A program made the translations under genes and the position numbers. From the NCBI GenBank assembly GCA_902580505.1, contig CACHLB010000001.1:117324-181323 (forward strand): a DNA stretch of 64,000 nt. Direction: 5' to 3'. Under the pieces are notes generated by a model. It was not told the origin of the DNA. It did no database searches and saw nothing but the letters and a program-made list of their open reading frames with translations. Positions 1-64,000 of this stretch are shown here, one piece after another. Source of the DNA: an uncultured Pelagibacteraceae bacterium. Its GTDB lineage: Bacteria; Pseudomonadota; Alphaproteobacteria; Pelagibacterales; Pelagibacteraceae. Each line of letters begins with the position of its first letter. Within the stretch, counting starts at the first letter, position 1.

Positions 1-77
1 CTCCCACATCCATAACAGAGACCTGACACTGGATCAGTTTTACAAATACTTATACAGGGGCTTACTATCACTTAATC

Positions 78-1100
78 CTAGGAGAAAGCGTCTATCCAGT
101 TACCTTGTGTAGATGCTTTTGAATATTCAGTGGCTCTACCTTCAAAGAAGTTCATATGCTCTACCGCATTTAACATTGTATCTAACCATGTTAGCGGGTT
201 TTTTTGAACATCATATATTGGCTCAAGACCTAACTGAGTTAATCTTCTATTGCCAATGAACCTTATGTAATCTTTAACTTCTTGAGCAGTTAAACCTTGC
301 ATTGGACCCATTTCAAAAGCTAGATCAATAAATGCATCTTCATGTTCAATTATAGTTCTGCAAGCTTCATAAAGTTCTTTTTTAAGTTTTGGTGTCCAAA
401 TCTCAGGATTTTCTTTAATGAACTCCTTAAAAATTCTAATCATAGAATTGCAGTGAAGAGTTTCGTCTCTTACCGACCAAGTAACTATCTGACCCATTCC
501 TTTAAGTTTGTTGTGTCTTGGAAAGTTTAATAAAATTGCGAAACTTGCAAATAACTGAAGGCCTTCTGTAAAGGCACTAAATACCGCAACAGTTTTTGCG
601 ATATCTTCTTTTGAGTTTACATTAAAGTTTTGCATGTAATCATATTTATCTTTCATCTCTTTGTACTTCATGAATGCAGAATATTCAGACTCTGGCATTC
701 CAATAGTATCTAACAAATGTGAATAAGCTGCTACATGGACTGTTTCCATAGAAGCAAATGCTGTCATCATCATTAAAACTTCTGTAGGTTTAAATACAGT
801 TGTGTAATGTCTTAAATAACAGTTATTAACTTCAACATCTGCTTGAGTAAAAAATCTAAAAATTTGAGTTAATAAATTTTTTTCCGACTCAGAAAGATTT
901 TTTTGCCAATCTCTAACATCATCACCAAGTGGAACTTCCTCTGGTAACCAATGAATCCTTTGTTGAGTTAACCAAGCATCATAACACCATGGATATCTGA
1001 ATGGTTTATAAACTGGGTTCTCAACTAATAGACCCATTTTCTTTGGTTCTGTAATTTTTTGTTTTGTATCTTTTAGACTTTCTACTGACATGATAAACAC
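78..1100 (-). CDS. nrdB: Class I ribonucleoside-diphosphate reductase beta subunit
   Basis: NrdB-like protein with metal-ligand/Tyr region SMETVHVAAYSHL (E-x2-H-x3-Y); next to nrdA. Likely start is the internal MSVESL (about 1091). Confidence 0.95.
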   Translation of the reverse strand: MFIMSVESLKDTKQKITEPKKMGLLVENPVYKPFRYPWCYDAWLTQQRIHWLPEEVPLGDDVRDWQKNLSESEKNLLTQIFRFFTQADVEVNNCYLRHYTTVFKPTEVLMMMTAFASMETVHVAAYSHLLDTIGMPESEYSAFMKYKEMKDKYDYMQNFNVNSKEDIAKTVAVFSAFTEGLQLFASFAILLNFPRHNKLKGMGQIVTWSVRDETLHCNSMIRIFKEFIKENPEIWTPKLKKELYEACRTIIEHEDAFIDLAFEMGPMQGLTAQEVKDYIRFIGNRRLTQLGLEPIYDVQKNPLTWLDTMLNAVEHMNFFEGRATEYSKASTQGNWIDAFS

Positions 1101-3019
1101 TCCTCATATTCTGGTTGTTGATTTTCTTGTTTCTTAGATTTGTAAACGTTTGCAGTTACATCTGTAGAATTTGCATCGTTTACGTTTTCCGCTCTTTGTA
1201 TTGATTTAGATCTACAGTAATAAAGACTCTTCAATCCTTTTTTCCAAGCTTGGAAATGAATTTGGTGTAAGTCCCTTTTATGAATGTCTGCAGGTATAAA
1301 TATATTGATTGATTGTGCTTGTGAAATATGAGGTGTTCTATCTGCACCTAATTCCACAATCCATTTCTGGTCTAACTCAAAAGCCGTTTTAAATACGTCT
1401 TTTTCTTGTTGGGTTAAAAAATCAAGATGAGAAACTGAGCCTTGATTAGTTGTTATACTTGACCATGTTTCATCATCATTTTTACCGTGTTTCTCTAATA
1501 ATTTACTTAGATATTTATTTCTAACGTTAAATGATCCAGACAAAGTTTTATGTGTATAACTATTTGCTGCAATTGGCTCTACACCTGGAGATGTTCCACC
1601 ACAAATAATTGAAATTGAAGCAGTAGGAGCTATTGCAGTTTTATTTGAAAATCTTTCATTAATACCATAATCGGCAGCATCTGGACATGCACCTCTTTCA
1701 TCAGCCAAATCTTTTGAAGCTTGATCAACTTGTTTTTGGATGCTTTCAAATATTTTTTTGTTCCAAACTTTACTCATTACTGACTCAAAAGGAATCATTT
1801 TTTGTTGGAAGAATGAATGAAGTCCCATAACACCTAGACCAACACTTCTCTCTTTTAATGCTGAATAAACTGCATCACTAAATGACTCGGGGGCTTTTTC
1901 AGTAAAGTCAGTTAATACATTGTCTAAAAATCTCATTACATCTGGAACAAAATTTTCATCGTCTTTCCATTCATCATAAGTTTCTAAATTTAAAGATGAT
2001 AAACAACATACTGCTGTTCTATCTCTACCCTCTTTATCAATTCCTGTTGGTAAAGTTATTTCGCTACATAAGTTGGATGTCTTAACAGTCAAACCAGCTA
2101 GCTTATGATGTTGGGGTATCATTCTATTAACTGTATCAATGAAAACAATATAAGGTTCTCCAGTTTCAATTCTAGCAGTTAATAATCTAATCCATAAATT
2201 TCTTGCAGAGACAGTTGCTTGTACTGATTGATCTTTTGGACTTTTTAGTGCCCATTGTTCGTCTAACTCAACAGCTCTCATAAATGCATCTGAAACTAAA
2301 ACACCGTGGTGTAAATTTAATGATCTTCTATTTGGATCACCACCTGTTGGTCTTCTCATTTCAATAAATTCTTCTATCTCCGGATGATCAATTGGAAGAT
2401 AACAAGCTGCTGATCCTCTTCTTAAAGAACCTTGACTGATCGCCATTGTCAAAGAGTCCATAACTTTAATGAAAGGAATAATTCCTGAAGTTTTTCCAAC
2501 TCTTCCAATTTTTTCTCCAATAGATCTTAAGTTGCCCCAATAACTTCCAATACCTCCACCTTTAGCTGCTAACCAAACATTTTCACTCCATAGATCTAAT
2601 ATTCCAGTTAAACTATCTCCTGCTTCATTTAAGAAACAAGAAATTGGTAAACCTCTTTTTGTCCCACCATTTGATAAAACTGGTGTTGCTGGCATGAACC
2701 ACAAGTTACTTATGTAGTTATAAAGTCTTTGCGCGTGCAAGTTGTCATCTGCATAATGACTCGCAACTCTTGCAAATAAATCTTGGAATGACTCATTTTC
2801 TCCAAGGTATCTGTCGCTTAATGTTGCTCTTCCAAAATCTGTTAAATTGTTATCTCTTGATCTATCAATTTTAATAGTTATTCCTTTAGAATTTTGAAAC
2901 AACTCTGTGTTGTTATTTAGTGAAAATAAGTCTGGTCTTTTGTCATTATTGCTGATTTTTTCTGCTGGTTTATAATCAGAGACAGCTTTCCTGATCGCCT
3001 GAGACAATATTTTGTTCAT
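1082..3019 (-). CDS. nrdA: Class I ribonucleoside-diphosphate reductase alpha subunit
   Basis: PATPVLSNGG, SNLCSEI, AIAPTASISIICGGTSPGVEP motifs; C-terminal cysteine pair ECLSC; overlaps nrdB. Confidence 0.95.
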   Translation of the reverse strand: MNKILSQAIRKAVSDYKPAEKISNNDKRPDLFSLNNNTELFQNSKGITIKIDRSRDNNLTDFGRATLSDRYLGENESFQDLFARVASHYADDNLHAQRLYNYISNLWFMPATPVLSNGGTKRGLPISCFLNEAGDSLTGILDLWSENVWLAAKGGGIGSYWGNLRSIGEKIGRVGKTSGIIPFIKVMDSLTMAISQGSLRRGSAACYLPIDHPEIEEFIEMRRPTGGDPNRRSLNLHHGVLVSDAFMRAVELDEQWALKSPKDQSVQATVSARNLWIRLLTARIETGEPYIVFIDTVNRMIPQHHKLAGLTVKTSNLCSEITLPTGIDKEGRDRTAVCCLSSLNLETYDEWKDDENFVPDVMRFLDNVLTDFTEKAPESFSDAVYSALKERSVGLGVMGLHSFFQQKMIPFESVMSKVWNKKIFESIQKQVDQASKDLADERGACPDAADYGINERFSNKTAIAPTASISIICGGTSPGVEPIAANSYTHKTLSGSFNVRNKYLSKLLEKHGKNDDETWSSITTNQGSVSHLDFLTQQEKDVFKTAFELDQKWIVELGADRTPHISQAQSINIFIPADIHKRDLHQIHFQAWKKGLKSLYYCRSKSIQRAENVNDANSTDVTANVYKSKKQENQQPEYEECLSCQ

Positions 3020-3061
3020 TAAACTCCCTTTTAATCTTTATACTAAAAAATCTAGTAAATA

Positions 3062-3108
3062 ACTAGATATAGTGTGTAGATTTACCTGATATACTATATA
3101 AATTGTAA
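3062..3108. promoter_or_regulatory. Putative NrdR box pair upstream of nrdA
   Basis: ACTAGATATAGTGTGT (3062-3077) and ACTATATAAATTGTAA (3093-3108) match the consensus ACACWATATATWGTGT at about 12/16 and 11/16; start-to-start spacing 31 bp. Confidence 0.55.
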
Positions 3109-3180
3109 ATCAATAGAACATTTATAGAACTTATTAAATATTTATCAATAAAAATTTTAAAAAAATGTACATATATCCAC

Positions 3181-4635
3181 ATGAATAATTCAGGAAAAAT
3201 TGATCCCTATGGCTTTCGGGAATATGACGCACGATGGGTATACGAAAAAGACATAGATGACGATGGAATCGTTCAACTCGGCAAAGGTCTCGGAACTCAA
3301 ATAATTAAACACACACAAAAAAACAATCCTAGAATTGTAGTTGGTCAAGATTACAGATCTTACAGCGAACATATCAAAGAAAAATTAAAAGAGGGTTTGG
3401 TTTCAACTGGATGTAATATTGAAGATATTGGATTGTCGTTATCACCAATGGTTTACTTCGCACAATTTAATTTAAATTCAGATGCAATTGCAATGGTTAC
3501 AGCTAGTCATAATGAAAATGGTTGGACAGGTGTAAAAATGGGTATCAAAAAAGGACTTACTCATGCACCTGAAGAAATGAAACAACTAAAAGATATTACT
3601 CTCAATCAAAAATTTATTAATGGAGAGGGTAATATAAAAAAAATTGATGATTTTCAAAATGTTTATAAAAATGATTTAATAACAAAAAACCCATTAAATA
3701 AAAAAATTAAAGCAGTAGTTGCTTGTGGCAATGGAACGGCAGGAATATTTGCACCAGATATTTTAAGGGGTATTGGTTGCGAAGTAATTGAACTTGATTG
3801 CGAACTTGATTGGACTTTTCCAAAATATAATCCAAATCCTGAAGATTTGGAAATGTTACATGCAATTTCAAAAGCAGTTAAAGAAAATAATGCTGATATT
3901 GGATTTGGTTTTGATGGAGATGGAGATAGAGTTGGGGTTATCGATGATAAAGGTAATGAAATCTTTTCAGATAAAATAGGGCTATTAATAGCTAGAAATC
4001 TTTCAAAAGATCATAAAAATAGTAAATTTGTTGTTGATGTAAAATCTACAGGACTTTATTCGAATGACAGAATATTAAATGAGAATAAATGTGAAACAAT
4101 TTATTGGAAAACTGGTCATTCTCATATCAAAAGAAAAGTAAATACCGATAACGCTTTAGCAGGATTTGAAAAAAGTGGTCATTTCTTTTTTAATAAACCT
4201 TTGGGATATGGCTATGATGATGGAATTAATTCAGCAATACAGGTCTGTAAGTTACTCGATAAAAATAACAAAAAAATGAGTGAAATACTTGCTGAATTAC
4301 CAACAACTTATCAAAGCCCGACTATGGCTCCTTATTGTAAAGATAGTGAAAAATATGATGTAGTTGAGAATTTAGTTAAAGAAATAACAAATATTAAAGA
4401 AAATAAAACTAAAGTAGATGATCAAGAAATTAGAGAAATATTAACTGTTAATGGAGTAAGATTTTCTTTTGATGATGGGTCTTGGGGATTAATAAGAGCA
4501 TCTTCTAATAAACCCTCTTTAGTTGTAGTTACTGAAAGTCCAACCTCTGAAGATAGAAAAAAGAAGATTTTTGACTTTATTGATAATCTGCTTCAACAAA
4601 CTGGTAAAGTTGGGGATTATGATCAAAAAATTTAA
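3181..4635 (+). CDS. Phosphomannomutase/phosphoglucomutase
   Basis: TASHNENGWTG active-site Ser loop and DGDGDRVG metal-binding motif. Confidence 0.92.
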   Translation: MNNSGKIDPYGFREYDARWVYEKDIDDDGIVQLGKGLGTQIIKHTQKNNPRIVVGQDYRSYSEHIKEKLKEGLVSTGCNIEDIGLSLSPMVYFAQFNLNSDAIAMVTASHNENGWTGVKMGIKKGLTHAPEEMKQLKDITLNQKFINGEGNIKKIDDFQNVYKNDLITKNPLNKKIKAVVACGNGTAGIFAPDILRGIGCEVIELDCELDWTFPKYNPNPEDLEMLHAISKAVKENNADIGFGFDGDGDRVGVIDDKGNEIFSDKIGLLIARNLSKDHKNSKFVVDVKSTGLYSNDRILNENKCETIYWKTGHSHIKRKVNTDNALAGFEKSGHFFFNKPLGYGYDDGINSAIQVCKLLDKNNKKMSEILAELPTTYQSPTMAPYCKDSEKYDVVENLVKEITNIKENKTKVDDQEIREILTVNGVRFSFDDGSWGLIRASSNKPSLVVVTESPTSEDRKKKIFDFIDNLLQQTGKVGDYDQKI

Positions 4636-4688
4636 AATTCAACTATAAAGAGTTAAGAAAAAATTAGAGAATCGATTAATATGTAGTT

Positions 4689-4724
4689 GAGGTGGCGGAG
4701 GGAGACTGAAACCACCTCGTCTCC
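4689..4724. other. GC-rich interleaved inverted repeats (possible pseudoknot or structured RNA) in a convergent intergenic region
   Basis: GAGGTGG(4689-4695)-CGGAG-GGAGAC(4701-4706)-TGAAA-CCACCTC(4712-4718)GTCTCC(4719-4724): two perfect, interleaved stems. Confidence 0.5.
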
Positions 4725-5557
4725 TAGGTCACTAAAAATCTATATAGAAATAAAGTACCGATAACATATAAAAAAACACCAAATAATCTCTGTGTTTTAA
4801 CTCTATCTAGATCTTGAACTGTTTTTGCTCCAATTCTTGCCATGAATGTTGTTATAGGAACAAATATTATAAATGCAGGTATATTAATAAACCCTATGCT
4901 TAATGGTATATCTGCTTTTAACATCATGCCAGATGTAAAAAATCCGATTGATCCAAATAAGGCTATTATAAATCCAATCGCTGCAGAACTTCCTATTGCT
5001 AAGTTAATTGGATAGCCAAAATATCTTAGTATAGGAACATTCATCATAGCTCCTGTTATGCCCATAGGAGCAGATATTAATCCTGACAAAAATCCAAATA
5101 TTATTCTAGGAAAAATATTAAATTTTTTTTTAATTTTTTTTTTCTTTTCACTTTGTAACAACAAGTAAGCTCCAAAAAAGAAAACAACGGCAGAAAAAAA
5201 GAATAATAAAGTTTTAGTATTCATCAATGCTGCCATCAATGTTCCAGAGAAAACTCCTATTATTACAAATGTTCCATAATTTTTTATAATATTAAAATCA
5301 ACAGCATTATACTTTCTATGAGTTAATACTGAAGCTGTAGCTGTTAAAATTGTTATTGAAAAAGCTGTCCCTACAGACAAATGCATTAAATAATCTTTAT
5401 CTACATTAAATGCTTCAAACACAAAAAATAAAAATGGTACAGATATCAAACCCCCACCAATTCCAAAAAATCCCGCAAAGAAACCAACCGGAACAGCGGC
5501 TGCCATCATTAAAAAAATAAAATAAATATTATTAATCTCTAAAAGAGTATTATTCAA
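4724..5557 (-). CDS. Sulfite exporter TauE/SafE family membrane protein
   Basis: Repeated FFGIGGGLI and GFLSGLISAPMGITGAM motifs; multiple TM segments. Confidence 0.85.
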   Translation of the reverse strand: MNNTLLEINNIYFIFLMMAAAVPVGFFAGFFGIGGGLISVPFLFFVFEAFNVDKDYLMHLSVGTAFSITILTATASVLTHRKYNAVDFNIIKNYGTFVIIGVFSGTLMAALMNTKTLLFFFSAVVFFFGAYLLLQSEKKKKIKKKFNIFPRIIFGFLSGLISAPMGITGAMMNVPILRYFGYPINLAIGSSAAIGFIIALFGSIGFFTSGMMLKADIPLSIGFINIPAFIIFVPITTFMARIGAKTVQDLDRVKTQRLFGVFLYVIGTLFLYRFLVT

Positions 5558-6551
5558 TTTGACCTGCCGATATACTTTGTGGATTAAATTTTACTTTATC
5601 CATTATGTGATCAATTTTCTTAACATCGGCATCTCTTACACACATATTTTCACTTAAATATCTTTTCCAAAAACTTGAACCAGTTTGGCCATGAAATAAA
5701 CCAAGAGTATGTCTCATGATTTGATTTAATCTTGTACCTTTTTTAATTTCTTCTTTTACATACTCAATTAGTTTCTCAACAACTTCTTGTCTTGTCAAAA
5801 CTTCACTATTGTTAAAAATTTTATTTTCAATATCTGCTAACATGTAAGGAGAATGATAAATAGATCTTCCAATCATAACACCATCTACATTATCTAAATG
5901 TTCTTTGATTTGATCAGTAGACGTTATGCCTCCATTAATTATTATTTCTAAATATTTAAAATCTTTTTTTAATCTATTTACATATTCATATTTCAAAGGC
6001 GGAATGTTTAAATTTTGTTTAGGCGTAAATTTTCCTAACATTGCTTTTCTGGCATGGATTATAAAAGTTTTAACACCTGTTTCTTTTAAAATATTCACAA
6101 AATTATATAAATTTTCGTATTGATCAACATTGTCATATCCAATTCTAGTTTTAACTGTTACAGGAAGTGATGTTTTTGAAATCATTTCACTTAGACAATC
6201 AGCAACAAGATTAGGTTCTTGAATTAAACAAGCCCCAAATCTATTTTTCTGAACTTTTTTACTTGGACAACCTAAATTTAAATTTATTTCATCATAACCA
6301 AATTCTTCACCTAAATATGCTGCATTTCCTAATAGTTTTGGAGAAGAACCACCAAGTTGCAAAGCAACAGGTTTTTCTCTCATATCAAATTCTAATAGTT
6401 TCTTTTTATCTCCTCTATCAATAGCTTCTGAGACAATCATTTCAGTATAGAGAAGAACGTTTTTACTAATTAGTCTTAAGAAAAATCTTTCATGTTTGTC
6501 TGTGCAGTCCATCATTGGGGCAACAGAAACAGTTCTATTTAATCTAGACAT
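5550..6551 (-). CDS. dusA: tRNA-dihydrouridine synthase A
   Basis: VAPMMDCTD, NLNLGCPSKKVQ, VKTRIGYD, NGGI motifs. Confidence 0.92.
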   Translation of the reverse strand: MSRLNRTVSVAPMMDCTDKHERFFLRLISKNVLLYTEMIVSEAIDRGDKKKLLEFDMREKPVALQLGGSSPKLLGNAAYLGEEFGYDEINLNLGCPSKKVQKNRFGACLIQEPNLVADCLSEMISKTSLPVTVKTRIGYDNVDQYENLYNFVNILKETGVKTFIIHARKAMLGKFTPKQNLNIPPLKYEYVNRLKKDFKYLEIIINGGITSTDQIKEHLDNVDGVMIGRSIYHSPYMLADIENKIFNNSEVLTRQEVVEKLIEYVKEEIKKGTRLNQIMRHTLGLFHGQTGSSFWKRYLSENMCVRDADVKKIDHIMDKVKFNPQSISAGQIE

Positions 6552-7851
6552 ATTTTTTGAGTTTGCTTGATATATTAATTTTTTTTTCGTTTACATACTC
6601 TTGATGATTTTGCTCAATTTTCCCAAGTTCATATTTGTAATTAACCATTATTCCAAATGACCTTTTAAATCCTACATCAGAAACGTTAGCATTAACTACA
6701 ATGTCATCAATTTCAGCACCATTTTTTAAGTGAAACCTACACACATCATTTATAGGAAAACCTAAATCATTTTTTTGAACAGCAAGATAATTTAAAGCAA
6801 GTTTTGTTAGTAAATCTTTATTATCTATAAATTTTCTATCTCCAATTTTAAGATCTAAAGATTTTAAAAACTCAACTTTAACAAAATTATCTTTTTGAAC
6901 TATCTCACTTATTTTCTTATTATCTGATGATTTTACCCAATCAGCAAAACCTTGCATTGGTGATAGGGTTCCAAAATTTTTTACATCAGGTAACTCTTCT
7001 TGTAACTCGTATACTACTCTTTTGATTAAGAAATTCCCGAGTGTAACTCTTGACAGTCCTTCTTGACAGTTGCTAATTGAATAAAAAGTAGCTGTATCAT
7101 AATTTTCTTTTTTTCCATCATTGGGTCTTGTCAATTCTTGAATAGATTTTGCTAAACCTTTTGTTAGTGCAATCTCAACGAAAATTATTGGCTCATCTTC
7201 TAATGCTGGATGAAAATATGCAAAAAATCTTCTGTTTTCTCCTAATCTAATTTTCAATTCATTCATATCTTTCATTGAATGAACTTTTTCGTATTTTAAT
7301 AATTTTTCTAATATTGCAGCTTTAGTATCCCAAGTTATTTTTCTTAATTTTAAAAATCCAGGATTGAACCAATTTTTAAAAATATCAATCAAATCATAAT
7401 CTAATTCTTTTAATTCAGGATTTTTTAATAAAAACATTTGTAGATCTTCTCTTAAAGAAACAATCTCAGCTGTTCCATTAGGAGCCATGTTTAATCTTAT
7501 AAACAATTCTTTTCTAATTCCCGATGTAATTCTTGATAAATTTAAAATTGATCTACTATTTTTATTTTCTGTATAATCTTTAATGGCATTGTCAATATTT
7601 GCTGTATCAGGTTTATATTTTTCATTTACTTGAAGTAAGAATTTTAATTTATCTTCATGAGATAAGTTATGATATCTAAAGAGAATATCCCTTGCTAATG
7701 TAATTCCAAATGCTGCTCCTTTAGATGATAAAAGATCATCACATAGCTCGATCAAATCTCTTTTTTTAGAGAATTTTTTTAATGATTTTTTCTCTAAAAT
7801 TTTTTGACCAGCATCAGCAATTGTCTCAAATATTCTTTTTATATTTAACAT
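6544..7851 (-). CDS. Malonyl-CoA decarboxylase
   Basis: Full-length MCD-like protein including FGTLSPMQGFADWV and NWFNPGFLKLRKITWDT. Confidence 0.9.
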   Translation of the reverse strand: MLNIKRIFETIADAGQKILEKKSLKKFSKKRDLIELCDDLLSSKGAAFGITLARDILFRYHNLSHEDKLKFLLQVNEKYKPDTANIDNAIKDYTENKNSRSILNLSRITSGIRKELFIRLNMAPNGTAEIVSLREDLQMFLLKNPELKELDYDLIDIFKNWFNPGFLKLRKITWDTKAAILEKLLKYEKVHSMKDMNELKIRLGENRRFFAYFHPALEDEPIIFVEIALTKGLAKSIQELTRPNDGKKENYDTATFYSISNCQEGLSRVTLGNFLIKRVVYELQEELPDVKNFGTLSPMQGFADWVKSSDNKKISEIVQKDNFVKVEFLKSLDLKIGDRKFIDNKDLLTKLALNYLAVQKNDLGFPINDVCRFHLKNGAEIDDIVVNANVSDVGFKRSFGIMVNYKYELGKIEQNHQEYVNEKKINISSKLKKYV

Positions 7852-7866
7852 GGTGTTTTTTATATA

Positions 7867-9198
7867 TTAAAAACCTAAACTTTTACCCATTATTTTGTCA
7901 GGTAGCCAAGTTACAATCTCAGGAAAAATACACAAAATAAGTATAGCTAAAGCCATAATTATCATAAATGGTATAGATCCCTTTAAAATTTCTGACAAAC
8001 TAACATCTGGTGTTATGCCTTTGATTATATAAAGGTTTAATCCAACAGGTGGGGTAATAAGGCCGATTTCCATATTAATTGTAAACACAATTGCAAACCA
8101 GTACGGATCAAATCCCAGTTGAGTTATAACTGGTAATAATATTGCTGAAGTCATAACAATAACAGCAACTGGTGGTAAAAAGAAACCTGCAATCAAAAGA
8201 AATATATTTATTAAAATAAATACTACCCATTTATTAGAACTCATCTCTACCATGCTTTGAGCTAATGATTGAGTTACGTAAAGTTGAGATAATGTAAATG
8301 CAAAAAGATATGAAGCTGCGATGATAAACATTATCATCACACTTTCTTTCATTGAAACTTTAACAATATTCCATATTTTTTTTGGTTGGTAAATTTTGTA
8401 AACAACAGCAATTAAGACAAAAACTAAAAAAGCTCCAACACCTGAAGCCTCAGATGGGGTAGCAACACCACCATATAAAACATATAAGACACCAGCAATG
8501 ATTGCTAAGAAAGGAAGTATCCTTGGTAGAACTTCAATTTTTTCTTTGAAAGTTGGAGGTGTTCTATTTTTTAAAGCTTTAGCTGAGTCTTTATCAATAA
8601 AGTAACTGTGTATCAGTGCCCAGATAGCGAACATACCTGCAAGCATAAATCCAGGTATCAATCCGCTTAAAAATAATCTTCCAATTGATGTTCCAGTTGC
8701 AATTCCATAAACAATTAAAACAATACTTGGAGGTATTAATACTCCTAAAGTTCCTCCTGCTGCTATGGTTCCTGTTGCAATTTGATCTGAGTATCCTCTT
8801 TTTCTCATTTCAGGAATTCCCATAGTGCCAATTGCAGCACAGGTTGCAGGACTTGATCCACTTAGTGCAGCAAAAATTGAACAAGCTCCTATATTAGAAA
8901 TAACTAGTCCTCCAGGTACTCTCCATAGCCATCTATCCAATCCTGTATATAAATCTTTTCCTGCTGGAGAATTTGCTACTGCCATTCCCATTAAAATAAA
9001 CATTGGTATTGAAAGAAGAACAAATGAATTTAAGCCTGCATAGAAAGTTTCAGCAAAAACATCTAGCATTTGAAAACCTTCGAAAGCAACTAAAAGAGCT
9101 ATTGATACAAAGCTTAAACCAAAAGCAATTGGTATTCCGGAAAATAATACTATCAAAGTAAAAACAGCAACAATTATTGCAATTATTAATGGATCCAT
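7867..9198 (-). CDS. dctM: TRAP transporter large permease (DctM family)
   Basis: Hydrophobic, about 12 TM; GIPIAFGLSF, GIATGTSIGRLFLSGLIPG, ITPPVGLNLYIIKG motifs. Confidence 0.93.
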   Translation of the reverse strand: MDPLIIAIIVAVFTLIVLFSGIPIAFGLSFVSIALLVAFEGFQMLDVFAETFYAGLNSFVLLSIPMFILMGMAVANSPAGKDLYTGLDRWLWRVPGGLVISNIGACSIFAALSGSSPATCAAIGTMGIPEMRKRGYSDQIATGTIAAGGTLGVLIPPSIVLIVYGIATGTSIGRLFLSGLIPGFMLAGMFAIWALIHSYFIDKDSAKALKNRTPPTFKEKIEVLPRILPFLAIIAGVLYVLYGGVATPSEASGVGAFLVFVLIAVVYKIYQPKKIWNIVKVSMKESVMIMFIIAASYLFAFTLSQLYVTQSLAQSMVEMSSNKWVVFILINIFLLIAGFFLPPVAVIVMTSAILLPVITQLGFDPYWFAIVFTINMEIGLITPPVGLNLYIIKGITPDVSLSEILKGSIPFMIIMALAILILCIFPEIVTWLPDKIMGKSLGF

Positions 9199-9692
9199 TA
9201 GTTAGTATCCTTTTCGTCTGAAAGCTTAATAATTTCTGCTATATATTGTAAAATCATTAATGCAGCACCTATCATCATTGAAGAATATGGAACCCACAAT
9301 GGAGGATCCCAAACCGTTCCTGTTGAGTAATTTTTAGTAAACGCTTCCTCAACCATTAAAAAACCAAAATAGAATAAAATTAAGAAGAATAATAAACTGA
9401 CTAATGAGGTAAAAATTTTAAGTCTTAATATATTTTTTTTTGATAAAAAATCGTAAATCCACTCCATGCTGACATGAGCTTTTTCACTTAAAACATATGC
9501 ACTTCCTATAAATGTTGAAGCAACTAGAAGCATTGTAACTAGCTCTGTTTGCCACGTTATTGCTCTTTGAAAAAAGTATCTCTCGAAAACTAATTCTACG
9601 ATTACAAGAATTGATAAGAGTAAAGCTAAAACAGCAAAAGCTCCACAAGCTCTTGCAACATAATCACAGAATTTTAAGTATTTTTCTTTCAT
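9198..9692 (-). CDS. dctQ: TRAP transporter small permease (DctQ family)
   Basis: 4-TM small protein between dctP and dctM; TWQTELVTMLLVASTFIGSAYVLSEKAHVSMEWI. Confidence 0.9.
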   Translation of the reverse strand: MKEKYLKFCDYVARACGAFAVLALLLSILVIVELVFERYFFQRAITWQTELVTMLLVASTFIGSAYVLSEKAHVSMEWIYDFLSKKNILRLKIFTSLVSLLFFLILFYFGFLMVEEAFTKNYSTGTVWDPPLWVPYSSMMIGAALMILQYIAEIIKLSDEKDTN

Positions 9693-9728
9693 AAAAAAAC
9701 CCCTACTTATAGAGAATAAATAGGGGTT
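9693..9728 (-). terminator. Stem-loop plus T-tract between dctP and dctQ (attenuator or partial terminator)
   Basis: AACCCCTA(9698-9705)/TAGGGGTT(9721-9728), 15-nt loop, followed on the minus strand by TTTTTTT. Confidence 0.75.
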
Positions 9729-9742
9729 CTTTATATATTATT

Positions 9743-10753
9743 TTATTTAACTGCTAAAGCCATTTCCATTAGCTTATCGCCACCTGGAACTTTTTCAGCA
9801 AAAGCTTTGTGAGATGATTTTATTGCAATATCAACCCATGCAGCGTGATCCTTAGCATCCATATACACTAATTTAACACCTGCAGCTTTATATGCTTCCT
9901 CAAACTTTTTATCTAAGTTTTCTACTTGTGCAGTCATATATTTCTCAGCAACTTTTCCAGCTTTCATTAAAGCCACTTGTTGGCTTGAATTTAAAGCATT
10001 GTAGCTTTTCTTAGACATTAAAATTGGCTCATACATAAACCATAAACCAAATTTCCCTGGAGGAGTTGCACATTTTACTTGTTCATATATTTTGTAACTC
10101 ACAAAACTTCCTGAACTAGTATTTGCACCTGTTAATACACCAGTTTGTAATCCAGTGTAAATTTCAGATGATGGCATACTTTGAATACCTGCGCCAGCAG
10201 CCTCTAACATTTGGTTGAAAGCTTTCCCTGCAGCTCTCATCACTTGTCCTTTAGCATCACTTGGATTTTTGATACATTTAGTTTTTGATGCGAAACCACC
10301 ACCTAACCATGCATCAGATAGTACTACAACACCAGCATCACTGATTATTTTTTTAATCTCAGTCATCATTGGACCTTTATTAAATCTCAATGCATGCTCA
10401 TGATTTTTTACAGTTCCTGGCATCAATGTAGCATCAAACTCTGGATGGAATTTTGATGCATAAGCTAATGGGAAAGCAGAAATATCTAATTGACCTGTAG
10501 TCATAGGTTTCCACTGTTCTTTTGGCTTATAAAGTGACTTAGCTGGATAAATTCTAATTTCTAAATCAACGTTTGCTTTTTTTACTTCATCAGCAATAAT
10601 TTGTACCATTTCATGACGTGGGTCAAAAGAGCCATCAGCTCTTGGTGTTCCTGGCCATTGGTGACTTGCTTTTAATGTAACTGCATATGCAGATCCTACT
10701 ATTGAAAAAGCTATCATTATTGAAGACAAATATAATGTTATTTTTCTTAACAT
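9743..10753 (-). CDS. dctP: TRAP transporter substrate-binding protein (DctP family)
   Basis: Signal peptide MLRKITLYLSSIMIAFSIVGSAYA; DctP-type body. The longer ORF start (10903) is rejected. Confidence 0.9.
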   Translation of the reverse strand: MLRKITLYLSSIMIAFSIVGSAYAVTLKASHQWPGTPRADGSFDPRHEMVQIIADEVKKANVDLEIRIYPAKSLYKPKEQWKPMTTGQLDISAFPLAYASKFHPEFDATLMPGTVKNHEHALRFNKGPMMTEIKKIISDAGVVVLSDAWLGGGFASKTKCIKNPSDAKGQVMRAAGKAFNQMLEAAGAGIQSMPSSEIYTGLQTGVLTGANTSSGSFVSYKIYEQVKCATPPGKFGLWFMYEPILMSKKSYNALNSSQQVALMKAGKVAEKYMTAQVENLDKKFEEAYKAAGVKLVYMDAKDHAAWVDIAIKSSHKAFAEKVPGGDKLMEMALAVK

Positions 10754-10835
10754 AGTTTTCCCCTTTTTATTTATAATGATGATATTAAATTGAACTTGAG
10801 CAGAAGAGTCAATATAAGGAAATGACGTACTTATT

Positions 10836-11978
10836 ATGGATGGTCCTTTAAAAAATTTATTAGTTGTTGATCTTACTAGGGTTTTAGTAGGTCCATATTG
10901 CACAATGATCTTATCTGATCTCGGTGCACGTGTAATTAAAGTAGAAGCACCGGAAATTGGTGACGATTCAAGAAAATTTGGACCTTTTGTAAAAGACTAT
11001 TCAGCATATTTTATGTCACTTAACAGAGGAAAAGAAAGTATTGCTCTTAATTTAAAAAATGAAGATGATAAAAAAATCTTTGATAAAATTTTAGCAAAAG
11101 CAGATATTTTAGTAGAAAATTTTAAACCAGGCACATTAGAAAAATGGGGATATGGCTGGAAAGATGTAAGCAAAAAATATCCAAAATTAATATATGCATC
11201 TGCATCTGGTTTCGGTCAAACTGGCCCTTTAAAAGAATTGCCAGCTTATGACATGGTCGTTCAGGGAATGGGTGGACTGATGAGTGTCACAGGTCATCCA
11301 AATAGTGAACCAACAAGAGTTGGAACATCTATTGGTGACATTACAGCAGGACTTTTTACTGCAATCGGAATTAATGCAGCTTTGTATGATAGACAAAAAA
11401 CAGGTAAGGGAATGTTTATAGATGTTTCAATGTTAGACTGCCAAATTGCGATTTTAGAAAATGCAATTGCAAGATATTTATCTAAAAATGAAATTCCTAA
11501 ACCAATGGGATCTAGACATCCTTCAATCGCTCCTTTTGAGGCATTTAAAACAAAAGATAGTTATATAATCATTGCTGCAGGTAACGATAAATTATATGAA
11601 AAACTTTGTGAAGTATTAGGAATACCTGAAATGGTCAGTGATAAAAGATTTAATACCAATTCACTAAGATGTGAAAATATGAATGAACTAAAATCAATTT
11701 TTGAAGATAAACTTTCTTTAAAAAATACTTCTGAATGGATAAGTGAAATGGAAAAATTAAAAATACCATGTGGACCGATATTTAATATTAAAGAAGCGGT
11801 AGAAAATCCTCAAGTCGAAGCAAGAAACATGATTGTTAAAGCTTATCATAAAGTAGTTGGTGATTTTAAATTAGCAGGCAATCCTATAAAAATGTCTTCA
11901 TACGAAGATAAAAGTACTAGAGGGGATATTCCTGATCTAGATGAACACAGGGAACAAATATTAAAAGAGTTTTCCTAA
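10836..11978 (+). CDS. Class III (CaiB/BaiF) CoA-transferase
   Basis: LVVDLTRVLVGPYCTMILSDLGARVIKVE and ASGFGQTGP motifs. Confidence 0.92.
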   Translation: MDGPLKNLLVVDLTRVLVGPYCTMILSDLGARVIKVEAPEIGDDSRKFGPFVKDYSAYFMSLNRGKESIALNLKNEDDKKIFDKILAKADILVENFKPGTLEKWGYGWKDVSKKYPKLIYASASGFGQTGPLKELPAYDMVVQGMGGLMSVTGHPNSEPTRVGTSIGDITAGLFTAIGINAALYDRQKTGKGMFIDVSMLDCQIAILENAIARYLSKNEIPKPMGSRHPSIAPFEAFKTKDSYIIIAAGNDKLYEKLCEVLGIPEMVSDKRFNTNSLRCENMNELKSIFEDKLSLKNTSEWISEMEKLKIPCGPIFNIKEAVENPQVEARNMIVKAYHKVVGDFKLAGNPIKMSSYEDKSTRGDIPDLDEHREQILKEFS

Positions 11979-12506
11979 TTAAGAATTATTTTCTTCGTCG
12001 CTCGCGTTATCTGCAACTTGCTCTTCTGCTTCAGAAACTTGATCTAATGAAACGTCATCACTTTCTTCAGCTTCACTTGGAGCTTCTACATTAACATCGG
12101 GTTGTGCTGAGGGTGATAGTTCAGCAAGATCTTCTTTTGAAACTTGAATTTTTTCAGGGATTTTTCTAGCTCTTTTTGAAGGAAGAATTGGTACACCACT
12201 TTTTGAGATTTCACCTTTGTATTGATTTTCAAAATCATCACCAATATCTTCATCTTCCTCAGCAGTATCATCAATTTGTTCTACATGTTTTCTAAGTTTG
12301 TAAACTGCAGACTCTGTTAAATCTGGAACTTTAATTGTCTCTTCGGCTATTTCTCTTAAAGCAATAACTGTGTGCTTATCGTTATCTCTATCTAATGTAG
12401 GTTCAATTCCTGAATTAAGTTGTGTAGCTCTTTCTTTAGCAACCAAAACTAATTCATAAGGGCTATCTACTTTGTCTATACAGTCTTCAACGGTAACTCT
12501 TGCCAT
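11979..12506 (-). CDS. rpoZ: DNA-directed RNA polymerase omega subunit with long acidic C-terminal extension
   Basis: [30 protein letters not shown] is the canonical omega N-terminus; about 90 residues of acidic low-complexity tail. Confidence 0.9.
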
Positions 12507-12547
12507 GGGCGATTAAATATACTCCAAGATCAACAAAATCAAGTGTT

Positions 12548-13756
12548 TTATACTAAAATTGGGTTTAATTTTTTTCTAACTAAAAAAAGAAGAATAAAAG
12601 AAATAAGTATATAAAGTGCAGATATTATAGCAATTTTCTCAATTGAAAATCCGATATCAATTAAAATACCAAAAAGAGCAGTTCCGAAAGCTGTTGAAAA
12701 AACCATAAGTGCAGTGGTCAAAGCTTTAATAGATCCAATATGCTTTACACCATAAACCTCAGCCCAAGTGGAAGATCCCAAAACGTTTGCCAAACCATTT
12801 GATATTCCAATTAAACCTAAAAATATAAATGCAGTAAATTGTGCATCAAAATAAATAATTACAAAAGTCGACAGAAATAAAGGAATATTCATAAAAATTA
12901 AAAGTTTTCGACTTGTGAATTTATCAATTAAGAAACCAGATATTAAAAGTGTAATTACTGAAAATACTGAATATGACATAAATGACTGAGCAATTACAAA
13001 TGGTCCCCAGTTTTTTGACTCGGTTATAAATGATTGGTAAACAAATACACCAGTTGCAATCCAGGGCATGGCCAGCATATTCATACTTACAATATAAAAT
13101 TTATAGTCTTTTATTACTTCAATTCTTTTCCATTGCTTAATATTTTCCTCTTTAAATTCCTCACCTCCTGTGCTTTCTCTTGTATCAAGTTTGACAGTTC
13201 GAACTAAAAAGAATGATGCAAATGGTAGAAATATTAAAATTAAAACAGCAATTAAAGTCCAAATATTTTGCCAGGTTGTTAATGACAACAAAAACACCAT
13301 TAAAACAGGTAAAATAAATTCAGCACTAGATAAACCAAACCAGCAAATACTTAATGCCCTACCCCTTGATTTTGTGAAATATCTTGAAACTGTAGTTGTT
13401 GCAGTATGTGACATCATTCCTTGACCTGAAAATCTCATTAAGAAAATTGCAATGAATAAAAAAACTATTGATGAAATTTTTGAAAAGAAAAAACAAGAAA
13501 ACGATAAAAGTAATGTTACATAGATTGCAAATCGGAAAATATTTATATCATCAATTTTCTTTCCAACCCAAATAAGTAATAAACTACTGCACAATGTTGC
13601 AGATGCATATATTGAGCCAAATTGTCCATGAGTTATAGAGAGTGTCTCTCTAATGCTTGTATTGAATATTCCAAGAAAAAAACTCTGTCCAAAGCTTGAA
13701 AAAAATGTAAATATAAATCCAAATACAATTACTTTTAAACTTAAATTTTTAAACAT
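12548..13756 (-). CDS. MFS transporter
   Basis: About 12 TM helices; MFS-like layout. Confidence 0.8.
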   Translation of the reverse strand: MFKNLSLKVIVFGFIFTFFSSFGQSFFLGIFNTSIRETLSITHGQFGSIYASATLCSSLLLIWVGKKIDDINIFRFAIYVTLLLSFSCFFFSKISSIVFLFIAIFLMRFSGQGMMSHTATTTVSRYFTKSRGRALSICWFGLSSAEFILPVLMVFLLSLTTWQNIWTLIAVLILIFLPFASFFLVRTVKLDTRESTGGEEFKEENIKQWKRIEVIKDYKFYIVSMNMLAMPWIATGVFVYQSFITESKNWGPFVIAQSFMSYSVFSVITLLISGFLIDKFTSRKLLIFMNIPLFLSTFVIIYFDAQFTAFIFLGLIGISNGLANVLGSSTWAEVYGVKHIGSIKALTTALMVFSTAFGTALFGILIDIGFSIEKIAIISALYILISFILLFLVRKKLNPILV

Positions 13757-13764
13757 AAAAAAAT

Positions 13765-14640
13765 ATGACTTCTAAAGTTGCTTTCATAGGTCTTGGTGTA
13801 ATGGGTTATCCAATGGCAGGATATATATCAAAAGCAGGACATAATGTAACTGTTTTTAACAGAACAAAATCAAAAGCAGAAAAATGGATTGGTGAATACA
13901 AAGGTAATATGGCTGATACACCATCTGAAGCTGCGAAAGATGCTGATTTTATTTTTACCTGTGTTGGGAATGACGATGATTTAAGACAAGTTTCATTAGG
14001 AGAACATGGATTATTTCACAATGCCAAAGAAGGATGCGTATATATAGATAATTCAACAGTGTCTGCTGAAATTTCTAGAGAACTTTATAAAGCTGCAAAA
14101 GATAAAGGATTTGGTTTTTTAGATGCTCCTATATCTGGAGGACAATCAGGTGCTGAAGGTGGAATATTAACTGTCATGGTTGGTGGAGATGAAAATGATT
14201 TTAAAAAAGCAGAGCCAATAATTGATTGTTATAGTAAAAAAGTAACTTTAATCGGACCATCAGGCAGTGGACAACTAACTAAAATGGTTAATCAAATGTG
14301 TATTAGTGGTTTGGTTCAAGGATTATCAGAAGCAGTAAATTTTGGAATTAATGCAGGTTTAGATATGGATAAAGTTATGGAAACTATTTCAAAAGGTGCA
14401 GCTCAATCTTGGCAAATGGAAAATAGATATAAAACTATGGTGGCTGATAAATTTGATTATGGATTTGCTGTAGATTGGATGAGAAAAGATTTAAAAATTT
14501 GTATTGAAGAAGCAAAAAGAAATGGTTCACCTGTACCAGTAACTGAAATTGTTGATGGTTATTATGCAGAAGTTCAAAAAATGGGTGGAAACCGTTGGGA
14601 TAGCTCTAGCTTAATAGCTAGATTAAAAAAGAAAAAATAA
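13765..14640 (+). CDS. NAD(P)-dependent beta-hydroxyacid dehydrogenase (3-hydroxyisobutyrate dehydrogenase family)
   Basis: FIGLGVMGYPMAGYISKAGHNVTVFNRT; DAPISGGQSGAEGG; GSGQLTKMVNQ. Confidence 0.92.
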   Translation: MTSKVAFIGLGVMGYPMAGYISKAGHNVTVFNRTKSKAEKWIGEYKGNMADTPSEAAKDADFIFTCVGNDDDLRQVSLGEHGLFHNAKEGCVYIDNSTVSAEISRELYKAAKDKGFGFLDAPISGGQSGAEGGILTVMVGGDENDFKKAEPIIDCYSKKVTLIGPSGSGQLTKMVNQMCISGLVQGLSEAVNFGINAGLDMDKVMETISKGAAQSWQMENRYKTMVADKFDYGFAVDWMRKDLKICIEEAKRNGSPVPVTEIVDGYYAEVQKMGGNRWDSSSLIARLKKKK

Positions 14641-14642
14641 TT

Positions 14643-15248
14643 GTGTCTACCACTGTTCCCTACTACGAGGATTTTTCCGAAATTAAAAAGAAAATTTGGT
14701 TAATGCTAACTGATGCAGTTACTAATAGATCTTCACCATTTAGAATACCTGTTTTTTCGTGTGGAAGTGAAGATAATATTGAAAGTAGAATTGTTGTTCT
14801 TAGAAAATCAGATGAACAAAATAATTTAGTTCAATTTCACAGTGACATTAGATCTGATAAAATTAAAATATTGGAAAAAAACCCAAATTCATCGATGTTA
14901 TTTTATGATAAAGATGAAAAAATACAGGTTAGATTAAAAGTTGAAGCAATTATCAATCACAATAATGATATAACAAAACAATCTTGGGAAAAAACTCAAC
15001 ATATAAGTCGTAAATGTTACTTAGTAGATAATGGACCAGGTACAGAGTCTGATATTCCAACATCTGGTTTAAAACCTGAATTAGATAATTTTGATTACAC
15101 AAAAGAACAAAGCGAAGAAGGATACAAAAACTTTACTGTTATACAGTGTAAAATTAAATCTATAGAATGGTTGTATTTAGCTGCAAAAGGTCATCGAAGA
15201 GCTAGATTTGAGATTGATAGTAATAAAGATACTTGGTTGGTACCGTAA
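14643..15248 (+). CDS. Pyridoxamine 5'-phosphate oxidase family protein
   Basis: FMN-binding split-barrel layout (IESRIVVLRKSDEQNNLVQFHSDIRSDKI); GTG start. Confidence 0.75.
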   Translation: MSTTVPYYEDFSEIKKKIWLMLTDAVTNRSSPFRIPVFSCGSEDNIESRIVVLRKSDEQNNLVQFHSDIRSDKIKILEKNPNSSMLFYDKDEKIQVRLKVEAIINHNNDITKQSWEKTQHISRKCYLVDNGPGTESDIPTSGLKPELDNFDYTKEQSEEGYKNFTVIQCKIKSIEWLYLAAKGHRRARFEIDSNKDTWLVP

Positions 15249-15643
15249 TGAAAAAATATGAAGCTATGGTTTTGTCATGTATGGATCCAAGGTTTCAGCC
15301 AAAAGTTTTTAATTATTTAAAAAAAAAGAAATTAACTGGAAAATATAGCTCATTTACTATTGCTGGAGCTGCCATCGGAGTAACTTCTAAAAAATTTAAA
15401 AAATGGCAATCTACTTTTTTGGATAATTTATCAACCTCAATAAAGTTACATAATATAGGTAAATTAATAGTAATTAATCATGAAGATTGTGGAGCAGCTA
15501 AAATAGTAAATGGGGGGAAAAAATTTAATTCAGTTATAGAAAAGAAAATACATAACGATTCATTTAAAAAAATTAAACTAATTTTAAATAAAAGATTTCC
15601 TAAATTAAAATTATCTTTTAAAATATTGTCACTAAAAGATTAA
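15248..15643 (+). CDS. Short beta-carbonic anhydrase-like protein
   Basis: C-x-D-x-R (CMDPR) and H-x2-C-G (HEDCG) zinc-site motifs in about 131 aa; ATG overlaps the preceding stop. Confidence 0.65.
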   Translation: MKKYEAMVLSCMDPRFQPKVFNYLKKKKLTGKYSSFTIAGAAIGVTSKKFKKWQSTFLDNLSTSIKLHNIGKLIVINHEDCGAAKIVNGGKKFNSVIEKKIHNDSFKKIKLILNKRFPKLKLSFKILSLKD

Positions 15644-15648
15644 ATTCT

Positions 15649-16578
15649 TTAACTAAAAATATCTTGTATCTTCAAAGACTTGCTTGGAAGTATTTTTTTA
15701 AGATCTTTTCTTTTGTATTTACTTAACCTTTTATAAAATTCATCCAAAGTCATACCAAAAGTATTTTTAAAAGTAGTTTGCCAATTCCAGCCTGATGGTT
15801 GTTTAGCCCTTTGTATCCAGAATTCTCTAAAAACTAATTCAAATGCTTTTTCTTCAGAAATATTATTTTTTTTTAATTCGTTAACTAATGCCAGTACTAT
15901 GAATGCAGAGCCAGCATAATTGCTATCAAATCCATTTTTTTGTGGTGATGTCTTATGTTTTTCGTATAAATGAGGTTCTTTATTAACCTTTTTAATGCTC
16001 CATCTTTTACTCTCTTTAATGTCGCTCTTTAAAAGATCTTTTTTATAATATTGCCTTGAATAGATCTCTTCTAAAACTTTAGCACCTCCCTCGACCAACC
16101 ATTTTGCACTGTTTTCAGACAGACACCTATCTCTATGAGAAAGTGCGATTTGATAAACATGAAAATACTCATGAACAATAACGGTGTAAGTACGAATTTT
16201 ATTAATTGAACTTGTATAATCTTGTGGAAATATATCTAGTTGCATCCATGGTTCAGGTGAATTGCATCCTTCAATACCTGAGTATTTCATATTAGCACGC
16301 TTTTCTGGAAAAGGATTTTTTGTGCTTTGCCATGCAAAGATATCCATATTATAGCCCTGTTTCATGTTTGTTAATTTCATATTACTCTTTACCCAATTGT
16401 TAGTATTCTCATTTATAGGCATAACTTCTTGAACAATATTCATTATATTTTTGAATTCAGTAACCCATTTCTCTGGTAAATTTTCATGCAGGTTATATTT
16501 GAATTTAAATTTTTCTACAGCAACTACTGAAGTAGAATAAAAAACTAAAACGATAAAAATTATAAATATTTTTTTCAT
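15649..16578 (-). CDS. Putative exported HExxH metallopeptidase-like protein
   Basis: N-terminal signal sequence; VIVHEYFHVYQIAL contains HExxH. Confidence 0.5.
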   Translation of the reverse strand: MKKIFIIFIVLVFYSTSVVAVEKFKFKYNLHENLPEKWVTEFKNIMNIVQEVMPINENTNNWVKSNMKLTNMKQGYNMDIFAWQSTKNPFPEKRANMKYSGIEGCNSPEPWMQLDIFPQDYTSSINKIRTYTVIVHEYFHVYQIALSHRDRCLSENSAKWLVEGGAKVLEEIYSRQYYKKDLLKSDIKESKRWSIKKVNKEPHLYEKHKTSPQKNGFDSNYAGSAFIVLALVNELKKNNISEEKAFELVFREFWIQRAKQPSGWNWQTTFKNTFGMTLDEFYKRLSKYKRKDLKKILPSKSLKIQDIFS

Positions 16579-16865
16579 AATCCTTTAATTATTATATTTG
16601 TTCCCTCAGCATTATCCAATCTTATTTGTTTTATTGGTTTATATTCTTCTGAATTATACCACTCTAGCGCCCTCTCATAACTTGGAAATTTTAAAACTAT
16701 TATTCTTGGAAATTTAGTTTCACCATCAAATATTTGATATTCACCATTTCTAACTAAAAATTCTCCATCAAATTTTTTTACAATTGGATTAACTTTTTCA
16801 ATGTACTCTTTATAATTTTCTGGATTAGTTACTCTTAATTGTGCAATTACATACCCTGCTGGCAT
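16575..16865 (-). CDS. DUF1330 domain protein
   Basis: GYVIAQLRVTNPENYKEY ... PRIIVLKFPSYERALEWYNSEEY. Confidence 0.8.
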   Translation of the reverse strand: MPAGYVIAQLRVTNPENYKEYIEKVNPIVKKFDGEFLVRNGEYQIFDGETKFPRIIVLKFPSYERALEWYNSEEYKPIKQIRLDNAEGTNIIIKGL

Positions 16866-16866
16866 A

Positions 16867-17379
16867 TTAAAAAACTGTTTTTACGTATCTTTTCCAATTA
16901 TCTTGGTAATGTTTTGCGTTCTCAGTAATTTTGCCTATTTCATCATCAGTAAGTTTTCTAACTACTCTTCCTGGTGATCCAACTACTAATGAGTTATCTG
17001 GAATTTCTTTGTTTTCAGTTATAAGAGCTTTAGCACCAATGATGCAGTTTTTGCCTATTTTTGCATTATTTAAAATGACAGCTCCTATACCAATTAAACT
17101 GTTATCTCCAATCGTACATCCATGAAGCATAACGATATGACCGATAGTTACATCTTTACCAATTCTTAAAGGGCAGCCTGGGTCAGTATGTAAAACACTT
17201 CCGTCTTGAACATTTGAACCTTCTCCAACATGAATGTTTTCATTATCCCCTCTAATTACAGCATTAAACCAAACACTGGAGTTTTTTTCTAATGTGACAT
17301 CTCCTATAATAGTTGCATTTGGCGCTACCCAATTTTCGCCAGAGTTTTTTGGTTTTTTATCTTCCAAATCGTAAAACAT
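16867..17379 (-). CDS. Gamma-carbonic anhydrase family (left-handed beta-helix) protein
   Basis: Hexapeptide repeats; NAVIRGDNENIHVGEGSNVQDGSVLHTDPG, IGHIVMLHGCTIGDNSLIGIGA. Confidence 0.92.
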   Translation of the reverse strand: MFYDLEDKKPKNSGENWVAPNATIIGDVTLEKNSSVWFNAVIRGDNENIHVGEGSNVQDGSVLHTDPGCPLRIGKDVTIGHIVMLHGCTIGDNSLIGIGAVILNNAKIGKNCIIGAKALITENKEIPDNSLVVGSPGRVVRKLTDDEIGKITENAKHYQDNWKRYVKTVF

Positions 17380-17399
17380 AATTTATATATTATTACATT

Positions 17400-17954
17400 A
17401 TGCCTATTAAAACACCAGTATGTGATTTTGGAAAAAAAGCTGAAAACTTTGAATTAAAATCTACAGAAAACAAACTAATATCTTTAAATGATATCAAAGG
17501 TGAAAATGGAACTTTGGTAATGTTTATTTGTAATCATTGTCCATATGTAAAAGCAATTATAAAAGATGTGGTGGAGGACTGTACTAAGCTTAGTGATTTA
17601 GGAATAAATTCAGTTGCAATATGCTCTAATGATCCAATTAATTACCCAGAAGACTCTTTTGAAAAAATGATAGAGTTTGCAACTAAACATAAGTTTAATT
17701 TTCCTTACCTAATTGATGAAACACAAGACATTGCAAGAAAATATGATGCTGTATGTACTCCTGATTTTTTCGGTTATGATAAAGATTTTGGTCTCCAATA
17801 TAGAGGAAGAATAAGAGAATTAAGAGAACTAAAGCCTGTGAGATCTGGAGATAGTGATTTATTTATTGCTATGAAACAAGTTTCAGAAACAGGCAAAGGT
17901 CCTGAAGAACAATTCCCAAGTATGGGTTGTGGTATAAAGTGGTCATCTAATTAA
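17400..17954 (+). CDS. Thioredoxin-fold/redoxin family protein
   Basis: MFICNHCPYVKAI with CxxC; AhpC/TSA-like body. Confidence 0.85.
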   Translation: MPIKTPVCDFGKKAENFELKSTENKLISLNDIKGENGTLVMFICNHCPYVKAIIKDVVEDCTKLSDLGINSVAICSNDPINYPEDSFEKMIEFATKHKFNFPYLIDETQDIARKYDAVCTPDFFGYDKDFGLQYRGRIRELRELKPVRSGDSDLFIAMKQVSETGKGPEEQFPSMGCGIKWSSN

Positions 17955-19036
17955 TGTATTTAATAATAACCAGAACTTTCCCTCCTGAAGTTGGTGGTAT
18001 GCAAAATTTGATGTGGGGATTAGCGAGATCTTTATCAAAACTTGATATGGTTAAAGTTTTTGCCGATTATCACGAAGATCATAAAAATTTTGATGATAAA
18101 GTTTCATTTACAATTGAAAGAGTTAGCGGAGTTAAATTATTAAGAAAATATAGAAAATCTCTACTAATAAATGAATATTTAAATGAAAATAAAAACGTAA
18201 ATTGTATCATTGCAGATCATTGGAAAAGCTTAGAACTTATAAAATCCCCAAAAAAGAAAATATGTTTAATTCACTCTAAAGAAATTAATCACCCTAAAGG
18301 ATCTAGACTGAACAAAAAAGTTCTAGAAGTTTTAAACAATGTTGACCATGTGGTGGCAAACTCAAATTTTACAAAAAATTTGGCTGTTAGTCTTGGTGTT
18401 GAAGAAAAAAGATTAATAGTCATAAATCCAGGTGTAGATCCCGTTGAAGAAATTCCAAAAGATGACCTTAAACAAGCAGAAGAAATGCTAAAAGGAAAAA
18501 AACAAAGACTAATTACTGTATCAAGATTTGATAAAAGAAAAAATCATGAAAAAGTTATAATGGCTATTCGAAATTTAAAAGAGAAATATCCTGATATTAC
18601 TTACACTTGTATAGGATATGGAGATGAAGAAGAAAATTTAAAAAAATTAGTGATAGAATTAAATCTTGATAAATATGTAAATTTTTTAAGTGATATCTCT
18701 AATGAATTGAAAAATGCATTAATTGCAAAATCTAATATTTTTATAATGCCATCAATAATTCACAAAACCTCAGTTGAGGGCTTTGGAATTTCTTTCATTG
18801 AGGCTGCACAATATGGGATACCGTCTATTGGTGGTAAAGATGGTGGTGCTTCTGATGCAATTATCCACAATAAAACAGGGTTAATTTGTGATGGTAACAG
18901 TTTAGATGAAATTTATTCAAGTATAGATAATTTATTTGAGGGAAATAAATATATTGAATTTGGAAAAGAGTGCAAAACACATTCCGAAAATTTTCTTTGG
19001 GATAAGATAATTGAAAACTACAAAAGAATCTTATAA
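17954..19036 (+). CDS. Glycosyltransferase family 4 protein
   Basis: FPPEVGGMQNLMWGLA N-terminus; EGFGISFIEAAQYGIPSIGGKDGGASDAI. Confidence 0.9.
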   Translation: MYLIITRTFPPEVGGMQNLMWGLARSLSKLDMVKVFADYHEDHKNFDDKVSFTIERVSGVKLLRKYRKSLLINEYLNENKNVNCIIADHWKSLELIKSPKKKICLIHSKEINHPKGSRLNKKVLEVLNNVDHVVANSNFTKNLAVSLGVEEKRLIVINPGVDPVEEIPKDDLKQAEEMLKGKKQRLITVSRFDKRKNHEKVIMAIRNLKEKYPDITYTCIGYGDEEENLKKLVIELNLDKYVNFLSDISNELKNALIAKSNIFIMPSIIHKTSVEGFGISFIEAAQYGIPSIGGKDGGASDAIIHNKTGLICDGNSLDEIYSSIDNLFEGNKYIEFGKECKTHSENFLWDKIIENYKRIL

Positions 19037-19045
19037 AATCAAAAT

Positions 19046-19462
19046 ATGCTAGATAAATTTAATGGAATAATTTATTTAAGTATTTTTATTGTTCATTTTA
19101 TCGTTTACGCCGTTTATGCTTTTAGAACAGTGGTAGCAACAAAATCATTTTTAGATCAATACAATATAGATCATTCTGCAGCAGTGATGGTTAGATTTTT
19201 TGGGGCACCGTTTATTGCATCAATTTTAGTAGCACTTTACATAATGTTAATCAAAGCGGATGGTTTAGCAGGAACATGGGGTTTCTTTACACTAATTTTT
19301 GCACAAAACGTTTTATATTTCCTTATTGGAATATATACAATTTATGTCAATAAGCTTGGACATAACGAAAAAACAAATAGTGAAGGTGTTATAGCATCGG
19401 GAATTTTAACAGTGCTAAGTGGAATTCTTTGCTACGGTCTAGCTGATAAAATTTATATTTAA
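19046..19462 (+). CDS. Hypothetical membrane protein
   Basis: ORF with about 4 TM segments; no family recognised. Confidence 0.5.
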   Translation: MLDKFNGIIYLSIFIVHFIVYAVYAFRTVVATKSFLDQYNIDHSAAVMVRFFGAPFIASILVALYIMLIKADGLAGTWGFFTLIFAQNVLYFLIGIYTIYVNKLGHNEKTNSEGVIASGILTVLSGILCYGLADKIYI

Positions 19463-20958
19463 TTTTTTTTTCTAAAAGTTGAAAAAATTTGCCAACCAAC
19501 AATTGTTATTGTGATCAATAATATTATTAGAGTTATTGGTCTATCCCATAAAAAATTAGGTGATCCATCACTTATTAATAGTGATCTTCTCAATGTTTCC
19601 TCCATTAGCCCCCCGAGTACAAAAGCCAATATTAAAGGTGGCATGGGGAAATCATAGAGCCTTAAAAAAGTTGCAACCACTGCAATACCTATCATTAAAA
19701 AAATATCAAAATTGTTAAATGACATTAAATATATTCCTGTTACTGAAAAAAATAAAATTAAAGGAATTAAGTAATTTCTCGGTACTGCTAAAATTCTAGC
19801 GATATAAGGAATTAAAGGTAAATTTAAAATTAAAAGCACTACCATACCAATGTACATTGACATAATAACCGACCAAAAAATTTCAGGGTTAGTTTGATAA
19901 AGTCTTGGTCCTGGCTGAATACCAAAACCTAAAAGAGCTCCAAGCATTACAGCAGTTGTACCACTTCCAGGAATTCCTAATGTTAGTAATGGAACAAATG
20001 AACCAGAGCAAGCTGCATTGTTTGCAGTTTCTGGTGCTGATAAACCATGAACGCTACCTTTTCCAAATTTTTGTTTTTCTTCTTCGTTTACATAATTTCT
20101 CTCCATTCCATATGCTAAGAAAGATGCAATTGTTGCTCCTGCGCCAGGTAAAACACCAATTAAGAAACCAAGTATAGATGACCTAGGTATTGTTTTAGCC
20201 ATTTTAATTGTTTCCTCTTTATTTACTTTAATTGAGCCTAATTCTGTTAATGAAATTTGTTTTGCAGCTCTGTTTGGATCTTTTCCTCTAAAAATAATCG
20301 TTAGAGCTTCACTCATTGCAAATGTTGCCATTACAATTAATACAAAGCTTATTCCATCAGTTAAGTTCATATTGTTAAATGTGAATCTTGTGATATCTGA
20401 CAATGAATCTTGACCAACTGTTGCTAGCATTAATCCTAAAACAACCATCATCATTGCCTTTAAAAACTGTCCTTTTGACGAAAATGCAGAAATTGCGGTT
20501 AAACCTAAGATCATTAATGCAAAATAATCAGGTGATCTAAAAGCTAAACTTACTTTTGACAAACTAGGGGCTGCAACTAATAAAAATATTGCAGAAATTG
20601 TTCCACCTGCGAATGAACTATAAGCGGCGATTGCTAAAGCTTTACCAGCTTTACCTTGTTGTGCCATTGGATAACCATCAAAAGCAGTAGCAACAGTTCC
20701 TGGTATTCCAGGTGCATTTAACAAAATTGAAGATGTAGATCCTCCAAATACTGCACCATAGTAAACTCCTGCCATTAAAATTAAACCTGTTGATGGATCA
20801 AAGCCGTAGGTAATTGGTATCATTAATGCAATTGCAGTCATTGGTCCAAGTCCAGGCAACATTCCAATTATTGTTCCTGCAAAACATCCAACCATCACCA
20901 TTAAAATATTTGTTAGAGATAAAGCAGTTGATAATCCGATAATTATTCCTTCGATCAT
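19459..20958 (-). CDS. tctA: Tripartite tricarboxylate transporter large permease
   Basis: GTIIGMLPGLGPMTAIALMIPITYG; GIPGSGTTAVMLGALLGFGIQPGP. Confidence 0.95.
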   Translation of the reverse strand: MIEGIIIGLSTALSLTNILMVMVGCFAGTIIGMLPGLGPMTAIALMIPITYGFDPSTGLILMAGVYYGAVFGGSTSSILLNAPGIPGTVATAFDGYPMAQQGKAGKALAIAAYSSFAGGTISAIFLLVAAPSLSKVSLAFRSPDYFALMILGLTAISAFSSKGQFLKAMMMVVLGLMLATVGQDSLSDITRFTFNNMNLTDGISFVLIVMATFAMSEALTIIFRGKDPNRAAKQISLTELGSIKVNKEETIKMAKTIPRSSILGFLIGVLPGAGATIASFLAYGMERNYVNEEEKQKFGKGSVHGLSAPETANNAACSGSFVPLLTLGIPGSGTTAVMLGALLGFGIQPGPRLYQTNPEIFWSVIMSMYIGMVVLLILNLPLIPYIARILAVPRNYLIPLILFFSVTGIYLMSFNNFDIFLMIGIAVVATFLRLYDFPMPPLILAFVLGGLMEETLRRSLLISDGSPNFLWDRPITLIILLITITIVGWQIFSTFRKKN

Positions 20959-21425
20959 CCCATAACTCCAATGTATTTTAAAAACGGATCACGAAGATAA
21001 ATGTTTAATAATCCGTGTAACAAATACATAAATGCAGCAACAAATGGGAAAGATAAAATAAACATCAGTCCCCATCTTCTTTCACCTAAGAAATAGTAAG
21101 ATGCAAAAAGAAATAAAGAAGTTGATATAAAATATCCAATTTTTAATATTACAGCAGCATATATTAGTGAGATAATTATAAGATAAATTATACTTTTGTA
21201 ATCTAAGTGTTTATGATTTACCTCTGTAGTAACTTTTTCAGGTAAAATTATTTTTAAACTCGATAAAATTATTCCTGCCCAACCTAAATATATTGGGAAA
21301 GTCCTAGCATTGAATGGTGCGTTTTCATCAAATGCAAATACTTGAATGTTGTATGCAGTGTATAGATAAAATACTGATAAAACTAAAAAAAGCAGTGAGA
21401 TAAATTTTGTAGGACTTATTCTCAC
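20955..21425 (-). CDS. tctB: Tripartite tricarboxylate transporter small permease
   Basis: 4-TM protein between tctC and tctA. Confidence 0.85.
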   Translation of the reverse strand: MRISPTKFISLLFLVLSVFYLYTAYNIQVFAFDENAPFNARTFPIYLGWAGIILSSLKIILPEKVTTEVNHKHLDYKSIIYLIIISLIYAAVILKIGYFISTSLFLFASYYFLGERRWGLMFILSFPFVAAFMYLLHGLLNIYLRDPFLKYIGVMG

Positions 21426-21441
21426 TGCTTTACATTCTTTA

Positions 21442-21459
21442 ATAATCTATAAAGATTAT
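21442..21459 (-). other. Short AT-rich stem-loop at the tctC/tctB junction
   Basis: ATAATCT(21442-21448)/AGATTAT(21453-21459), 4-nt loop, overlapping the tctC stop codon. Confidence 0.35.
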
Positions 21460-22430
21460 ATTACTCCAAGTTTTTTCATCAGAGCTGTCATTTCAACTGT
21501 TTGTTTTTCTAAGAACGCATCAAATTTAGAACCCGGGTTATAAATATTTACCCATGCATTTCTTTTTCTAACAGCTTCCCACTCTGGTGTCTTTTGAACA
21601 TCGCCAAGCATTTTAGAGATTTTGTTATAGTCACTCATACTCATGCTTTTTGGTGCGAAGAAACCTCTCCAGTTAACAAACTGAACATCATATCCTTGCT
21701 CTTTTAATGTTGGAGCTTCTGGTGCATCACCTACTCTTTCAGGAGCTGTGATACCAATTATTCTTACTTGATCTCTAGCACCCATTACTTCACCTAAGCC
21801 TGTTGAAAGTATTTGAGTTTCTCCAGACAAAAGTCCAGCAAGTGCTTTTCCACCAGCATCATACGGAACATAGATCACATCGTTTGGATTTGCTCCAGCT
21901 GCTTGGAAAGCTAACGCACCAATTAAGTGGTCCATACTTCCTCTTACAGATCCTCCAGCCATTTTAATTGACTTTGGATCTTTTTGATATTGATCAACTG
22001 CATCTTTGAAATTTTTGATAGGTGAATTTTTTGCAACAACTATTGCACCATAATCTCCAATTACACCTGCAATTGGTTTAACATCTTTATAAGATAAAGT
22101 GCCAGTACCTTTTACATAACCTTTGTGTCTTGTAATAGATCTTAACACCAATGGTGTTGACTGAACTAAAACTGTATCTTTCGGAGCGTTATTGATTAGG
22201 TAAGCCAAAGCCTTACCACCTCCACCACCTGACATGTTTTCAAATGATGCGCTTTTCAAAAAACCAGCTTTTGTTAATGCTTCTCCAGTACCTCTAGCAG
22301 TTCCATCCCAACCACCACCAGCACCACCGCCAATTAAAAAATGTAATTTTTCAACTGCAAATGAACTTGTTGATGAAAATAGAAGGAAAGCAGAGAATAA
22401 AACTGAAATAAAAGTTTTAATTAGTTTCAT
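21456..22430 (-). CDS. tctC: Tripartite tricarboxylate transporter substrate-binding protein
   Basis: Signal peptide MKLIKTFISVLFSAFLLFSSTSSFA; TctC-type body. The ORF start at 22472 is upstream of the likely start. Confidence 0.9.
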   Translation of the reverse strand: MKLIKTFISVLFSAFLLFSSTSSFAVEKLHFLIGGGAGGGWDGTARGTGEALTKAGFLKSASFENMSGGGGGKALAYLINNAPKDTVLVQSTPLVLRSITRHKGYVKGTGTLSYKDVKPIAGVIGDYGAIVVAKNSPIKNFKDAVDQYQKDPKSIKMAGGSVRGSMDHLIGALAFQAAGANPNDVIYVPYDAGGKALAGLLSGETQILSTGLGEVMGARDQVRIIGITAPERVGDAPEAPTLKEQGYDVQFVNWRGFFAPKSMSMSDYNKISKMLGDVQKTPEWEAVRKRNAWVNIYNPGSKFDAFLEKQTVEMTALMKKLGVI

Positions 22431-22491
22431 TATTTCCTCTCTTATTATATTTATGAAACCATCATTAAACATAAGTTATAAATTTTAGTCA

Positions 22492-23571
22492 ATGCTCAAA
22501 TACAATTTTTCCAAAAACATAAAGGAATATATTTTAGCTTTAGTAGGTAGTTATAAAGCTCTATTTATAGGACTTGTTGGTGGATACTTAGGTACTTTAA
22601 TTAATCTACCTTTGCCCTGGTTATTAGGATCTCTAGGTTTAAATTTATGTTTTGCATTTACAAATTTTAAAATAGTTTTTCCAACTAAATTATTAAATCC
22701 TATATTTTTAATTGTTGGTATAATTCTTGGTGGAACTTTAAATGTAACATTATTGTATAAAATTCATCTATGGATTTTTTCGTCATTAGCGATGTTAATC
22801 TGCACAATAGTCAGTACTATTCTTGCTGGTTATTATTTTTTTAAAGTTTGTAAATTTAGTAAATTCATTTCAGTTTTAGCAGCTCTTCCGGGCGCATTTG
22901 TTCCAATATCTGCAGCATTATTAGAATTTGGTAAATCAAAAAACGATAAAGGTGTTTTGATCCCTCAGGCTACAAGAGTGATATTTATTGTGAGTTTTGT
23001 GCCTATTTTTTTTATTAATAATTTAGGCTTCTCGGAAATGACAGGTTATAACTATGAAAATATCTATAACGAAAGATATTTTTTAGAAATATTATTTCTG
23101 TTAATAATTTGTTTCATTTTTGCAAACATCTTAAAAAATTATAAAATTCCATCACCTACTTTAGTTGGTGCAATGGCTTTATCTGGTGCTTTTTATACTT
23201 TTGAAATAATTAATGCCAGATTTCCAGATGCATTTATAAATATTGCATTTATATTTCTAGGCACCGCTTTAGGTACCAGATTAAACGGATTAAAAATTAA
23301 AGAATTATTATTTTTTATATTTCATGGAATAATAGTTAGTTCAATTTTGGTAATTGTTGCAATGATAACTGCTTATTTGCTCACTTATATAGGATTTGAA
23401 TTTATACCAACTTTTTTAAGTTTTGCACCTGGAGGAATTCATGAAATGGTTGTTATTAGTGTTGCTTATAACATAGATCCAATATTTGTGAGCTACCATC
23501 ATTTTTTAAGAATTTTCATAATAGTTTTATTTTTGCCCTTTTTATTATCAAAATTTAGAAAAACTAATTAA
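22492..23571 (+). CDS. AbrB-family integral membrane protein
   Basis: Two repeats of NLPLPWLLGSLGLNL and PSPTLVGAMALSGA type; SFAPGGIHEMVVISVAY. Confidence 0.82.
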   Translation: MLKYNFSKNIKEYILALVGSYKALFIGLVGGYLGTLINLPLPWLLGSLGLNLCFAFTNFKIVFPTKLLNPIFLIVGIILGGTLNVTLLYKIHLWIFSSLAMLICTIVSTILAGYYFFKVCKFSKFISVLAALPGAFVPISAALLEFGKSKNDKGVLIPQATRVIFIVSFVPIFFINNLGFSEMTGYNYENIYNERYFLEILFLLIICFIFANILKNYKIPSPTLVGAMALSGAFYTFEIINARFPDAFINIAFIFLGTALGTRLNGLKIKELLFFIFHGIIVSSILVIVAMITAYLLTYIGFEFIPTFLSFAPGGIHEMVVISVAYNIDPIFVSYHHFLRIFIIVLFLPFLLSKFRKTN

Positions 23572-24505
23572 TTGCTTCTTGCATTCTTTGAAATACTTTA
23601 TCTACTGAAAGTTTGGTTAAATCTGAAACTTGAATTGCTTTAAAATGTTCTCGCTCTATACTAACTTTTTTAGCTGTAGTATGTGATCCAAATAAAACCA
23701 ATCCTTTTACATTTAAATGTGCCGCCATATGTGCTGGGCCTGTATCATTAGATATAACAAAATAACTATCTTTAATTAATGATGAAAGTTGAGAAATATT
23801 AAGCGCTTTATCATTATCTAAAATAATATTAGCATCAATATCATTAGCTAATTTGATTTCATTTGGACCTGGGGCAATTAAAATTTGGATTTCATCTCTA
23901 AAAGTAGATTTAATTTTTTTTATCAATTCATTATAATATGGCCATCTTTTTATAGTTAAATGAGATGATGAAAAGGGGAATAAAATTAAATATTTGTTTA
24001 AATTATATTTTTTTTTGATTTCTGAAATATCCTCACAGCTCCAAGAAAAGTCTGGTTTAGTTACGTGATTAATTTTAATTCCTGAAAAATTTAATTGATG
24101 TTCAAAGCGGTTTAGAACAGTGTCTTTATCAAAATCAATCTTACTAGTTCCTTCAGGAAGTGTTGTTTCTGTCGATGACCAAATATCTGATGTTGCTTTT
24201 GGAAATAGAATATTTTTATAAAAACTAGTTCTTTTAGAATTTTGAAGGTCATAAACTTTAACAAATTTATATTTTTTTATCTTTCTCATTAATAAATATA
24301 AATAAATTAAGTTAAATCTAGAGAGTCGTTTATCTAAAATGACATCAGTTATATTTGGATTTTTTTTTAATAAATCGTAATAAGGTTTGGTTGATAGTAT
24401 ATAAAGATCATCATTTGGATGATTATCAGATATATCTTGAATTGCACCACTTGCCTGCGCTATATCACCTAAAGATCCATGTTTTATAATAAGTATATTA
24501 GACAT
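23564..24505 (-). CDS. Glycosyltransferase family 9 (heptosyltransferase-like)
   Basis: ILIIKHGSLGDIAQASGAI N-terminus; VISNDTGPAHMAAHLN. Confidence 0.92.
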   Translation of the reverse strand: MSNILIIKHGSLGDIAQASGAIQDISDNHPNDDLYILSTKPYYDLLKKNPNITDVILDKRLSRFNLIYLYLLMRKIKKYKFVKVYDLQNSKRTSFYKNILFPKATSDIWSSTETTLPEGTSKIDFDKDTVLNRFEHQLNFSGIKINHVTKPDFSWSCEDISEIKKKYNLNKYLILFPFSSSHLTIKRWPYYNELIKKIKSTFRDEIQILIAPGPNEIKLANDIDANIILDNDKALNISQLSSLIKDSYFVISNDTGPAHMAAHLNVKGLVLFGSHTTAKKVSIEREHFKAIQVSDLTKLSVDKVFQRMQEAIN

Positions 24506-24537
24506 ATTTTTAACAACTTAACATAATATCAATTTAT

Positions 24538-24927
24538 ATGAATAAAATTTTAGTAGAAGTATCAGTTGGAGAATTGCTGGATAAAATTTCAATTTTAGAA
24601 ATTAAATATGAAAAAATTAAAGATCCTGAGAAACTAAACTTTATAAATAATGAATATAAAATATTAAAAGATCAATTAAACACAAATATTAAAAATTACA
24701 GTGAAATTGAAAATTTATATAACTCACTAAAAGAAATTAATTCAAAGCTTTGGGTAATAGAAGATGACAAAAGGCTTTGCGAAAAAAATTCTGATTTTGG
24801 TGAAAAATTTATTAAATTATCAAGAGATGTTCACTTCCTAAATGATGAAAGAGCAAAATTAAAATTAGAAATAAATAATAAAACTGGTTCTAAAATTAAA
24901 GAAATTAAAGAATACACCAAATATTAG
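24538..24927 (+). CDS. DUF6165-like small coiled-coil protein
   Basis: VEVSVGELLDKISILEIKYEKIKDPEKL; helical protein divergent from the GT9 gene. Confidence 0.6.
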   Translation: MNKILVEVSVGELLDKISILEIKYEKIKDPEKLNFINNEYKILKDQLNTNIKNYSEIENLYNSLKEINSKLWVIEDDKRLCEKNSDFGEKFIKLSRDVHFLNDERAKLKLEINNKTGSKIKEIKEYTKY

Positions 24928-24929
24928 TT

Positions 24930-25652
24930 TTATTCCCAGTCAAACCTTTGAAAAGAGTCAAATATCTTAAAAATACCTTGTGACCATTGATTACAAACTT
25001 TTGAAAATTCAGGATCATTCATATTTAGACATTTAAGTGATGCTATTTTGATTTCATCTTTTTTTATCACAGCAAAGTCTATTGGTGGACCAACTGTTAA
25101 ATCACTTTTTAATGTAGAATCCATTGATATCAGTGCACACCTTGATGCATCTCCAATTGAGACTTTTGGGGTAATCACTCTATCTAAAATAGGTTTTCCA
25201 TATTTTACTTCACCTATAACTAAATATGGTTTGCTATCTGCTGGACGAATATAATTACCCTGAGGGTAAACTAAGTATAATTCAGGAGGCTGATCTTTTA
25301 TTTGACCACCGACAATAAAAGTTGAACCTAATAAAACACTATCAGTATTAATTCCTTGAGGAGATGAATGTTCAATATTTAAAGAGCCAATATAGGATGC
25401 AATTTGTTCAAAATCACTACAGGTGTTTAAATTCATAATACCTGTTTCACTTTTTAAATCTTTTTTTATTGAATTATAAACTGCTTGAGAAGTTCCAAGA
25501 TTTCCTGATGTAACAATTACTATTGTTCTATCTCCAACATCGTGTGTAAGCATTTTAGAATATATATTTACATTGTCCAATCCTGCATTTGTTCTGGAGT
25601 CTGATGCAAAAACTAGTCCTGTCTCTGTTTTAATTCCAATACAATAAGTCAT
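24930..25652 (-). CDS. Anbu-type proteasome-like peptidase
   Basis: MTYCIGIKTETGLVFASDSRTNAG: mature N-terminal Thr1, Asp17 and Lys32 in expected proteasome-like positions. Confidence 0.88.
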   Translation of the reverse strand: MTYCIGIKTETGLVFASDSRTNAGLDNVNIYSKMLTHDVGDRTIVIVTSGNLGTSQAVYNSIKKDLKSETGIMNLNTCSDFEQIASYIGSLNIEHSSPQGINTDSVLLGSTFIVGGQIKDQPPELYLVYPQGNYIRPADSKPYLVIGEVKYGKPILDRVITPKVSIGDASRCALISMDSTLKSDLTVGPPIDFAVIKKDEIKIASLKCLNMNDPEFSKVCNQWSQGIFKIFDSFQRFDWE

Positions 25653-25767
25653 ATAAAAGTTAACTATTTAAATTATATGTGATTACAATAAAACCCATTT
25701 ATTTCATATCAGATATCGAATTTAATCATTTGCTTATTTAACTCTTATGTAAAAAAATTAAGTTAAT

Positions 25768-27216
25768 ATGTCTGATTTTTGGAAAAATTACGATTCTAAA
25801 TCAACTTTTGATGGATATATCAGTAAAGAGAAGAAGTTGAGAAGTCATGCTAAGATCATTGCAGGCATACTTGAAAAATATGGAAAAAAAAAATTACAAG
25901 AAATTGAAAAAAATTGTCAAAGTACAATAAGCGCTAGAGGAATAAATTTTAGAGTTTATGCTGCAAATAATAGAGCTGAAGAGAAAAAATGGCCTTTAGA
26001 TATCATTCCTAGAATTATACCAAAAAGTCAATGGTTAAAGGTTGCAAAAGGACTTGCACAAAGAGTTAAGGCACTAAATTTATTTATCGATGACGTCTAT
26101 AATGCAAAAAAAATATTTAAAGACAAAGTAATACCTAAAGAATTAATTTTTAATTCTCCTTTATATTTAAAAGAATGTGAAGGTTTCTCCCCAAAACACA
26201 AAGCATGGTCAAATATATCTGGGATTGATCTTATAAAAAACATTGATGGGGATTTTTTAGTTCTTGAAGATAATTTAAGAGTGCCGTCTGGAGTTTCATA
26301 TATGCTGGAAAATAGAATGGTAATGAGAGATATTTTTCCAGAACTATTTACAAGATATAAAGTTTCTTCAGTTCATCAATATGCAAATAAATTATATAAT
26401 TGTATGACAGAGTGTATTCCAAAGAAAACTAATAACCCACACATGGTTTTATTAACACCCGGTATTTATAATTCAGCTTATTTTGAACACTCTTTTTTAG
26501 CAGAACAAATGGGAATAGCCTTGGTGGAAGGTAAAGATTTATTTGTTGAAAACGATCATGTTTATATGAAAACTGTCAAAGGTCCTTTGAAGGTAGATTG
26601 TATTTATAGACGAATAGATGACAATTTTATGGATCCAAAAGTTTTTTTTAAAGGATCCTTATTAGGTGTGCCTGGTGTTTTCAAATGTTGGAGAAAAGGA
26701 AATGTTGGAATAATAAATGCTTTGGGAACTGGTGTTGCAGATGATAAAGCAGTTTATTCCTATGTTAATAAAATGATAATTTACTATTTAGGTGAGCAAC
26801 CAATTATAGATCAAGTTGAAACTCTTCTTTGTGGAGATAAAAAAAATAGAGAACATGTTATAGACAATATCTCTAAATATGTTGTGAAACCTTCAAATGC
26901 ATCAGGAGGCTATGGAATTATGATTGGTCCTAAGGCCTCAAAAGCTGAAAAAGAAGAAATGATAAAAAATATCAAAAAAGATCCAAGAAATTACATTGCA
27001 CAACCATTAGAAATTCTTTCTACTGTTCCTACAATCACACCTGATAACATTGAACCAAGACATTTAGATTTAAGACCTTTTATTTTAACAGGTAAATCAA
27101 CTTATGTAACAACTGGTGGATTAACTAGAGTTGCTCTAAAAAAAGGCAGCACAATAGTTAACAGTTCTCAAGGTGGTGGGTCTAAAGATACTTTGATTGT
27201 GGATAGTAGAAATTAA
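25768..27216 (+). CDS. Circularly permuted type 2 ATP-grasp protein
   Basis: LEDNLRVPSGVSYMLENRMVMRD; VVKPSNASGGYGIMIGPKAS; TTGGLTRVA...GGGSKDTLI. Confidence 0.92.
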   Translation: MSDFWKNYDSKSTFDGYISKEKKLRSHAKIIAGILEKYGKKKLQEIEKNCQSTISARGINFRVYAANNRAEEKKWPLDIIPRIIPKSQWLKVAKGLAQRVKALNLFIDDVYNAKKIFKDKVIPKELIFNSPLYLKECEGFSPKHKAWSNISGIDLIKNIDGDFLVLEDNLRVPSGVSYMLENRMVMRDIFPELFTRYKVSSVHQYANKLYNCMTECIPKKTNNPHMVLLTPGIYNSAYFEHSFLAEQMGIALVEGKDLFVENDHVYMKTVKGPLKVDCIYRRIDDNFMDPKVFFKGSLLGVPGVFKCWRKGNVGIINALGTGVADDKAVYSYVNKMIIYYLGEQPIIDQVETLLCGDKKNREHVIDNISKYVVKPSNASGGYGIMIGPKASKAEKEEMIKNIKKDPRNYIAQPLEILSTVPTITPDNIEPRHLDLRPFILTGKSTYVTTGGLTRVALKKGSTIVNSSQGGGSKDTLIVDSRN

Positions 27217-27998
27217 ATTAGACTTGGTATTATTTTTCTTAAATCCATGGAAAGCTTAGGATTAATATTTGAATATATCACTCCCTTGCCTAATTTTTTT
27301 AAAGCTAATATTTTTCCGTCTGGTGAAATAATAGTAGTATGACCAAATGTTTCTCTTTTGGGGGTGTTTTTTCCAGTTTGAGCAGGTGCAAAAATATAAC
27401 AAAAATTTTCAATCGCTCTTGCTCTTAAAAGTGTTAACCAATGTTTTTGTCCAGTAAACTTTGTGAAAGCTGATGGAACAGCAATAAAACTCAATTTTTT
27501 TTTTGATAAATTTCTATAAAGTTCAGGAAATCTTAAATCAAAACAGATTGTAAAACCAATTTTACCCCAAGGCAATTTAGCAGTTACTAATTTATTTCCT
27601 GCTTTAAAAGTTTTACTTTCTTTATGTTGCTCTTTGTTTGGAATTTTAACATCAAACATATTAATTTTGTCGTAATATTTGACAATTTTTCCATTTGGTC
27701 CAACCAATATAGATCTATTTCTGAGTTTATTTTTAACCTTTACGCAGATTGATCCGAGTAAAATCCATTTCTTATATTTTTTTGAAACTTCTCTAATTTT
27801 CTTCAAAATCGGATCTTTATTCATTTCAAATGAATATTTAAAAAGTATTTCTCTACTACTGGACATCAAGGAAGAGGTTTCGGGTGTAATAATTAAGTCA
27901 GATTTATTTTTTATAGCTTGATTTACGTATTTAACAATATCTTTAAAATTATTTTCATAATTTTCTCCACTAGATAATTGTATGCATGCTATTTTCAT
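27213..27998 (-). CDS. Carbon-nitrogen hydrolase (nitrilase superfamily, Nit1/Nit2-like)
   Basis: Glu-Lys-Cys triad contexts TPETSS, YDKINMFDV, FTICFDLRFPELYR. Confidence 0.9.
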   Translation of the reverse strand: MKIACIQLSSGENYENNFKDIVKYVNQAIKNKSDLIITPETSSLMSSSREILFKYSFEMNKDPILKKIREVSKKYKKWILLGSICVKVKNKLRNRSILVGPNGKIVKYYDKINMFDVKIPNKEQHKESKTFKAGNKLVTAKLPWGKIGFTICFDLRFPELYRNLSKKKLSFIAVPSAFTKFTGQKHWLTLLRARAIENFCYIFAPAQTGKNTPKRETFGHTTIISPDGKILALKKLGKGVIYSNINPKLSMDLRKIIPSLI

Positions 27999-28672
27999 GT
28001 TTGAAACCCATATTTTTTTTCTAAATATTTAATAACATTATGAATTATAAAAGTCATAAACAAATAAATACCTCCTGCCACAATAAATACTTCTACTGGC
28101 TTAAACGTTGTTGAAATTATATATTTAGCAACACCCGTTAAGTCCATAAGAGTGACTGTACTTGCCAAAGATGTGCCTTTAAGCATTAAAATAATTTCAT
28201 TACCATAAGCTGGTAAAGATTGTTTAATTGCTATAGGAATTTGTATTTTTGTAAAAATAATTTTTGAAGGTATCCCTAGGCTTCTCCCAGCTTCTAAATA
28301 TCCGGGTTTTATAGTTTGAAAAGCTGATCTCAATATTTCTGATGTATAAGCACCAGTATTTAATGAAAATGCTATTATCGCACACCAATATGGTTCTTTT
28401 AAAACTACCCACAAAAATGTTGTTCTTAAGTATTCAATTTGACCTAATCCAAAATATATTATGAAGATTTGAACCAATAAAGGTGTTCCCCTAAAAATAT
28501 ATGAATATCCGTAAGCAAATTTATTAATCAACTTATTATTATTCATTCTCAAGATTGCAAAACCTAATCCAATAAAAAGACCAAGAATTAAAGATACAGA
28601 TAATAGTTTAAGAGTAATCAAGGTTGCATTTAGCAACTTTGGAAAACTACTAATCATTAATTCAATATCCAT
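27995..28672 (-). CDS. Polar amino acid-type ABC transporter permease
   Basis: Inner-membrane permease; YIFRGTPLLVQIFIIYFGL; EAGRSLGIPS EAA loop. Confidence 0.92.
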   Translation of the reverse strand: MDIELMISSFPKLLNATLITLKLLSVSLILGLFIGLGFAILRMNNNKLINKFAYGYSYIFRGTPLLVQIFIIYFGLGQIEYLRTTFLWVVLKEPYWCAIIAFSLNTGAYTSEILRSAFQTIKPGYLEAGRSLGIPSKIIFTKIQIPIAIKQSLPAYGNEIILMLKGTSLASTVTLMDLTGVAKYIISTTFKPVEVFIVAGGIYLFMTFIIHNVIKYLEKKYGFQT

Positions 28673-29364
28673 TAATAACCTTTGCTATATTTTGTTTCTA
28701 ATCTGTTTAATAATTGCATACTTAAAAATGTAAGTATTAAGTATAAAACTGCTGCAAATGAGTAAAAAAATAATGGATCTCTAGTTGAGCCAGCGGCAAT
28801 ATAAGATTGTCTCATTATTTCAACTAAACCAGTGACAGATATAAGAGAAGTATCTTTTAATGTAATTTGCCAAACATTACTTAGGTTTGGTATTGCTAGT
28901 CTTAGCATTTGAGGCAAAATAATTTTAAAGAAGTAAATATATTTATTAAAACCTAAAACTTTTGCAGCTTCAAACTGACCTTTGTCGATTGATTGTAGTG
29001 CTCCTCTAAATACTTCAGTCGAGTACGCTCCAGATATAATTCCTATTGAAAATGAACCAGTTAAAAAAGCATTAATTTCAATATAATCATTATAACCAAA
29101 TATAGAAGCAACAAACATAATTGCTCCACTTCCACCAAAGAAAAATAAATAAATTACAAGAAGCTCTGGTACACCTCTAATAACAGTGGTGTATGCATTA
29201 CCAATAGAGTTAAGAAATTTATTATTAGATAATTTTAGTGGAGTAAATAAAGCAGCAAATATAAAGCCTATTATCATTGCAGTTATGGAAACTGCAATTG
29301 TCATTAATGTTGCAAAGAATAACTCGTCTCCCCAACCTTTATCACCAAAATATAGAAGTTCCAT
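28672..29364 (-). CDS. Polar amino acid-type ABC transporter permease
   Basis: TTVIRGVPELLVIYLFFFGG; FEAAKVLGFNKY EAA loop. Confidence 0.92.
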   Translation of the reverse strand: MELLYFGDKGWGDELFFATLMTIAVSITAMIIGFIFAALFTPLKLSNNKFLNSIGNAYTTVIRGVPELLVIYLFFFGGSGAIMFVASIFGYNDYIEINAFLTGSFSIGIISGAYSTEVFRGALQSIDKGQFEAAKVLGFNKYIYFFKIILPQMLRLAIPNLSNVWQITLKDTSLISVTGLVEIMRQSYIAAGSTRDPLFFYSFAAVLYLILTFLSMQLLNRLETKYSKGY

Positions 29365-29370
29365 AATATA

Positions 29371-29390
29371 GGTGGCTAATTATAGCCACC
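29371..29390 (-). other. Perfect stem-loop between the PAAT binding-protein gene and its first permease
   Basis: GGTGGCTA(29371-29378)-ATTA-TAGCCACC(29383-29390). Confidence 0.7.
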
Positions 29391-29403
29391 CATAAATAAT
29401 TTA

Positions 29404-30231
29404 TTACATAGAAGCGTCAAAACCAAAATGTTTTATAGCAAGCTTACTAATAATGCCATCATCTCTAGCTTTATCAATTGCTGCATTAAAATCATTTAGA
29501 AGTTTAGAGTCACCTTTTCTAATACCAACACCAACACCATTACCAAAATCTCCACCTGCAAATGTTGGTCCAGTTAATACTACTCCTTTACCAGATTTTT
29601 CTGCATAATCAGTAAAAGCAACAGCTGCGGCTAGTGCTGCATCTATTCTACCAGCAGATAAGTCTAGGTTTACTTCGTCTTGAGTTTTGTAAGTTCTAAT
29701 TTTTACATTACCCATTAATCCAGATTCTAAGAAGTTCTGGTGAATTGTTGCTGTTTGTACACCAATAGTTTTACCTTTAAATGCTTTGGTCAAAACATCT
29801 AGTGTTGCTTGTTCATCAGCACTTACGTCAGATAGATTTATAGCTGACATTGTTTTAAGGCCTTCGTTTTTCGATCCTTTCATAACAGCTAATGATGCAA
29901 CTTCATCAGCATAACCTTGAGAAAAATTTATTGTTTTCATTCTCTCACCAGTTATTGACATTCCAGCCATAATAGCATCAAATTTTCTTGAAACTAAAGC
30001 TGGTATCATTCCATCCCAATCTTGCTCAACAATAGTGCAATCATGATTCATAATTTTGCATAGTTCATTTGCTAATTCGACTTCAAAGCCAATCAAATTT
30101 CCTGCTGAGTCTTTAGAATTCCAAGGTGGATATGCACCTTCAGTTCCAATTTTAATTTGATCTGCAATTGAAGAAATTGTTAGGAATGATGATATTAAAA
30201 TACCAAGTCCTAATACTTTTAATTTTTTCAT
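29404..30231 (-). CDS. Polar amino acid-type ABC transporter substrate-binding protein
   Basis: Signal peptide; IKIGTEGAYPPWNSKDSAGNLIGFEVELANELC. Confidence 0.93.
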   Translation of the reverse strand: MKKLKVLGLGILISSFLTISSIADQIKIGTEGAYPPWNSKDSAGNLIGFEVELANELCKIMNHDCTIVEQDWDGMIPALVSRKFDAIMAGMSITGERMKTINFSQGYADEVASLAVMKGSKNEGLKTMSAINLSDVSADEQATLDVLTKAFKGKTIGVQTATIHQNFLESGLMGNVKIRTYKTQDEVNLDLSAGRIDAALAAAVAFTDYAEKSGKGVVLTGPTFAGGDFGNGVGVGIRKGDSKLLNDFNAAIDKARDDGIISKLAIKHFGFDASM

Positions 30232-30289
30232 TTTTTTCCTCCAAAATTTTGAAGATTATTTCATAAAATTATTGTTTTAAAAAGTAAAA

Positions 30290-31330
30290 TTAATGATTTA
30301 TTGAAGAGGAAAAATTCCAAGAACAATCGAAACTTGGTATGTAAACTCTTGAAAGTTTTGTATTTCCAAAATTTTTGTTGAAAACATTTAACCAATTTTC
30401 AACTTGTTTTGGTTTTTTATCTTGGCTTCCAACTTGAGCAGTAATTACACCTTTAGGTTTTAAAATTCTTTCTAAAGATGACATATTTTTTGCAGCTAAA
30501 TCTATGCAAAATTGATCATCGTTAAGATCAACAAAAATTTGATCATAGGTATTATCTTTGACTGATTTAATGCTCTCAAATGCATCACCCCAGACACATT
30601 TAACTGAATTTTTTTCTGTCGCCTTTTCTCCTATTTTGCTTAAATGTTTATCACATACATCAACAACTTCAGGATCTAATTCATACCAATCAATAAATCC
30701 AAAATTTTGTGAAATACATTCTCTTGCAACACCACCGTCACCTCCACCAATAATTGCAGCTTTCTCTTTATTTGAATTCAAATTAAGACCAGAATTTACA
30801 AAGGTTGAGCTATATAAATGTTCATCACTCTCAGCAACTTGTATTTCATTATCAATAAATAAAGCTTTTCCAAACTGTTCTAAATCTAATATTTCAATAT
30901 ATTGTCCTGCTTTGGATTTAAAATTTTCTAATACTTTATTTACAACATAAGATTTTTTTAATCCTGGTGAACTATAGTTATCATGGTATAGATCAATCGT
31001 ATCTCTGTTAAATTCCTTAATAATGATTTGTTTGTGTTCTATTTCTTCTTTTATTACTTTAAGAGCAACTGATGGTGAAACTTTACCACAAGTAAAAAAA
31101 TCAAAGCTTATAATTTCATTTTCTGGGAAAGTGTGAAAGCTTATATGGCTTTCTGCTAACAGAGCTACCAATGTAAAACCTTGAGGCTCAAATTTATATT
31201 TTGAAATCTTTAAAACTGTTACTTTTGCTAATTTTGCAATTTTATAAACTAACTTTTCATAAAATGAGGGATCATATTCTTTTTTAGTTCCAATGATATC
31301 TAGAGTTATATGTTCACCAACTTTTGTCAC
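30290..31330 (-). CDS. Fused S-adenosylmethionine decarboxylase / spermidine synthase
   Basis: N-terminal AdoMetDC with AESHISFHTFPENEIISFDFFTCG (pyruvoyl precursor site E-S); C-terminal aminopropyltransferase with GGGDGGVARE. Confidence 0.9.
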   Translation of the reverse strand: MTKVGEHITLDIIGTKKEYDPSFYEKLVYKIAKLAKVTVLKISKYKFEPQGFTLVALLAESHISFHTFPENEIISFDFFTCGKVSPSVALKVIKEEIEHKQIIIKEFNRDTIDLYHDNYSSPGLKKSYVVNKVLENFKSKAGQYIEILDLEQFGKALFIDNEIQVAESDEHLYSSTFVNSGLNLNSNKEKAAIIGGGDGGVARECISQNFGFIDWYELDPEVVDVCDKHLSKIGEKATEKNSVKCVWGDAFESIKSVKDNTYDQIFVDLNDDQFCIDLAAKNMSSLERILKPKGVITAQVGSQDKKPKQVENWLNVFNKNFGNTKLSRVYIPSFDCSWNFSSSINH

Positions 31331-31333
31331 CTA

Positions 31334-31978
31334 TTAACCTCTTTTATAATTTTTAGCTTTTTTTAAAACTTTATTCATTTCATTTATAGAAAGAATTTTT
31401 GGCTTTCCAAGCTTAAGGGCGGTTATATACTGTAAACTCAAATTTTCAACTTCTTGTGCTAATTCAAAAGCATCAGGTAAATTATTATCAAATGCAATCT
31501 GACCGTGATTTGCAATCAAACAGGCTTTTCTATTATTCAAAACTTTTAATATGTTTTTTGAAAGCTCTCTTGTTCCATAAGTTGCGTATTTTGCACATTT
31601 AATGTCATTACCTCCCGCGAGTGCAACCATGTAATGAAAAGCAGGAATAGGTTTTTTGTGAACTGATAGTGCTGTTGCATTAGTCGAATGTGTATGAACT
31701 ATTGCTTGGGCATCTTTCTTTTTGATATAAATATCTTGATGAAATCTCCATTCTGACGAAGGTTTATATTTTTTTTCATATTTTCCATCTAGACTTACAT
31801 ATACTATATCTTTTACTTTTAGTGATGAGTATTTTTTTCCTGATGGGGTAATAAAAAAACCATTGTTATGTCTGACTGATATATTGCCAGATCTTAAAGC
31901 TGATAATTTTTTGTCATTAAGCATTTTGGAAAACTTAATAACATCATTTTTCTTTTTATTAGTTTTTGAAGAGACCAT
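31334..31978 (-). CDS. Class II aldolase/adducin family protein (Ald2-like or MtnB-like)
   Basis: GNISVRHNNGFFITPSGKKY; AIVHTHSTNATAL zinc-binding motif; follows mtnA. Confidence 0.85.
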   Translation of the reverse strand: MVSSKTNKKKNDVIKFSKMLNDKKLSALRSGNISVRHNNGFFITPSGKKYSSLKVKDIVYVSLDGKYEKKYKPSSEWRFHQDIYIKKKDAQAIVHTHSTNATALSVHKKPIPAFHYMVALAGGNDIKCAKYATYGTRELSKNILKVLNNRKACLIANHGQIAFDNNLPDAFELAQEVENLSLQYITALKLGKPKILSINEMNKVLKKAKNYKRG

Positions 31979-33038
31979 TTAAACCTTTAGTAGTGGCTTC
32001 GCATATTCCTTTTTCTGTTATTAATGCAGTAACATATTTAGCAGGTGTTACATCAAATGCTAAATTTAATGATTTACTTTTCTCTGGATAAATTAAAACT
32101 TTATCAATTTTTTTATCTTTGTTAATTCCATCCACATGGGAAAGTTCTTTTGGATCTCTTTCTTCTATTGGAATATCTTTAGAGTTTTTTAAATTCCAAT
32201 CTATCGTTGAACTTGGTAAAGCAACATAAAAAGGTACCTTATTATCATGTGCTGCAAGAGCTTTTAAATATGTACCAATTTTATTGCACACGTCTCCGTT
32301 AGATAATGTTCTATCTGTTCCAACAATACACATATCAACCTGTCCTCTTTGCATTAATATTCCACCTGTATTATCTGCTATAATAGTATTTGGAATTTCT
32401 TCTTCATTAAGTTCATACGATGTAAGGTTTGCACCTTGATTTCTTGGTCTAGTTTCATCTACCCAAACATGTATTGGTATTCCTTTTTTATGCGCATGAT
32501 AAATAGGAGAAGTTGCTGTTCCCCAATCTATTGTAGCTAACCAACCTGCATTACAATGTGTGAGAATATTTACGGTATCATTCTTTTTATTATATATTTC
32601 TTCAATAATATTTAATCCATTTTTACCAATGCTTTCACAAAATCCCTCGTCTTCTTTACAAATTTCTTTAGCCTCATTCAGTGCAACTTTAAATAAGTCT
32701 CCAGGTACAACAAATGACAATTTGTTATTCATTCTATGAACCGCCCACTGAAGATTTATAGCCGTCGGCCTAGAAGCAACTAATTCTTCCGAACTTTTTT
32801 TTATAAAATCTAAACTGTTATTTTCTTTTATAGCTAGAACTAATCCAAATGCAGCTGTGCCTCCTATTAATGGAGCACCTCGAACTTCCATTGTTTTGAT
32901 AGCATTTATGGCGTCTTTAACTGAATTTAATTCTTTTATTATAAATTTATGTGGAAGCTTTGTCTGATCTATAATTTTTACAACTTGTTTTTCTTCATCG
33001 AACCAAATTGTTTTATATTTAACACCATTAATTTTCAT
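31959..33038 (-). CDS. mtnA: S-methyl-5-thioribose-1-phosphate isomerase
   Basis: MEVRGAPLIGGTAAFGL; LTHCNAGWLATIDWGTATSPIY; CIVGTDR. Confidence 0.95.
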   Translation of the reverse strand: MKINGVKYKTIWFDEEKQVVKIIDQTKLPHKFIIKELNSVKDAINAIKTMEVRGAPLIGGTAAFGLVLAIKENNSLDFIKKSSEELVASRPTAINLQWAVHRMNNKLSFVVPGDLFKVALNEAKEICKEDEGFCESIGKNGLNIIEEIYNKKNDTVNILTHCNAGWLATIDWGTATSPIYHAHKKGIPIHVWVDETRPRNQGANLTSYELNEEEIPNTIIADNTGGILMQRGQVDMCIVGTDRTLSNGDVCNKIGTYLKALAAHDNKVPFYVALPSSTIDWNLKNSKDIPIEERDPKELSHVDGINKDKKIDKVLIYPEKSKSLNLAFDVTPAKYVTALITEKGICEATTKGLNGLFKN

Positions 33039-33907
33039 TAATTAAGAACTCTTCCTGCAATTGTTTTTAATTTATTTTTAGTTTTTTGAGTTCTTTTTTC
33101 TGGAGCCGTTATTATTGCTACATCTAAACAATTATTAGTTGGATCATTGGGATCAATGTGATTTTCAAAGTTCTCTATCAAATTTTTAATCATATTTTTT
33201 GCTTTCGCGGCATTATCTAAGAGAACTTTTATAACTTGCTGAACATCAACATTTTCATGATCTGGATGCCAGCAATCATAGTCTGTTACCATTGAAACTG
33301 AAGCATATCTAATTTCTGCTTCTCTTGCTAGTTTAGCCTCTGGCATATTTGTCATTCCAATAACATCAGCTTTCCAAGATCTATATAAGTTTGACTCAGC
33401 TAACGTTGAAAATTGTGGACCTTCCATTACAATATAAGTTCCACCTCTTTGATAAGGTATACTTTCTTTTTTTATAGCATCTTCGCAAGCGTTCATCAGT
33501 CCATTTGAAGTTGGATGTGCCATTGATACATGCGCAACAATTTCATCATCAAAAAAAGTTTTATTTCTTGCAAAAGTTCTATCAATGAATTGATCAATAA
33601 TTACAAATTTACCTGGAGGTAGATCTTCTTTTAAAGATCCTACAGCTGAAACGGAAACGATATCTGTAATACCTAATTGTTTGAGAGCATCAATATTTGC
33701 TCTAAAATTTATTTTTGATGGAGAAATAAAATGACCTTTTCCATGTCTTGGTAAAAAATAAATTTCTTTATTATTGTAGTTTGCCTTTAAAATTAGATCT
33801 GAGGGTTTTCCCCATGGAGTATTTAAATCTAAAGTTTCTCTATCTTTAAACTCTTCAACATCATATAGGCCACTTCCGCCAATAATTGCTAATTTATTAT
33901 TTGCCAT
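33038..33907 (-). CDS. mtnP: S-methyl-5'-thioadenosine phosphorylase
   Basis: AIIGGSGLYDVEEF; RHGKGHFISPSKINFRANI; EGPQFSTLAESNLYRSW; GMTNMPEAKLAREAEI. Confidence 0.95.
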   Translation of the reverse strand: MANNKLAIIGGSGLYDVEEFKDRETLDLNTPWGKPSDLILKANYNNKEIYFLPRHGKGHFISPSKINFRANIDALKQLGITDIVSVSAVGSLKEDLPPGKFVIIDQFIDRTFARNKTFFDDEIVAHVSMAHPTSNGLMNACEDAIKKESIPYQRGGTYIVMEGPQFSTLAESNLYRSWKADVIGMTNMPEAKLAREAEIRYASVSMVTDYDCWHPDHENVDVQQVIKVLLDNAAKAKNMIKNLIENFENHIDPNDPTNNCLDVAIITAPEKRTQKTKNKLKTIAGRVLN

Positions 33908-33935
33908 ATATTTATTTAGATTATATTTAAGTTTT

Positions 33936-34463
33936 ATGGATTTAAAAGAACATATTCGATCGATTCAAGATTACCCAAAAAAAGGAATTCTGTTTAGAGA
34001 TATTACAACCCTTATAAAAAATGAAAAAGCTTTTAGGGAATGTATAAATCAAATTGTTGAAAGATCAAAAAAATTTAAATTTGATAAAATAGCTGCTGTT
34101 GAATCAAGAGGTTTTGTTTTTGCTTCAGCTATTTCATATATTTTAGATAAACCATTTATAATGCTGAGAAAAAAAAATAAACTACCCGCTGAGGTTCATT
34201 CTGTTGATTTTGAACTAGAATATGGAACAGCTACTATTGAGGTTCATAAAGATTCTTTTGATAAGAACGATAATGTATTAATTATTGATGATTTAATTGC
34301 TACAGGAGGTACTGCGGAAGCAGCAGCTAAATTAATTGAAATTTCAGAAAGTAATGTAGCTGGATTTATATTTGTAATTAATCTTTTTGACTTAGGTGGA
34401 ACTGATAGTTTACTGAAAAAGGGGTATAAAGTTGAAAATCTTTTAGATTTTCCTGGTCATTGA
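33936..34463 (+). CDS. apt: Adenine phosphoribosyltransferase
   Basis: IRSIQDYPKKGILFRDITTL; VESRGFVFASAISY; VLIIDDLIATGGTAEAAAKLI. Confidence 0.95.
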   Translation: MDLKEHIRSIQDYPKKGILFRDITTLIKNEKAFRECINQIVERSKKFKFDKIAAVESRGFVFASAISYILDKPFIMLRKKNKLPAEVHSVDFELEYGTATIEVHKDSFDKNDNVLIIDDLIATGGTAEAAAKLIEISESNVAGFIFVINLFDLGGTDSLLKKGYKVENLLDFPGH

Positions 34464-34540
34464 TGGTAGCGGGAAGTGGGATCGAACCACTGACCTCGGG
34501 CTTATGAGTCCCGCGCTCTAACCAACTGAGCTACCCCGCC
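34464..34540 (-). tRNA. tRNA-Met (anticodon CAT)
   Basis: Reverse strand GGCGGGGTAGCTCAGTTGGTTAGAGCGCGGGACTCATAAGTCCCGAGGTCAGTGGTTCGATCCCACTTCCCGCTACCA folds as a cloverleaf; CCA encoded. Elongator Met versus lysidine-modified Ile2 not resolved by eye. Confidence 0.93.
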
Positions 34541-34591
34541 GTAAATAATTGTTGGTTTATACTACTTTTATTTTTTGATGCAAACAAGATT

Positions 34592-34705
34592 TCACTTGTT
34601 TTTTTTCTTGTCTTTTTTAATTTTTCTTTTTTCCTTCAAAGAAAGTTTAGCTTTTTTCATTACACTAGAGTCTTTAAAGGATTTGCCACTATATCTTTTT
34701 GACAT
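34592..34705 (-). CDS. Small Lys-rich basic protein (37 aa), not in the ORF track
   Basis: Reverse-strand ORF MSKRYSGKSFKDSSVMKKAKLSLKEKRKIKKDKKKNK followed by TGA. Confidence 0.5.
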   Translation of the reverse strand: MSKRYSGKSFKDSSVMKKAKLSLKEKRKIKKDKKKNK

Positions 34706-35155
34706 TTAATTTATTTGGTCAAAGAACTTATCTTTTAATTTATAGGTAAAAGGATATTCTTTTCCTATTGGTTGAAATTTAGTTTTAATTACAATTACAT
34801 TTTGTTTATCCAATTTAAATTTCCAAGTTAATTTAATATCTCCAGAAAAAACTCTTAATTTTCCTAGATTTGTAAAACGCCATCCATCTTCTGAAATAAC
34901 TTTTCCATCTTGGTATCTTTTGTAATTATTTTCGTCAAATATATAAGTAACAACACCTTGATTTCTTTCATCTTCTAACGTTATTGCATAATTATTTAAA
35001 AATTCTGCTGTTTGAGATTTATTTAAACTTTTTTTAGTTATAGATTTTAAAAAATCAGTAGTTTTATCAATGGTTTCATCTATTTTATCTTTCGCCATCG
35101 ATATTGATGATAGAAAAAGAAAAATGAAAAGAATGCTAAATATTTTTTTAAACAT
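34706..35155 (-). CDS. Hypothetical exported protein
   Basis: Signal peptide MFKKIFSILFIFLFLSSISMA. Confidence 0.6.
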   Translation of the reverse strand: MFKKIFSILFIFLFLSSISMAKDKIDETIDKTTDFLKSITKKSLNKSQTAEFLNNYAITLEDERNQGVVTYIFDENNYKRYQDGKVISEDGWRFTNLGKLRVFSGDIKLTWKFKLDKQNVIVIKTKFQPIGKEYPFTYKLKDKFFDQIN

Positions 35156-35161
35156 AAATAT

Positions 35162-36085
35162 CTAATTTAATAAATTTATAGTAAATAAAAAAGTAAATAT
35201 TGAAGCAAAAGTAGAAATAAATATTGCCTTAATAATATTTTCTGGACTTACATTATATGCAGAACACATAACAATTGAAGTAGCTCCACATGGGCCAACA
35301 CTAACTAACAAAGCTCCAGCAAAATCGATTGGATTTGATAAGCTAAAAAATGTGTATCCTAGAATTAACAAAATCAGTGGTGATATAATAAGTTTTAATA
35401 TTGAAATACTAATTGTTAATTTATTGAAAACTTTTTTTGAGTAAAAAGATAAAATGATACCGATTGCAAATAGACCAACTGGCATTACACATGCTGCTAG
35501 TCTTTGAAGAATATACTCAAATGGAGTGTCGTCTATATTGATCTTTGAAATTCTTATTATTAATCCAATTAATATTGCTAATATCATCGGATTTAATATT
35601 AAATTTCTTAAAAACTGAAATAATTTAATTCTCTTTTTTACAGTAAGTTCTAAAAAGAAACTAACTATGGATATTAAAACTACACTATCCATTAAAATAA
35701 TACCTGATATTTGAGTTATCGTACTTCCAGAAAAGAAAATTTCTGCAATAGGTAAAACTAATATTACGTGATTAGATAAAGCAACTGTTAAAGCCCAAAT
35801 AATTGACTCTTGAATTGATCTTTTGAAAGTATTTTTAGTTAATAAAAAAGCAAATATTCCACTGGTTAATTGCATTAAAAAATATGATGAAATTTGAGAC
35901 ACATCTATTTCCCCAACATCACTTTGTGCAACTAGTTTTATGATTAAAGCTGGTACCGCTATATAAAATGAAAATAAATTAAATATTCTAGCCTTTTGTA
36001 AATCAAATATTTTAATATATCCTAAAAGATAACCTATAAGCGTAATGCCTATAAATGGTGTTAATCCTAGAAATACCTGAAACAT
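35162..36085 (-). CDS. AEC (auxin efflux carrier) family transporter
   Basis: 10-TM layout; VSVGPCGATSIVMCSAYNVSPENIIKAIFIST. Confidence 0.85.
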   Translation of the reverse strand: MFQVFLGLTPFIGITLIGYLLGYIKIFDLQKARIFNLFSFYIAVPALIIKLVAQSDVGEIDVSQISSYFLMQLTSGIFAFLLTKNTFKRSIQESIIWALTVALSNHVILVLPIAEIFFSGSTITQISGIILMDSVVLISIVSFFLELTVKKRIKLFQFLRNLILNPMILAILIGLIIRISKINIDDTPFEYILQRLAACVMPVGLFAIGIILSFYSKKVFNKLTISISILKLIISPLILLILGYTFFSLSNPIDFAGALLVSVGPCGATSIVMCSAYNVSPENIIKAIFISTFASIFTFLFTINLLN

Positions 36086-36873
36086 TATTGGACAGTAATT
36101 CTATGCATAATTCTATTACCTTTAAAAGCTGTAGCTTGATGAAGCATAGATCTATTATCCCAAATGGCTAATTGGTTCTTTTCCCATTCTAAAGAATATT
36201 GAAAACTTTTTTTTAATTGGTGTTTAAATAAATAAGTTTTTAATTTTTTATCAATTTTGCTGTTATTAAAACGAATAAAGTGTCCTGGACTACAATATAA
36301 AGTATATTTACTATTTATTTTCCTTATTAATTTATGCTTTGAGATAAGTTCTTTCGTTTTTTTCCCCTTTTCTTTCTCTCTTTCCAATCTAGTTACAGAA
36401 ATAGGTCCCTCTGATGAAAATATACATTTTTCATTTTTAAACTTTCTTTTGAAACTAGCTGGTAATTTTTCATAAGCTAAATATTGGGAACAGAAATCTG
36501 TGTTTGCCTGCCCTTTTTTTGGAACTAACTTAGATAGTAACATAGTAAATCTAGGTGGCTTTTTAGTATAAATTGAATCAGTATGAAATTGCTCCCCAAA
36601 ACTAGGTCCTTTATCAGTAGATTTTCTTTGAACAACAGTTATTTGAGGATATTTTTTATTCAATCCTTTAAGTCTTGGATAGTTTGCAAGTTTTCCAAAT
36701 TTTTTTGCAAATTTTACATAATGATCAGAGCTTAATTTTTGGTTTCTAAAATAAATCATCCCATATTTTGAAAGAGCAGATTTTATTTTTTTTAACGACG
36801 AATTGTTAATTTTATTTAAATCGCAGATTAATTCTGCACCTATATTTTTTTTATTAGGAATAATTTTAAACAT
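36085..36873 (-). CDS. TauD/TfdA family Fe(II)/2-oxoglutarate dioxygenase
   Basis: FGEQFHTDSIY (HxD) and NRSMLHQATAFKGNRIMHRITV (distal His/Arg). Confidence 0.88.
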   Translation of the reverse strand: MFKIIPNKKNIGAELICDLNKINNSSLKKIKSALSKYGMIYFRNQKLSSDHYVKFAKKFGKLANYPRLKGLNKKYPQITVVQRKSTDKGPSFGEQFHTDSIYTKKPPRFTMLLSKLVPKKGQANTDFCSQYLAYEKLPASFKRKFKNEKCIFSSEGPISVTRLEREKEKGKKTKELISKHKLIRKINSKYTLYCSPGHFIRFNNSKIDKKLKTYLFKHQLKKSFQYSLEWEKNQLAIWDNRSMLHQATAFKGNRIMHRITVQ

Positions 36874-37741
36874 TTTTTAAAAAGAAACTTTTTAATTGTT
36901 TAATTGTTTCTTTGGGATTTTGCTCTGGTATAAAATGTCCAGATTTAACAGCAACTCCGACAACTTTTTTATTTGAATATTTTTGCCAAATTTTAATAGG
37001 TTTAAATTGTTTGTTTATAACTCCATTTTTTCCCCATAAAACTTGAACAGGAATATTTAATTTTTTCTTACGATCGTTCCTGTCATGATCAAGATCAATT
37101 GTAGCAGATGCTCTATAATCCTCACATGATCCGTGTATTCTTTTTGGTTGCTTAAAGCTCTTTAGATAACCCTCTTCAGCTTTTCCAAATTTATGATTGC
37201 CAGACCATTTATCTAAGCAATACTTCATCCATTTCCTTGGATCACTCATTATCATTCTTTCTGGTAACCATTTTGGTTGAATTAAGAAAAACCAATGAAA
37301 GTAAGCTTTTGCAAAATCTCTAGTAGTTAGTTCGTACATATCTAAAGTTGGACAAATATCTAAAACGCTGAGAGCAAGCACGTTTTTTCTGTGGTCTCTT
37401 GCTAATCTGTGAGCAACTCTTCCACCTCTATCATGACCTGCAACAAAAAATTTAGGATATCCCAATTTTACCATCATTTGTTTCATGTCATTAGCCATTT
37501 CTCTTTTTGAATAATTAAAATGTTTATTATCAGATGGTGGAGCTAAACTGTCTCCATAACCTCTTAGGTCTGCTGCAACCACTGTAAAACTTTTAGATAA
37601 CTCTGGAGCTGTTTTGTGCCACATTAAATGAGTTTGAGGATAACCATGGAGTAATAATAAAGGTGGTCCTTCTCCTTTAACTTTGCAAAAGACTTTCCCT
37701 TTTTTAACTTTTATGTATCTGCTCTTAAAACCTTCAAACAT
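36866..37741 (-). CDS. Alpha/beta hydrolase, haloacetate (fluoroacetate) dehalogenase-like
   Basis: HGYPQTHLMW, GHDRGGRVAHRLARDH (Asp nucleophile, two Arg), LDICPT, FHWFFLIQP, CEDYRA, SGHFIPE. Confidence 0.85.
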   Translation of the reverse strand: MFEGFKSRYIKVKKGKVFCKVKGEGPPLLLLHGYPQTHLMWHKTAPELSKSFTVVAADLRGYGDSLAPPSDNKHFNYSKREMANDMKQMMVKLGYPKFFVAGHDRGGRVAHRLARDHRKNVLALSVLDICPTLDMYELTTRDFAKAYFHWFFLIQPKWLPERMIMSDPRKWMKYCLDKWSGNHKFGKAEEGYLKSFKQPKRIHGSCEDYRASATIDLDHDRNDRKKKLNIPVQVLWGKNGVINKQFKPIKIWQKYSNKKVVGVAVKSGHFIPEQNPKETIKQLKSFFLKNV

Positions 37742-37845
37742 TTATTTACTTTAATATATATTTTTATAATTCAATCAGTAATTTTAAAATTGTTCAAATA
37801 CAACGTTAATAAGGTCAATTATTAAATTGAATTATCATTCATTGG

Positions 37846-38898
37846 ATGTATATCTTCATTTTAGTGAGAATTGAAGAAGAGCTAAAACTAGATTATTCCG
37901 ACGTACTTTTTAGACCTAAAAGAAGCACTCTTAAAAGTAGAAAAGATGTTAATTTAAAGAGAACCTATCGTTTTAAATACAGTAAAAACGAATGGTCTGG
38001 AATTCCTATAATGGCAGCTAACATGGATGGTGTAGGCGTCCTTGGTGTTGCTGAAAAATTATCTGATTATGGAATGATTACATGTTTAACAAAACAACAT
38101 GATGTAAAGAAAATTAAACAATTTAAAAAAATAAAATCAATATATCCAAATGTAGCTTTAAGTATTGGAACAAAAAAAGAAGACTTTCAAAATTTAGATA
38201 AAGTTTTAAAAGAATTTAGTTTCATTAAATTTATTTGTATTGATGTTGCAAACGGTTACTCAGAGCATTTTAGTAAATTTTTAAAATCTGTTAGAGATAA
38301 ATATCCAACTAAAACAATCATAGCAGGTAACGTTGTTACTGCTGATATGACTCAAGAATTAATTTTATCAGGTGCAGATATTGTTAAAGTTGGAATTGGA
38401 CCAGGTAGTGTTTGTACGACACGAATACAAACTGGAGTTGGATATCCACAGTTAAGTGCAGTAATAGAATGCGCTGATGCTGCTCATGGATTAGGTGCAC
38501 ATATCATTGCAGATGGCGGATGCACATGTCCAGGTGATGTTGCTAAAGCATTTGGTGGAGGAGCTGATTTTGTTATGCTTGGAGGAATGTTTGCAGGTCA
38601 TGATGAAGGTAAAGGAAAATTAGTAAAATCTAATGGTTCTAAATATGTCGAATTTTACGGATCAAGTTCTGAAACCGCAAATAACAAACATTATGGTGGA
38701 CTATCAGACTACAGAAGTAGCGAAGGCAGAACAGTAAGAGTTAAGTACCGTGGTAAAATTAATGATACCATTTTAAATATTTTAGGTGGTGTAAGAAGTA
38801 GTTGTACATATGTTGGGGCACCCTCTTTAAAACAATTAAGCAAGTGCACAACTTTTGTCAGAGTTACTAAGCAATTTAACGACACATTCGCTAAATAG
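37846..38898 (+). CDS. guaC: GMP reductase / IMPDH-family protein
   Basis: [73 protein letters not shown]. Start may be slightly internal. Confidence 0.9.
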
Positions 38899-39972
38899 AT
38901 GAAAGAATATTCTATAGCTTCTATTGCTGGTGACGGCATTGGCAAAGAAGTTGTACCTGAAGCACAAAAAATATTAAAAGAAATTTCTCAACAACATCAA
39001 TTCAAATTAAATATAGAGGATTATGATTTTGCATCATGTGATTATTATGAAAAACATGGAAAAATGATGCCTGATGATTGGCAAGATAAATTAATTAAAC
39101 ACGATGCAATTTTCTTTGGTGCAGTTGGTATGCCAGATAAATACCCTGACCACATAACCCTTTGGGGATCATTGTTAAAATTTAGAAGAGAATTTGACCA
39201 ATTTATTAATTTAAGACCTGTAAAACTTTTTGAGGGTGTAAATGCTCCATTAGCTAATAAAAAACCTGGTGATATTGACATGATAATTGTTAGAGAAAAT
39301 ACTGAAGGAGAATATTCATCAGTTGGTGGGAGAATGTATCAAGGTACTGATAGAGAAGTTGTTATTCAAGAAACAGTAATGTCAAAATATGGAATAGATA
39401 GAGTTCAACAATTTGCTTTTGAATTGGCTAAAAAAAGAAAAAGAAAAAAATTAACAAGTGCAACAAAATCAAATGGAATATCAATTACAATGCCTTATTG
39501 GGATGAAAGATTTAATGAGAATAAAAAGAACTATTCTGATGTGGAAACTGATCAGTACCATATTGATATATTAGCTGCTAGATTTGTTCTAAGTCCTGAA
39601 CGTTTTGATGTGATAGTCGCATCAAACCTTTTTGGAGATATTTTATCAGATCTAGGGCCAGCTTGCACTGGAACTATTGGAATTGCACCATCTGGAAACA
39701 TTAATCCAACAAATAAATACCCATCATTATTTGAACCAGTTCATGGATCTGCACCAGATATAGCAGGTCAAGGAATTGCCAATCCAATAGGTCAAATTTG
39801 GTCAGCTGCAATGATGTTAGATTACTTAGGTGAAAAAGAAGCTTCTGATAGAATAGTAAAATCAATTGAATTAACTCTTAAAGATAAAGACAGTCGAACA
39901 AAAGATCTTCAAGGCTCTAGTAATACAGAACAATGTTCAAAAAAAATTTTAGATAATCTTAGTTCAGTCTAA
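38899..39972 (+). CDS. Isocitrate/isopropylmalate/tartrate dehydrogenase family (TtuC-like)
   Basis: IAGDGIGKEVVPEA; VRENTEGEYSSVGGRMYQGTDREVVIQE; NLFGDILSDL; FEPVHGSAPDIAGQGIANP. Confidence 0.88.
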   Translation: MKEYSIASIAGDGIGKEVVPEAQKILKEISQQHQFKLNIEDYDFASCDYYEKHGKMMPDDWQDKLIKHDAIFFGAVGMPDKYPDHITLWGSLLKFRREFDQFINLRPVKLFEGVNAPLANKKPGDIDMIIVRENTEGEYSSVGGRMYQGTDREVVIQETVMSKYGIDRVQQFAFELAKKRKRKKLTSATKSNGISITMPYWDERFNENKKNYSDVETDQYHIDILAARFVLSPERFDVIVASNLFGDILSDLGPACTGTIGIAPSGNINPTNKYPSLFEPVHGSAPDIAGQGIANPIGQIWSAAMMLDYLGEKEASDRIVKSIELTLKDKDSRTKDLQGSSNTEQCSKKILDNLSSV

Positions 39973-39987
39973 AATTTAATCAAAATT

Positions 39988-40869
39988 ATGAATTTTCTTA
40001 AAAATAAATCTATTACCAAAGTTATAATTTTATCTATATCTGGATTTTTTATTTTAGTTTGCCAAGATTCTACTGCGAAATATCTAGGAACATTAATGCC
40101 ATTAAATCAAGTAATTTGGGGCAGATTTTTTTTTCACTTTGTGATTATTTTAATTTTATTCGCGATATTAAAACCTAAGTTAAACTTAAAAACCAATTTT
40201 AAAATTAATATTATTAGATCTATATTAATGGTTTTTGCTACTTTTTTTTTCATTCATTCTTTACAAAAATTTGACCTAGTAGATATATATGTAGTGTTTT
40301 TCTCAGCTCCATTAATAGTATCAATTTTAACAGCATTATTTTTAAAAGATATTCTTTCACCGAAAGGTATAATTTTAATGTTGTTAAGCTTCGGATGCAT
40401 AATTTATTCAATGAGTCCTAGTATGAAAGTCTTAAGTTTAGACTTAATTTTTCCTTTAGTACCACCAGTATGTTGGGCTTTATATCAATTTTTTACAAAA
40501 TTTATTTCTGGTAATAATGATCCTTTAGTGGCGTTATTTTATGCTGCTGTTGTAGGGGCTATTGTTTTCTCTATTTATGTAATGTTAGACTGGACTCCTA
40601 TTGAGAATAAAGGGTTTTGGGTTTGGTTGATATTTCTTGGTGTATTAGGTTTTACTAGCCACCTTTTAATTATATTTGCAATTCAGCTATCAAATTTATC
40701 TTTTGTAACTAATTTTCAATATTCACAATTAATTTGGTCAACATTAATAAATTTTTATATATTTGGAGTACCTTTTGATTTTAACAAAACCTTTGGAGTT
40801 ATTGGAATAATTGTTTTTGGAGTTTTATTTGTTCAGGCCGAAAGTAAAAAAAAGAAAATTAGTTCTTAA
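39988..40869 (+). CDS. DMT/EamA family transporter
   Basis: 10-TM layout; WGRFFFHFVIILILF; two EamA-like repeats. Confidence 0.85.
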   Translation: MNFLKNKSITKVIILSISGFFILVCQDSTAKYLGTLMPLNQVIWGRFFFHFVIILILFAILKPKLNLKTNFKINIIRSILMVFATFFFIHSLQKFDLVDIYVVFFSAPLIVSILTALFLKDILSPKGIILMLLSFGCIIYSMSPSMKVLSLDLIFPLVPPVCWALYQFFTKFISGNNDPLVALFYAAVVGAIVFSIYVMLDWTPIENKGFWVWLIFLGVLGFTSHLLIIFAIQLSNLSFVTNFQYSQLIWSTLINFYIFGVPFDFNKTFGVIGIIVFGVLFVQAESKKKKISS

Positions 40870-43297
40870 AATCTTTATTGTTTAGAGGTTTTTCTAATAC
40901 TTCAACTGGATATTTTTGTTTTTCAATTTCAATGTATATATTTTTATCTTTTAATGTTTCAATCGTATTTCCAGAATTGACATATCCAAATGATAGATTT
41001 TTATCATAACAAAAAGAATAATTTCCTGAAGTTGTTCTGCCAATTATTTTGTCATCCATATAAATAGGTTCTTCGTGTAGTAAAAGTGGCTCACCAGGTT
41101 TGCTGTCTTTAAGAGTAAACATCATCATTCTCTTATCTAATTTTTGGTCTTTAATTTTTAATAGGGCATCTTTTCCAATAAAGTTTACATTTTTTTTATA
41201 ACTAATTGCAAATTTTAAACCTGCTTGATACTGATTTTCTTCTGGCGAAATATCGTGACCCCAGTGAACAAATCCACTTTCCATTCTCATAATATCCATT
41301 GCATGCATTCCACAATGAGATAGTTCAAATTTTTTCCCCTCTTCAATTAGAATTTCATATAAATCCTTAGCTAAACTTGAGTCAACATAAAGCTCAAATC
41401 CTAATTCACCAACGTAAGAAAGTCGTTGAGCCCAAACTTTAACACCATTTATCATTATGAACTTTCCAGTTCCAAACTTAAATTTATCGTTACTAAAATC
41501 ATCATTGCTTATTTTCGAGATCATCTCCCTACTCTTTGGACCAAACAATCCTAAACAACAAATATCCTCTGTTACATCTTTAAAAGATACGTCTTCATCT
41601 AAATATTTTAAGATATGGTATTTATCGTGTTCTCTAGTAGCTGCAGAGCTTACAACTCTAAAAAAGTTTTTATCCATACATACAACAGTTAAATCTGTTT
41701 CTATTCCACCATCTTCATTCAGCATATGAGTATATGTTGTTTTGCCAATTTCGTTTTTAATGTTAGCGGTACATAATTTTTGAAGTTCTTCATGAGTTTT
41801 TTCCCCTTTTAAATCAAACTTTGAAAAAGTTGAAAAATCAAAAAGTCCAACATTTTTTCTTGCATTTAAAGTTTCATGCTTTGCTGATGGGTACCAATTT
41901 TGATAATTAAAACTATATTCATACTTAGGCTCTTTACCATTTAATGAATACCACATTGGTCTTTCAAAACCTCCTGCAACTCCAAAACAAGCTCCAGCAT
42001 TTTTTAATTCCTCGTGATAAGGTAAAAGCTTTTGATTTCTTGATGTATTGTGCTGTTTAAATGGCCAATGCATACCATAAAGATCACCAAGTGTTTCTGT
42101 TACCCTTTCCATAATAAAGTTTTTTGATGAGTGGAATTTTTGAAATCTTTTAATATCTACTGAAAATAAATCTTCATTAATATGTCCATTCATCATCCAT
42201 TCAGCTGTAACTCTCCCCGCTCCTCCTGAACTAGCAATTCCAATGCTATTAAAGCCACAACATGTATATAAATTTTTAACTTCAGGGGTTTCGCCTAATA
42301 AATATTGAGTATCTGGAGTAAAAGACTCCGGACCAGAGAAGAATTTTCTTATTCCTGCACTTTCTAACATTGGCAATCTATGAAATGATTTTTCTAAGTA
42401 AGGTTCAAAGTGATCAAAATCATCTGGCAGTTCGCCAAACGAAAAATTGTCTGGCACTCTTCCTGTATCTTTAAAAGCTGGTTTTGCCTTTGGTTCAAAA
42501 ATACCAACAAGCATTTTCCCTGCATCTTCTTTTAAATATAAACAAGCATTATAATCTCTCAATACTGGAAGATTTTGAGGTAAATCTTTTATTGGTTCTG
42601 TAATGATATAAAAATGCTCGTTTGGATACAAAGGCACACTCACATTTATTTCTTCACCTAATTGTCTTGACCACATTCCTGTTGCCATAACAACGTATTC
42701 ACAATCAATGACACCTTTATCAGTCTCTACACCGCTAATTCTAGAATTTTTAATTAAAATTTTTTTTACAGGAGATTTTTCAAAAATCTTTGCACCCTCC
42801 ATTCTTGCAGCTTTAGCAAGTACATTGGTTACTCCAACTGGATCTGCTTGACCATCTTTTGGCATGTAAACACCACCTACAATATCTTCACTATGCAAAA
42901 CGGGGTACAATTCCTTCAAACGTTTTTTATCTAGAACTTCTACTTCAACATCTGATAATTGAGCAGTTGTTGCTTGTCTTAGCAGTTCTTGCATTCTTTC
43001 TTTGGTAGATGCGACTGTAATTGCACCATTTTGCTTCATTCCAGTTGATAATCCTGTAGTCTTTTCTAAATCTTTATATAGATCTAAAGAATATTTTCTT
43101 ATTTTTGTAATTGTTGATGATGCACCTAATTGACCAAGAAGACCTGCTGCATGCCAAGTAGTTCCTGAGGTGAGTAAATCTCTTTCAAGCAAAACCACAT
43201 CTTTCCATCCAAATCTTGCAAGATGATAAGCACATGATGTTCCAGCAACACCACCTCCAATGACAACTACTTTAGTGCTTTTAGGTAACTCTTTCAT
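40859..43297 (-). CDS. FAD-dependent dehydrogenase with C-terminal GcvT domain (dimethylglycine/sarcosine dehydrogenase family)
   Basis: [36 protein letters not shown] (flavinylation-type His); C-terminal GcvT-like half (YVGELGFELYV, MDIMRMESGF). Confidence 0.9.
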   Translation of the reverse strand: MKELPKSTKVVVIGGGVAGTSCAYHLARFGWKDVVLLERDLLTSGTTWHAAGLLGQLGASSTITKIRKYSLDLYKDLEKTTGLSTGMKQNGAITVASTKERMQELLRQATTAQLSDVEVEVLDKKRLKELYPVLHSEDIVGGVYMPKDGQADPVGVTNVLAKAARMEGAKIFEKSPVKKILIKNSRISGVETDKGVIDCEYVVMATGMWSRQLGEEINVSVPLYPNEHFYIITEPIKDLPQNLPVLRDYNACLYLKEDAGKMLVGIFEPKAKPAFKDTGRVPDNFSFGELPDDFDHFEPYLEKSFHRLPMLESAGIRKFFSGPESFTPDTQYLLGETPEVKNLYTCCGFNSIGIASSGGAGRVTAEWMMNGHINEDLFSVDIKRFQKFHSSKNFIMERVTETLGDLYGMHWPFKQHNTSRNQKLLPYHEELKNAGACFGVAGGFERPMWYSLNGKEPKYEYSFNYQNWYPSAKHETLNARKNVGLFDFSTFSKFDLKGEKTHEELQKLCTANIKNEIGKTTYTHMLNEDGGIETDLTVVCMDKNFFRVVSSAATREHDKYHILKYLDEDVSFKDVTEDICCLGLFGPKSREMISKISNDDFSNDKFKFGTGKFIMINGVKVWAQRLSYVGELGFELYVDSSLAKDLYEILIEEGKKFELSHCGMHAMDIMRMESGFVHWGHDISPEENQYQAGLKFAISYKKNVNFIGKDALLKIKDQKLDKRMMMFTLKDSKPGEPLLLHEEPIYMDDKIIGRTTSGNYSFCYDKNLSFGYVNSGNTIETLKDKNIYIEIEKQKYPVEVLEKPLNNKDFKN

Positions 43298-43323
43298 ACA
43301 TATTTGGATTTATATAATTAAAT

Positions 43324-44379
43324 TCAAAAGCAAACAATATGATCAATATGAATGGGTCTTTTTATACCAAATTTTTCATCAACTTCATGTTGATGAATAT
43401 GATGAGAATGCACAAAAACTGGTATTAATTTATTACTTAATGTTTTTAATGTATAAATAAAATTTGAACCTCTGAATTTTCTATCTACTACTTCAAGTTT
43501 GAGATTGCTCGCATCATCATGTTGTAAGTCTTCTGGCTGTATTAAAAGTTTTACTTTAGATCCTATTGGGAACGGTCTTGCAAAATTTCCTGTGATTGTT
43601 CCTAAATCCTCGTTTTCAAGACTTTTTGGACTAGTAACTTCAGCTGGTATTAAAGTTCCTCTATTTAAAAAATTAACTACCTCTACTGAATTTGGTAAAT
43701 GATAAACATTATATGGATCATCATATTGCTTTAATTCACCATCTAATATTATTCCACATTTACTGCCTAGATAAAAAGCTTCATAAGAGTCGTGTGTTAC
43801 AATTATTGTAGTTATTTTAGAATTTGTTAAAATTTGTTTTAATTCAACTTGAATTTCCTCCTTAAAACTTTGATCTACATTAGATAATGGCTCATCAAGC
43901 ATTAATAAATCAGGTTGAGAAACTAAAGATCTTGCTAGAGATGCTCTTTGGGCTTCGCCAGCACTTATCTCATGCGGAAATTTATTTAATATTTTGTTTA
44001 AGTTTAAAAAATTAATTACTTCTTTAGTTTGTATTTTTTTATCATCTTTCACTCTATCTGAGCCAAGATTAATATTTTTTTCTATATTGTAATGAGGAAA
44101 TAAGCTGTTCTCTTGAAATGATAGAGCAATATTACGATTTTCTGGTTCGATATGAATATTTTCAGAAGAAATTGTTCTGCCTTTTAGATTAATTTTACCT
44201 TTATTAATTTTTTCTAAACCTGCAATAGTTCTTAATATTGTGGTTTTACCTATGCCAGATGGACCAAGTAAACATACAATTTCACCTTCATTTTCAATTT
44301 TTAAAGAAACATTATTAACTTTATTTTTCCCGCCAGCTGCAAAAGATACATTTTCAATTTCAAAAAAATTATTAGCCAT
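43324..44379 (-). CDS. fbpC: Iron ABC transporter ATP-binding protein (FbpC-like)
   Basis: Walker A GPSGIGKTT, signature EISAGEAQRASLARSL, Walker B LLMLDEPLSNVD. Confidence 0.9.
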   Translation of the reverse strand: MANNFFEIENVSFAAGGKNKVNNVSLKIENEGEIVCLLGPSGIGKTTILRTIAGLEKINKGKINLKGRTISSENIHIEPENRNIALSFQENSLFPHYNIEKNINLGSDRVKDDKKIQTKEVINFLNLNKILNKFPHEISAGEAQRASLARSLVSQPDLLMLDEPLSNVDQSFKEEIQVELKQILTNSKITTIIVTHDSYEAFYLGSKCGIILDGELKQYDDPYNVYHLPNSVEVVNFLNRGTLIPAEVTSPKSLENEDLGTITGNFARPFPIGSKVKLLIQPEDLQHDDASNLKLEVVDRKFRGSNFIYTLKTLSNKLIPVFVHSHHIHQHEVDEKFGIKRPIHIDHIVCF

Positions 44380-45989
44380 TAGTCTTTCAAAATAAATTTA
44401 GACGTAATCAAAATAAATGTACTTGCAATTAATATCAAGAATAATGATGGAACTGCTGCAGCTTCTAAGAGATCTTGAGATGCAAAAATATATGCTGTTG
44501 TAGCAAATGTTTCAAAGTTAAATGGTCTCAATATCAAAGTTATAGGTAATTCTTTTATTACTTCTATAGTAATCAATATCCCTATAAGAAAAACAGAATT
44601 TTTTAAATAAGGAACATGAATTCCTAAAAAGGTTTTTATTTTCGAGTAACCAAGAAGATAAGAACTTTCATCAATTGACCTATTTATTCTTTCATAACCA
44701 GTTTTCAAACCGTTATAAGCTAATGAATAAAATCTGATAAAATAAACTATTACTAAACCAAAAATAGATCCTATAAATACTCTCTTTATAGAATTAAATT
44801 CAAAGGCTTTTATAAAAGTATTATCAAACCAAGCAATAAAAGTGATGAATGCTACAGCTAAAATTACACCAGGGATTGCATAACCAGTAATAGAAAATGT
44901 TGTAAGATAATTTAAGAATTTACTTTTAGTTACTCTGTTTCCATAATTTGAAATAAAAGAAAAAATTACTAGAACAACACTTGATAAAAATACCAGGTAA
45001 ATTGTGTTTATAAATAATTGAAAAGTATTTAAATCAAATAAATTTTTTGGAAAAATTATTGTCCAATACAACATTTGTAAAACAGGGAATAAAAAACTGA
45101 CTAAAAAAACTAAAAAACAAAATCCGAATGCTAAAAAACCTTTTGAAAAGTTTAATTTAATTTTCTTCTTTTCTTTGATTCCTCCCTTAACTGGAGAGTG
45201 ATATTGAGCTTTTTTTCTTGAGATATTCTCAATAAAAAAAAGTCCTAGAATAAATAATAGTAAAAAAAATGAGAGTTGATTTGCAAAAGCTAAATCATCA
45301 AAAGATATCCATGAATCATATATTCCAGTAGTAAGAGTTGCTATTCCAAAAAATGATACTGCTCCAAAATCTGATAATGTTTCCATAGCAACTAATGCTA
45401 AACCCGCAACTATAGCTGGTCTTGCAGATGGTAAAATGATTTTAAAGAAAGATTTATATTTTGAAAAACCTAGATTTTGTCCTAATTCTATTAAATTTTG
45501 AGACTGATAATGAAAAGATGCTCTAGTTAAAACGTAAACATATCCAAATAGTGAAAAAGAAATAGATAAAATAGCACCAAGCATACCATCAAATTTTGGA
45601 ATGGATTGATTATATTCACCAGGTCCAAATAAAGATTTCAATATTGAGTATAGTGTTCCAAAGTTTTCAAAAAAAGCAGTTAATGAATAAGCATAAATGT
45701 AAGCAGGTACTGCAAAAGATAATATTAAAGCCCATTTAAAAAATTTAACGCCTGGAAAATCATAAAATGAAACTACATATGCACTGCCAACACCTAAGAA
45801 TAATGTAAGAACTAAAACTCCTAAAAGTAATATTAAGGAATTATAAATATATTCAATTAAAAATGTATTTTTTAAAATATCAAAGTAATTAGTTGTTTCT
45901 TGGAAGAAACTTGCAAACACAGTTAAAATTGGAATTGCAACAACAAATGAAACTAAAAATGAAGAAAGGTACCAGGAATTAAATTTCAT
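44379..45989 (-). CDS. fbpB: Iron ABC transporter permease (FbpB-like, fused two-domain)
   Basis: 536 aa with two permease domains, each with an EAA-type loop (ELGQNLGFSKYKSFFKIILPSARPAI; SSYLLGYSKIKTFLGIHVPYLK). Confidence 0.9.
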   Translation of the reverse strand: MKFNSWYLSSFLVSFVVAIPILTVFASFFQETTNYFDILKNTFLIEYIYNSLILLLGVLVLTLFLGVGSAYVVSFYDFPGVKFFKWALILSFAVPAYIYAYSLTAFFENFGTLYSILKSLFGPGEYNQSIPKFDGMLGAILSISFSLFGYVYVLTRASFHYQSQNLIELGQNLGFSKYKSFFKIILPSARPAIVAGLALVAMETLSDFGAVSFFGIATLTTGIYDSWISFDDLAFANQLSFFLLLFILGLFFIENISRKKAQYHSPVKGGIKEKKKIKLNFSKGFLAFGFCFLVFLVSFLFPVLQMLYWTIIFPKNLFDLNTFQLFINTIYLVFLSSVVLVIFSFISNYGNRVTKSKFLNYLTTFSITGYAIPGVILAVAFITFIAWFDNTFIKAFEFNSIKRVFIGSIFGLVIVYFIRFYSLAYNGLKTGYERINRSIDESSYLLGYSKIKTFLGIHVPYLKNSVFLIGILITIEVIKELPITLILRPFNFETFATTAYIFASQDLLEAAAVPSLFLILIASTFILITSKFILKD

Positions 45990-46009
45990 ATATTATAATC
46001 CGCCTTATA

Positions 46010-46059
46010 ATCATGAAAATCAAAAGTGCCCATGGCTTAGGAGACCAAACCATAGGCAC
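46010..46059 (-). terminator. Stem-loop with T-rich trailer between fbpA/small ORF and fbpB
   Basis: GTGCCCATGG(46026-46035)/CCATAGGCAC(46050-46059): 10-bp stem with one G-U in RNA sense (minus); followed by TTTTGATTTT. Confidence 0.65.
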
Positions 46060-46072
46060 AAACTTTAGAAAA

Positions 46073-46246
46073 TCAAAAATTAAATACTTTTAGGATATGC
46101 GGAACCTCCTTAGTTTTAATTTCAGACAATTTTCTATTATTTACACGTTTATTGATTTTTTCACACTCCGAAGCACATGCAGGACATGCTTTGGAAGATT
46201 TATTATAATCAACTTCCGTAGTAAATTTTTTTTTAACAGCTATCAT
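46073..46246 (-). CDS. Small cysteine-rich protein (57 aa) inside the fbp operon, not in the ORF track
   Basis: Reverse-strand ORF MIAVKKKFTTEVDYNKSSKACPACASECEKINKRVNNRKLSEIKTKEVPHILKVFNF then TGA; CPACASEC cluster. Confidence 0.5.
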   Translation of the reverse strand: MIAVKKKFTTEVDYNKSSKACPACASECEKINKRVNNRKLSEIKTKEVPHILKVFNF

Positions 46247-47269
46247 TTACTTCCAACCTGCAGCCAACATTACTTCTAATGCATCTGCTTGTTTTGCACC
46301 GTATGACTTAACACTTGTTTTAGTATCCATTACAAAGTTCATCTCTTTGCCTGGAACTAAATCATTAGGTGTTACACCACTGATCATTGGATACTCAAAA
46401 GTATTATTTACAATGTGATTTTGAGCCTCTGTTGATAATAAAAACTCAACTAATTTTACAGCATTAGCTTTGTTTGGTGCATGTTTAAGCATACCAGCTC
46501 CACTAATATTAATGTGCGTTCCTCTATCTTGTTGATTAGGGAAAAAAGGCATTACTTTTTTTGCTGCTTCTTGTTGTTCAGCACCTTTTTTTCCAGATAA
46601 CATCAACGCATGATAGTATGTGTTTGCAACAGCAATATCAGCTTCTCCTGCAGCAACAGCCATGATTTGAGCACGGTCATTACCTTTTGGAGTTCTAGCC
46701 ATGTTTGCTACAACAGCTTTAGACCATTCTGCAGTTTTTGCTTTACCATTATTTTTAACAAGTGAAGCAACTAAAGATTGGTTATAAATGTTGTTAGATT
46801 TTCTTATTACTAATCTACCTTTCCATTTTGGATCAGCTAGACCTTCATAAGTCATACCATTAAGTTCGTTTGCATTTACTCTTTCAGGTGAATAATAAAT
46901 TATTCTTGCTCTCTTAGCTATTCCAGTCCATTTTGCAGATCTAAATTGTGCAGGTACGGCATCCTTAATAGCTTTTGACCAACCTGCATTTTGCATCATT
47001 CCTTTAGCTGCAAATGCACCTAGTCTTCCAGCATCAGCTGTGATGTATAAATCTCCAACACAGTCTGCTCCCTCTTCAGTAATTCTTTTTTGCAGGGCTT
47101 TATCTTTACCTGATACTACATTTACTTTAATTCCTGTTGCTGCTGTGAACTTTTCATATAATTGAATGTCAGAATCATAGTGTCTTGCACTAAAAATGTT
47201 GACTTCAGCTGCAATCGTAAAACTTGAAATTAAAGCAAAAAACAATGAAATTATTGTTAATTTTCTCAT
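46247..47269 (-). CDS. fbpA: Iron(III) ABC transporter substrate-binding protein (FbpA-like)
   Basis: Signal peptide MRKLTIISLFFALISSFTIAAEV; VNIFSARHYDSD; NTYYHAL Tyr pair. The ORF start at 47338 is upstream of the likely start. Confidence 0.92.
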   Translation of the reverse strand: MRKLTIISLFFALISSFTIAAEVNIFSARHYDSDIQLYEKFTAATGIKVNVVSGKDKALQKRITEEGADCVGDLYITADAGRLGAFAAKGMMQNAGWSKAIKDAVPAQFRSAKWTGIAKRARIIYYSPERVNANELNGMTYEGLADPKWKGRLVIRKSNNIYNQSLVASLVKNNGKAKTAEWSKAVVANMARTPKGNDRAQIMAVAAGEADIAVANTYYHALMLSGKKGAEQQEAAKKVMPFFPNQQDRGTHINISGAGMLKHAPNKANAVKLVEFLLSTEAQNHIVNNTFEYPMISGVTPNDLVPGKEMNFVMDTKTSVKSYGAKQADALEVMLAAGWK

Positions 47270-47322
47270 TTTACTCCTTAAATTTATATTTATATTAAAT
47301 GTAATTTGTCCTGCAATGCGGA

Positions 47323-47387
47323 TGATAACTATTCTCAATGAAAATGATTATCAATTGCAATATTGTCGCAATTGATAATCAATCGCA
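47323..47387. promoter_or_regulatory. Tandem Fur-like boxes upstream of fbpA
   Basis: Against TGATAATnATTATCA: TGATAACTATTCTCA (47323-47337) 12/14; TGAAAATGATTATCA (47339-47353) 13/14; TGATAATCAATCGCA (47373-47387) about 11/14. Confidence 0.65.
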
Positions 47388-47414
47388 ATTAGTACTGTTT
47401 TTTTGATGATTTAT

Positions 47415-48305
47415 TTAAAATTCCCACTCAGAAATTTTACTGTAAAGGAAGTTCCTAAAAGCTTGAACTCTAGCAACATTTTTAAGTGATTGAGGATATA
47501 CAAAGTGCGCCTCTGTAGTTGGACCTTGAACGCTTGGTAAAACTTTAACAATATTAGGTTGTTTGACAGTTAAATAATCTGGTATTGCAGCTAATCCTAC
47601 CCCGCTTTGAACAGCTAATAGTAAACCATAAACACTATTCACTTTCATTACAGTTTTTCTTTTTTTATTATCTTTCATTCCAAGTTTTAATGCCCAATCT
47701 GGATTATAAACAGGAGATGGAGCCCCTCTACCAAATGAAATAAAGTTGTGCTTATTTAAGTCATTAACTGTTTTAGGATATCCATGTTTTTCTAGGTATT
47801 TTGGTGATCCGTAAATGTGATAATTGATATCTATAAGCTTTTTTTGAATGTAATTAAGTTGTTTTGGTCTTCTCATAAATATTCCAATATCTGCTTGTCT
47901 AGTGCTTAAATCTAGCTCTCTATCATCAAATATTAGTTCAACTTCAATTTCGGGATTTAATTGCATAAATTCTTGTATTCTTGGTGTCAGCCAAGTTGTT
48001 CCAAAACTAACAACGGTTGTTACTGATAGTTTTCCTGAAGGTTTGTGTTTTTTATCTCCTAAAGTTGTTTCTACCTCTTTTAATTTGGAGATAACTTCAT
48101 GAGCTGTTTTAAATACATATTCACCATTCTCAGTTAATGTTAATCCCCTAGCGTGACGTTCAAATAATTTAACTTTTAAATCCTCTTCTAAGGATTGAAT
48201 TTGTCTACTAATTGCAGATTGGCTAAGGTTTAGAATAACAGTTGCGCTTGTAAAACTGCCTGCCTCAGCGACTGCATGAAATATCTTTAATTTATCCCAA
48301 TCCAT
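47415..48305 (-). CDS. LysR family transcriptional regulator
   Basis: N-terminal wHTH: LKIFHAVAEAGSFTSATVILNLSQSAISRQIQSLEEDLKVKLFERHARGLTLTENG. Confidence 0.95.
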   Translation of the reverse strand: MDWDKLKIFHAVAEAGSFTSATVILNLSQSAISRQIQSLEEDLKVKLFERHARGLTLTENGEYVFKTAHEVISKLKEVETTLGDKKHKPSGKLSVTTVVSFGTTWLTPRIQEFMQLNPEIEVELIFDDRELDLSTRQADIGIFMRRPKQLNYIQKKLIDINYHIYGSPKYLEKHGYPKTVNDLNKHNFISFGRGAPSPVYNPDWALKLGMKDNKKRKTVMKVNSVYGLLLAVQSGVGLAAIPDYLTVKQPNIVKVLPSVQGPTTEAHFVYPQSLKNVARVQAFRNFLYSKISEWEF

Positions 48306-49306
48306 TATTTATTTACATCCACTACTATTTTATGTTTTAAATTTCCTTTTAATATATCGGGATAGACATTTAATAATTCATCTAATCCAATAGTATTTAC
48401 AGATTTTTCTAAAATATTAAAATCTAGCAAAGCAGGAAATTCTCCCCAGACAAACTCTTTTCTTTTTTTACTAATATTAACCGAGTCTACTCCCCATAAT
48501 TTAACTGCTCTTAATATAAATGGAATTACTGATGTATTTAATTTATTGCCACTAGCATTTCCACATATGGCAACAATTCCTTTTGGTTTAGTTTGAGCTA
48601 TTGCATTAGATAAAATGTTACCACCCACGGTATCTACAACTCCATCCCATGTTCCTTTATCTATTAATCTTGCTTCACCCTCAAATTCTTTACGATCTAT
48701 AACGTTTTTTGCACCAAGTTCTTTTAAGTAATCTGCTTTATCTGGTTTACCAGTTATAGCTGTTACATTAATTCCCATCTTAGCAAGAACCATTACTGCT
48801 ACCATACCAACACCCCCCGTAGAACCTGTTACCAATACATCGTTTACTTTTGATTGCATCAATAGTTCCTCTCTTGCTTTAACTGCAAAGGCACATAACA
48901 AACCTGTAAGACCAGCAGTTCCCAGAATCATAGCTTGTTTATTTGTCATATCCTCAGGTGTTTTTGTAATATGATCCTTTTTAACTTTTGCGTATTGAGA
49001 ATATCCACCATCGAAAAGTTCACCTGCTCTACAACCTGTTAATATAACTCTGTCTCCTTCTTTAAATTCTTCACCATCACCTTGTGCAACAGTTCCAGAA
49101 AAATCAATGCCAGGTATTCTTGGATATTCTTTTACTAATTTGCCACCATCTTTAAGTATCATTGCATCTTTCCAATTAAGATCAGAATAATCTATCTTAA
49201 CAAGCACCTCCCCATCTTTAAAATGGTCTAAACTTAATTCTTTAACTTCTCTTGTAAAATTTTCGTTCCGATTGTTTATTACAACTGCTTTAAATGAGTC
49301 CGCCAT
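48305..49306 (-). CDS. Acryloyl-CoA reductase-like (AcuI/YhdH) MDR family oxidoreductase
   Basis: DYSDLNWKDAMILKDGGKLVKEYPRIPGIDFSGTV; VLVTGSTGGVGMVAVMVLAKMG; VVDTVGG. Confidence 0.88.
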   Translation of the reverse strand: MADSFKAVVINNRNENFTREVKELSLDHFKDGEVLVKIDYSDLNWKDAMILKDGGKLVKEYPRIPGIDFSGTVAQGDGEEFKEGDRVILTGCRAGELFDGGYSQYAKVKKDHITKTPEDMTNKQAMILGTAGLTGLLCAFAVKAREELLMQSKVNDVLVTGSTGGVGMVAVMVLAKMGINVTAITGKPDKADYLKELGAKNVIDRKEFEGEARLIDKGTWDGVVDTVGGNILSNAIAQTKPKGIVAICGNASGNKLNTSVIPFILRAVKLWGVDSVNISKKRKEFVWGEFPALLDFNILEKSVNTIGLDELLNVYPDILKGNLKHKIVVDVNK

Positions 49307-49321
49307 GTTTATTAGTAAATA

Positions 49322-49924
49322 TTATTTTGCAATAAATCGCAAATATCTATTTTGATAACTTAAATCGTCCTTAAACTGTCCAAGATAAAAATTTGTAACT
49401 GTGGTAGCTTGCTCTTTTTTTATACCTCTCATAGTCATACACTGATGAGTTGAATCTATTGTTACCGCAACTCCTTTTGCATCCAACGACTCCATTAAAG
49501 TATTAGCGATCTGAACAGTTAATCTTTCTTGTGTTTGTAATCTTTTAGAAAATACTTCTACTACTCTTGCTATTTTACTTAATCCTACAACTCTTTGATT
49601 TGGAATATATGCTACATGAGCAATTCCTATAATTGGTGCCATGTGATGTTCGCAATGACTTTGTACTGAAATATTTTTTTGAACAACCATATCACTATAC
49701 CCTTCAACATCACCAAATGTTTTGTCTAAAACTGCTTTTGGATCTTCTTTGTAGCCTTTGAAATATTCTTTAAATGCTTTTGTAACTCTTTTTGGAGTTT
49801 CCAATAAACCTTCTCTAGTAGGATCTTCACCTAGCCATTTAAGGATTTTGACAAAAGCTTCTTCAGCTTCTTTATCAGTTACTTCATTAATTTTTTTTTC
49901 GTTTTCGTTTTTTACTAATTTCAT
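49322..49924 (-). CDS. folE: GTP cyclohydrolase I
   Basis: LLETPKRVTKAFKEYFKGY; VQSHCEHHMAPIIGIAHVAYIPN; HQCMTMRGI. Confidence 0.95.
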   Translation of the reverse strand: MKLVKNENEKKINEVTDKEAEEAFVKILKWLGEDPTREGLLETPKRVTKAFKEYFKGYKEDPKAVLDKTFGDVEGYSDMVVQKNISVQSHCEHHMAPIIGIAHVAYIPNQRVVGLSKIARVVEVFSKRLQTQERLTVQIANTLMESLDAKGVAVTIDSTHQCMTMRGIKKEQATTVTNFYLGQFKDDLSYQNRYLRFIAK

Positions 49925-49981
49925 GACGTGCTTTTATATATATAAAACCTTAATTTTAAAATATTTATTATATTTATTATT

Positions 49982-50470
49982 ATGTTAGATAATTCCACAT
50001 ATATGTTTAAAAAAAGAGAAAATGTAGCAGAAATAGAAGAAGGCAAGCTTTTATCTCCTAAATTCGACAATGATGGATTGATTCCAGTCATTACAACATG
50101 CTCAAAAACAAAAGAAATATTAATGCATGGGTATATGAATGTCGAAGCTTTCAAGTTAACTATTGAAACTAAAGAAGCTCACTACTGGAGTAGATCAAGA
50201 AAATCAATTTGGCATAAAGGAAAAACAAGTGGATTTGTTCAAAAAGTAAAAGAGATTCGAATTGATGATGATCAAGATGCTGTATGGATGACTGTAGATA
50301 TTGGCGAGGGTGCTAGTTGCCATGTTGGGTACAGATCCTGTTTTTATAGATCTGTCCCTTTGGGTAAAATTGATAATGCAAGACAAATTGAAATGAAATT
50401 TGAAGAAGAAGAAAAAAAATTTGACCCAGAAGTTGTTTATAAGGGTCAACCAAACCCAACAAAAATTTAA
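49982..50470 (+). CDS. hisI: Phosphoribosyl-AMP cyclohydrolase
   Basis: KFDNDGLIPVITT; LMHGYMNVEAFKLTIETKEAHYWSRSRKSIWHKGKTSG; EGASCHVGYRSCFYR. Confidence 0.93.
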   Translation: MLDNSTYMFKKRENVAEIEEGKLLSPKFDNDGLIPVITTCSKTKEILMHGYMNVEAFKLTIETKEAHYWSRSRKSIWHKGKTSGFVQKVKEIRIDDDQDAVWMTVDIGEGASCHVGYRSCFYRSVPLGKIDNARQIEMKFEEEEKKFDPEVVYKGQPNPTKI

Positions 50471-50471
50471 T

Positions 50472-51110
50472 ATGGAAATAAAAGGCTTAAGAATTAAACC
50501 GTTCGGCCCATCAATTTTCAAAGTATCAATACCAAATCCTTTAATAAAAGTATTAAATGATTATGTAGACGATGTAGTTATAAATAAAAAAAAATCCTCA
50601 GAATTAGATTATGGAAATAGTTTAGTTGGCGATGTAACACAAGAATTTAAATTAGATAGTGAATTTGTTAAATCTTGCGGTTGGAGTAAATTTTTAGAAG
50701 TTTGTGCTGCTAAGTGGATTGAGTTAGAAACTGAAAAAAAAATAACTCAATTTAAAATTTTAGAAAGTTGGATCGTAAGACAATTTGAGAATGAGTATAA
50801 TCCTATTCATTGGCATGGAGGACATATATCTGGAGCCGGCTTTTTAAAAGTCCCAGAAACTTTGGGAGACTGGAAACAAAAAAAAGAAAATCATAATTAT
50901 GCTGGAGGAAATTTAGAATTAGTGCATGGATCTTTACAATTTACATCTAAATCGAAATTTGAAATTGTGCCTAAAGTAGGCGATTTTTATTTTTTCCCTA
51001 ATTATTTAATGCATACAGTTTATCCCTTTAAAAATTCAAATGAAGAGAGAAGGTCAATATCTTTTAACGCTAAAATTGATAATAGTATTTACAATGTCTA
51101 TGAAGGGTAA
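50472..51110 (+). CDS. Putative 2OG-Fe(II) oxygenase family protein
   Basis: NPIHWHGGHISGAGFLKVPE, VPKVGDFYFFPNYLMHTVYPF, ERRSISFNAKID: HxH/D...H...R-type layout. Confidence 0.7.
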   Translation: MEIKGLRIKPFGPSIFKVSIPNPLIKVLNDYVDDVVINKKKSSELDYGNSLVGDVTQEFKLDSEFVKSCGWSKFLEVCAAKWIELETEKKITQFKILESWIVRQFENEYNPIHWHGGHISGAGFLKVPETLGDWKQKKENHNYAGGNLELVHGSLQFTSKSKFEIVPKVGDFYFFPNYLMHTVYPFKNSNEERRSISFNAKIDNSIYNVYEG

Positions 51111-51477
51111 AGTTCAAAAAAACGTTTTAGATGAAAACTTGGAGTTATGCTCTAATGATCCATTAACAGGATGGTACAGAGATGGATGTTGTAATACAGA
51201 TGAAAATGATCATGGTGTCCACACTGTTTGTGCAAAAGTAAATACTGAATTTTTAGAATGGTGTAAAGAAGCGGGGAATGATCTAATTACACCTCATCCT
51301 GAGTTTGGTTTTCCAGGTTTGAAAGATGGTGATAGTTGGTGTGTGTGTGCAGGCTGGTATGCTAGAGCTTTAGAAGCGGGAAAAGGATGTCCTATTTATT
51401 TAAAAAAAACTCACAAAAACACTTTGAAACTTATTCCAATTGAAACTTTAAAAAAGTTCGCAATCGATATATCTTAA
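51094..51477 (+). CDS. DUF2237 family protein
   Basis: NDPLTGWYRDGCCNTDENDHGVHTVCAKV; GLKDGDSWCVCAGWYARAL. Confidence 0.85.
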   Translation: MSMKGKVQKNVLDENLELCSNDPLTGWYRDGCCNTDENDHGVHTVCAKVNTEFLEWCKEAGNDLITPHPEFGFPGLKDGDSWCVCAGWYARALEAGKGCPIYLKKTHKNTLKLIPIETLKKFAIDIS

Positions 51478-53097
51478 TTACATATTTCCGTATTTAGGTC
51501 CGCCTCCACCTTCTGGGGTTACCCACGTAATATTTTGAGATGGCTCTTTAATATCACAAGTTTTACAATGTATGCAATTTTGTGCATTTATTACAAATTT
51601 TTGAACAGAATTTACTTTTTGAACTTCATAAACTCCTGCTGGACAATATCTTTGTGCGGGCTCATCAAATTTTTCTAAAGTATATTTTATTGGTAAATCT
51701 GGATCTTTAAGTTTTAAGTGGACTGGTTGATTGTCGTCATGAATTGTACCAGTTAAATAAACTGAACTAGTTTTATCAAAAGTAATAACATTATCGGGCT
51801 TAGGATAATCAATTTTTGGCATTTTATCTGCTGGTTTTAAAGCCTCATGATCAGCATGTTTATGCTTTAATGTGAAAGGTAGTTTTCCTCTAAATAAAAT
51901 CTGGTCAATTCCAGTAAATAATATACCTAGAATTAAACCCCACGAGAAACTTGGTTTTACATTTCTTGCCTCATGTAATTCTTTGTAAACCCAACTTTCT
52001 TTAAATTTTCGCTCATATGTAGATAAATTTATATTTTTTGTAAGATGGTCATAAATTATTTCTGCAGCAATCATTCCACTCTTCATTGCAGTATGAGACC
52101 CTTTTATTTTAGGCATATTTAACGTTCCCGCGTCACATCCAACTAACAAAGCACCTGGCATAAACATTTGAGGTAAACTCTGTATACCTCCTTCAATTAA
52201 AGCTCTTGAGCCATAAGAAATTCTTTTTCCACCATCAATAATTTTTTTTATATCTGGATGAGTTTTAAATCTTTGAAACTCATCGAAAGGTGAGAGATGA
52301 GGATTTTGGTAATCTAATCCAATTACATAACCAAGAAAAACTTGTTTATTCTCCGCATGGTACATAAAACTTCCACCATAAGTATTATTATCTAAAGGCC
52401 ATCCAGCGGTGTGCATTACTAAACCTTCGGTATGATTTTTCTCTTCTATCTCCCAAATTTCTTTAAAACCAATTCCATACTGCTGAGGATTTTTACCTTT
52501 ATCGAGTTCAAACTTTTTTATTAATTCTTTTCCTAAATGACCTCTACACCCTTCTGCAAATACTGTAACTTTTGCATGTAATTCCATTCCAGGTTCATAA
52601 GTATCTTTTTTATTTCCCTCTTTATCGATACCCATATCTTGAGTTGCAATACCTTTAACTGATCCATCATCATTATATAAAACTTCACTTGCTGGAAATC
52701 CTGGGAATATTTCAACTCCTAATCCTTCAGCCTGCTCTGCTAACCATCTACAAAGATTTGCAAGACTTATAATATAATTGTTATGATTTTGTTGAACCTT
52801 AGGAAGCAACCATGTTGGCCAACTTAATGATTTTTGTTTTCCTAAAAATAAAAATTTTTCTTTTGTAACTTTTGTTTTAATTGGGGCATTTAATTCTTTC
52901 CAATTAGGTATTAGTTCGTCTAAAGCACGTGTTTCAAACACGTTCCCTGATAAAATGTGTGCACCTATTTCAGATGCTTTCTCTAAAAGGCAGACATTAA
53001 TATCTGGATTTAACTGCTTTAATTTAATTGCAGTTGAAAGTCCTGATGGTCCGCCACCTACGATGACAACATCGTATTCCATCACTTCTCTGGACAT
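51478..53097 (-). CDS. Electron transfer flavoprotein-ubiquinone oxidoreductase
   Basis: DVVIVGGGPSGLSTAIKLKQL; IGAHILSGNVFE; 4Fe-4S C-terminal NCIHCKTCDIKEPSQNI. Confidence 0.95.
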   Translation of the reverse strand: MSREVMEYDVVIVGGGPSGLSTAIKLKQLNPDINVCLLEKASEIGAHILSGNVFETRALDELIPNWKELNAPIKTKVTKEKFLFLGKQKSLSWPTWLLPKVQQNHNNYIISLANLCRWLAEQAEGLGVEIFPGFPASEVLYNDDGSVKGIATQDMGIDKEGNKKDTYEPGMELHAKVTVFAEGCRGHLGKELIKKFELDKGKNPQQYGIGFKEIWEIEEKNHTEGLVMHTAGWPLDNNTYGGSFMYHAENKQVFLGYVIGLDYQNPHLSPFDEFQRFKTHPDIKKIIDGGKRISYGSRALIEGGIQSLPQMFMPGALLVGCDAGTLNMPKIKGSHTAMKSGMIAAEIIYDHLTKNINLSTYERKFKESWVYKELHEARNVKPSFSWGLILGILFTGIDQILFRGKLPFTLKHKHADHEALKPADKMPKIDYPKPDNVITFDKTSSVYLTGTIHDDNQPVHLKLKDPDLPIKYTLEKFDEPAQRYCPAGVYEVQKVNSVQKFVINAQNCIHCKTCDIKEPSQNITWVTPEGGGGPKYGNM

Positions 53098-53121
53098 AAT
53101 GATAATTTCTTACAGTATTTG

Positions 53122-54075
53122 CTATTTTTGTATAGTGTTTAATTTGTTCAATTCTGACAAAAACTGAGGAAGAGCCTCAAAAAGATCTGCTTCTAATCCG
53201 TAATCTGCGACACTAAAAATTGGAGCTTCACCGTCTTTATTTATAGCCACAATAACTTTGCTTTCTTTCATTCCTGCTAAGTGCTGTATCGCACCAGAAA
53301 TTCCAACTGCAATATATAAATCTGGAACCACAACTTTTCCCGTTTGTCCTACTTGATGATCATTAGTGATATAACCAGCATCAACTGCTGCTCTTGATGC
53401 TCCAATTGCTGCATTAAGTTTATCAGCAATATCACTGATTAATTTGAAATTTTCACCATTTTGCATTCCTCTGCCACCTGAAATAACTATTCTAGCTGTT
53501 CCAAGCTCTGGTCTGTCTGACTTAACTTCTTCTTTCTTTAAAAATTTAGTAGATGAACTAGCTTCTGCTGGATCAGATTTTGTAATTTCAGCAGATCCAC
53601 CACTCTTATCGGCAGGATCAAACGACGTCGGTCTTATAGTAACACATTTTTTTTTGTCATTACTTTTAACCGTAGCAAATGCATTTCCTGCATAAATTGG
53701 TCTTAAAAAAGTATCTTCAGAAATAACTTTAATTATATCGCTCACCTGCGAAGTATCTAGTAATGCTGCAATTCTAGGCATTAAATTTTTACCAAATGTA
53801 TTTGCTGAGCTTACAATATGTGAATAATTTTCTGCATGCTTGATTATTGCTGATGTATAATTTTCAGCAATATAGTTTTCGTAAATCTCATTATCAACAT
53901 GAATAACTTTTTTTACATTTGGAACTTCAGATAAAGATTTTGCAACATCGTCAGCTTGATGGCCTAAAACCAAAACATGAAGATCCTCATTTATTTGAGA
54001 AGCTGCAGTTATAGCATTATATGTAAATGGTCTAACCTCTTTATTATTATGTTCTGCAATTAATAATACTGACAT
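53122..54075 (-). CDS. etfA: Electron transfer flavoprotein alpha subunit
   Basis: C-terminal VGQTGKVVVPDLYIAVGISGAIQHLAGMKESKVIVAINKDGEAPIFSVADYG. Confidence 0.95.
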   Translation of the reverse strand: MSVLLIAEHNNKEVRPFTYNAITAASQINEDLHVLVLGHQADDVAKSLSEVPNVKKVIHVDNEIYENYIAENYTSAIIKHAENYSHIVSSANTFGKNLMPRIAALLDTSQVSDIIKVISEDTFLRPIYAGNAFATVKSNDKKKCVTIRPTSFDPADKSGGSAEITKSDPAEASSSTKFLKKEEVKSDRPELGTARIVISGGRGMQNGENFKLISDIADKLNAAIGASRAAVDAGYITNDHQVGQTGKVVVPDLYIAVGISGAIQHLAGMKESKVIVAINKDGEAPIFSVADYGLEADLFEALPQFLSELNKLNTIQK

Positions 54076-54825
54076 TTAAATTACCTTAGCCTCATTTTTT
54101 AATTTTTGCACTAATTCTTCTACACTAGCGACTTTTATTCCAGCTTTTCTTTTTGGTGGCTCTTCAACTTTAATTTGTTCGATTCTAGGATTAATATCAA
54201 CTCCTAAATCTGAAGCATTTATCTGTTCTATTGGTTTTTTCTTAGCTTTCATAATATTTGGAAGCGAAGCATATCTTGGTTCATTTAATCTTAAATCACA
54301 TGTAACAATTGCTGGAACATTTACTTCAATGGTTTCCAACCCTTCGTCAATTTCACGTGTTACCTCTAATGCATTATCTTTTACTTCAATTTTAGATGCA
54401 AAAGTTGCTTGAGGCCAATTTAATAAAGCTGCAAGCATCTGACCAGTTTGATTACAGTCATCATCAATTGCTTGTTTTCCCATAAACACTAAATCAGGAT
54501 TTTCTTTTTCTACAATTTTTTTTAAAATTTTTGAAACTGCTAATGGTTCAATCACATTATCAACTTTGACATGTATTCCTCTATCCGCTCCTACTGCTAA
54601 TGCTTTTCTAACTGTTTCTTGAGCTTTTTCTTCACCAATTGTAATTGCAACTATTTCTTTAGCTTTGCCAGCCTCTTTAATTTTTACTGCTTCCTCTATT
54701 GCATTATCATCTGGTGGATTTGTTGACATTTTAACGTTGTCAGTAACAACGCCTGAGCCATCTTCTTTAACTCTTATTTGAACGTTGTAATCAATTACTC
54801 TTTTAACAGCGACAAGTATTTTCAT
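54076..54825 (-). CDS. etfB: Electron transfer flavoprotein beta subunit
   Basis: [54 protein letters not shown]. Confidence 0.95.
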
Positions 54826-57257
54826 TAAGCTCTTAATAAATTGTTTTCTGGATCGTAAGGACTTTCATCTAAAATTGTTGCATCATATTTCTCACCTAAT
54901 ATTTCAATTTTAAGTTTTTGTCCAACATTTGCTAATTCTGGTTTAACCATTCCTAATGCTAATGATTTTCCAATTCTAAAACCAAAGTCTCCTCCTGTAG
55001 CTCTTCCTATAACACTTCCATTTTCATAAATTGGGTTGTTACCCAAAACATCTGCATCCTTTGGATTATGAACTTCAAGGGTAACAAGTTTATTATCAAA
55101 ACCTTTTTCCCTCCATTTGTTCAATGCATCAAGTCCAATAAAACTTCCTTTATTAGGGTGTATAAATCTATCAAGACCACTTTCATAAGGTGAGTATTCT
55201 ATTGATAGTTCTGTTCCAACTAATTTGTATGATTTTTCTACTCTCAAACTATTCATGGCTCTAATACCATAAGGTTTTAGTCCAAGATCTTGTCCCGCTT
55301 CCATAAGTTTATCAAAAATATGATTTTGATATTCAATTGGATGATGAAGTTCCCAACCTAATTCACCAACAAAGTTAACTCTCATTGCATTAACCGGGGC
55401 ATAACCGACATCAATCATTTTTGCACTTAGCCATTTAAAATTCTCATTTGAAAAATCATCTTTAGAAACTCTTTGCATTAACTCTCTAGCTTTTGGACCT
55501 GAAACTACCAAAACCCCATTGCTATTGGTTAAATTTTCAAATTGTACTGAACCATCTGAAGGCATCCATTTTAAAATCCAGTCATGATCTAATCTTTGGA
55601 AGGCACCTGCTGATACTAAATAAAAGCTATCATGTGACTCTCTCATAATAGTAAATTCAGAATGAACTCCGCCTTTAGTATTTAAAGCGTGACATAAATT
55701 AATTCTTCCAACTTTTTTTGGTAATTTGTTTGCAACTAAATTATCTAAAAATTCTTCTGCACCAGGACCTTTAATTCTACATTTTGCAAATGCAGTCATA
55801 TCTAAAAGACCAACATTTTCTTTTACGTTTTTGCATTCTTTTTCCATTGCATTAAACCATTTAGATCTCCTAAATGACCAATCGTCTTTTTGCTCCATTC
55901 CATCAGTTGCAAAAAAGTTAGGTCGTTCCCACCCAAATTTTTGACCAAACACTGCTCCTAAATTTTTCATTCTGTCATAACATGGCGCTGTTCTTAATGG
56001 TCTTGCCGCTGGTCTTTCTTCATCAGGAAAGTGAGTTATGAAAACGTGACTGTAGGCTTCTTCATTTTTAGCTTTTAAATATGATTTAGAGCAATAATCT
56101 CCATACCTTCTTGGTTCAACACCAAGCATATCGATAGTTGGTTCACCATCTACTATCCATTCAGCAAGTTGCCATCCTGCTCCACCTGCTGCAGTGATAC
56201 CAAAACTGTGACCTTCATTTATCCAAAAATTTTTTAATCCCCAAGCAGGTCCAACAATAGGGTTGCCATCAGGTGTGTAACAAATTGCACCATTATAAAC
56301 TTTTTTTACACCCACTTCTCCAAAAGCAGGTACTCTATGTATTGCACCTTCAATATGAGGCGCTAATCTATCTAAATCTTCCTGAAATAACTCATACTCA
56401 GAATCTTTTGATGGTCCATCTACATAACAAGCTGGTGCACCATCTTCATATGGTCCTAAAATTAACCCACCCGCTTCTTCTCTCATATACCATCTACTAT
56501 CACTATCTCTTAAAACTCCCATTTCTGGTAATCCATCTTTTTTTCTTTTTTGAATTTCAGGATGAGGTTCGGTAACAATGTATTGATGTTCTACTGGGAT
56601 AACTGGAATATCTAAGCCAACCATCTTTCCGGTTTGTCTTGCAAAGTTTCCTGAACAAGAAATAATATGTTCACATTCTATAGACCCTTTATCTGTCTCA
56701 ACAACCCAACCATCTTTGGTTTGTTTCATTCCAACGACATTTGTATTTCTATAAATTTCTGCTCCTCTATTTCTTGCGCCTGTTGCAAGTGCTTGGGTTA
56801 AATCAGCTGGTTGGATATATCCATCTTCAGGGTGTTGTATTGCACCAACTAAATCTGATGTATTACATAATGGCCAGATTTCCTTAACTTGGTCTGGAGT
56901 TAAAAATTTTACATCAACACCAATTGTTTGAGCAACACCAGCGTATTGAAAGTATTCATCCATTCTATCTTTAGTGCTTGCTAATCTAATATTTGATACA
57001 ACACTGAAACCTACGTTCTTACCTGTCTCTTCTTCTAAAGTTTTATACAAATTGACAGCATACTTGTGGAGTTGTCCAACAGAATAACTCATATTAAATA
57101 GTGGTAATAATCCAGCTGCATGCCAAGTTGAGCCTGATGTTAGTTCTTTTCTTTCAATTAAAACAACATCTGACCAACCTTTTTTTGCTAAGTGATAGAG
57201 TGCACTAACTCCTACTACTCCACCGCCTACTACAACAACTTTTGCTTTGGATTTCAT
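54825..57257 (-). CDS. FAD-dependent dehydrogenase with GcvT domain (dimethylglycine/sarcosine dehydrogenase family)
   Basis: [36 protein letters not shown]; GcvT-like C-terminus; directly upstream of etfBA. Confidence 0.92.
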
Positions 57258-57303
57258 TATCAGATTCCTACTAAATTTTAATTACTAACGAAACAAAATT
57301 CTA

Positions 57304-57507
57304 TTATTCATCATCTGCGTCACGCCAGCCCATTCTGAACATTAAATAAGCGGCAACTATAACGGAAATTGTACCTACTACCATACCAATATTAATCCCA
57401 ACTTCACTTCCCCAAAAATACCATCCAAGTTGAGTAGATGAGATTGTTGGAAAACATAAAATAAACATTAGAATTCCGTACCTAATATACATTGGAGGCT
57501 TTTTCAT
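57304..57507 (-). CDS. Small membrane protein (hypothetical)
   Basis: Start at internal MKKPPMYIRYGILM; two TM segments; start abuts the upstream stop. Confidence 0.55.
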   Translation of the reverse strand: MKKPPMYIRYGILMFILCFPTISSTQLGWYFWGSEVGINIGMVVGTISVIVAAYLMFRMGWRDADDE

Positions 57508-57968
57508 TATATTGATGATCCCATTGGTATTGGTTGTGAAACTGCTGTTGTTAGCCAGCAATCTAAAAGATTGCCCTCTTTATTATTCTTTTCAACTTTC
57601 CATTTAAATTTAAAATATTGTTTATCCTTATCCAAGACAACAACTTCATAAGTTGCCATGGTACTTGATTTGTAAATTTCAGTTACTGTATTTTCTTTGT
57701 GATCAATCAACATTGAGTATGAAGCCCCCTTTAACATTCTTTTAAATCTATCTAAGGGACCTGTCATTCTTTGATTATTTGGATGTGCAAATTCCCATGT
57801 TTGCTCAATACCTCTATCTTTATATGGACTGTCATTTTTCATTAACGCCTTTAATTGAATTAAAACAACTTGTTTCGGATCTATATTTACACTTGGTTTT
57901 AAAACATCGGCAAATGAAGAATTAAAATAAAAAAATGTAATTAAAATAAATAAAATTTTGGATTTCAT
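57507..57968 (-). CDS. DUF4864-like exported protein
   Basis: Signal peptide; QTWEFAHPNNQRMTGPLDRFKRML. Confidence 0.65.
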   Translation of the reverse strand: MKSKILFILITFFYFNSSFADVLKPSVNIDPKQVVLIQLKALMKNDSPYKDRGIEQTWEFAHPNNQRMTGPLDRFKRMLKGASYSMLIDHKENTVTEIYKSSTMATYEVVVLDKDKQYFKFKWKVEKNNKEGNLLDCWLTTAVSQPIPMGSSI

Positions 57969-58000
57969 ATTTTAAATTTATCTTAAATTTAAAATGAAAT
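57962..58000. other. AT-only inverted repeat spanning the start region of the DUF4864-like gene
   Basis: ATTTTAAATTTA(57969-57980)-TCT-TAAATTTAAAAT(57984-57995): perfect 12 bp, extended by ATTTC/GAAAT. Confidence 0.5.
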
Positions 58001-58034
58001 AAAAGGTCTTAATATCACACTCAATAATTTGTTA

Positions 58035-58460
58035 TTATATAGTTTTGAATAATCTATCGTATTCGTTTTTAATACATTTATTAGAGATATAATAAATTTT
58101 ATTTTGAGAGACTAATTTTGCTGCATTTTCGTTATGAATCCCTAATTGCAACCATAATACATTTGCACCAATTTCTATTGTTTGTTTTGCTATTTCCTCG
58201 GCTTCTTCGCTGGGTCTAAATACGTTAACAATTCCTACATGATCTTTTATATCCATTAATTTTTTATAAACTGGCTCACCATGTATTATTTTATTATCTG
58301 TTACTGGATTAACAGGAAAAACTTTGTAACCTGTGTTTCTTAAATATTTCATTATTATATTGGAAGTTTTTTTTGAATCTGGGCTTGCACCAACAATTGC
58401 TATTGTCCGATAACTTAAATAAAGTTCTTTTATCTTTTCATCTACGAGTGTTGTATCCAT
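58035..58460 (-). CDS. CoA-binding domain protein
   Basis: YRTIAIVGASPDSKKTSNIIMKYLRNTGYKVFPVNP. Confidence 0.88.
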   Translation of the reverse strand: MDTTLVDEKIKELYLSYRTIAIVGASPDSKKTSNIIMKYLRNTGYKVFPVNPVTDNKIIHGEPVYKKLMDIKDHVGIVNVFRPSEEAEEIAKQTIEIGANVLWLQLGIHNENAAKLVSQNKIYYISNKCIKNEYDRLFKTI

Positions 58461-58468
58461 AATTTAAT

Positions 58469-58918
58469 TTAAATTTTAAGATCTAGTCGAGGTTTCCAAA
58501 ATGGTCTGAAGAGTTCAATTTTTGGGCATCTATTCATAACTACTTTTAAACCTGCATCTTCAGCAATTTTTGCTGCATCATGATTAATTACACCAATTTG
58601 TCCCCACAACACCTTTGCTCCAATTGATATTGCCTCTTCAGCAATTCCATAGAGATCCTCGGATTTTCTAAATACTTCGACCATATCAACAGGTCTATCT
58701 ATTGCCGATAAATTTGGATAAACTTTTAAATTTCTAATTTCCTTTACACCTGGTTTAGGGTTTACAGGTATCATATCATAGCCAGTTTCATGCAAAACTC
58801 GTAATACACCATAACTAAATTTAGTTTTGTCTGGACTGGCGCCAACCATTGCAATTGTCTTAACTGAACTTAGAATATCTTTTAAATATTCAGCGCTATA
58901 AGGTTCATTGTGGTTCAT
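58469..58918 (-). CDS. CoA-binding domain protein (tandem paralogue)
   Basis: VKTIAMVGASPDKTKFSYGVLRVLHETGYDMIPVNPK. Confidence 0.88.
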   Translation of the reverse strand: MNHNEPYSAEYLKDILSSVKTIAMVGASPDKTKFSYGVLRVLHETGYDMIPVNPKPGVKEIRNLKVYPNLSAIDRPVDMVEVFRKSEDLYGIAEEAISIGAKVLWGQIGVINHDAAKIAEDAGLKVVMNRCPKIELFRPFWKPRLDLKI

Positions 58919-58920
58919 CT

Positions 58921-59286
58921 TTATTTTTTTTCTTCCTTTTTACTTGCGATATCTGCTTTTAATTCGTGTGGCTCTAAAGGATCAAGGAAAGGATTTCGGT
59001 ATAATTTATCATGACTTTCAACTCCTATCTCTATTGTGCAATCTGTTTTTGCTTTAGCAACACATAAAATAATATATCCATCATTTATTTGTCTGTTATT
59101 TAAAGCAACTTGAGAACGTTGATCTACTTCTCCATTAATTAGTTTAGCTGCACATGTAATACATCCTCCATACTGACATCCGTAAGGAAGATCGACACCT
59201 TGATCTCTTAATTCATTTAATAAAGGTTTTTTTCCACTTACTTCAAATGCACTATTATTTCTGTTTGAGATTATAATCTTTGTCAT
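58921..59286 (-). CDS. Plant-type [2Fe-2S] ferredoxin
   Basis: PYGCQYGGCITCAAKLING (C-x4-C-x2-C) and a fourth Cys in IILCVAKAKTDC. Confidence 0.92.
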   Translation of the reverse strand: MTKIIISNRNNSAFEVSGKKPLLNELRDQGVDLPYGCQYGGCITCAAKLINGEVDQRSQVALNNRQINDGYIILCVAKAKTDCTIEIGVESHDKLYRNPFLDPLEPHELKADIASKKEEKK

Positions 59287-60635
59287 AGCCAGATATCACT
59301 TGTGCAATCTCCACCAGGATATCTACTTTCATGGCATCTACTAGGTCCATTTGGTTCTTTACCAAAATCAACTATAAAATCTTTATTAATTTTCATCCCA
59401 CCATTTTCAACATCACAATCAATCATAATCATTGCTCCACCCTGTTTTCTAATTTCAGGATAAAATTGATTATCCCAAGTAGAAAATAATGATGTTGTTA
59501 CATACATCCTTTTCCCATCTAAAGATAATTGATACATTTGAGGTCCACCAGCAATTTTAACACCATTTACTTCTGGAGCCTTTCCTAACAATCCACCCAT
59601 CCAAACTTGACCAGTTAATTTCGGTTTATGCGGATCGGAAATGTCGTATTGCCTCATATCTCCGTGAAGCCAATTATTTATATAGAGATATTTATCATCC
59701 ATAGAAACTAATAACGCTGACATAACTCCAGGTACAGGAATTGGCCAGTCAGGATGTGGTTCATTTTCAACATCAATTATTTTTTCCCATTCCCATTTTC
59801 CCTCTTTTGATTTCCAAAAATGAATTACATTTGCACTTAATGCTGCACCACAAAATCCATGACTACTATCAGGATTATGCATAAATTTTACTTCTAAAGG
59901 TATTAAACCGTCTTCACCTAAATACATCGTTTGAACTGGCTCTTTTTTTTTAAAATCCCAAACATGAAGTCTTCTTCCATATTTTAAATGACCAACTTCC
60001 TCTAAATCAAATCCAGGCATGAATGTATTAGGAGCAGCCCATTCAGAACTAACCATTACATTGTGTCTTGGTTGATACCAGAAGTCATAACTAAAAGGTA
60101 TGTCTCCCATTGAATTTTCCCATCTACCTACAATTTCAAAATCTTTATTTAAATGTAAATATCCTCCTGGAGCTTCTCCTCGAGCATCTCCAAGAAAAGA
60201 AATGATAATTTCAGAACCTAGGCAATGAACTGTATGCGGTCCTGATAAATTAGTTTTTTTCTTTATTTCAGATCCATCAACTACTTTATGTATTTTAGGA
60301 GCCCTAGGATCAGATGCAGTATCAACTACATAGATGTTATTTGATCTAACGCCTGGAACTAATAAATATTTTCTGCTCATGTTTGAGTCGCCATGACAAG
60401 ACGAGCATGCATTCCATCCCATGTGATGCAATTCATCGCCAATACCTGGCATTTCAAGTCTATGAATTACTTTAGAATATGTGGGGCTTTGAGGATCAAC
60501 ATCTACAGTCGCTAAGTAGTCTGGTTTTTGTATTCCTGTCCCTGTGTAGATAGCTATTGTATATAAAAGCTTTTCTTTTGGTGCTTTTATTGCTTCTGCA
60601 GGACTAGCATATCCAGGGCCACAGCATCCATCCAT
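59283..60635 (-). CDS. SBP56 family protein, probable methanethiol oxidase
   Basis: CCGPGYASPAEAI; DELHHMGWNACSSCHGD; YDFWYQPRHNVMVSSEWAAPN; RYPGGDCTSDIWL C-terminus as in SELENBP1. Confidence 0.93.
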   Translation of the reverse strand: MDGCCGPGYASPAEAIKAPKEKLLYTIAIYTGTGIQKPDYLATVDVDPQSPTYSKVIHRLEMPGIGDELHHMGWNACSSCHGDSNMSRKYLLVPGVRSNNIYVVDTASDPRAPKIHKVVDGSEIKKKTNLSGPHTVHCLGSEIIISFLGDARGEAPGGYLHLNKDFEIVGRWENSMGDIPFSYDFWYQPRHNVMVSSEWAAPNTFMPGFDLEEVGHLKYGRRLHVWDFKKKEPVQTMYLGEDGLIPLEVKFMHNPDSSHGFCGAALSANVIHFWKSKEGKWEWEKIIDVENEPHPDWPIPVPGVMSALLVSMDDKYLYINNWLHGDMRQYDISDPHKPKLTGQVWMGGLLGKAPEVNGVKIAGGPQMYQLSLDGKRMYVTTSLFSTWDNQFYPEIRKQGGAMIMIDCDVENGGMKINKDFIVDFGKEPNGPSRCHESRYPGGDCTSDIWL

Positions 60636-60695
60636 GATTGATTTTCTCCTTTGATTATAACTTAATCTTTTTTTTAAGTGACTTCAACTTAATGG

Positions 60696-61469
60696 TTATT
60701 TGTTTTTCCAACTTGGATTTCTTTTTTCAATAAATGCACTTATCCCCTCTTTGGCATCATAAGATGACATATTAAGTGTCATCATCTTACTTGTATAATC
60801 ATAAGCTTTACCTAATGGCATTTCTAATTGTTTATAAAAACCTTTTTTACCTATTTTGATTGTTAAATTTGATTTTGAAGATATTTTTTTTGCAATATCT
60901 AAAACTTTTTTATTCAAAGTTTTTGGACTGTAATGATCATTTATCAAACCTATTTCCTTTGCGTATTTTGCACTAATTGGATCACCAGTTAGGAGCATTT
61001 CCATCATTCTTTTTCTGCTAATTTTTCGGCTGACAGCTACCATTGGTGTACTACAAAATAATCCAATTTTTACTCCAGGTGTAGCAAACGTTGCTGAGTT
61101 CGTACTATATGCAAGATCGCAACTTGCTGCTAATTGACATCCAGCTGCATAAGCGGCACCATGAACTTTTGCTATTACTGGTTTGTTTCCTTCAACAATT
61201 TGCATCATAAGTTTCGAACAAAGTTTAAAAAGTTTTAAATGGTTAGATCTATTTTTTATACCTCTCACTTCTTTTAAATTATGGCCTGCACTAAATCCTT
61301 TGCCAGCTCCCTCTAAAATAATGACCCTTGTTTCTTTATCATTATCTAATTTTTTAAATGCCTTTAATAAAGATGAAAGAGTTTTGTAAGATAAGGAATT
61401 ATAAGTTTTTGGATCATTAATTAAAACTCTTTTAACTCCTTTTGAAACTTTATTTATTATTACAGTCAT
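60696..61469 (-). CDS. Enoyl-CoA hydratase/isomerase family protein
   Basis: AGKGFSAGHNLKEV; AKVHGAAYAAGCQLAASCDLAY. Confidence 0.92.
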   Translation of the reverse strand: MTVIINKVSKGVKRVLINDPKTYNSLSYKTLSSLLKAFKKLDNDKETRVIILEGAGKGFSAGHNLKEVRGIKNRSNHLKLFKLCSKLMMQIVEGNKPVIAKVHGAAYAAGCQLAASCDLAYSTNSATFATPGVKIGLFCSTPMVAVSRKISRKRMMEMLLTGDPISAKYAKEIGLINDHYSPKTLNKKVLDIAKKISSKSNLTIKIGKKGFYKQLEMPLGKAYDYTSKMMTLNMSSYDAKEGISAFIEKRNPSWKNK

Positions 61470-61844
61470 TTATTTTAATTTACCTTCTTCTCTCATCTTA
61501 GCTCTAATTTTTGTTGCAGAAATTTTCTGAATTTCTTCAGGCAATACTATTTCTTCAATTTTATATCCAACACCTCTTCCATAACAAATATTTGTAATAT
61601 TAGGGACAAGCATAATTTTGAATCTACCCTCAAACTCTGGATTAAGTTTTTCCTCAATATTTTTTTTGACAGTTTCGAAATCAAATGGGTTATCATCAAC
61701 TCCTTGTACATCTCTAATTTGAATACATACTTGTCCTGTTTTTTTTATAATTTCTTTAAATAGAGTATAATGACCATCGTGAAACGGTTGCCATCTTCCT
61801 AACATTTGAGCTGTTGGTTTTTTATTATCCCATTGATAAGTCAT
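61470..61844 (-). CDS. Small nucleotidylyltransferase (cytidylyl/adenylyltransferase-like)
   Basis: MLGRWQPFHDGHYTLF (HxGH) and ISATKIRAKM (ISxTxxR). Confidence 0.8.
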   Translation of the reverse strand: MTYQWDNKKPTAQMLGRWQPFHDGHYTLFKEIIKKTGQVCIQIRDVQGVDDNPFDFETVKKNIEEKLNPEFEGRFKIMLVPNITNICYGRGVGYKIEEIVLPEEIQKISATKIRAKMREEGKLK

Positions 61845-62251
61845 TTTTTTATCTCCTCTAAAATTTTTGGTGCCCAAGACTTAGCATCTTGTGTGGTAAC
61901 ATGAAAATCATATTTTTCTGGCTTAACAAACATTTGGTTTGTATCTTCAAACCTACCCTTTTTTATTGTATCTACCCAGATTATATAATCAGCAGGAAAT
62001 AAGCTTCTTGCCTTTGGAGTTGGACAAATAAAATCTGCAACAACAAAGTTTCCTTCCTCTTTTAATTTTAAAGCAAAATCAGCCATTCTGTTAGCTTGTC
62101 TAGATCTGCCCTCTTCTGAAAAATCCCAATCGTTTGCAGCTTTTCTTACTTCATCTGCATTTAATCTTTTAGCATTTAATAATGGAGCTAGTTCGTTTGC
62201 TAATGTAGTTTTTCCAGCACCTGGGAGTCCCATGATTAATATAATTTTCAT
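61841..62251 (-). CDS. APS-kinase-like P-loop kinase
   Basis: ILIMGLPGAGKTTLANELAPLLNAKRLNADEVRK Walker A and APS kinase-type layout; 4-bp overlap with the downstream gene. Confidence 0.8.
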   Translation of the reverse strand: MKIILIMGLPGAGKTTLANELAPLLNAKRLNADEVRKAANDWDFSEEGRSRQANRMADFALKLKEEGNFVVADFICPTPKARSLFPADYIIWVDTIKKGRFEDTNQMFVKPEKYDFHVTTQDAKSWAPKILEEIKK

Positions 62252-62266
62252 TTTTAGGTTTTAACT

Positions 62267-63442
62267 TTAAATTAAATTACCAGCAACCCACTTATGAAAG
62301 TGATGAGTTGGATTGTCCATCTTTGGAGAAAAATTACCACCATTATAAGCTGGAGAGTTTCTGCCTATTTGCATACTTTGAATTATATCTACATCTTCTT
62401 TTTGAATATCTTTCCATTGTTTGTGATTTTTTTGTCTTAAAGTTTTATACTTTGTTGAAGTTGCCGCTTCATCTCCTACATAATAAATTTCCATATGTTC
62501 TATTGTAAACTCATGATTCATTGGCTCTAACCAATAAGCATAATAATGATCTTTGTGAATTCCTAACATTACATTTGGAAATAGTGCTACGTACTCAGCT
62601 ATATTTTCTTTATCTTTTGGCCAGTTAGGAAAACAAGGAAACTTTTCTTCTCCTTCAAACCTTGGATTGTAAACAACTGTTCCTTGTCCAGCGAAACGAT
62701 TTGGAAGGCCTTGAATATGATAGTGATCCTCTAATTTGGAATAAGAATTTAATCCTGGATGAACCCAAGGCAAATGATAGCTCTCACAATAATTTTCAAT
62801 TGCAAATTTCCAATTACATTTTGCATCTAATTTAAAATAACCATAGTCATTTGCATGATAAATTAATTCTCTATCTTTCAATGGCCAAAATTTTTCCCAT
62901 CTTTCACTTAAAGGGCTGATGTAATCCTCAAATGACATTTCATTGTTATTGATATTAATCATAATCAAATCCAACCAAATATATGATCTTATCTCTTTTA
63001 AATTACTTTTTGATTTATCAAATTCAGGTGTTTGATGAGTATTCATGCCTCCTATATGGGGTGTAGCAACTAATTTTCCTTCTAAATCATATGACCATGA
63101 GTGATATAAGCACCTAATAACATTTCTAATTTTGCCAGCTTCTCTAACTAATTTAACTCCTCTATGACTACAAATATTATGAAAAACTTTGATTTCTTTA
63201 TTTTTTGTTCTAACAATAAGTAAGGGTATTCCAAGTAAATCAATTGGTTTCACATCACCTTCATCTGGAATAGAACTTCCAACTCCAATTACGATCCACT
63301 TATCTTCAAATAATTTTTTTCTTTCAATTAAAGTGTATTCTTTACTGATGTAACATTCATTTGGTAAACCATGAGCTTCACTAATTGGTTTCGATACAAT
63401 ATCTAACTTTTGTTTATCTATAATATTGTAAATTTCTGACAT
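62267..63442 (-). CDS. Rieske [2Fe-2S] ring-hydroxylating-type oxygenase alpha subunit
   Basis: CSHRG...CLYHSWSYDLEG Rieske motif; NWKFAIENYCESYHLPWVHPG catalytic-domain motif. Confidence 0.93.
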   Translation of the reverse strand: MSEIYNIIDKQKLDIVSKPISEAHGLPNECYISKEYTLIERKKLFEDKWIVIGVGSSIPDEGDVKPIDLLGIPLLIVRTKNKEIKVFHNICSHRGVKLVREAGKIRNVIRCLYHSWSYDLEGKLVATPHIGGMNTHQTPEFDKSKSNLKEIRSYIWLDLIMININNNEMSFEDYISPLSERWEKFWPLKDRELIYHANDYGYFKLDAKCNWKFAIENYCESYHLPWVHPGLNSYSKLEDHYHIQGLPNRFAGQGTVVYNPRFEGEEKFPCFPNWPKDKENIAEYVALFPNVMLGIHKDHYYAYWLEPMNHEFTIEHMEIYYVGDEAATSTKYKTLRQKNHKQWKDIQKEDVDIIQSMQIGRNSPAYNGGNFSPKMDNPTHHFHKWVAGNLI

Positions 63443-63445
63443 GGT

Positions 63446-64000
63446 TTATTTTATCACTTGATATAACCCTAACCAAGCATTTACATCTTTGCTTGCAATG
63501 TAATCTGATTTAAAAAATTTTATTTCTTTCCATTTATTTTGCTCTTTAAGTTGTTCTATTTTTTTATCAAAACCATATTCTTCATGTATTCCCTCATTAA
63601 TAGTAAAACAGATAAATCCATCATTCTTTGTAATCCTGATAAATTCCTCCAAAGCTGGTGGCTTTACATGTCCAAAAGTAAATGTACCAACACACATAAC
63701 AGAGTCATATTCATCATCTTTTTTATTAATGGGTTTATTCAAGTCTACTTGTTCAAGTTCTTCATAAAGGTCATTTGGTACTAATTCTAATAACTTTTTT
63801 GAAAGATCGGCCCCATGAAAATTTTTAAATCCATATTTTTTTAATTCAACACCCACCAATCCAGTTCCACAACCAGCATCATAAATTTTTGCATCTTTGT
63901 TTTTTTGGAATTCTGAAAATACTTTTGTTGTTTCTTTTGGACCCGTGTAATTCCAATCGTCCATATCCTTGTCATATTTATTACCATCTCCCCATTCATC
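63446..64000 (-). CDS. Class I SAM-dependent methyltransferase (5' end truncated by window edge)
   Basis: IYDAGCGTGLVGVELKKYGFKNFHGADLS; reading frame stays open through 64000 (DEWGDGNKYDKDM). Confidence 0.88.
   Translation of the reverse strand, partial: DEWGDGNKYDKDMDDWNYTGPKETTKVFSEFQKNKDAKIYDAGCGTGLVGVELKKYGFKNFHGADLSKKLLELVPNDLYEELEQVDLNKPINKKDDEYDSVMCVGTFTFGHVKPPALEEFIRITKNDGFICFTINEGIHEEYGFDKKIEQLKEQNKWKEIKFFKSDYIASKDVNAWLGLYQVIK

Follow-up and report, generated by a model that had tools for sequence, protein, structure and literature searches.

The closest described relatives of the locus reported here are the malonate operons of rhizobia, in particular matPQMAB on pSymA of Sinorhizobium meliloti 1021, which has the order dctP-dctQ-dctM-MCD-MatB. 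Its matPQM genes are reported to encode a TRAP transporter for malonate (PMC5237526, citing Chen et al. 2010). The matRABC system of Rhizobium leguminosarum bv. trifolii resembles our locus in its use of a malonyl-CoA decarboxylase (MCD) for malonate utilization (PMC5237526) and, unlike it, has the carrier MatC, the synthetase MatB and the regulator MatR. Among class III CoA-transferases, SUGCT and the bacterial CaiB (GcdG), which are succinyl-CoA:glutarate CoA-transferases, work on a dicarboxylate acceptor with succinyl-CoA or acetyl-CoA as donor (PMC7645780). In Escherichia coli YfdE, an acetyl-CoA:oxalate CoA-transferase, Asp173 is the catalytic aspartate and His233 the acceptor-loop histidine (PMC3720670); that paper makes no mention of malonate as a tested substrate.

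Gene content of the locus and kinship of its transporter

The window, by which we mean the entire 64,000-nucleotide stretch analyzed, derives from a genome of the Pelagibacteraceae (SAR11), a group whose cells count among the most numerous in the ocean. Positions 6544-11978 carry dctP-dctQ-dctM-mcd on the minus strand and, divergent from dctP, a gene for a class III CoA-transferase (hereafter CoAT). The features of the locus and its flank are:

4724..5557, minus strand: tauE, TauE/SafE-family permease; PF01925, E=4.4e-38; 8-bp overlap with dusA
5550..6551, minus strand: dusA; NF008774 above cut-off; 8-bp overlap with mcd
6544..7851, minus strand: mcd, malonyl-CoA decarboxylase (MatA), 435 aa; PF05292, E=1.8e-82, and MCD_N, PF17408, 4.7e-19
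7867..9198, minus strand: dctM, large permease; PF06808, E=3.4e-93; TIGR00786 above cut-off
9198..9692, minus strand: dctQ, small permease; PF04290, E=7e-27
9743..10753, minus strand: dctP, matP-like TRAP solute-binding protein, 336 aa, signal peptide; PF03480, 6e-40
10754..10835: divergent CoAT/dctP intergenic region, 82 bp
10836..11978, plus strand: CoAT, class III CoA-transferase (CaiB/BaiF, YfdE-type), 380 aa; PF02515 (CoA_transf_3), E=4.9e-124

Pfam models thus recovered all five genes of the original prediction, which had described a co-directional dctP-dctQ-dctM-mcd run and a divergent CaiB/BaiF CoA-transferase about 82 bp away. The start of dctP is most likely the ATG at 10753, because it combines a GGGG ribosome-binding stretch with a signal peptide, and with this start the gap to CoAT is indeed 82 bp. 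In the four relatives that were measured the gap is 72-97 bp; it is a probable shared promoter region, and a sigma-70 promoter scan of the 82 bp returned no consensus match. The four minus-strand genes are separated by 50 bp, a 1-bp overlap and 15 bp. Given this tight packing and the overlap of mcd with dusA, the transcription unit probably runs on into dusA and tauE. The dusA gene has no evident link to malonate.

In the MCD protein both Pfam domains score above cut-off, the PDB entry 4ksa is matched at 296 bits, and the conserved motifs YSISN, LSP and RFHL-NGA are present; we take the conserved Ser and His of LSP and RFHL to be catalytic residues. The order P-Q-M-A is common to this locus and matPQMAB, a rhizobial operon of the kind that the original prediction had named, with TRAP transporter, MCD and malonyl-CoA synthetase together. 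The SAR11 locus differs from matPQMAB in the absence of both MatB and a GntR-type gene, in its divergent class III CoA-transferase, and in the presence of dusA and tauE after mcd. Malonate decarboxylase (Mdc) also dispenses with a ligase: it loads malonate onto a thiol carrier and recycles the acetyl thioester. For this it has an acyl carrier protein of its own and the transferase MdcA, both of which are missing from the SAR11 locus.

Identity to the S. meliloti pSymA proteins is 54.5% for DctP, 55% for DctM and 36% for MCD. Beyond S. meliloti, ten alphaproteobacterial loci whose DctP is 47-66% identical have a MatB-type gene at most 5 kb away (five of these score 765-832 bits against NF005702, cut-off 558), and DctM of the window is 55-67% identical to its counterparts in MatB-linked operons whose DctP is close. 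In a DctP tree, from which the S. meliloti sequence was left out, the SAR11 clade falls among MatB-linked branches, and both main sister branches hold MatB-linked members. The best PDB matches of DctP are 4mco and 4mev, for which malonate is the reported ligand, and the protein retains many of the polar positions that are invariant in MatB-linked DctPs. By sequence, the transporter belongs to the MatPQM clade as a close relative of MatPQM, and we predict DctPQM to be a malonate importer, malonate being the putative DctP ligand. An AlphaFold model of DctP, built from a shallow SAR11-only alignment, was discarded (pLDDT 47.6).

Since a rhizobial-type malonate operon here lacks MatB, which normally activates malonate at the expense of ATP, and has CoAT alongside, these SAR11 bacteria probably activate malonate by a CoA swap. 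We put a probability of roughly 0.64 on the locus being a SAR11 variant of matPQMA, in which a YfdE-type class III CoA-transferase takes the place of MatB and malonate is imported, receives CoA and is decarboxylated.

The CoA-transferase and its candidate substrates

The best PDB match of CoAT is YfdE (4hl6; 382 bits, 45% identity), and its top NCBIfam model is the YfdE family NF008511, which it matches at 424 bits, under the cut-off of 522. Its Asp168 aligns with the catalytic D173 of YfdE, and the loop histidine is kept as H228 in an acceptor loop reading GSRH (225-228); in all aligned SAR11 CoATs this loop is GSRH, with the Asn of the YfdE GNxH replaced. The equivalog models for formyl-CoA:oxalate (NF003809, 279 bits, cut-off 442), L-carnitine (NF002914, 125 bits, cut-off 413) and succinate--glutarate CoA-transferases (NF052585, 342 bits, cut-off 750) are likewise matched below their cut-offs, and SUGCT itself is about 40% identical to CoAT. 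By sequence, then, CoAT is best classed as a class III CoA-transferase closest to the YfdE type, and the grouping with formyl-CoA or carnitine enzymes that would have told against the original prediction did not occur.

This affinity is also what speaks for the locus making or using oxalyl-CoA, with CoAT as an acetyl-CoA:oxalate CoA-transferase like YfdE. We regard that as very improbable, as CoAT scores under the YfdE-family cut-off, departs from YfdE in the acceptor loop, and would leave MCD unexplained; moreover, no oxalyl-CoA decarboxylase above cut-off was found in the nine SAR11-family genomes searched. To our knowledge, YfdE has no linkage to MCD or to TRAP transporters.

Relatives of CoAT (57-61% identity) adjoin MCD in two unrelated alphaproteobacterial lineages, which occupy separate places in both the CoAT and the MCD trees: in one (G227, G099 and G324) the two genes are co-directional and MatB is absent, and in the other (G165 and G439) they are divergent. 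A further genome (G415), with MCD near a 41% identical CoA-transferase from a different branch, was not counted as support. No acceptor-loop signature sets the MCD-linked enzymes apart, GARH being found in linked and unlinked relatives alike. The wider family is frequent among alphaproteobacteria, with 197 of 385 genomes giving a match at E<=1e-85, and its mixed neighbors (ALAD, penicillin amidase, ClC channel, hydrolases, aldehyde dehydrogenase) were set aside as a substrate hint. Because the family is so widespread in unrelated contexts, CoAT may be a general dicarboxylate enzyme.

Distribution of MatB and MCD

Calling MatB at a match of more than 558 bits to NF005702, we found it, among alphaproteobacteria other than SAR11, in 21 of 24 genomes whose DctP is 45% or more identical, and in none of 14 SAR11-family genomes carrying the locus, including the complete, MCD-bearing G158 and G435; as the loss of MatB in SAR11 is one evolutionary event, these do not amount to 14 independent cases. 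The search for MatB elsewhere in the genome that the original prediction had called for was equally negative above cut-off in the window's own genome (86.5% complete), where the best match reached 278 bits.

That match, the protein L004, belongs to the oxalate--CoA ligase family of short-dicarboxylate ligases (448 bits to 5ie0) and is present in eight of nine MCD-positive genomes of the genus, as well as in G013. In the window's own clade it could activate a short dicarboxylate. The transporter and MCD might then handle malonate that L004 or another enzyme activates, while CoAT serves a different acid such as succinate, glutarate or oxalate. We consider such a division of labor unlikely: G158, G435 and G029 all carry CoAT-dctPQM-MCD, yet G029 is devoid of L004, and no AMP-binding enzyme of G158 or G435 exceeds 131 bits against the MatB model, as against 273-283 bits for L004-type proteins. 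L004 also lies away from the locus, in a gamma-glutamyltranspeptidase/PanE-like/second TRAP setting, and its co-occurrence with MCD may reflect a single subclade.

Of the 80 closest loci (species-representative genomes, all Pelagibacteraceae), 67 combine CoAT and dctPQM with MCD, and hence the arrangement is not due to chance. In twelve of the others no gene follows past dctM in that direction, as a contig end would explain, and one runs into dusA with no MCD in between. Across the genus, CoAT-dctPQM is kept without MCD in about half of the cases (9 of 17 resolved loci), and MCD is absent altogether from the complete genome G267. Decarboxylation is therefore not obligatory in these relatives, which weakens it as the sole fate of the CoAT product; either malonyl-CoA is put to some other use in them or their substrate is a different one. 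The original proposal is supported and remains the leading one; its decarboxylation step would not extend to all relatives. Conservation of the MCD-less core, which needs another sink or another substrate, would also suit a close malonate analogue as the TRAP substrate, be it methylmalonate, tartronate or a different small dicarboxylate, activated by CoAT with MCD in a side or partial route. However, the MatPQM-clade DctP with its retained polar positions and the matPQMA gene order argue against an analogue, making it an improbable choice.

The predicted pathway and its bearing on SAR11 metabolism

The malonate pathway that we favor draws on what the sequence shows, namely gene identities and order, kinship with matPQMA, the absence of MatB and the conserved catalytic residues; the DctP substrate, the CoAT acceptor and donor and the fate of malonyl-CoA are predictions. 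DctPQM would import malonate. Via a covalent Asp168 intermediate, CoAT would load it with CoA drawn from acetyl-CoA or succinyl-CoA as an abundant donor, and MCD would yield acetyl-CoA and CO2 from the resulting malonyl-CoA. If acetyl-CoA is the donor, CoAT and MCD would form a cycle turning malonate into acetate and CO2 while regenerating acetyl-CoA; with succinyl-CoA, the net product would be acetyl-CoA. Strains of SAR11 that lack MCD could direct malonyl-CoA into fatty acid synthesis via FabD.

More tentatively, and with doubt as to the whole, SAR11 might activate malonate without a dedicated ATP-dependent ligase, through a YfdE-type malonate CoA-transferase that would be a new class III activity recruited into malonate use in alphaproteobacteria on at least three occasions, with MCD-less strains feeding malonate-derived malonyl-CoA into fatty acids. 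In the literature searched, which included few subscription papers, we found, judging by titles, no description of malonate use by SAR11, no paper joining malonate, a CoA-transferase and a TRAP transporter, and no SAR11 solute-binding screen that included malonate. If the pathway is correct, malonate would be added to the carbon sources of SAR11, and class III CoA-transferases would have one more physiological acceptor. The disappearance of MatB would then illustrate clearly how, in a streamlined genome, an enzyme can give way to another of unrelated type. Comparison of MCD-positive and MCD-negative strains makes the fate of malonate, burned or built into lipids, testable. Both an acetate-CoA ligase and FabD are present in the window's own genome.

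Gene organization of the locus

All five genes of the original prediction, namely dctP, dctQ, dctM, mcd (encoding malonyl-CoA decarboxylase, MCD) and a class III CoA-transferase gene (its product hereafter CoAT), are present and intact in the window. The locus is centered on a divergent gene pair:

9743-10753, minus strand: dctP, first gene of the minus-strand run
10836-11978, plus strand: CoAT gene, divergent from dctP with 82 bp between them

The minus-strand run has the order dctP, dctQ, dctM, mcd, dusA and a TauE-family permease gene, and is likely to form a single transcript because the successive gaps are only 50, -1, 15, -8 and -8 bp. On the other side, the CoAT stop codon abuts the convergent gene rpoZ. 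All 80 best matches of CoAT among species-representative genomes come from Pelagibacteraceae (SAR11), with identities of up to 99% over the full length. In most genus relatives (L046-L062) dctM (7867-9198) is 92-100% identical, even in cases where identity drops to 57-62% in the neighboring dusA and 69-81% in rpoZ, suggesting that this single permease gene is either unusually well conserved or recently exchanged.

Relatives of the DctPQM transporter

Only general TRAP names exceed the NCBIfam cut-offs for the TRAP proteins of the window. In PDB searches the nearest solved binding protein to DctP is 4mco/4mev (198 bits; runner-up 83 bits), which we take to be Rfer_1840 of Rhodoferax ferrireducens with bound malonate. 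A class-wide search recovered DctP relatives at 45-66% identity, and at ten of their loci a MatB (malonyl-CoA synthetase)-type gene lies within 5 kb of dctP, accompanied by MCD in six; these MatB-type genes are 53-61% identical to the probe, the MatB of L100, itself one of the ten loci. The five MatB proteins scanned all score 765-832 bits against the malonyl-CoA synthase model (cut-off 558), and the single one searched against PDB retrieved the MatB structures 4fuq and 4gxq. At a further locus with linked MatB, L129, DctP is more distant (36%). On pSymA of Sinorhizobium meliloti 1021 the order is dctP (54.5% identical to that of the window), dctQ, dctM, MCD and MatB, and the literature names the malonate TRAP system of this strain matPQMAB (PMC5237526).

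The DctP tree places the SAR11 sequences in a single clade (support 100/100), nested in a larger clade, both other main branches of which contain MatB-linked members; Rfer_1840 groups with L129. The alignment further indicates that every SAR11 DctP retains many polar residues that do not vary among the MatB-linked proteins, including S31, H32, Q33, R47, R174, E198 and W239 (numbered with one extra residue ahead of the ATG), with the same residues in the 4mco sequence. We consider it highly probable that the window transporter handles malonate, a malonate analogue being a possible alternative substrate.

The same genome has a second TRAP operon (L064 4991-9782; G000:C4:40990-45781), at whose 3' side lie a gene of the enoyl-CoA hydratase family and one for a further class III CoA-transferase, 41% identical to CoAT, making this another SAR11 pairing of TRAP importer and CoA-transferase.

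Absence of MatB and the proposed role of the CoA-transferase

The source genome (1.09 Mb in 36 contigs, 30% G+C, 86.5% complete) encodes six AMP-binding enzymes, none of which is MatB: an acetate--CoA ligase, a PRK08162-type acyl-CoA synthetase, a propionate--CoA ligase-like protein, an oxalate--CoA ligase-family protein (L004), a long-chain ligase-like protein and an acetoacetate--CoA ligase. A search for MatB elsewhere, as originally proposed, found it over cut-off neither here nor in any of 14 SAR11-family genomes carrying the transporter; the complete genomes G158 and G435, which hold CoAT-dctPQM-MCD, reach at best 131 bits. Among 24 non-SAR11 alphaproteobacteria whose DctP shares 45% identity or more, 21 encode MatB somewhere in the genome (the exceptions being G156, G113 and G409). 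Fisher's exact test gives 7e-8, a value that overstates independence as SAR11 is one lineage, in which the absence amounts to one loss event. The locus resembles the mat operon in transporter, decarboxylase, gene order and proposed working, but, as the defining MatB is missing, it is a variant rather than a plain member.

An alternative activator of malonate in the window's clade could be L004, but no such protein was seen in three MCD-bearing genomes (G029, G158 and G435). Its gene is flanked by those for a PanE-like reductase and a gamma-glutamyltranspeptidase, adjoined by another TRAP system (whole region L345 2350-11338, G000:C2), and among 61 relatives is confined to G013 and the section of the genus that is MCD-positive.

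CoAT is a full-length class III enzyme, whose nearest solved structures are E. coli YfdE (382 bits) and human SUGCT (321 bits). It falls under cut-off for the YfdE, succinate--glutarate, mesaconate, formyl-CoA and carnitine models, so that the formyl-CoA/carnitine-type assignment which would have told against a malonate role did not emerge. Its Asp168 corresponds in the alignment to the covalent Asp173 of YfdE; in the acceptor loop GSRH replaces the GNxH of YfdE, with the His retained. YfdE uses acetyl-CoA with oxalate; formyl-CoA also serves, with either acetate or oxalate, but the reaction is weaker, and succinate gives none (PMC3720670); malonate is unmentioned in the text of that paper. 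Despite this kinship oxalate is an unlikely substrate at the window locus, because oxalyl-CoA decarboxylase reaches cut-off nowhere among nine SAR11-family genomes searched and MCD would be left unexplained.

Relatives of CoAT (45-61% identical) are widespread across alphaproteobacteria in mixed gene contexts, and adjoin MCD in five non-SAR11 genomes: co-directionally in G227, G099 and G324, where MatB nowhere reaches cut-off, and divergently in G165 and G439, whose dctPQM locus includes MatB. The CoAT tree, whose deep branches are poorly resolved, and the MCD tree both separate these pairs from those of SAR11 and from one another, so the pairing probably has about three independent origins. 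This recurrence is the best evidence that an enzyme of this type can have malonate or malonyl-CoA as its substrate. We put the probability that the window CoAT handles malonate at roughly two in three. The large alphaproteobacterial genome G415 (L247 6894-10760) may hold a further independent pairing: its MCD lies close to a class III CoA-transferase that shares 41% identity with CoAT and belongs to another branch.

With CoAT in place of MatB, malonate would enter via DctPQM, CoAT would use Asp168 to transfer CoA from an acyl-CoA donor to malonate, giving malonyl-CoA, and MCD would remove CO2 to leave acetyl-CoA. Were acetyl-CoA the donor, CoAT and MCD would form a cycle yielding acetate, which acetate--CoA ligase could reactivate; with succinyl-CoA, one nucleoside triphosphate would be spent at succinyl-CoA synthetase, compared with the two equivalents used by MatB. 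We found no literature on malonate use in SAR11 or on a class III malonate CoA-transferase, though with subscription papers mostly outside the search novelty is not proven.

Probable evolution of MCD within the locus

Among 17 resolved genus relative loci MCD is kept in eight and absent from nine, where, as in G267, dctM directly overlaps dusA. The MCDs of SAR11 group in a single clade whose branching order mirrors that of the genomes (G158/G435 first, then G029), and hence MCD was probably ancestral in the locus and later lost or moved. In the complete genome G267, CoAT-dctPQM is present but MCD is lacking throughout; given this variable presence, the stable core of the locus is the transporter and CoAT. 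FabD is present in both the source genome and G267, and fatty acid synthesis may be a second use of malonyl-CoA. In G029 (L053 9209-10513) MCD, still a member of the SAR11 MCD clade, lies 3' of tauE instead of in the dctM-dusA interval and seems to have moved within the operon. MCD-less relatives (L054, L057-L062) often have, between dusA and pmm, two TauE/SafE-family permease genes 3' of dusA rather than one.
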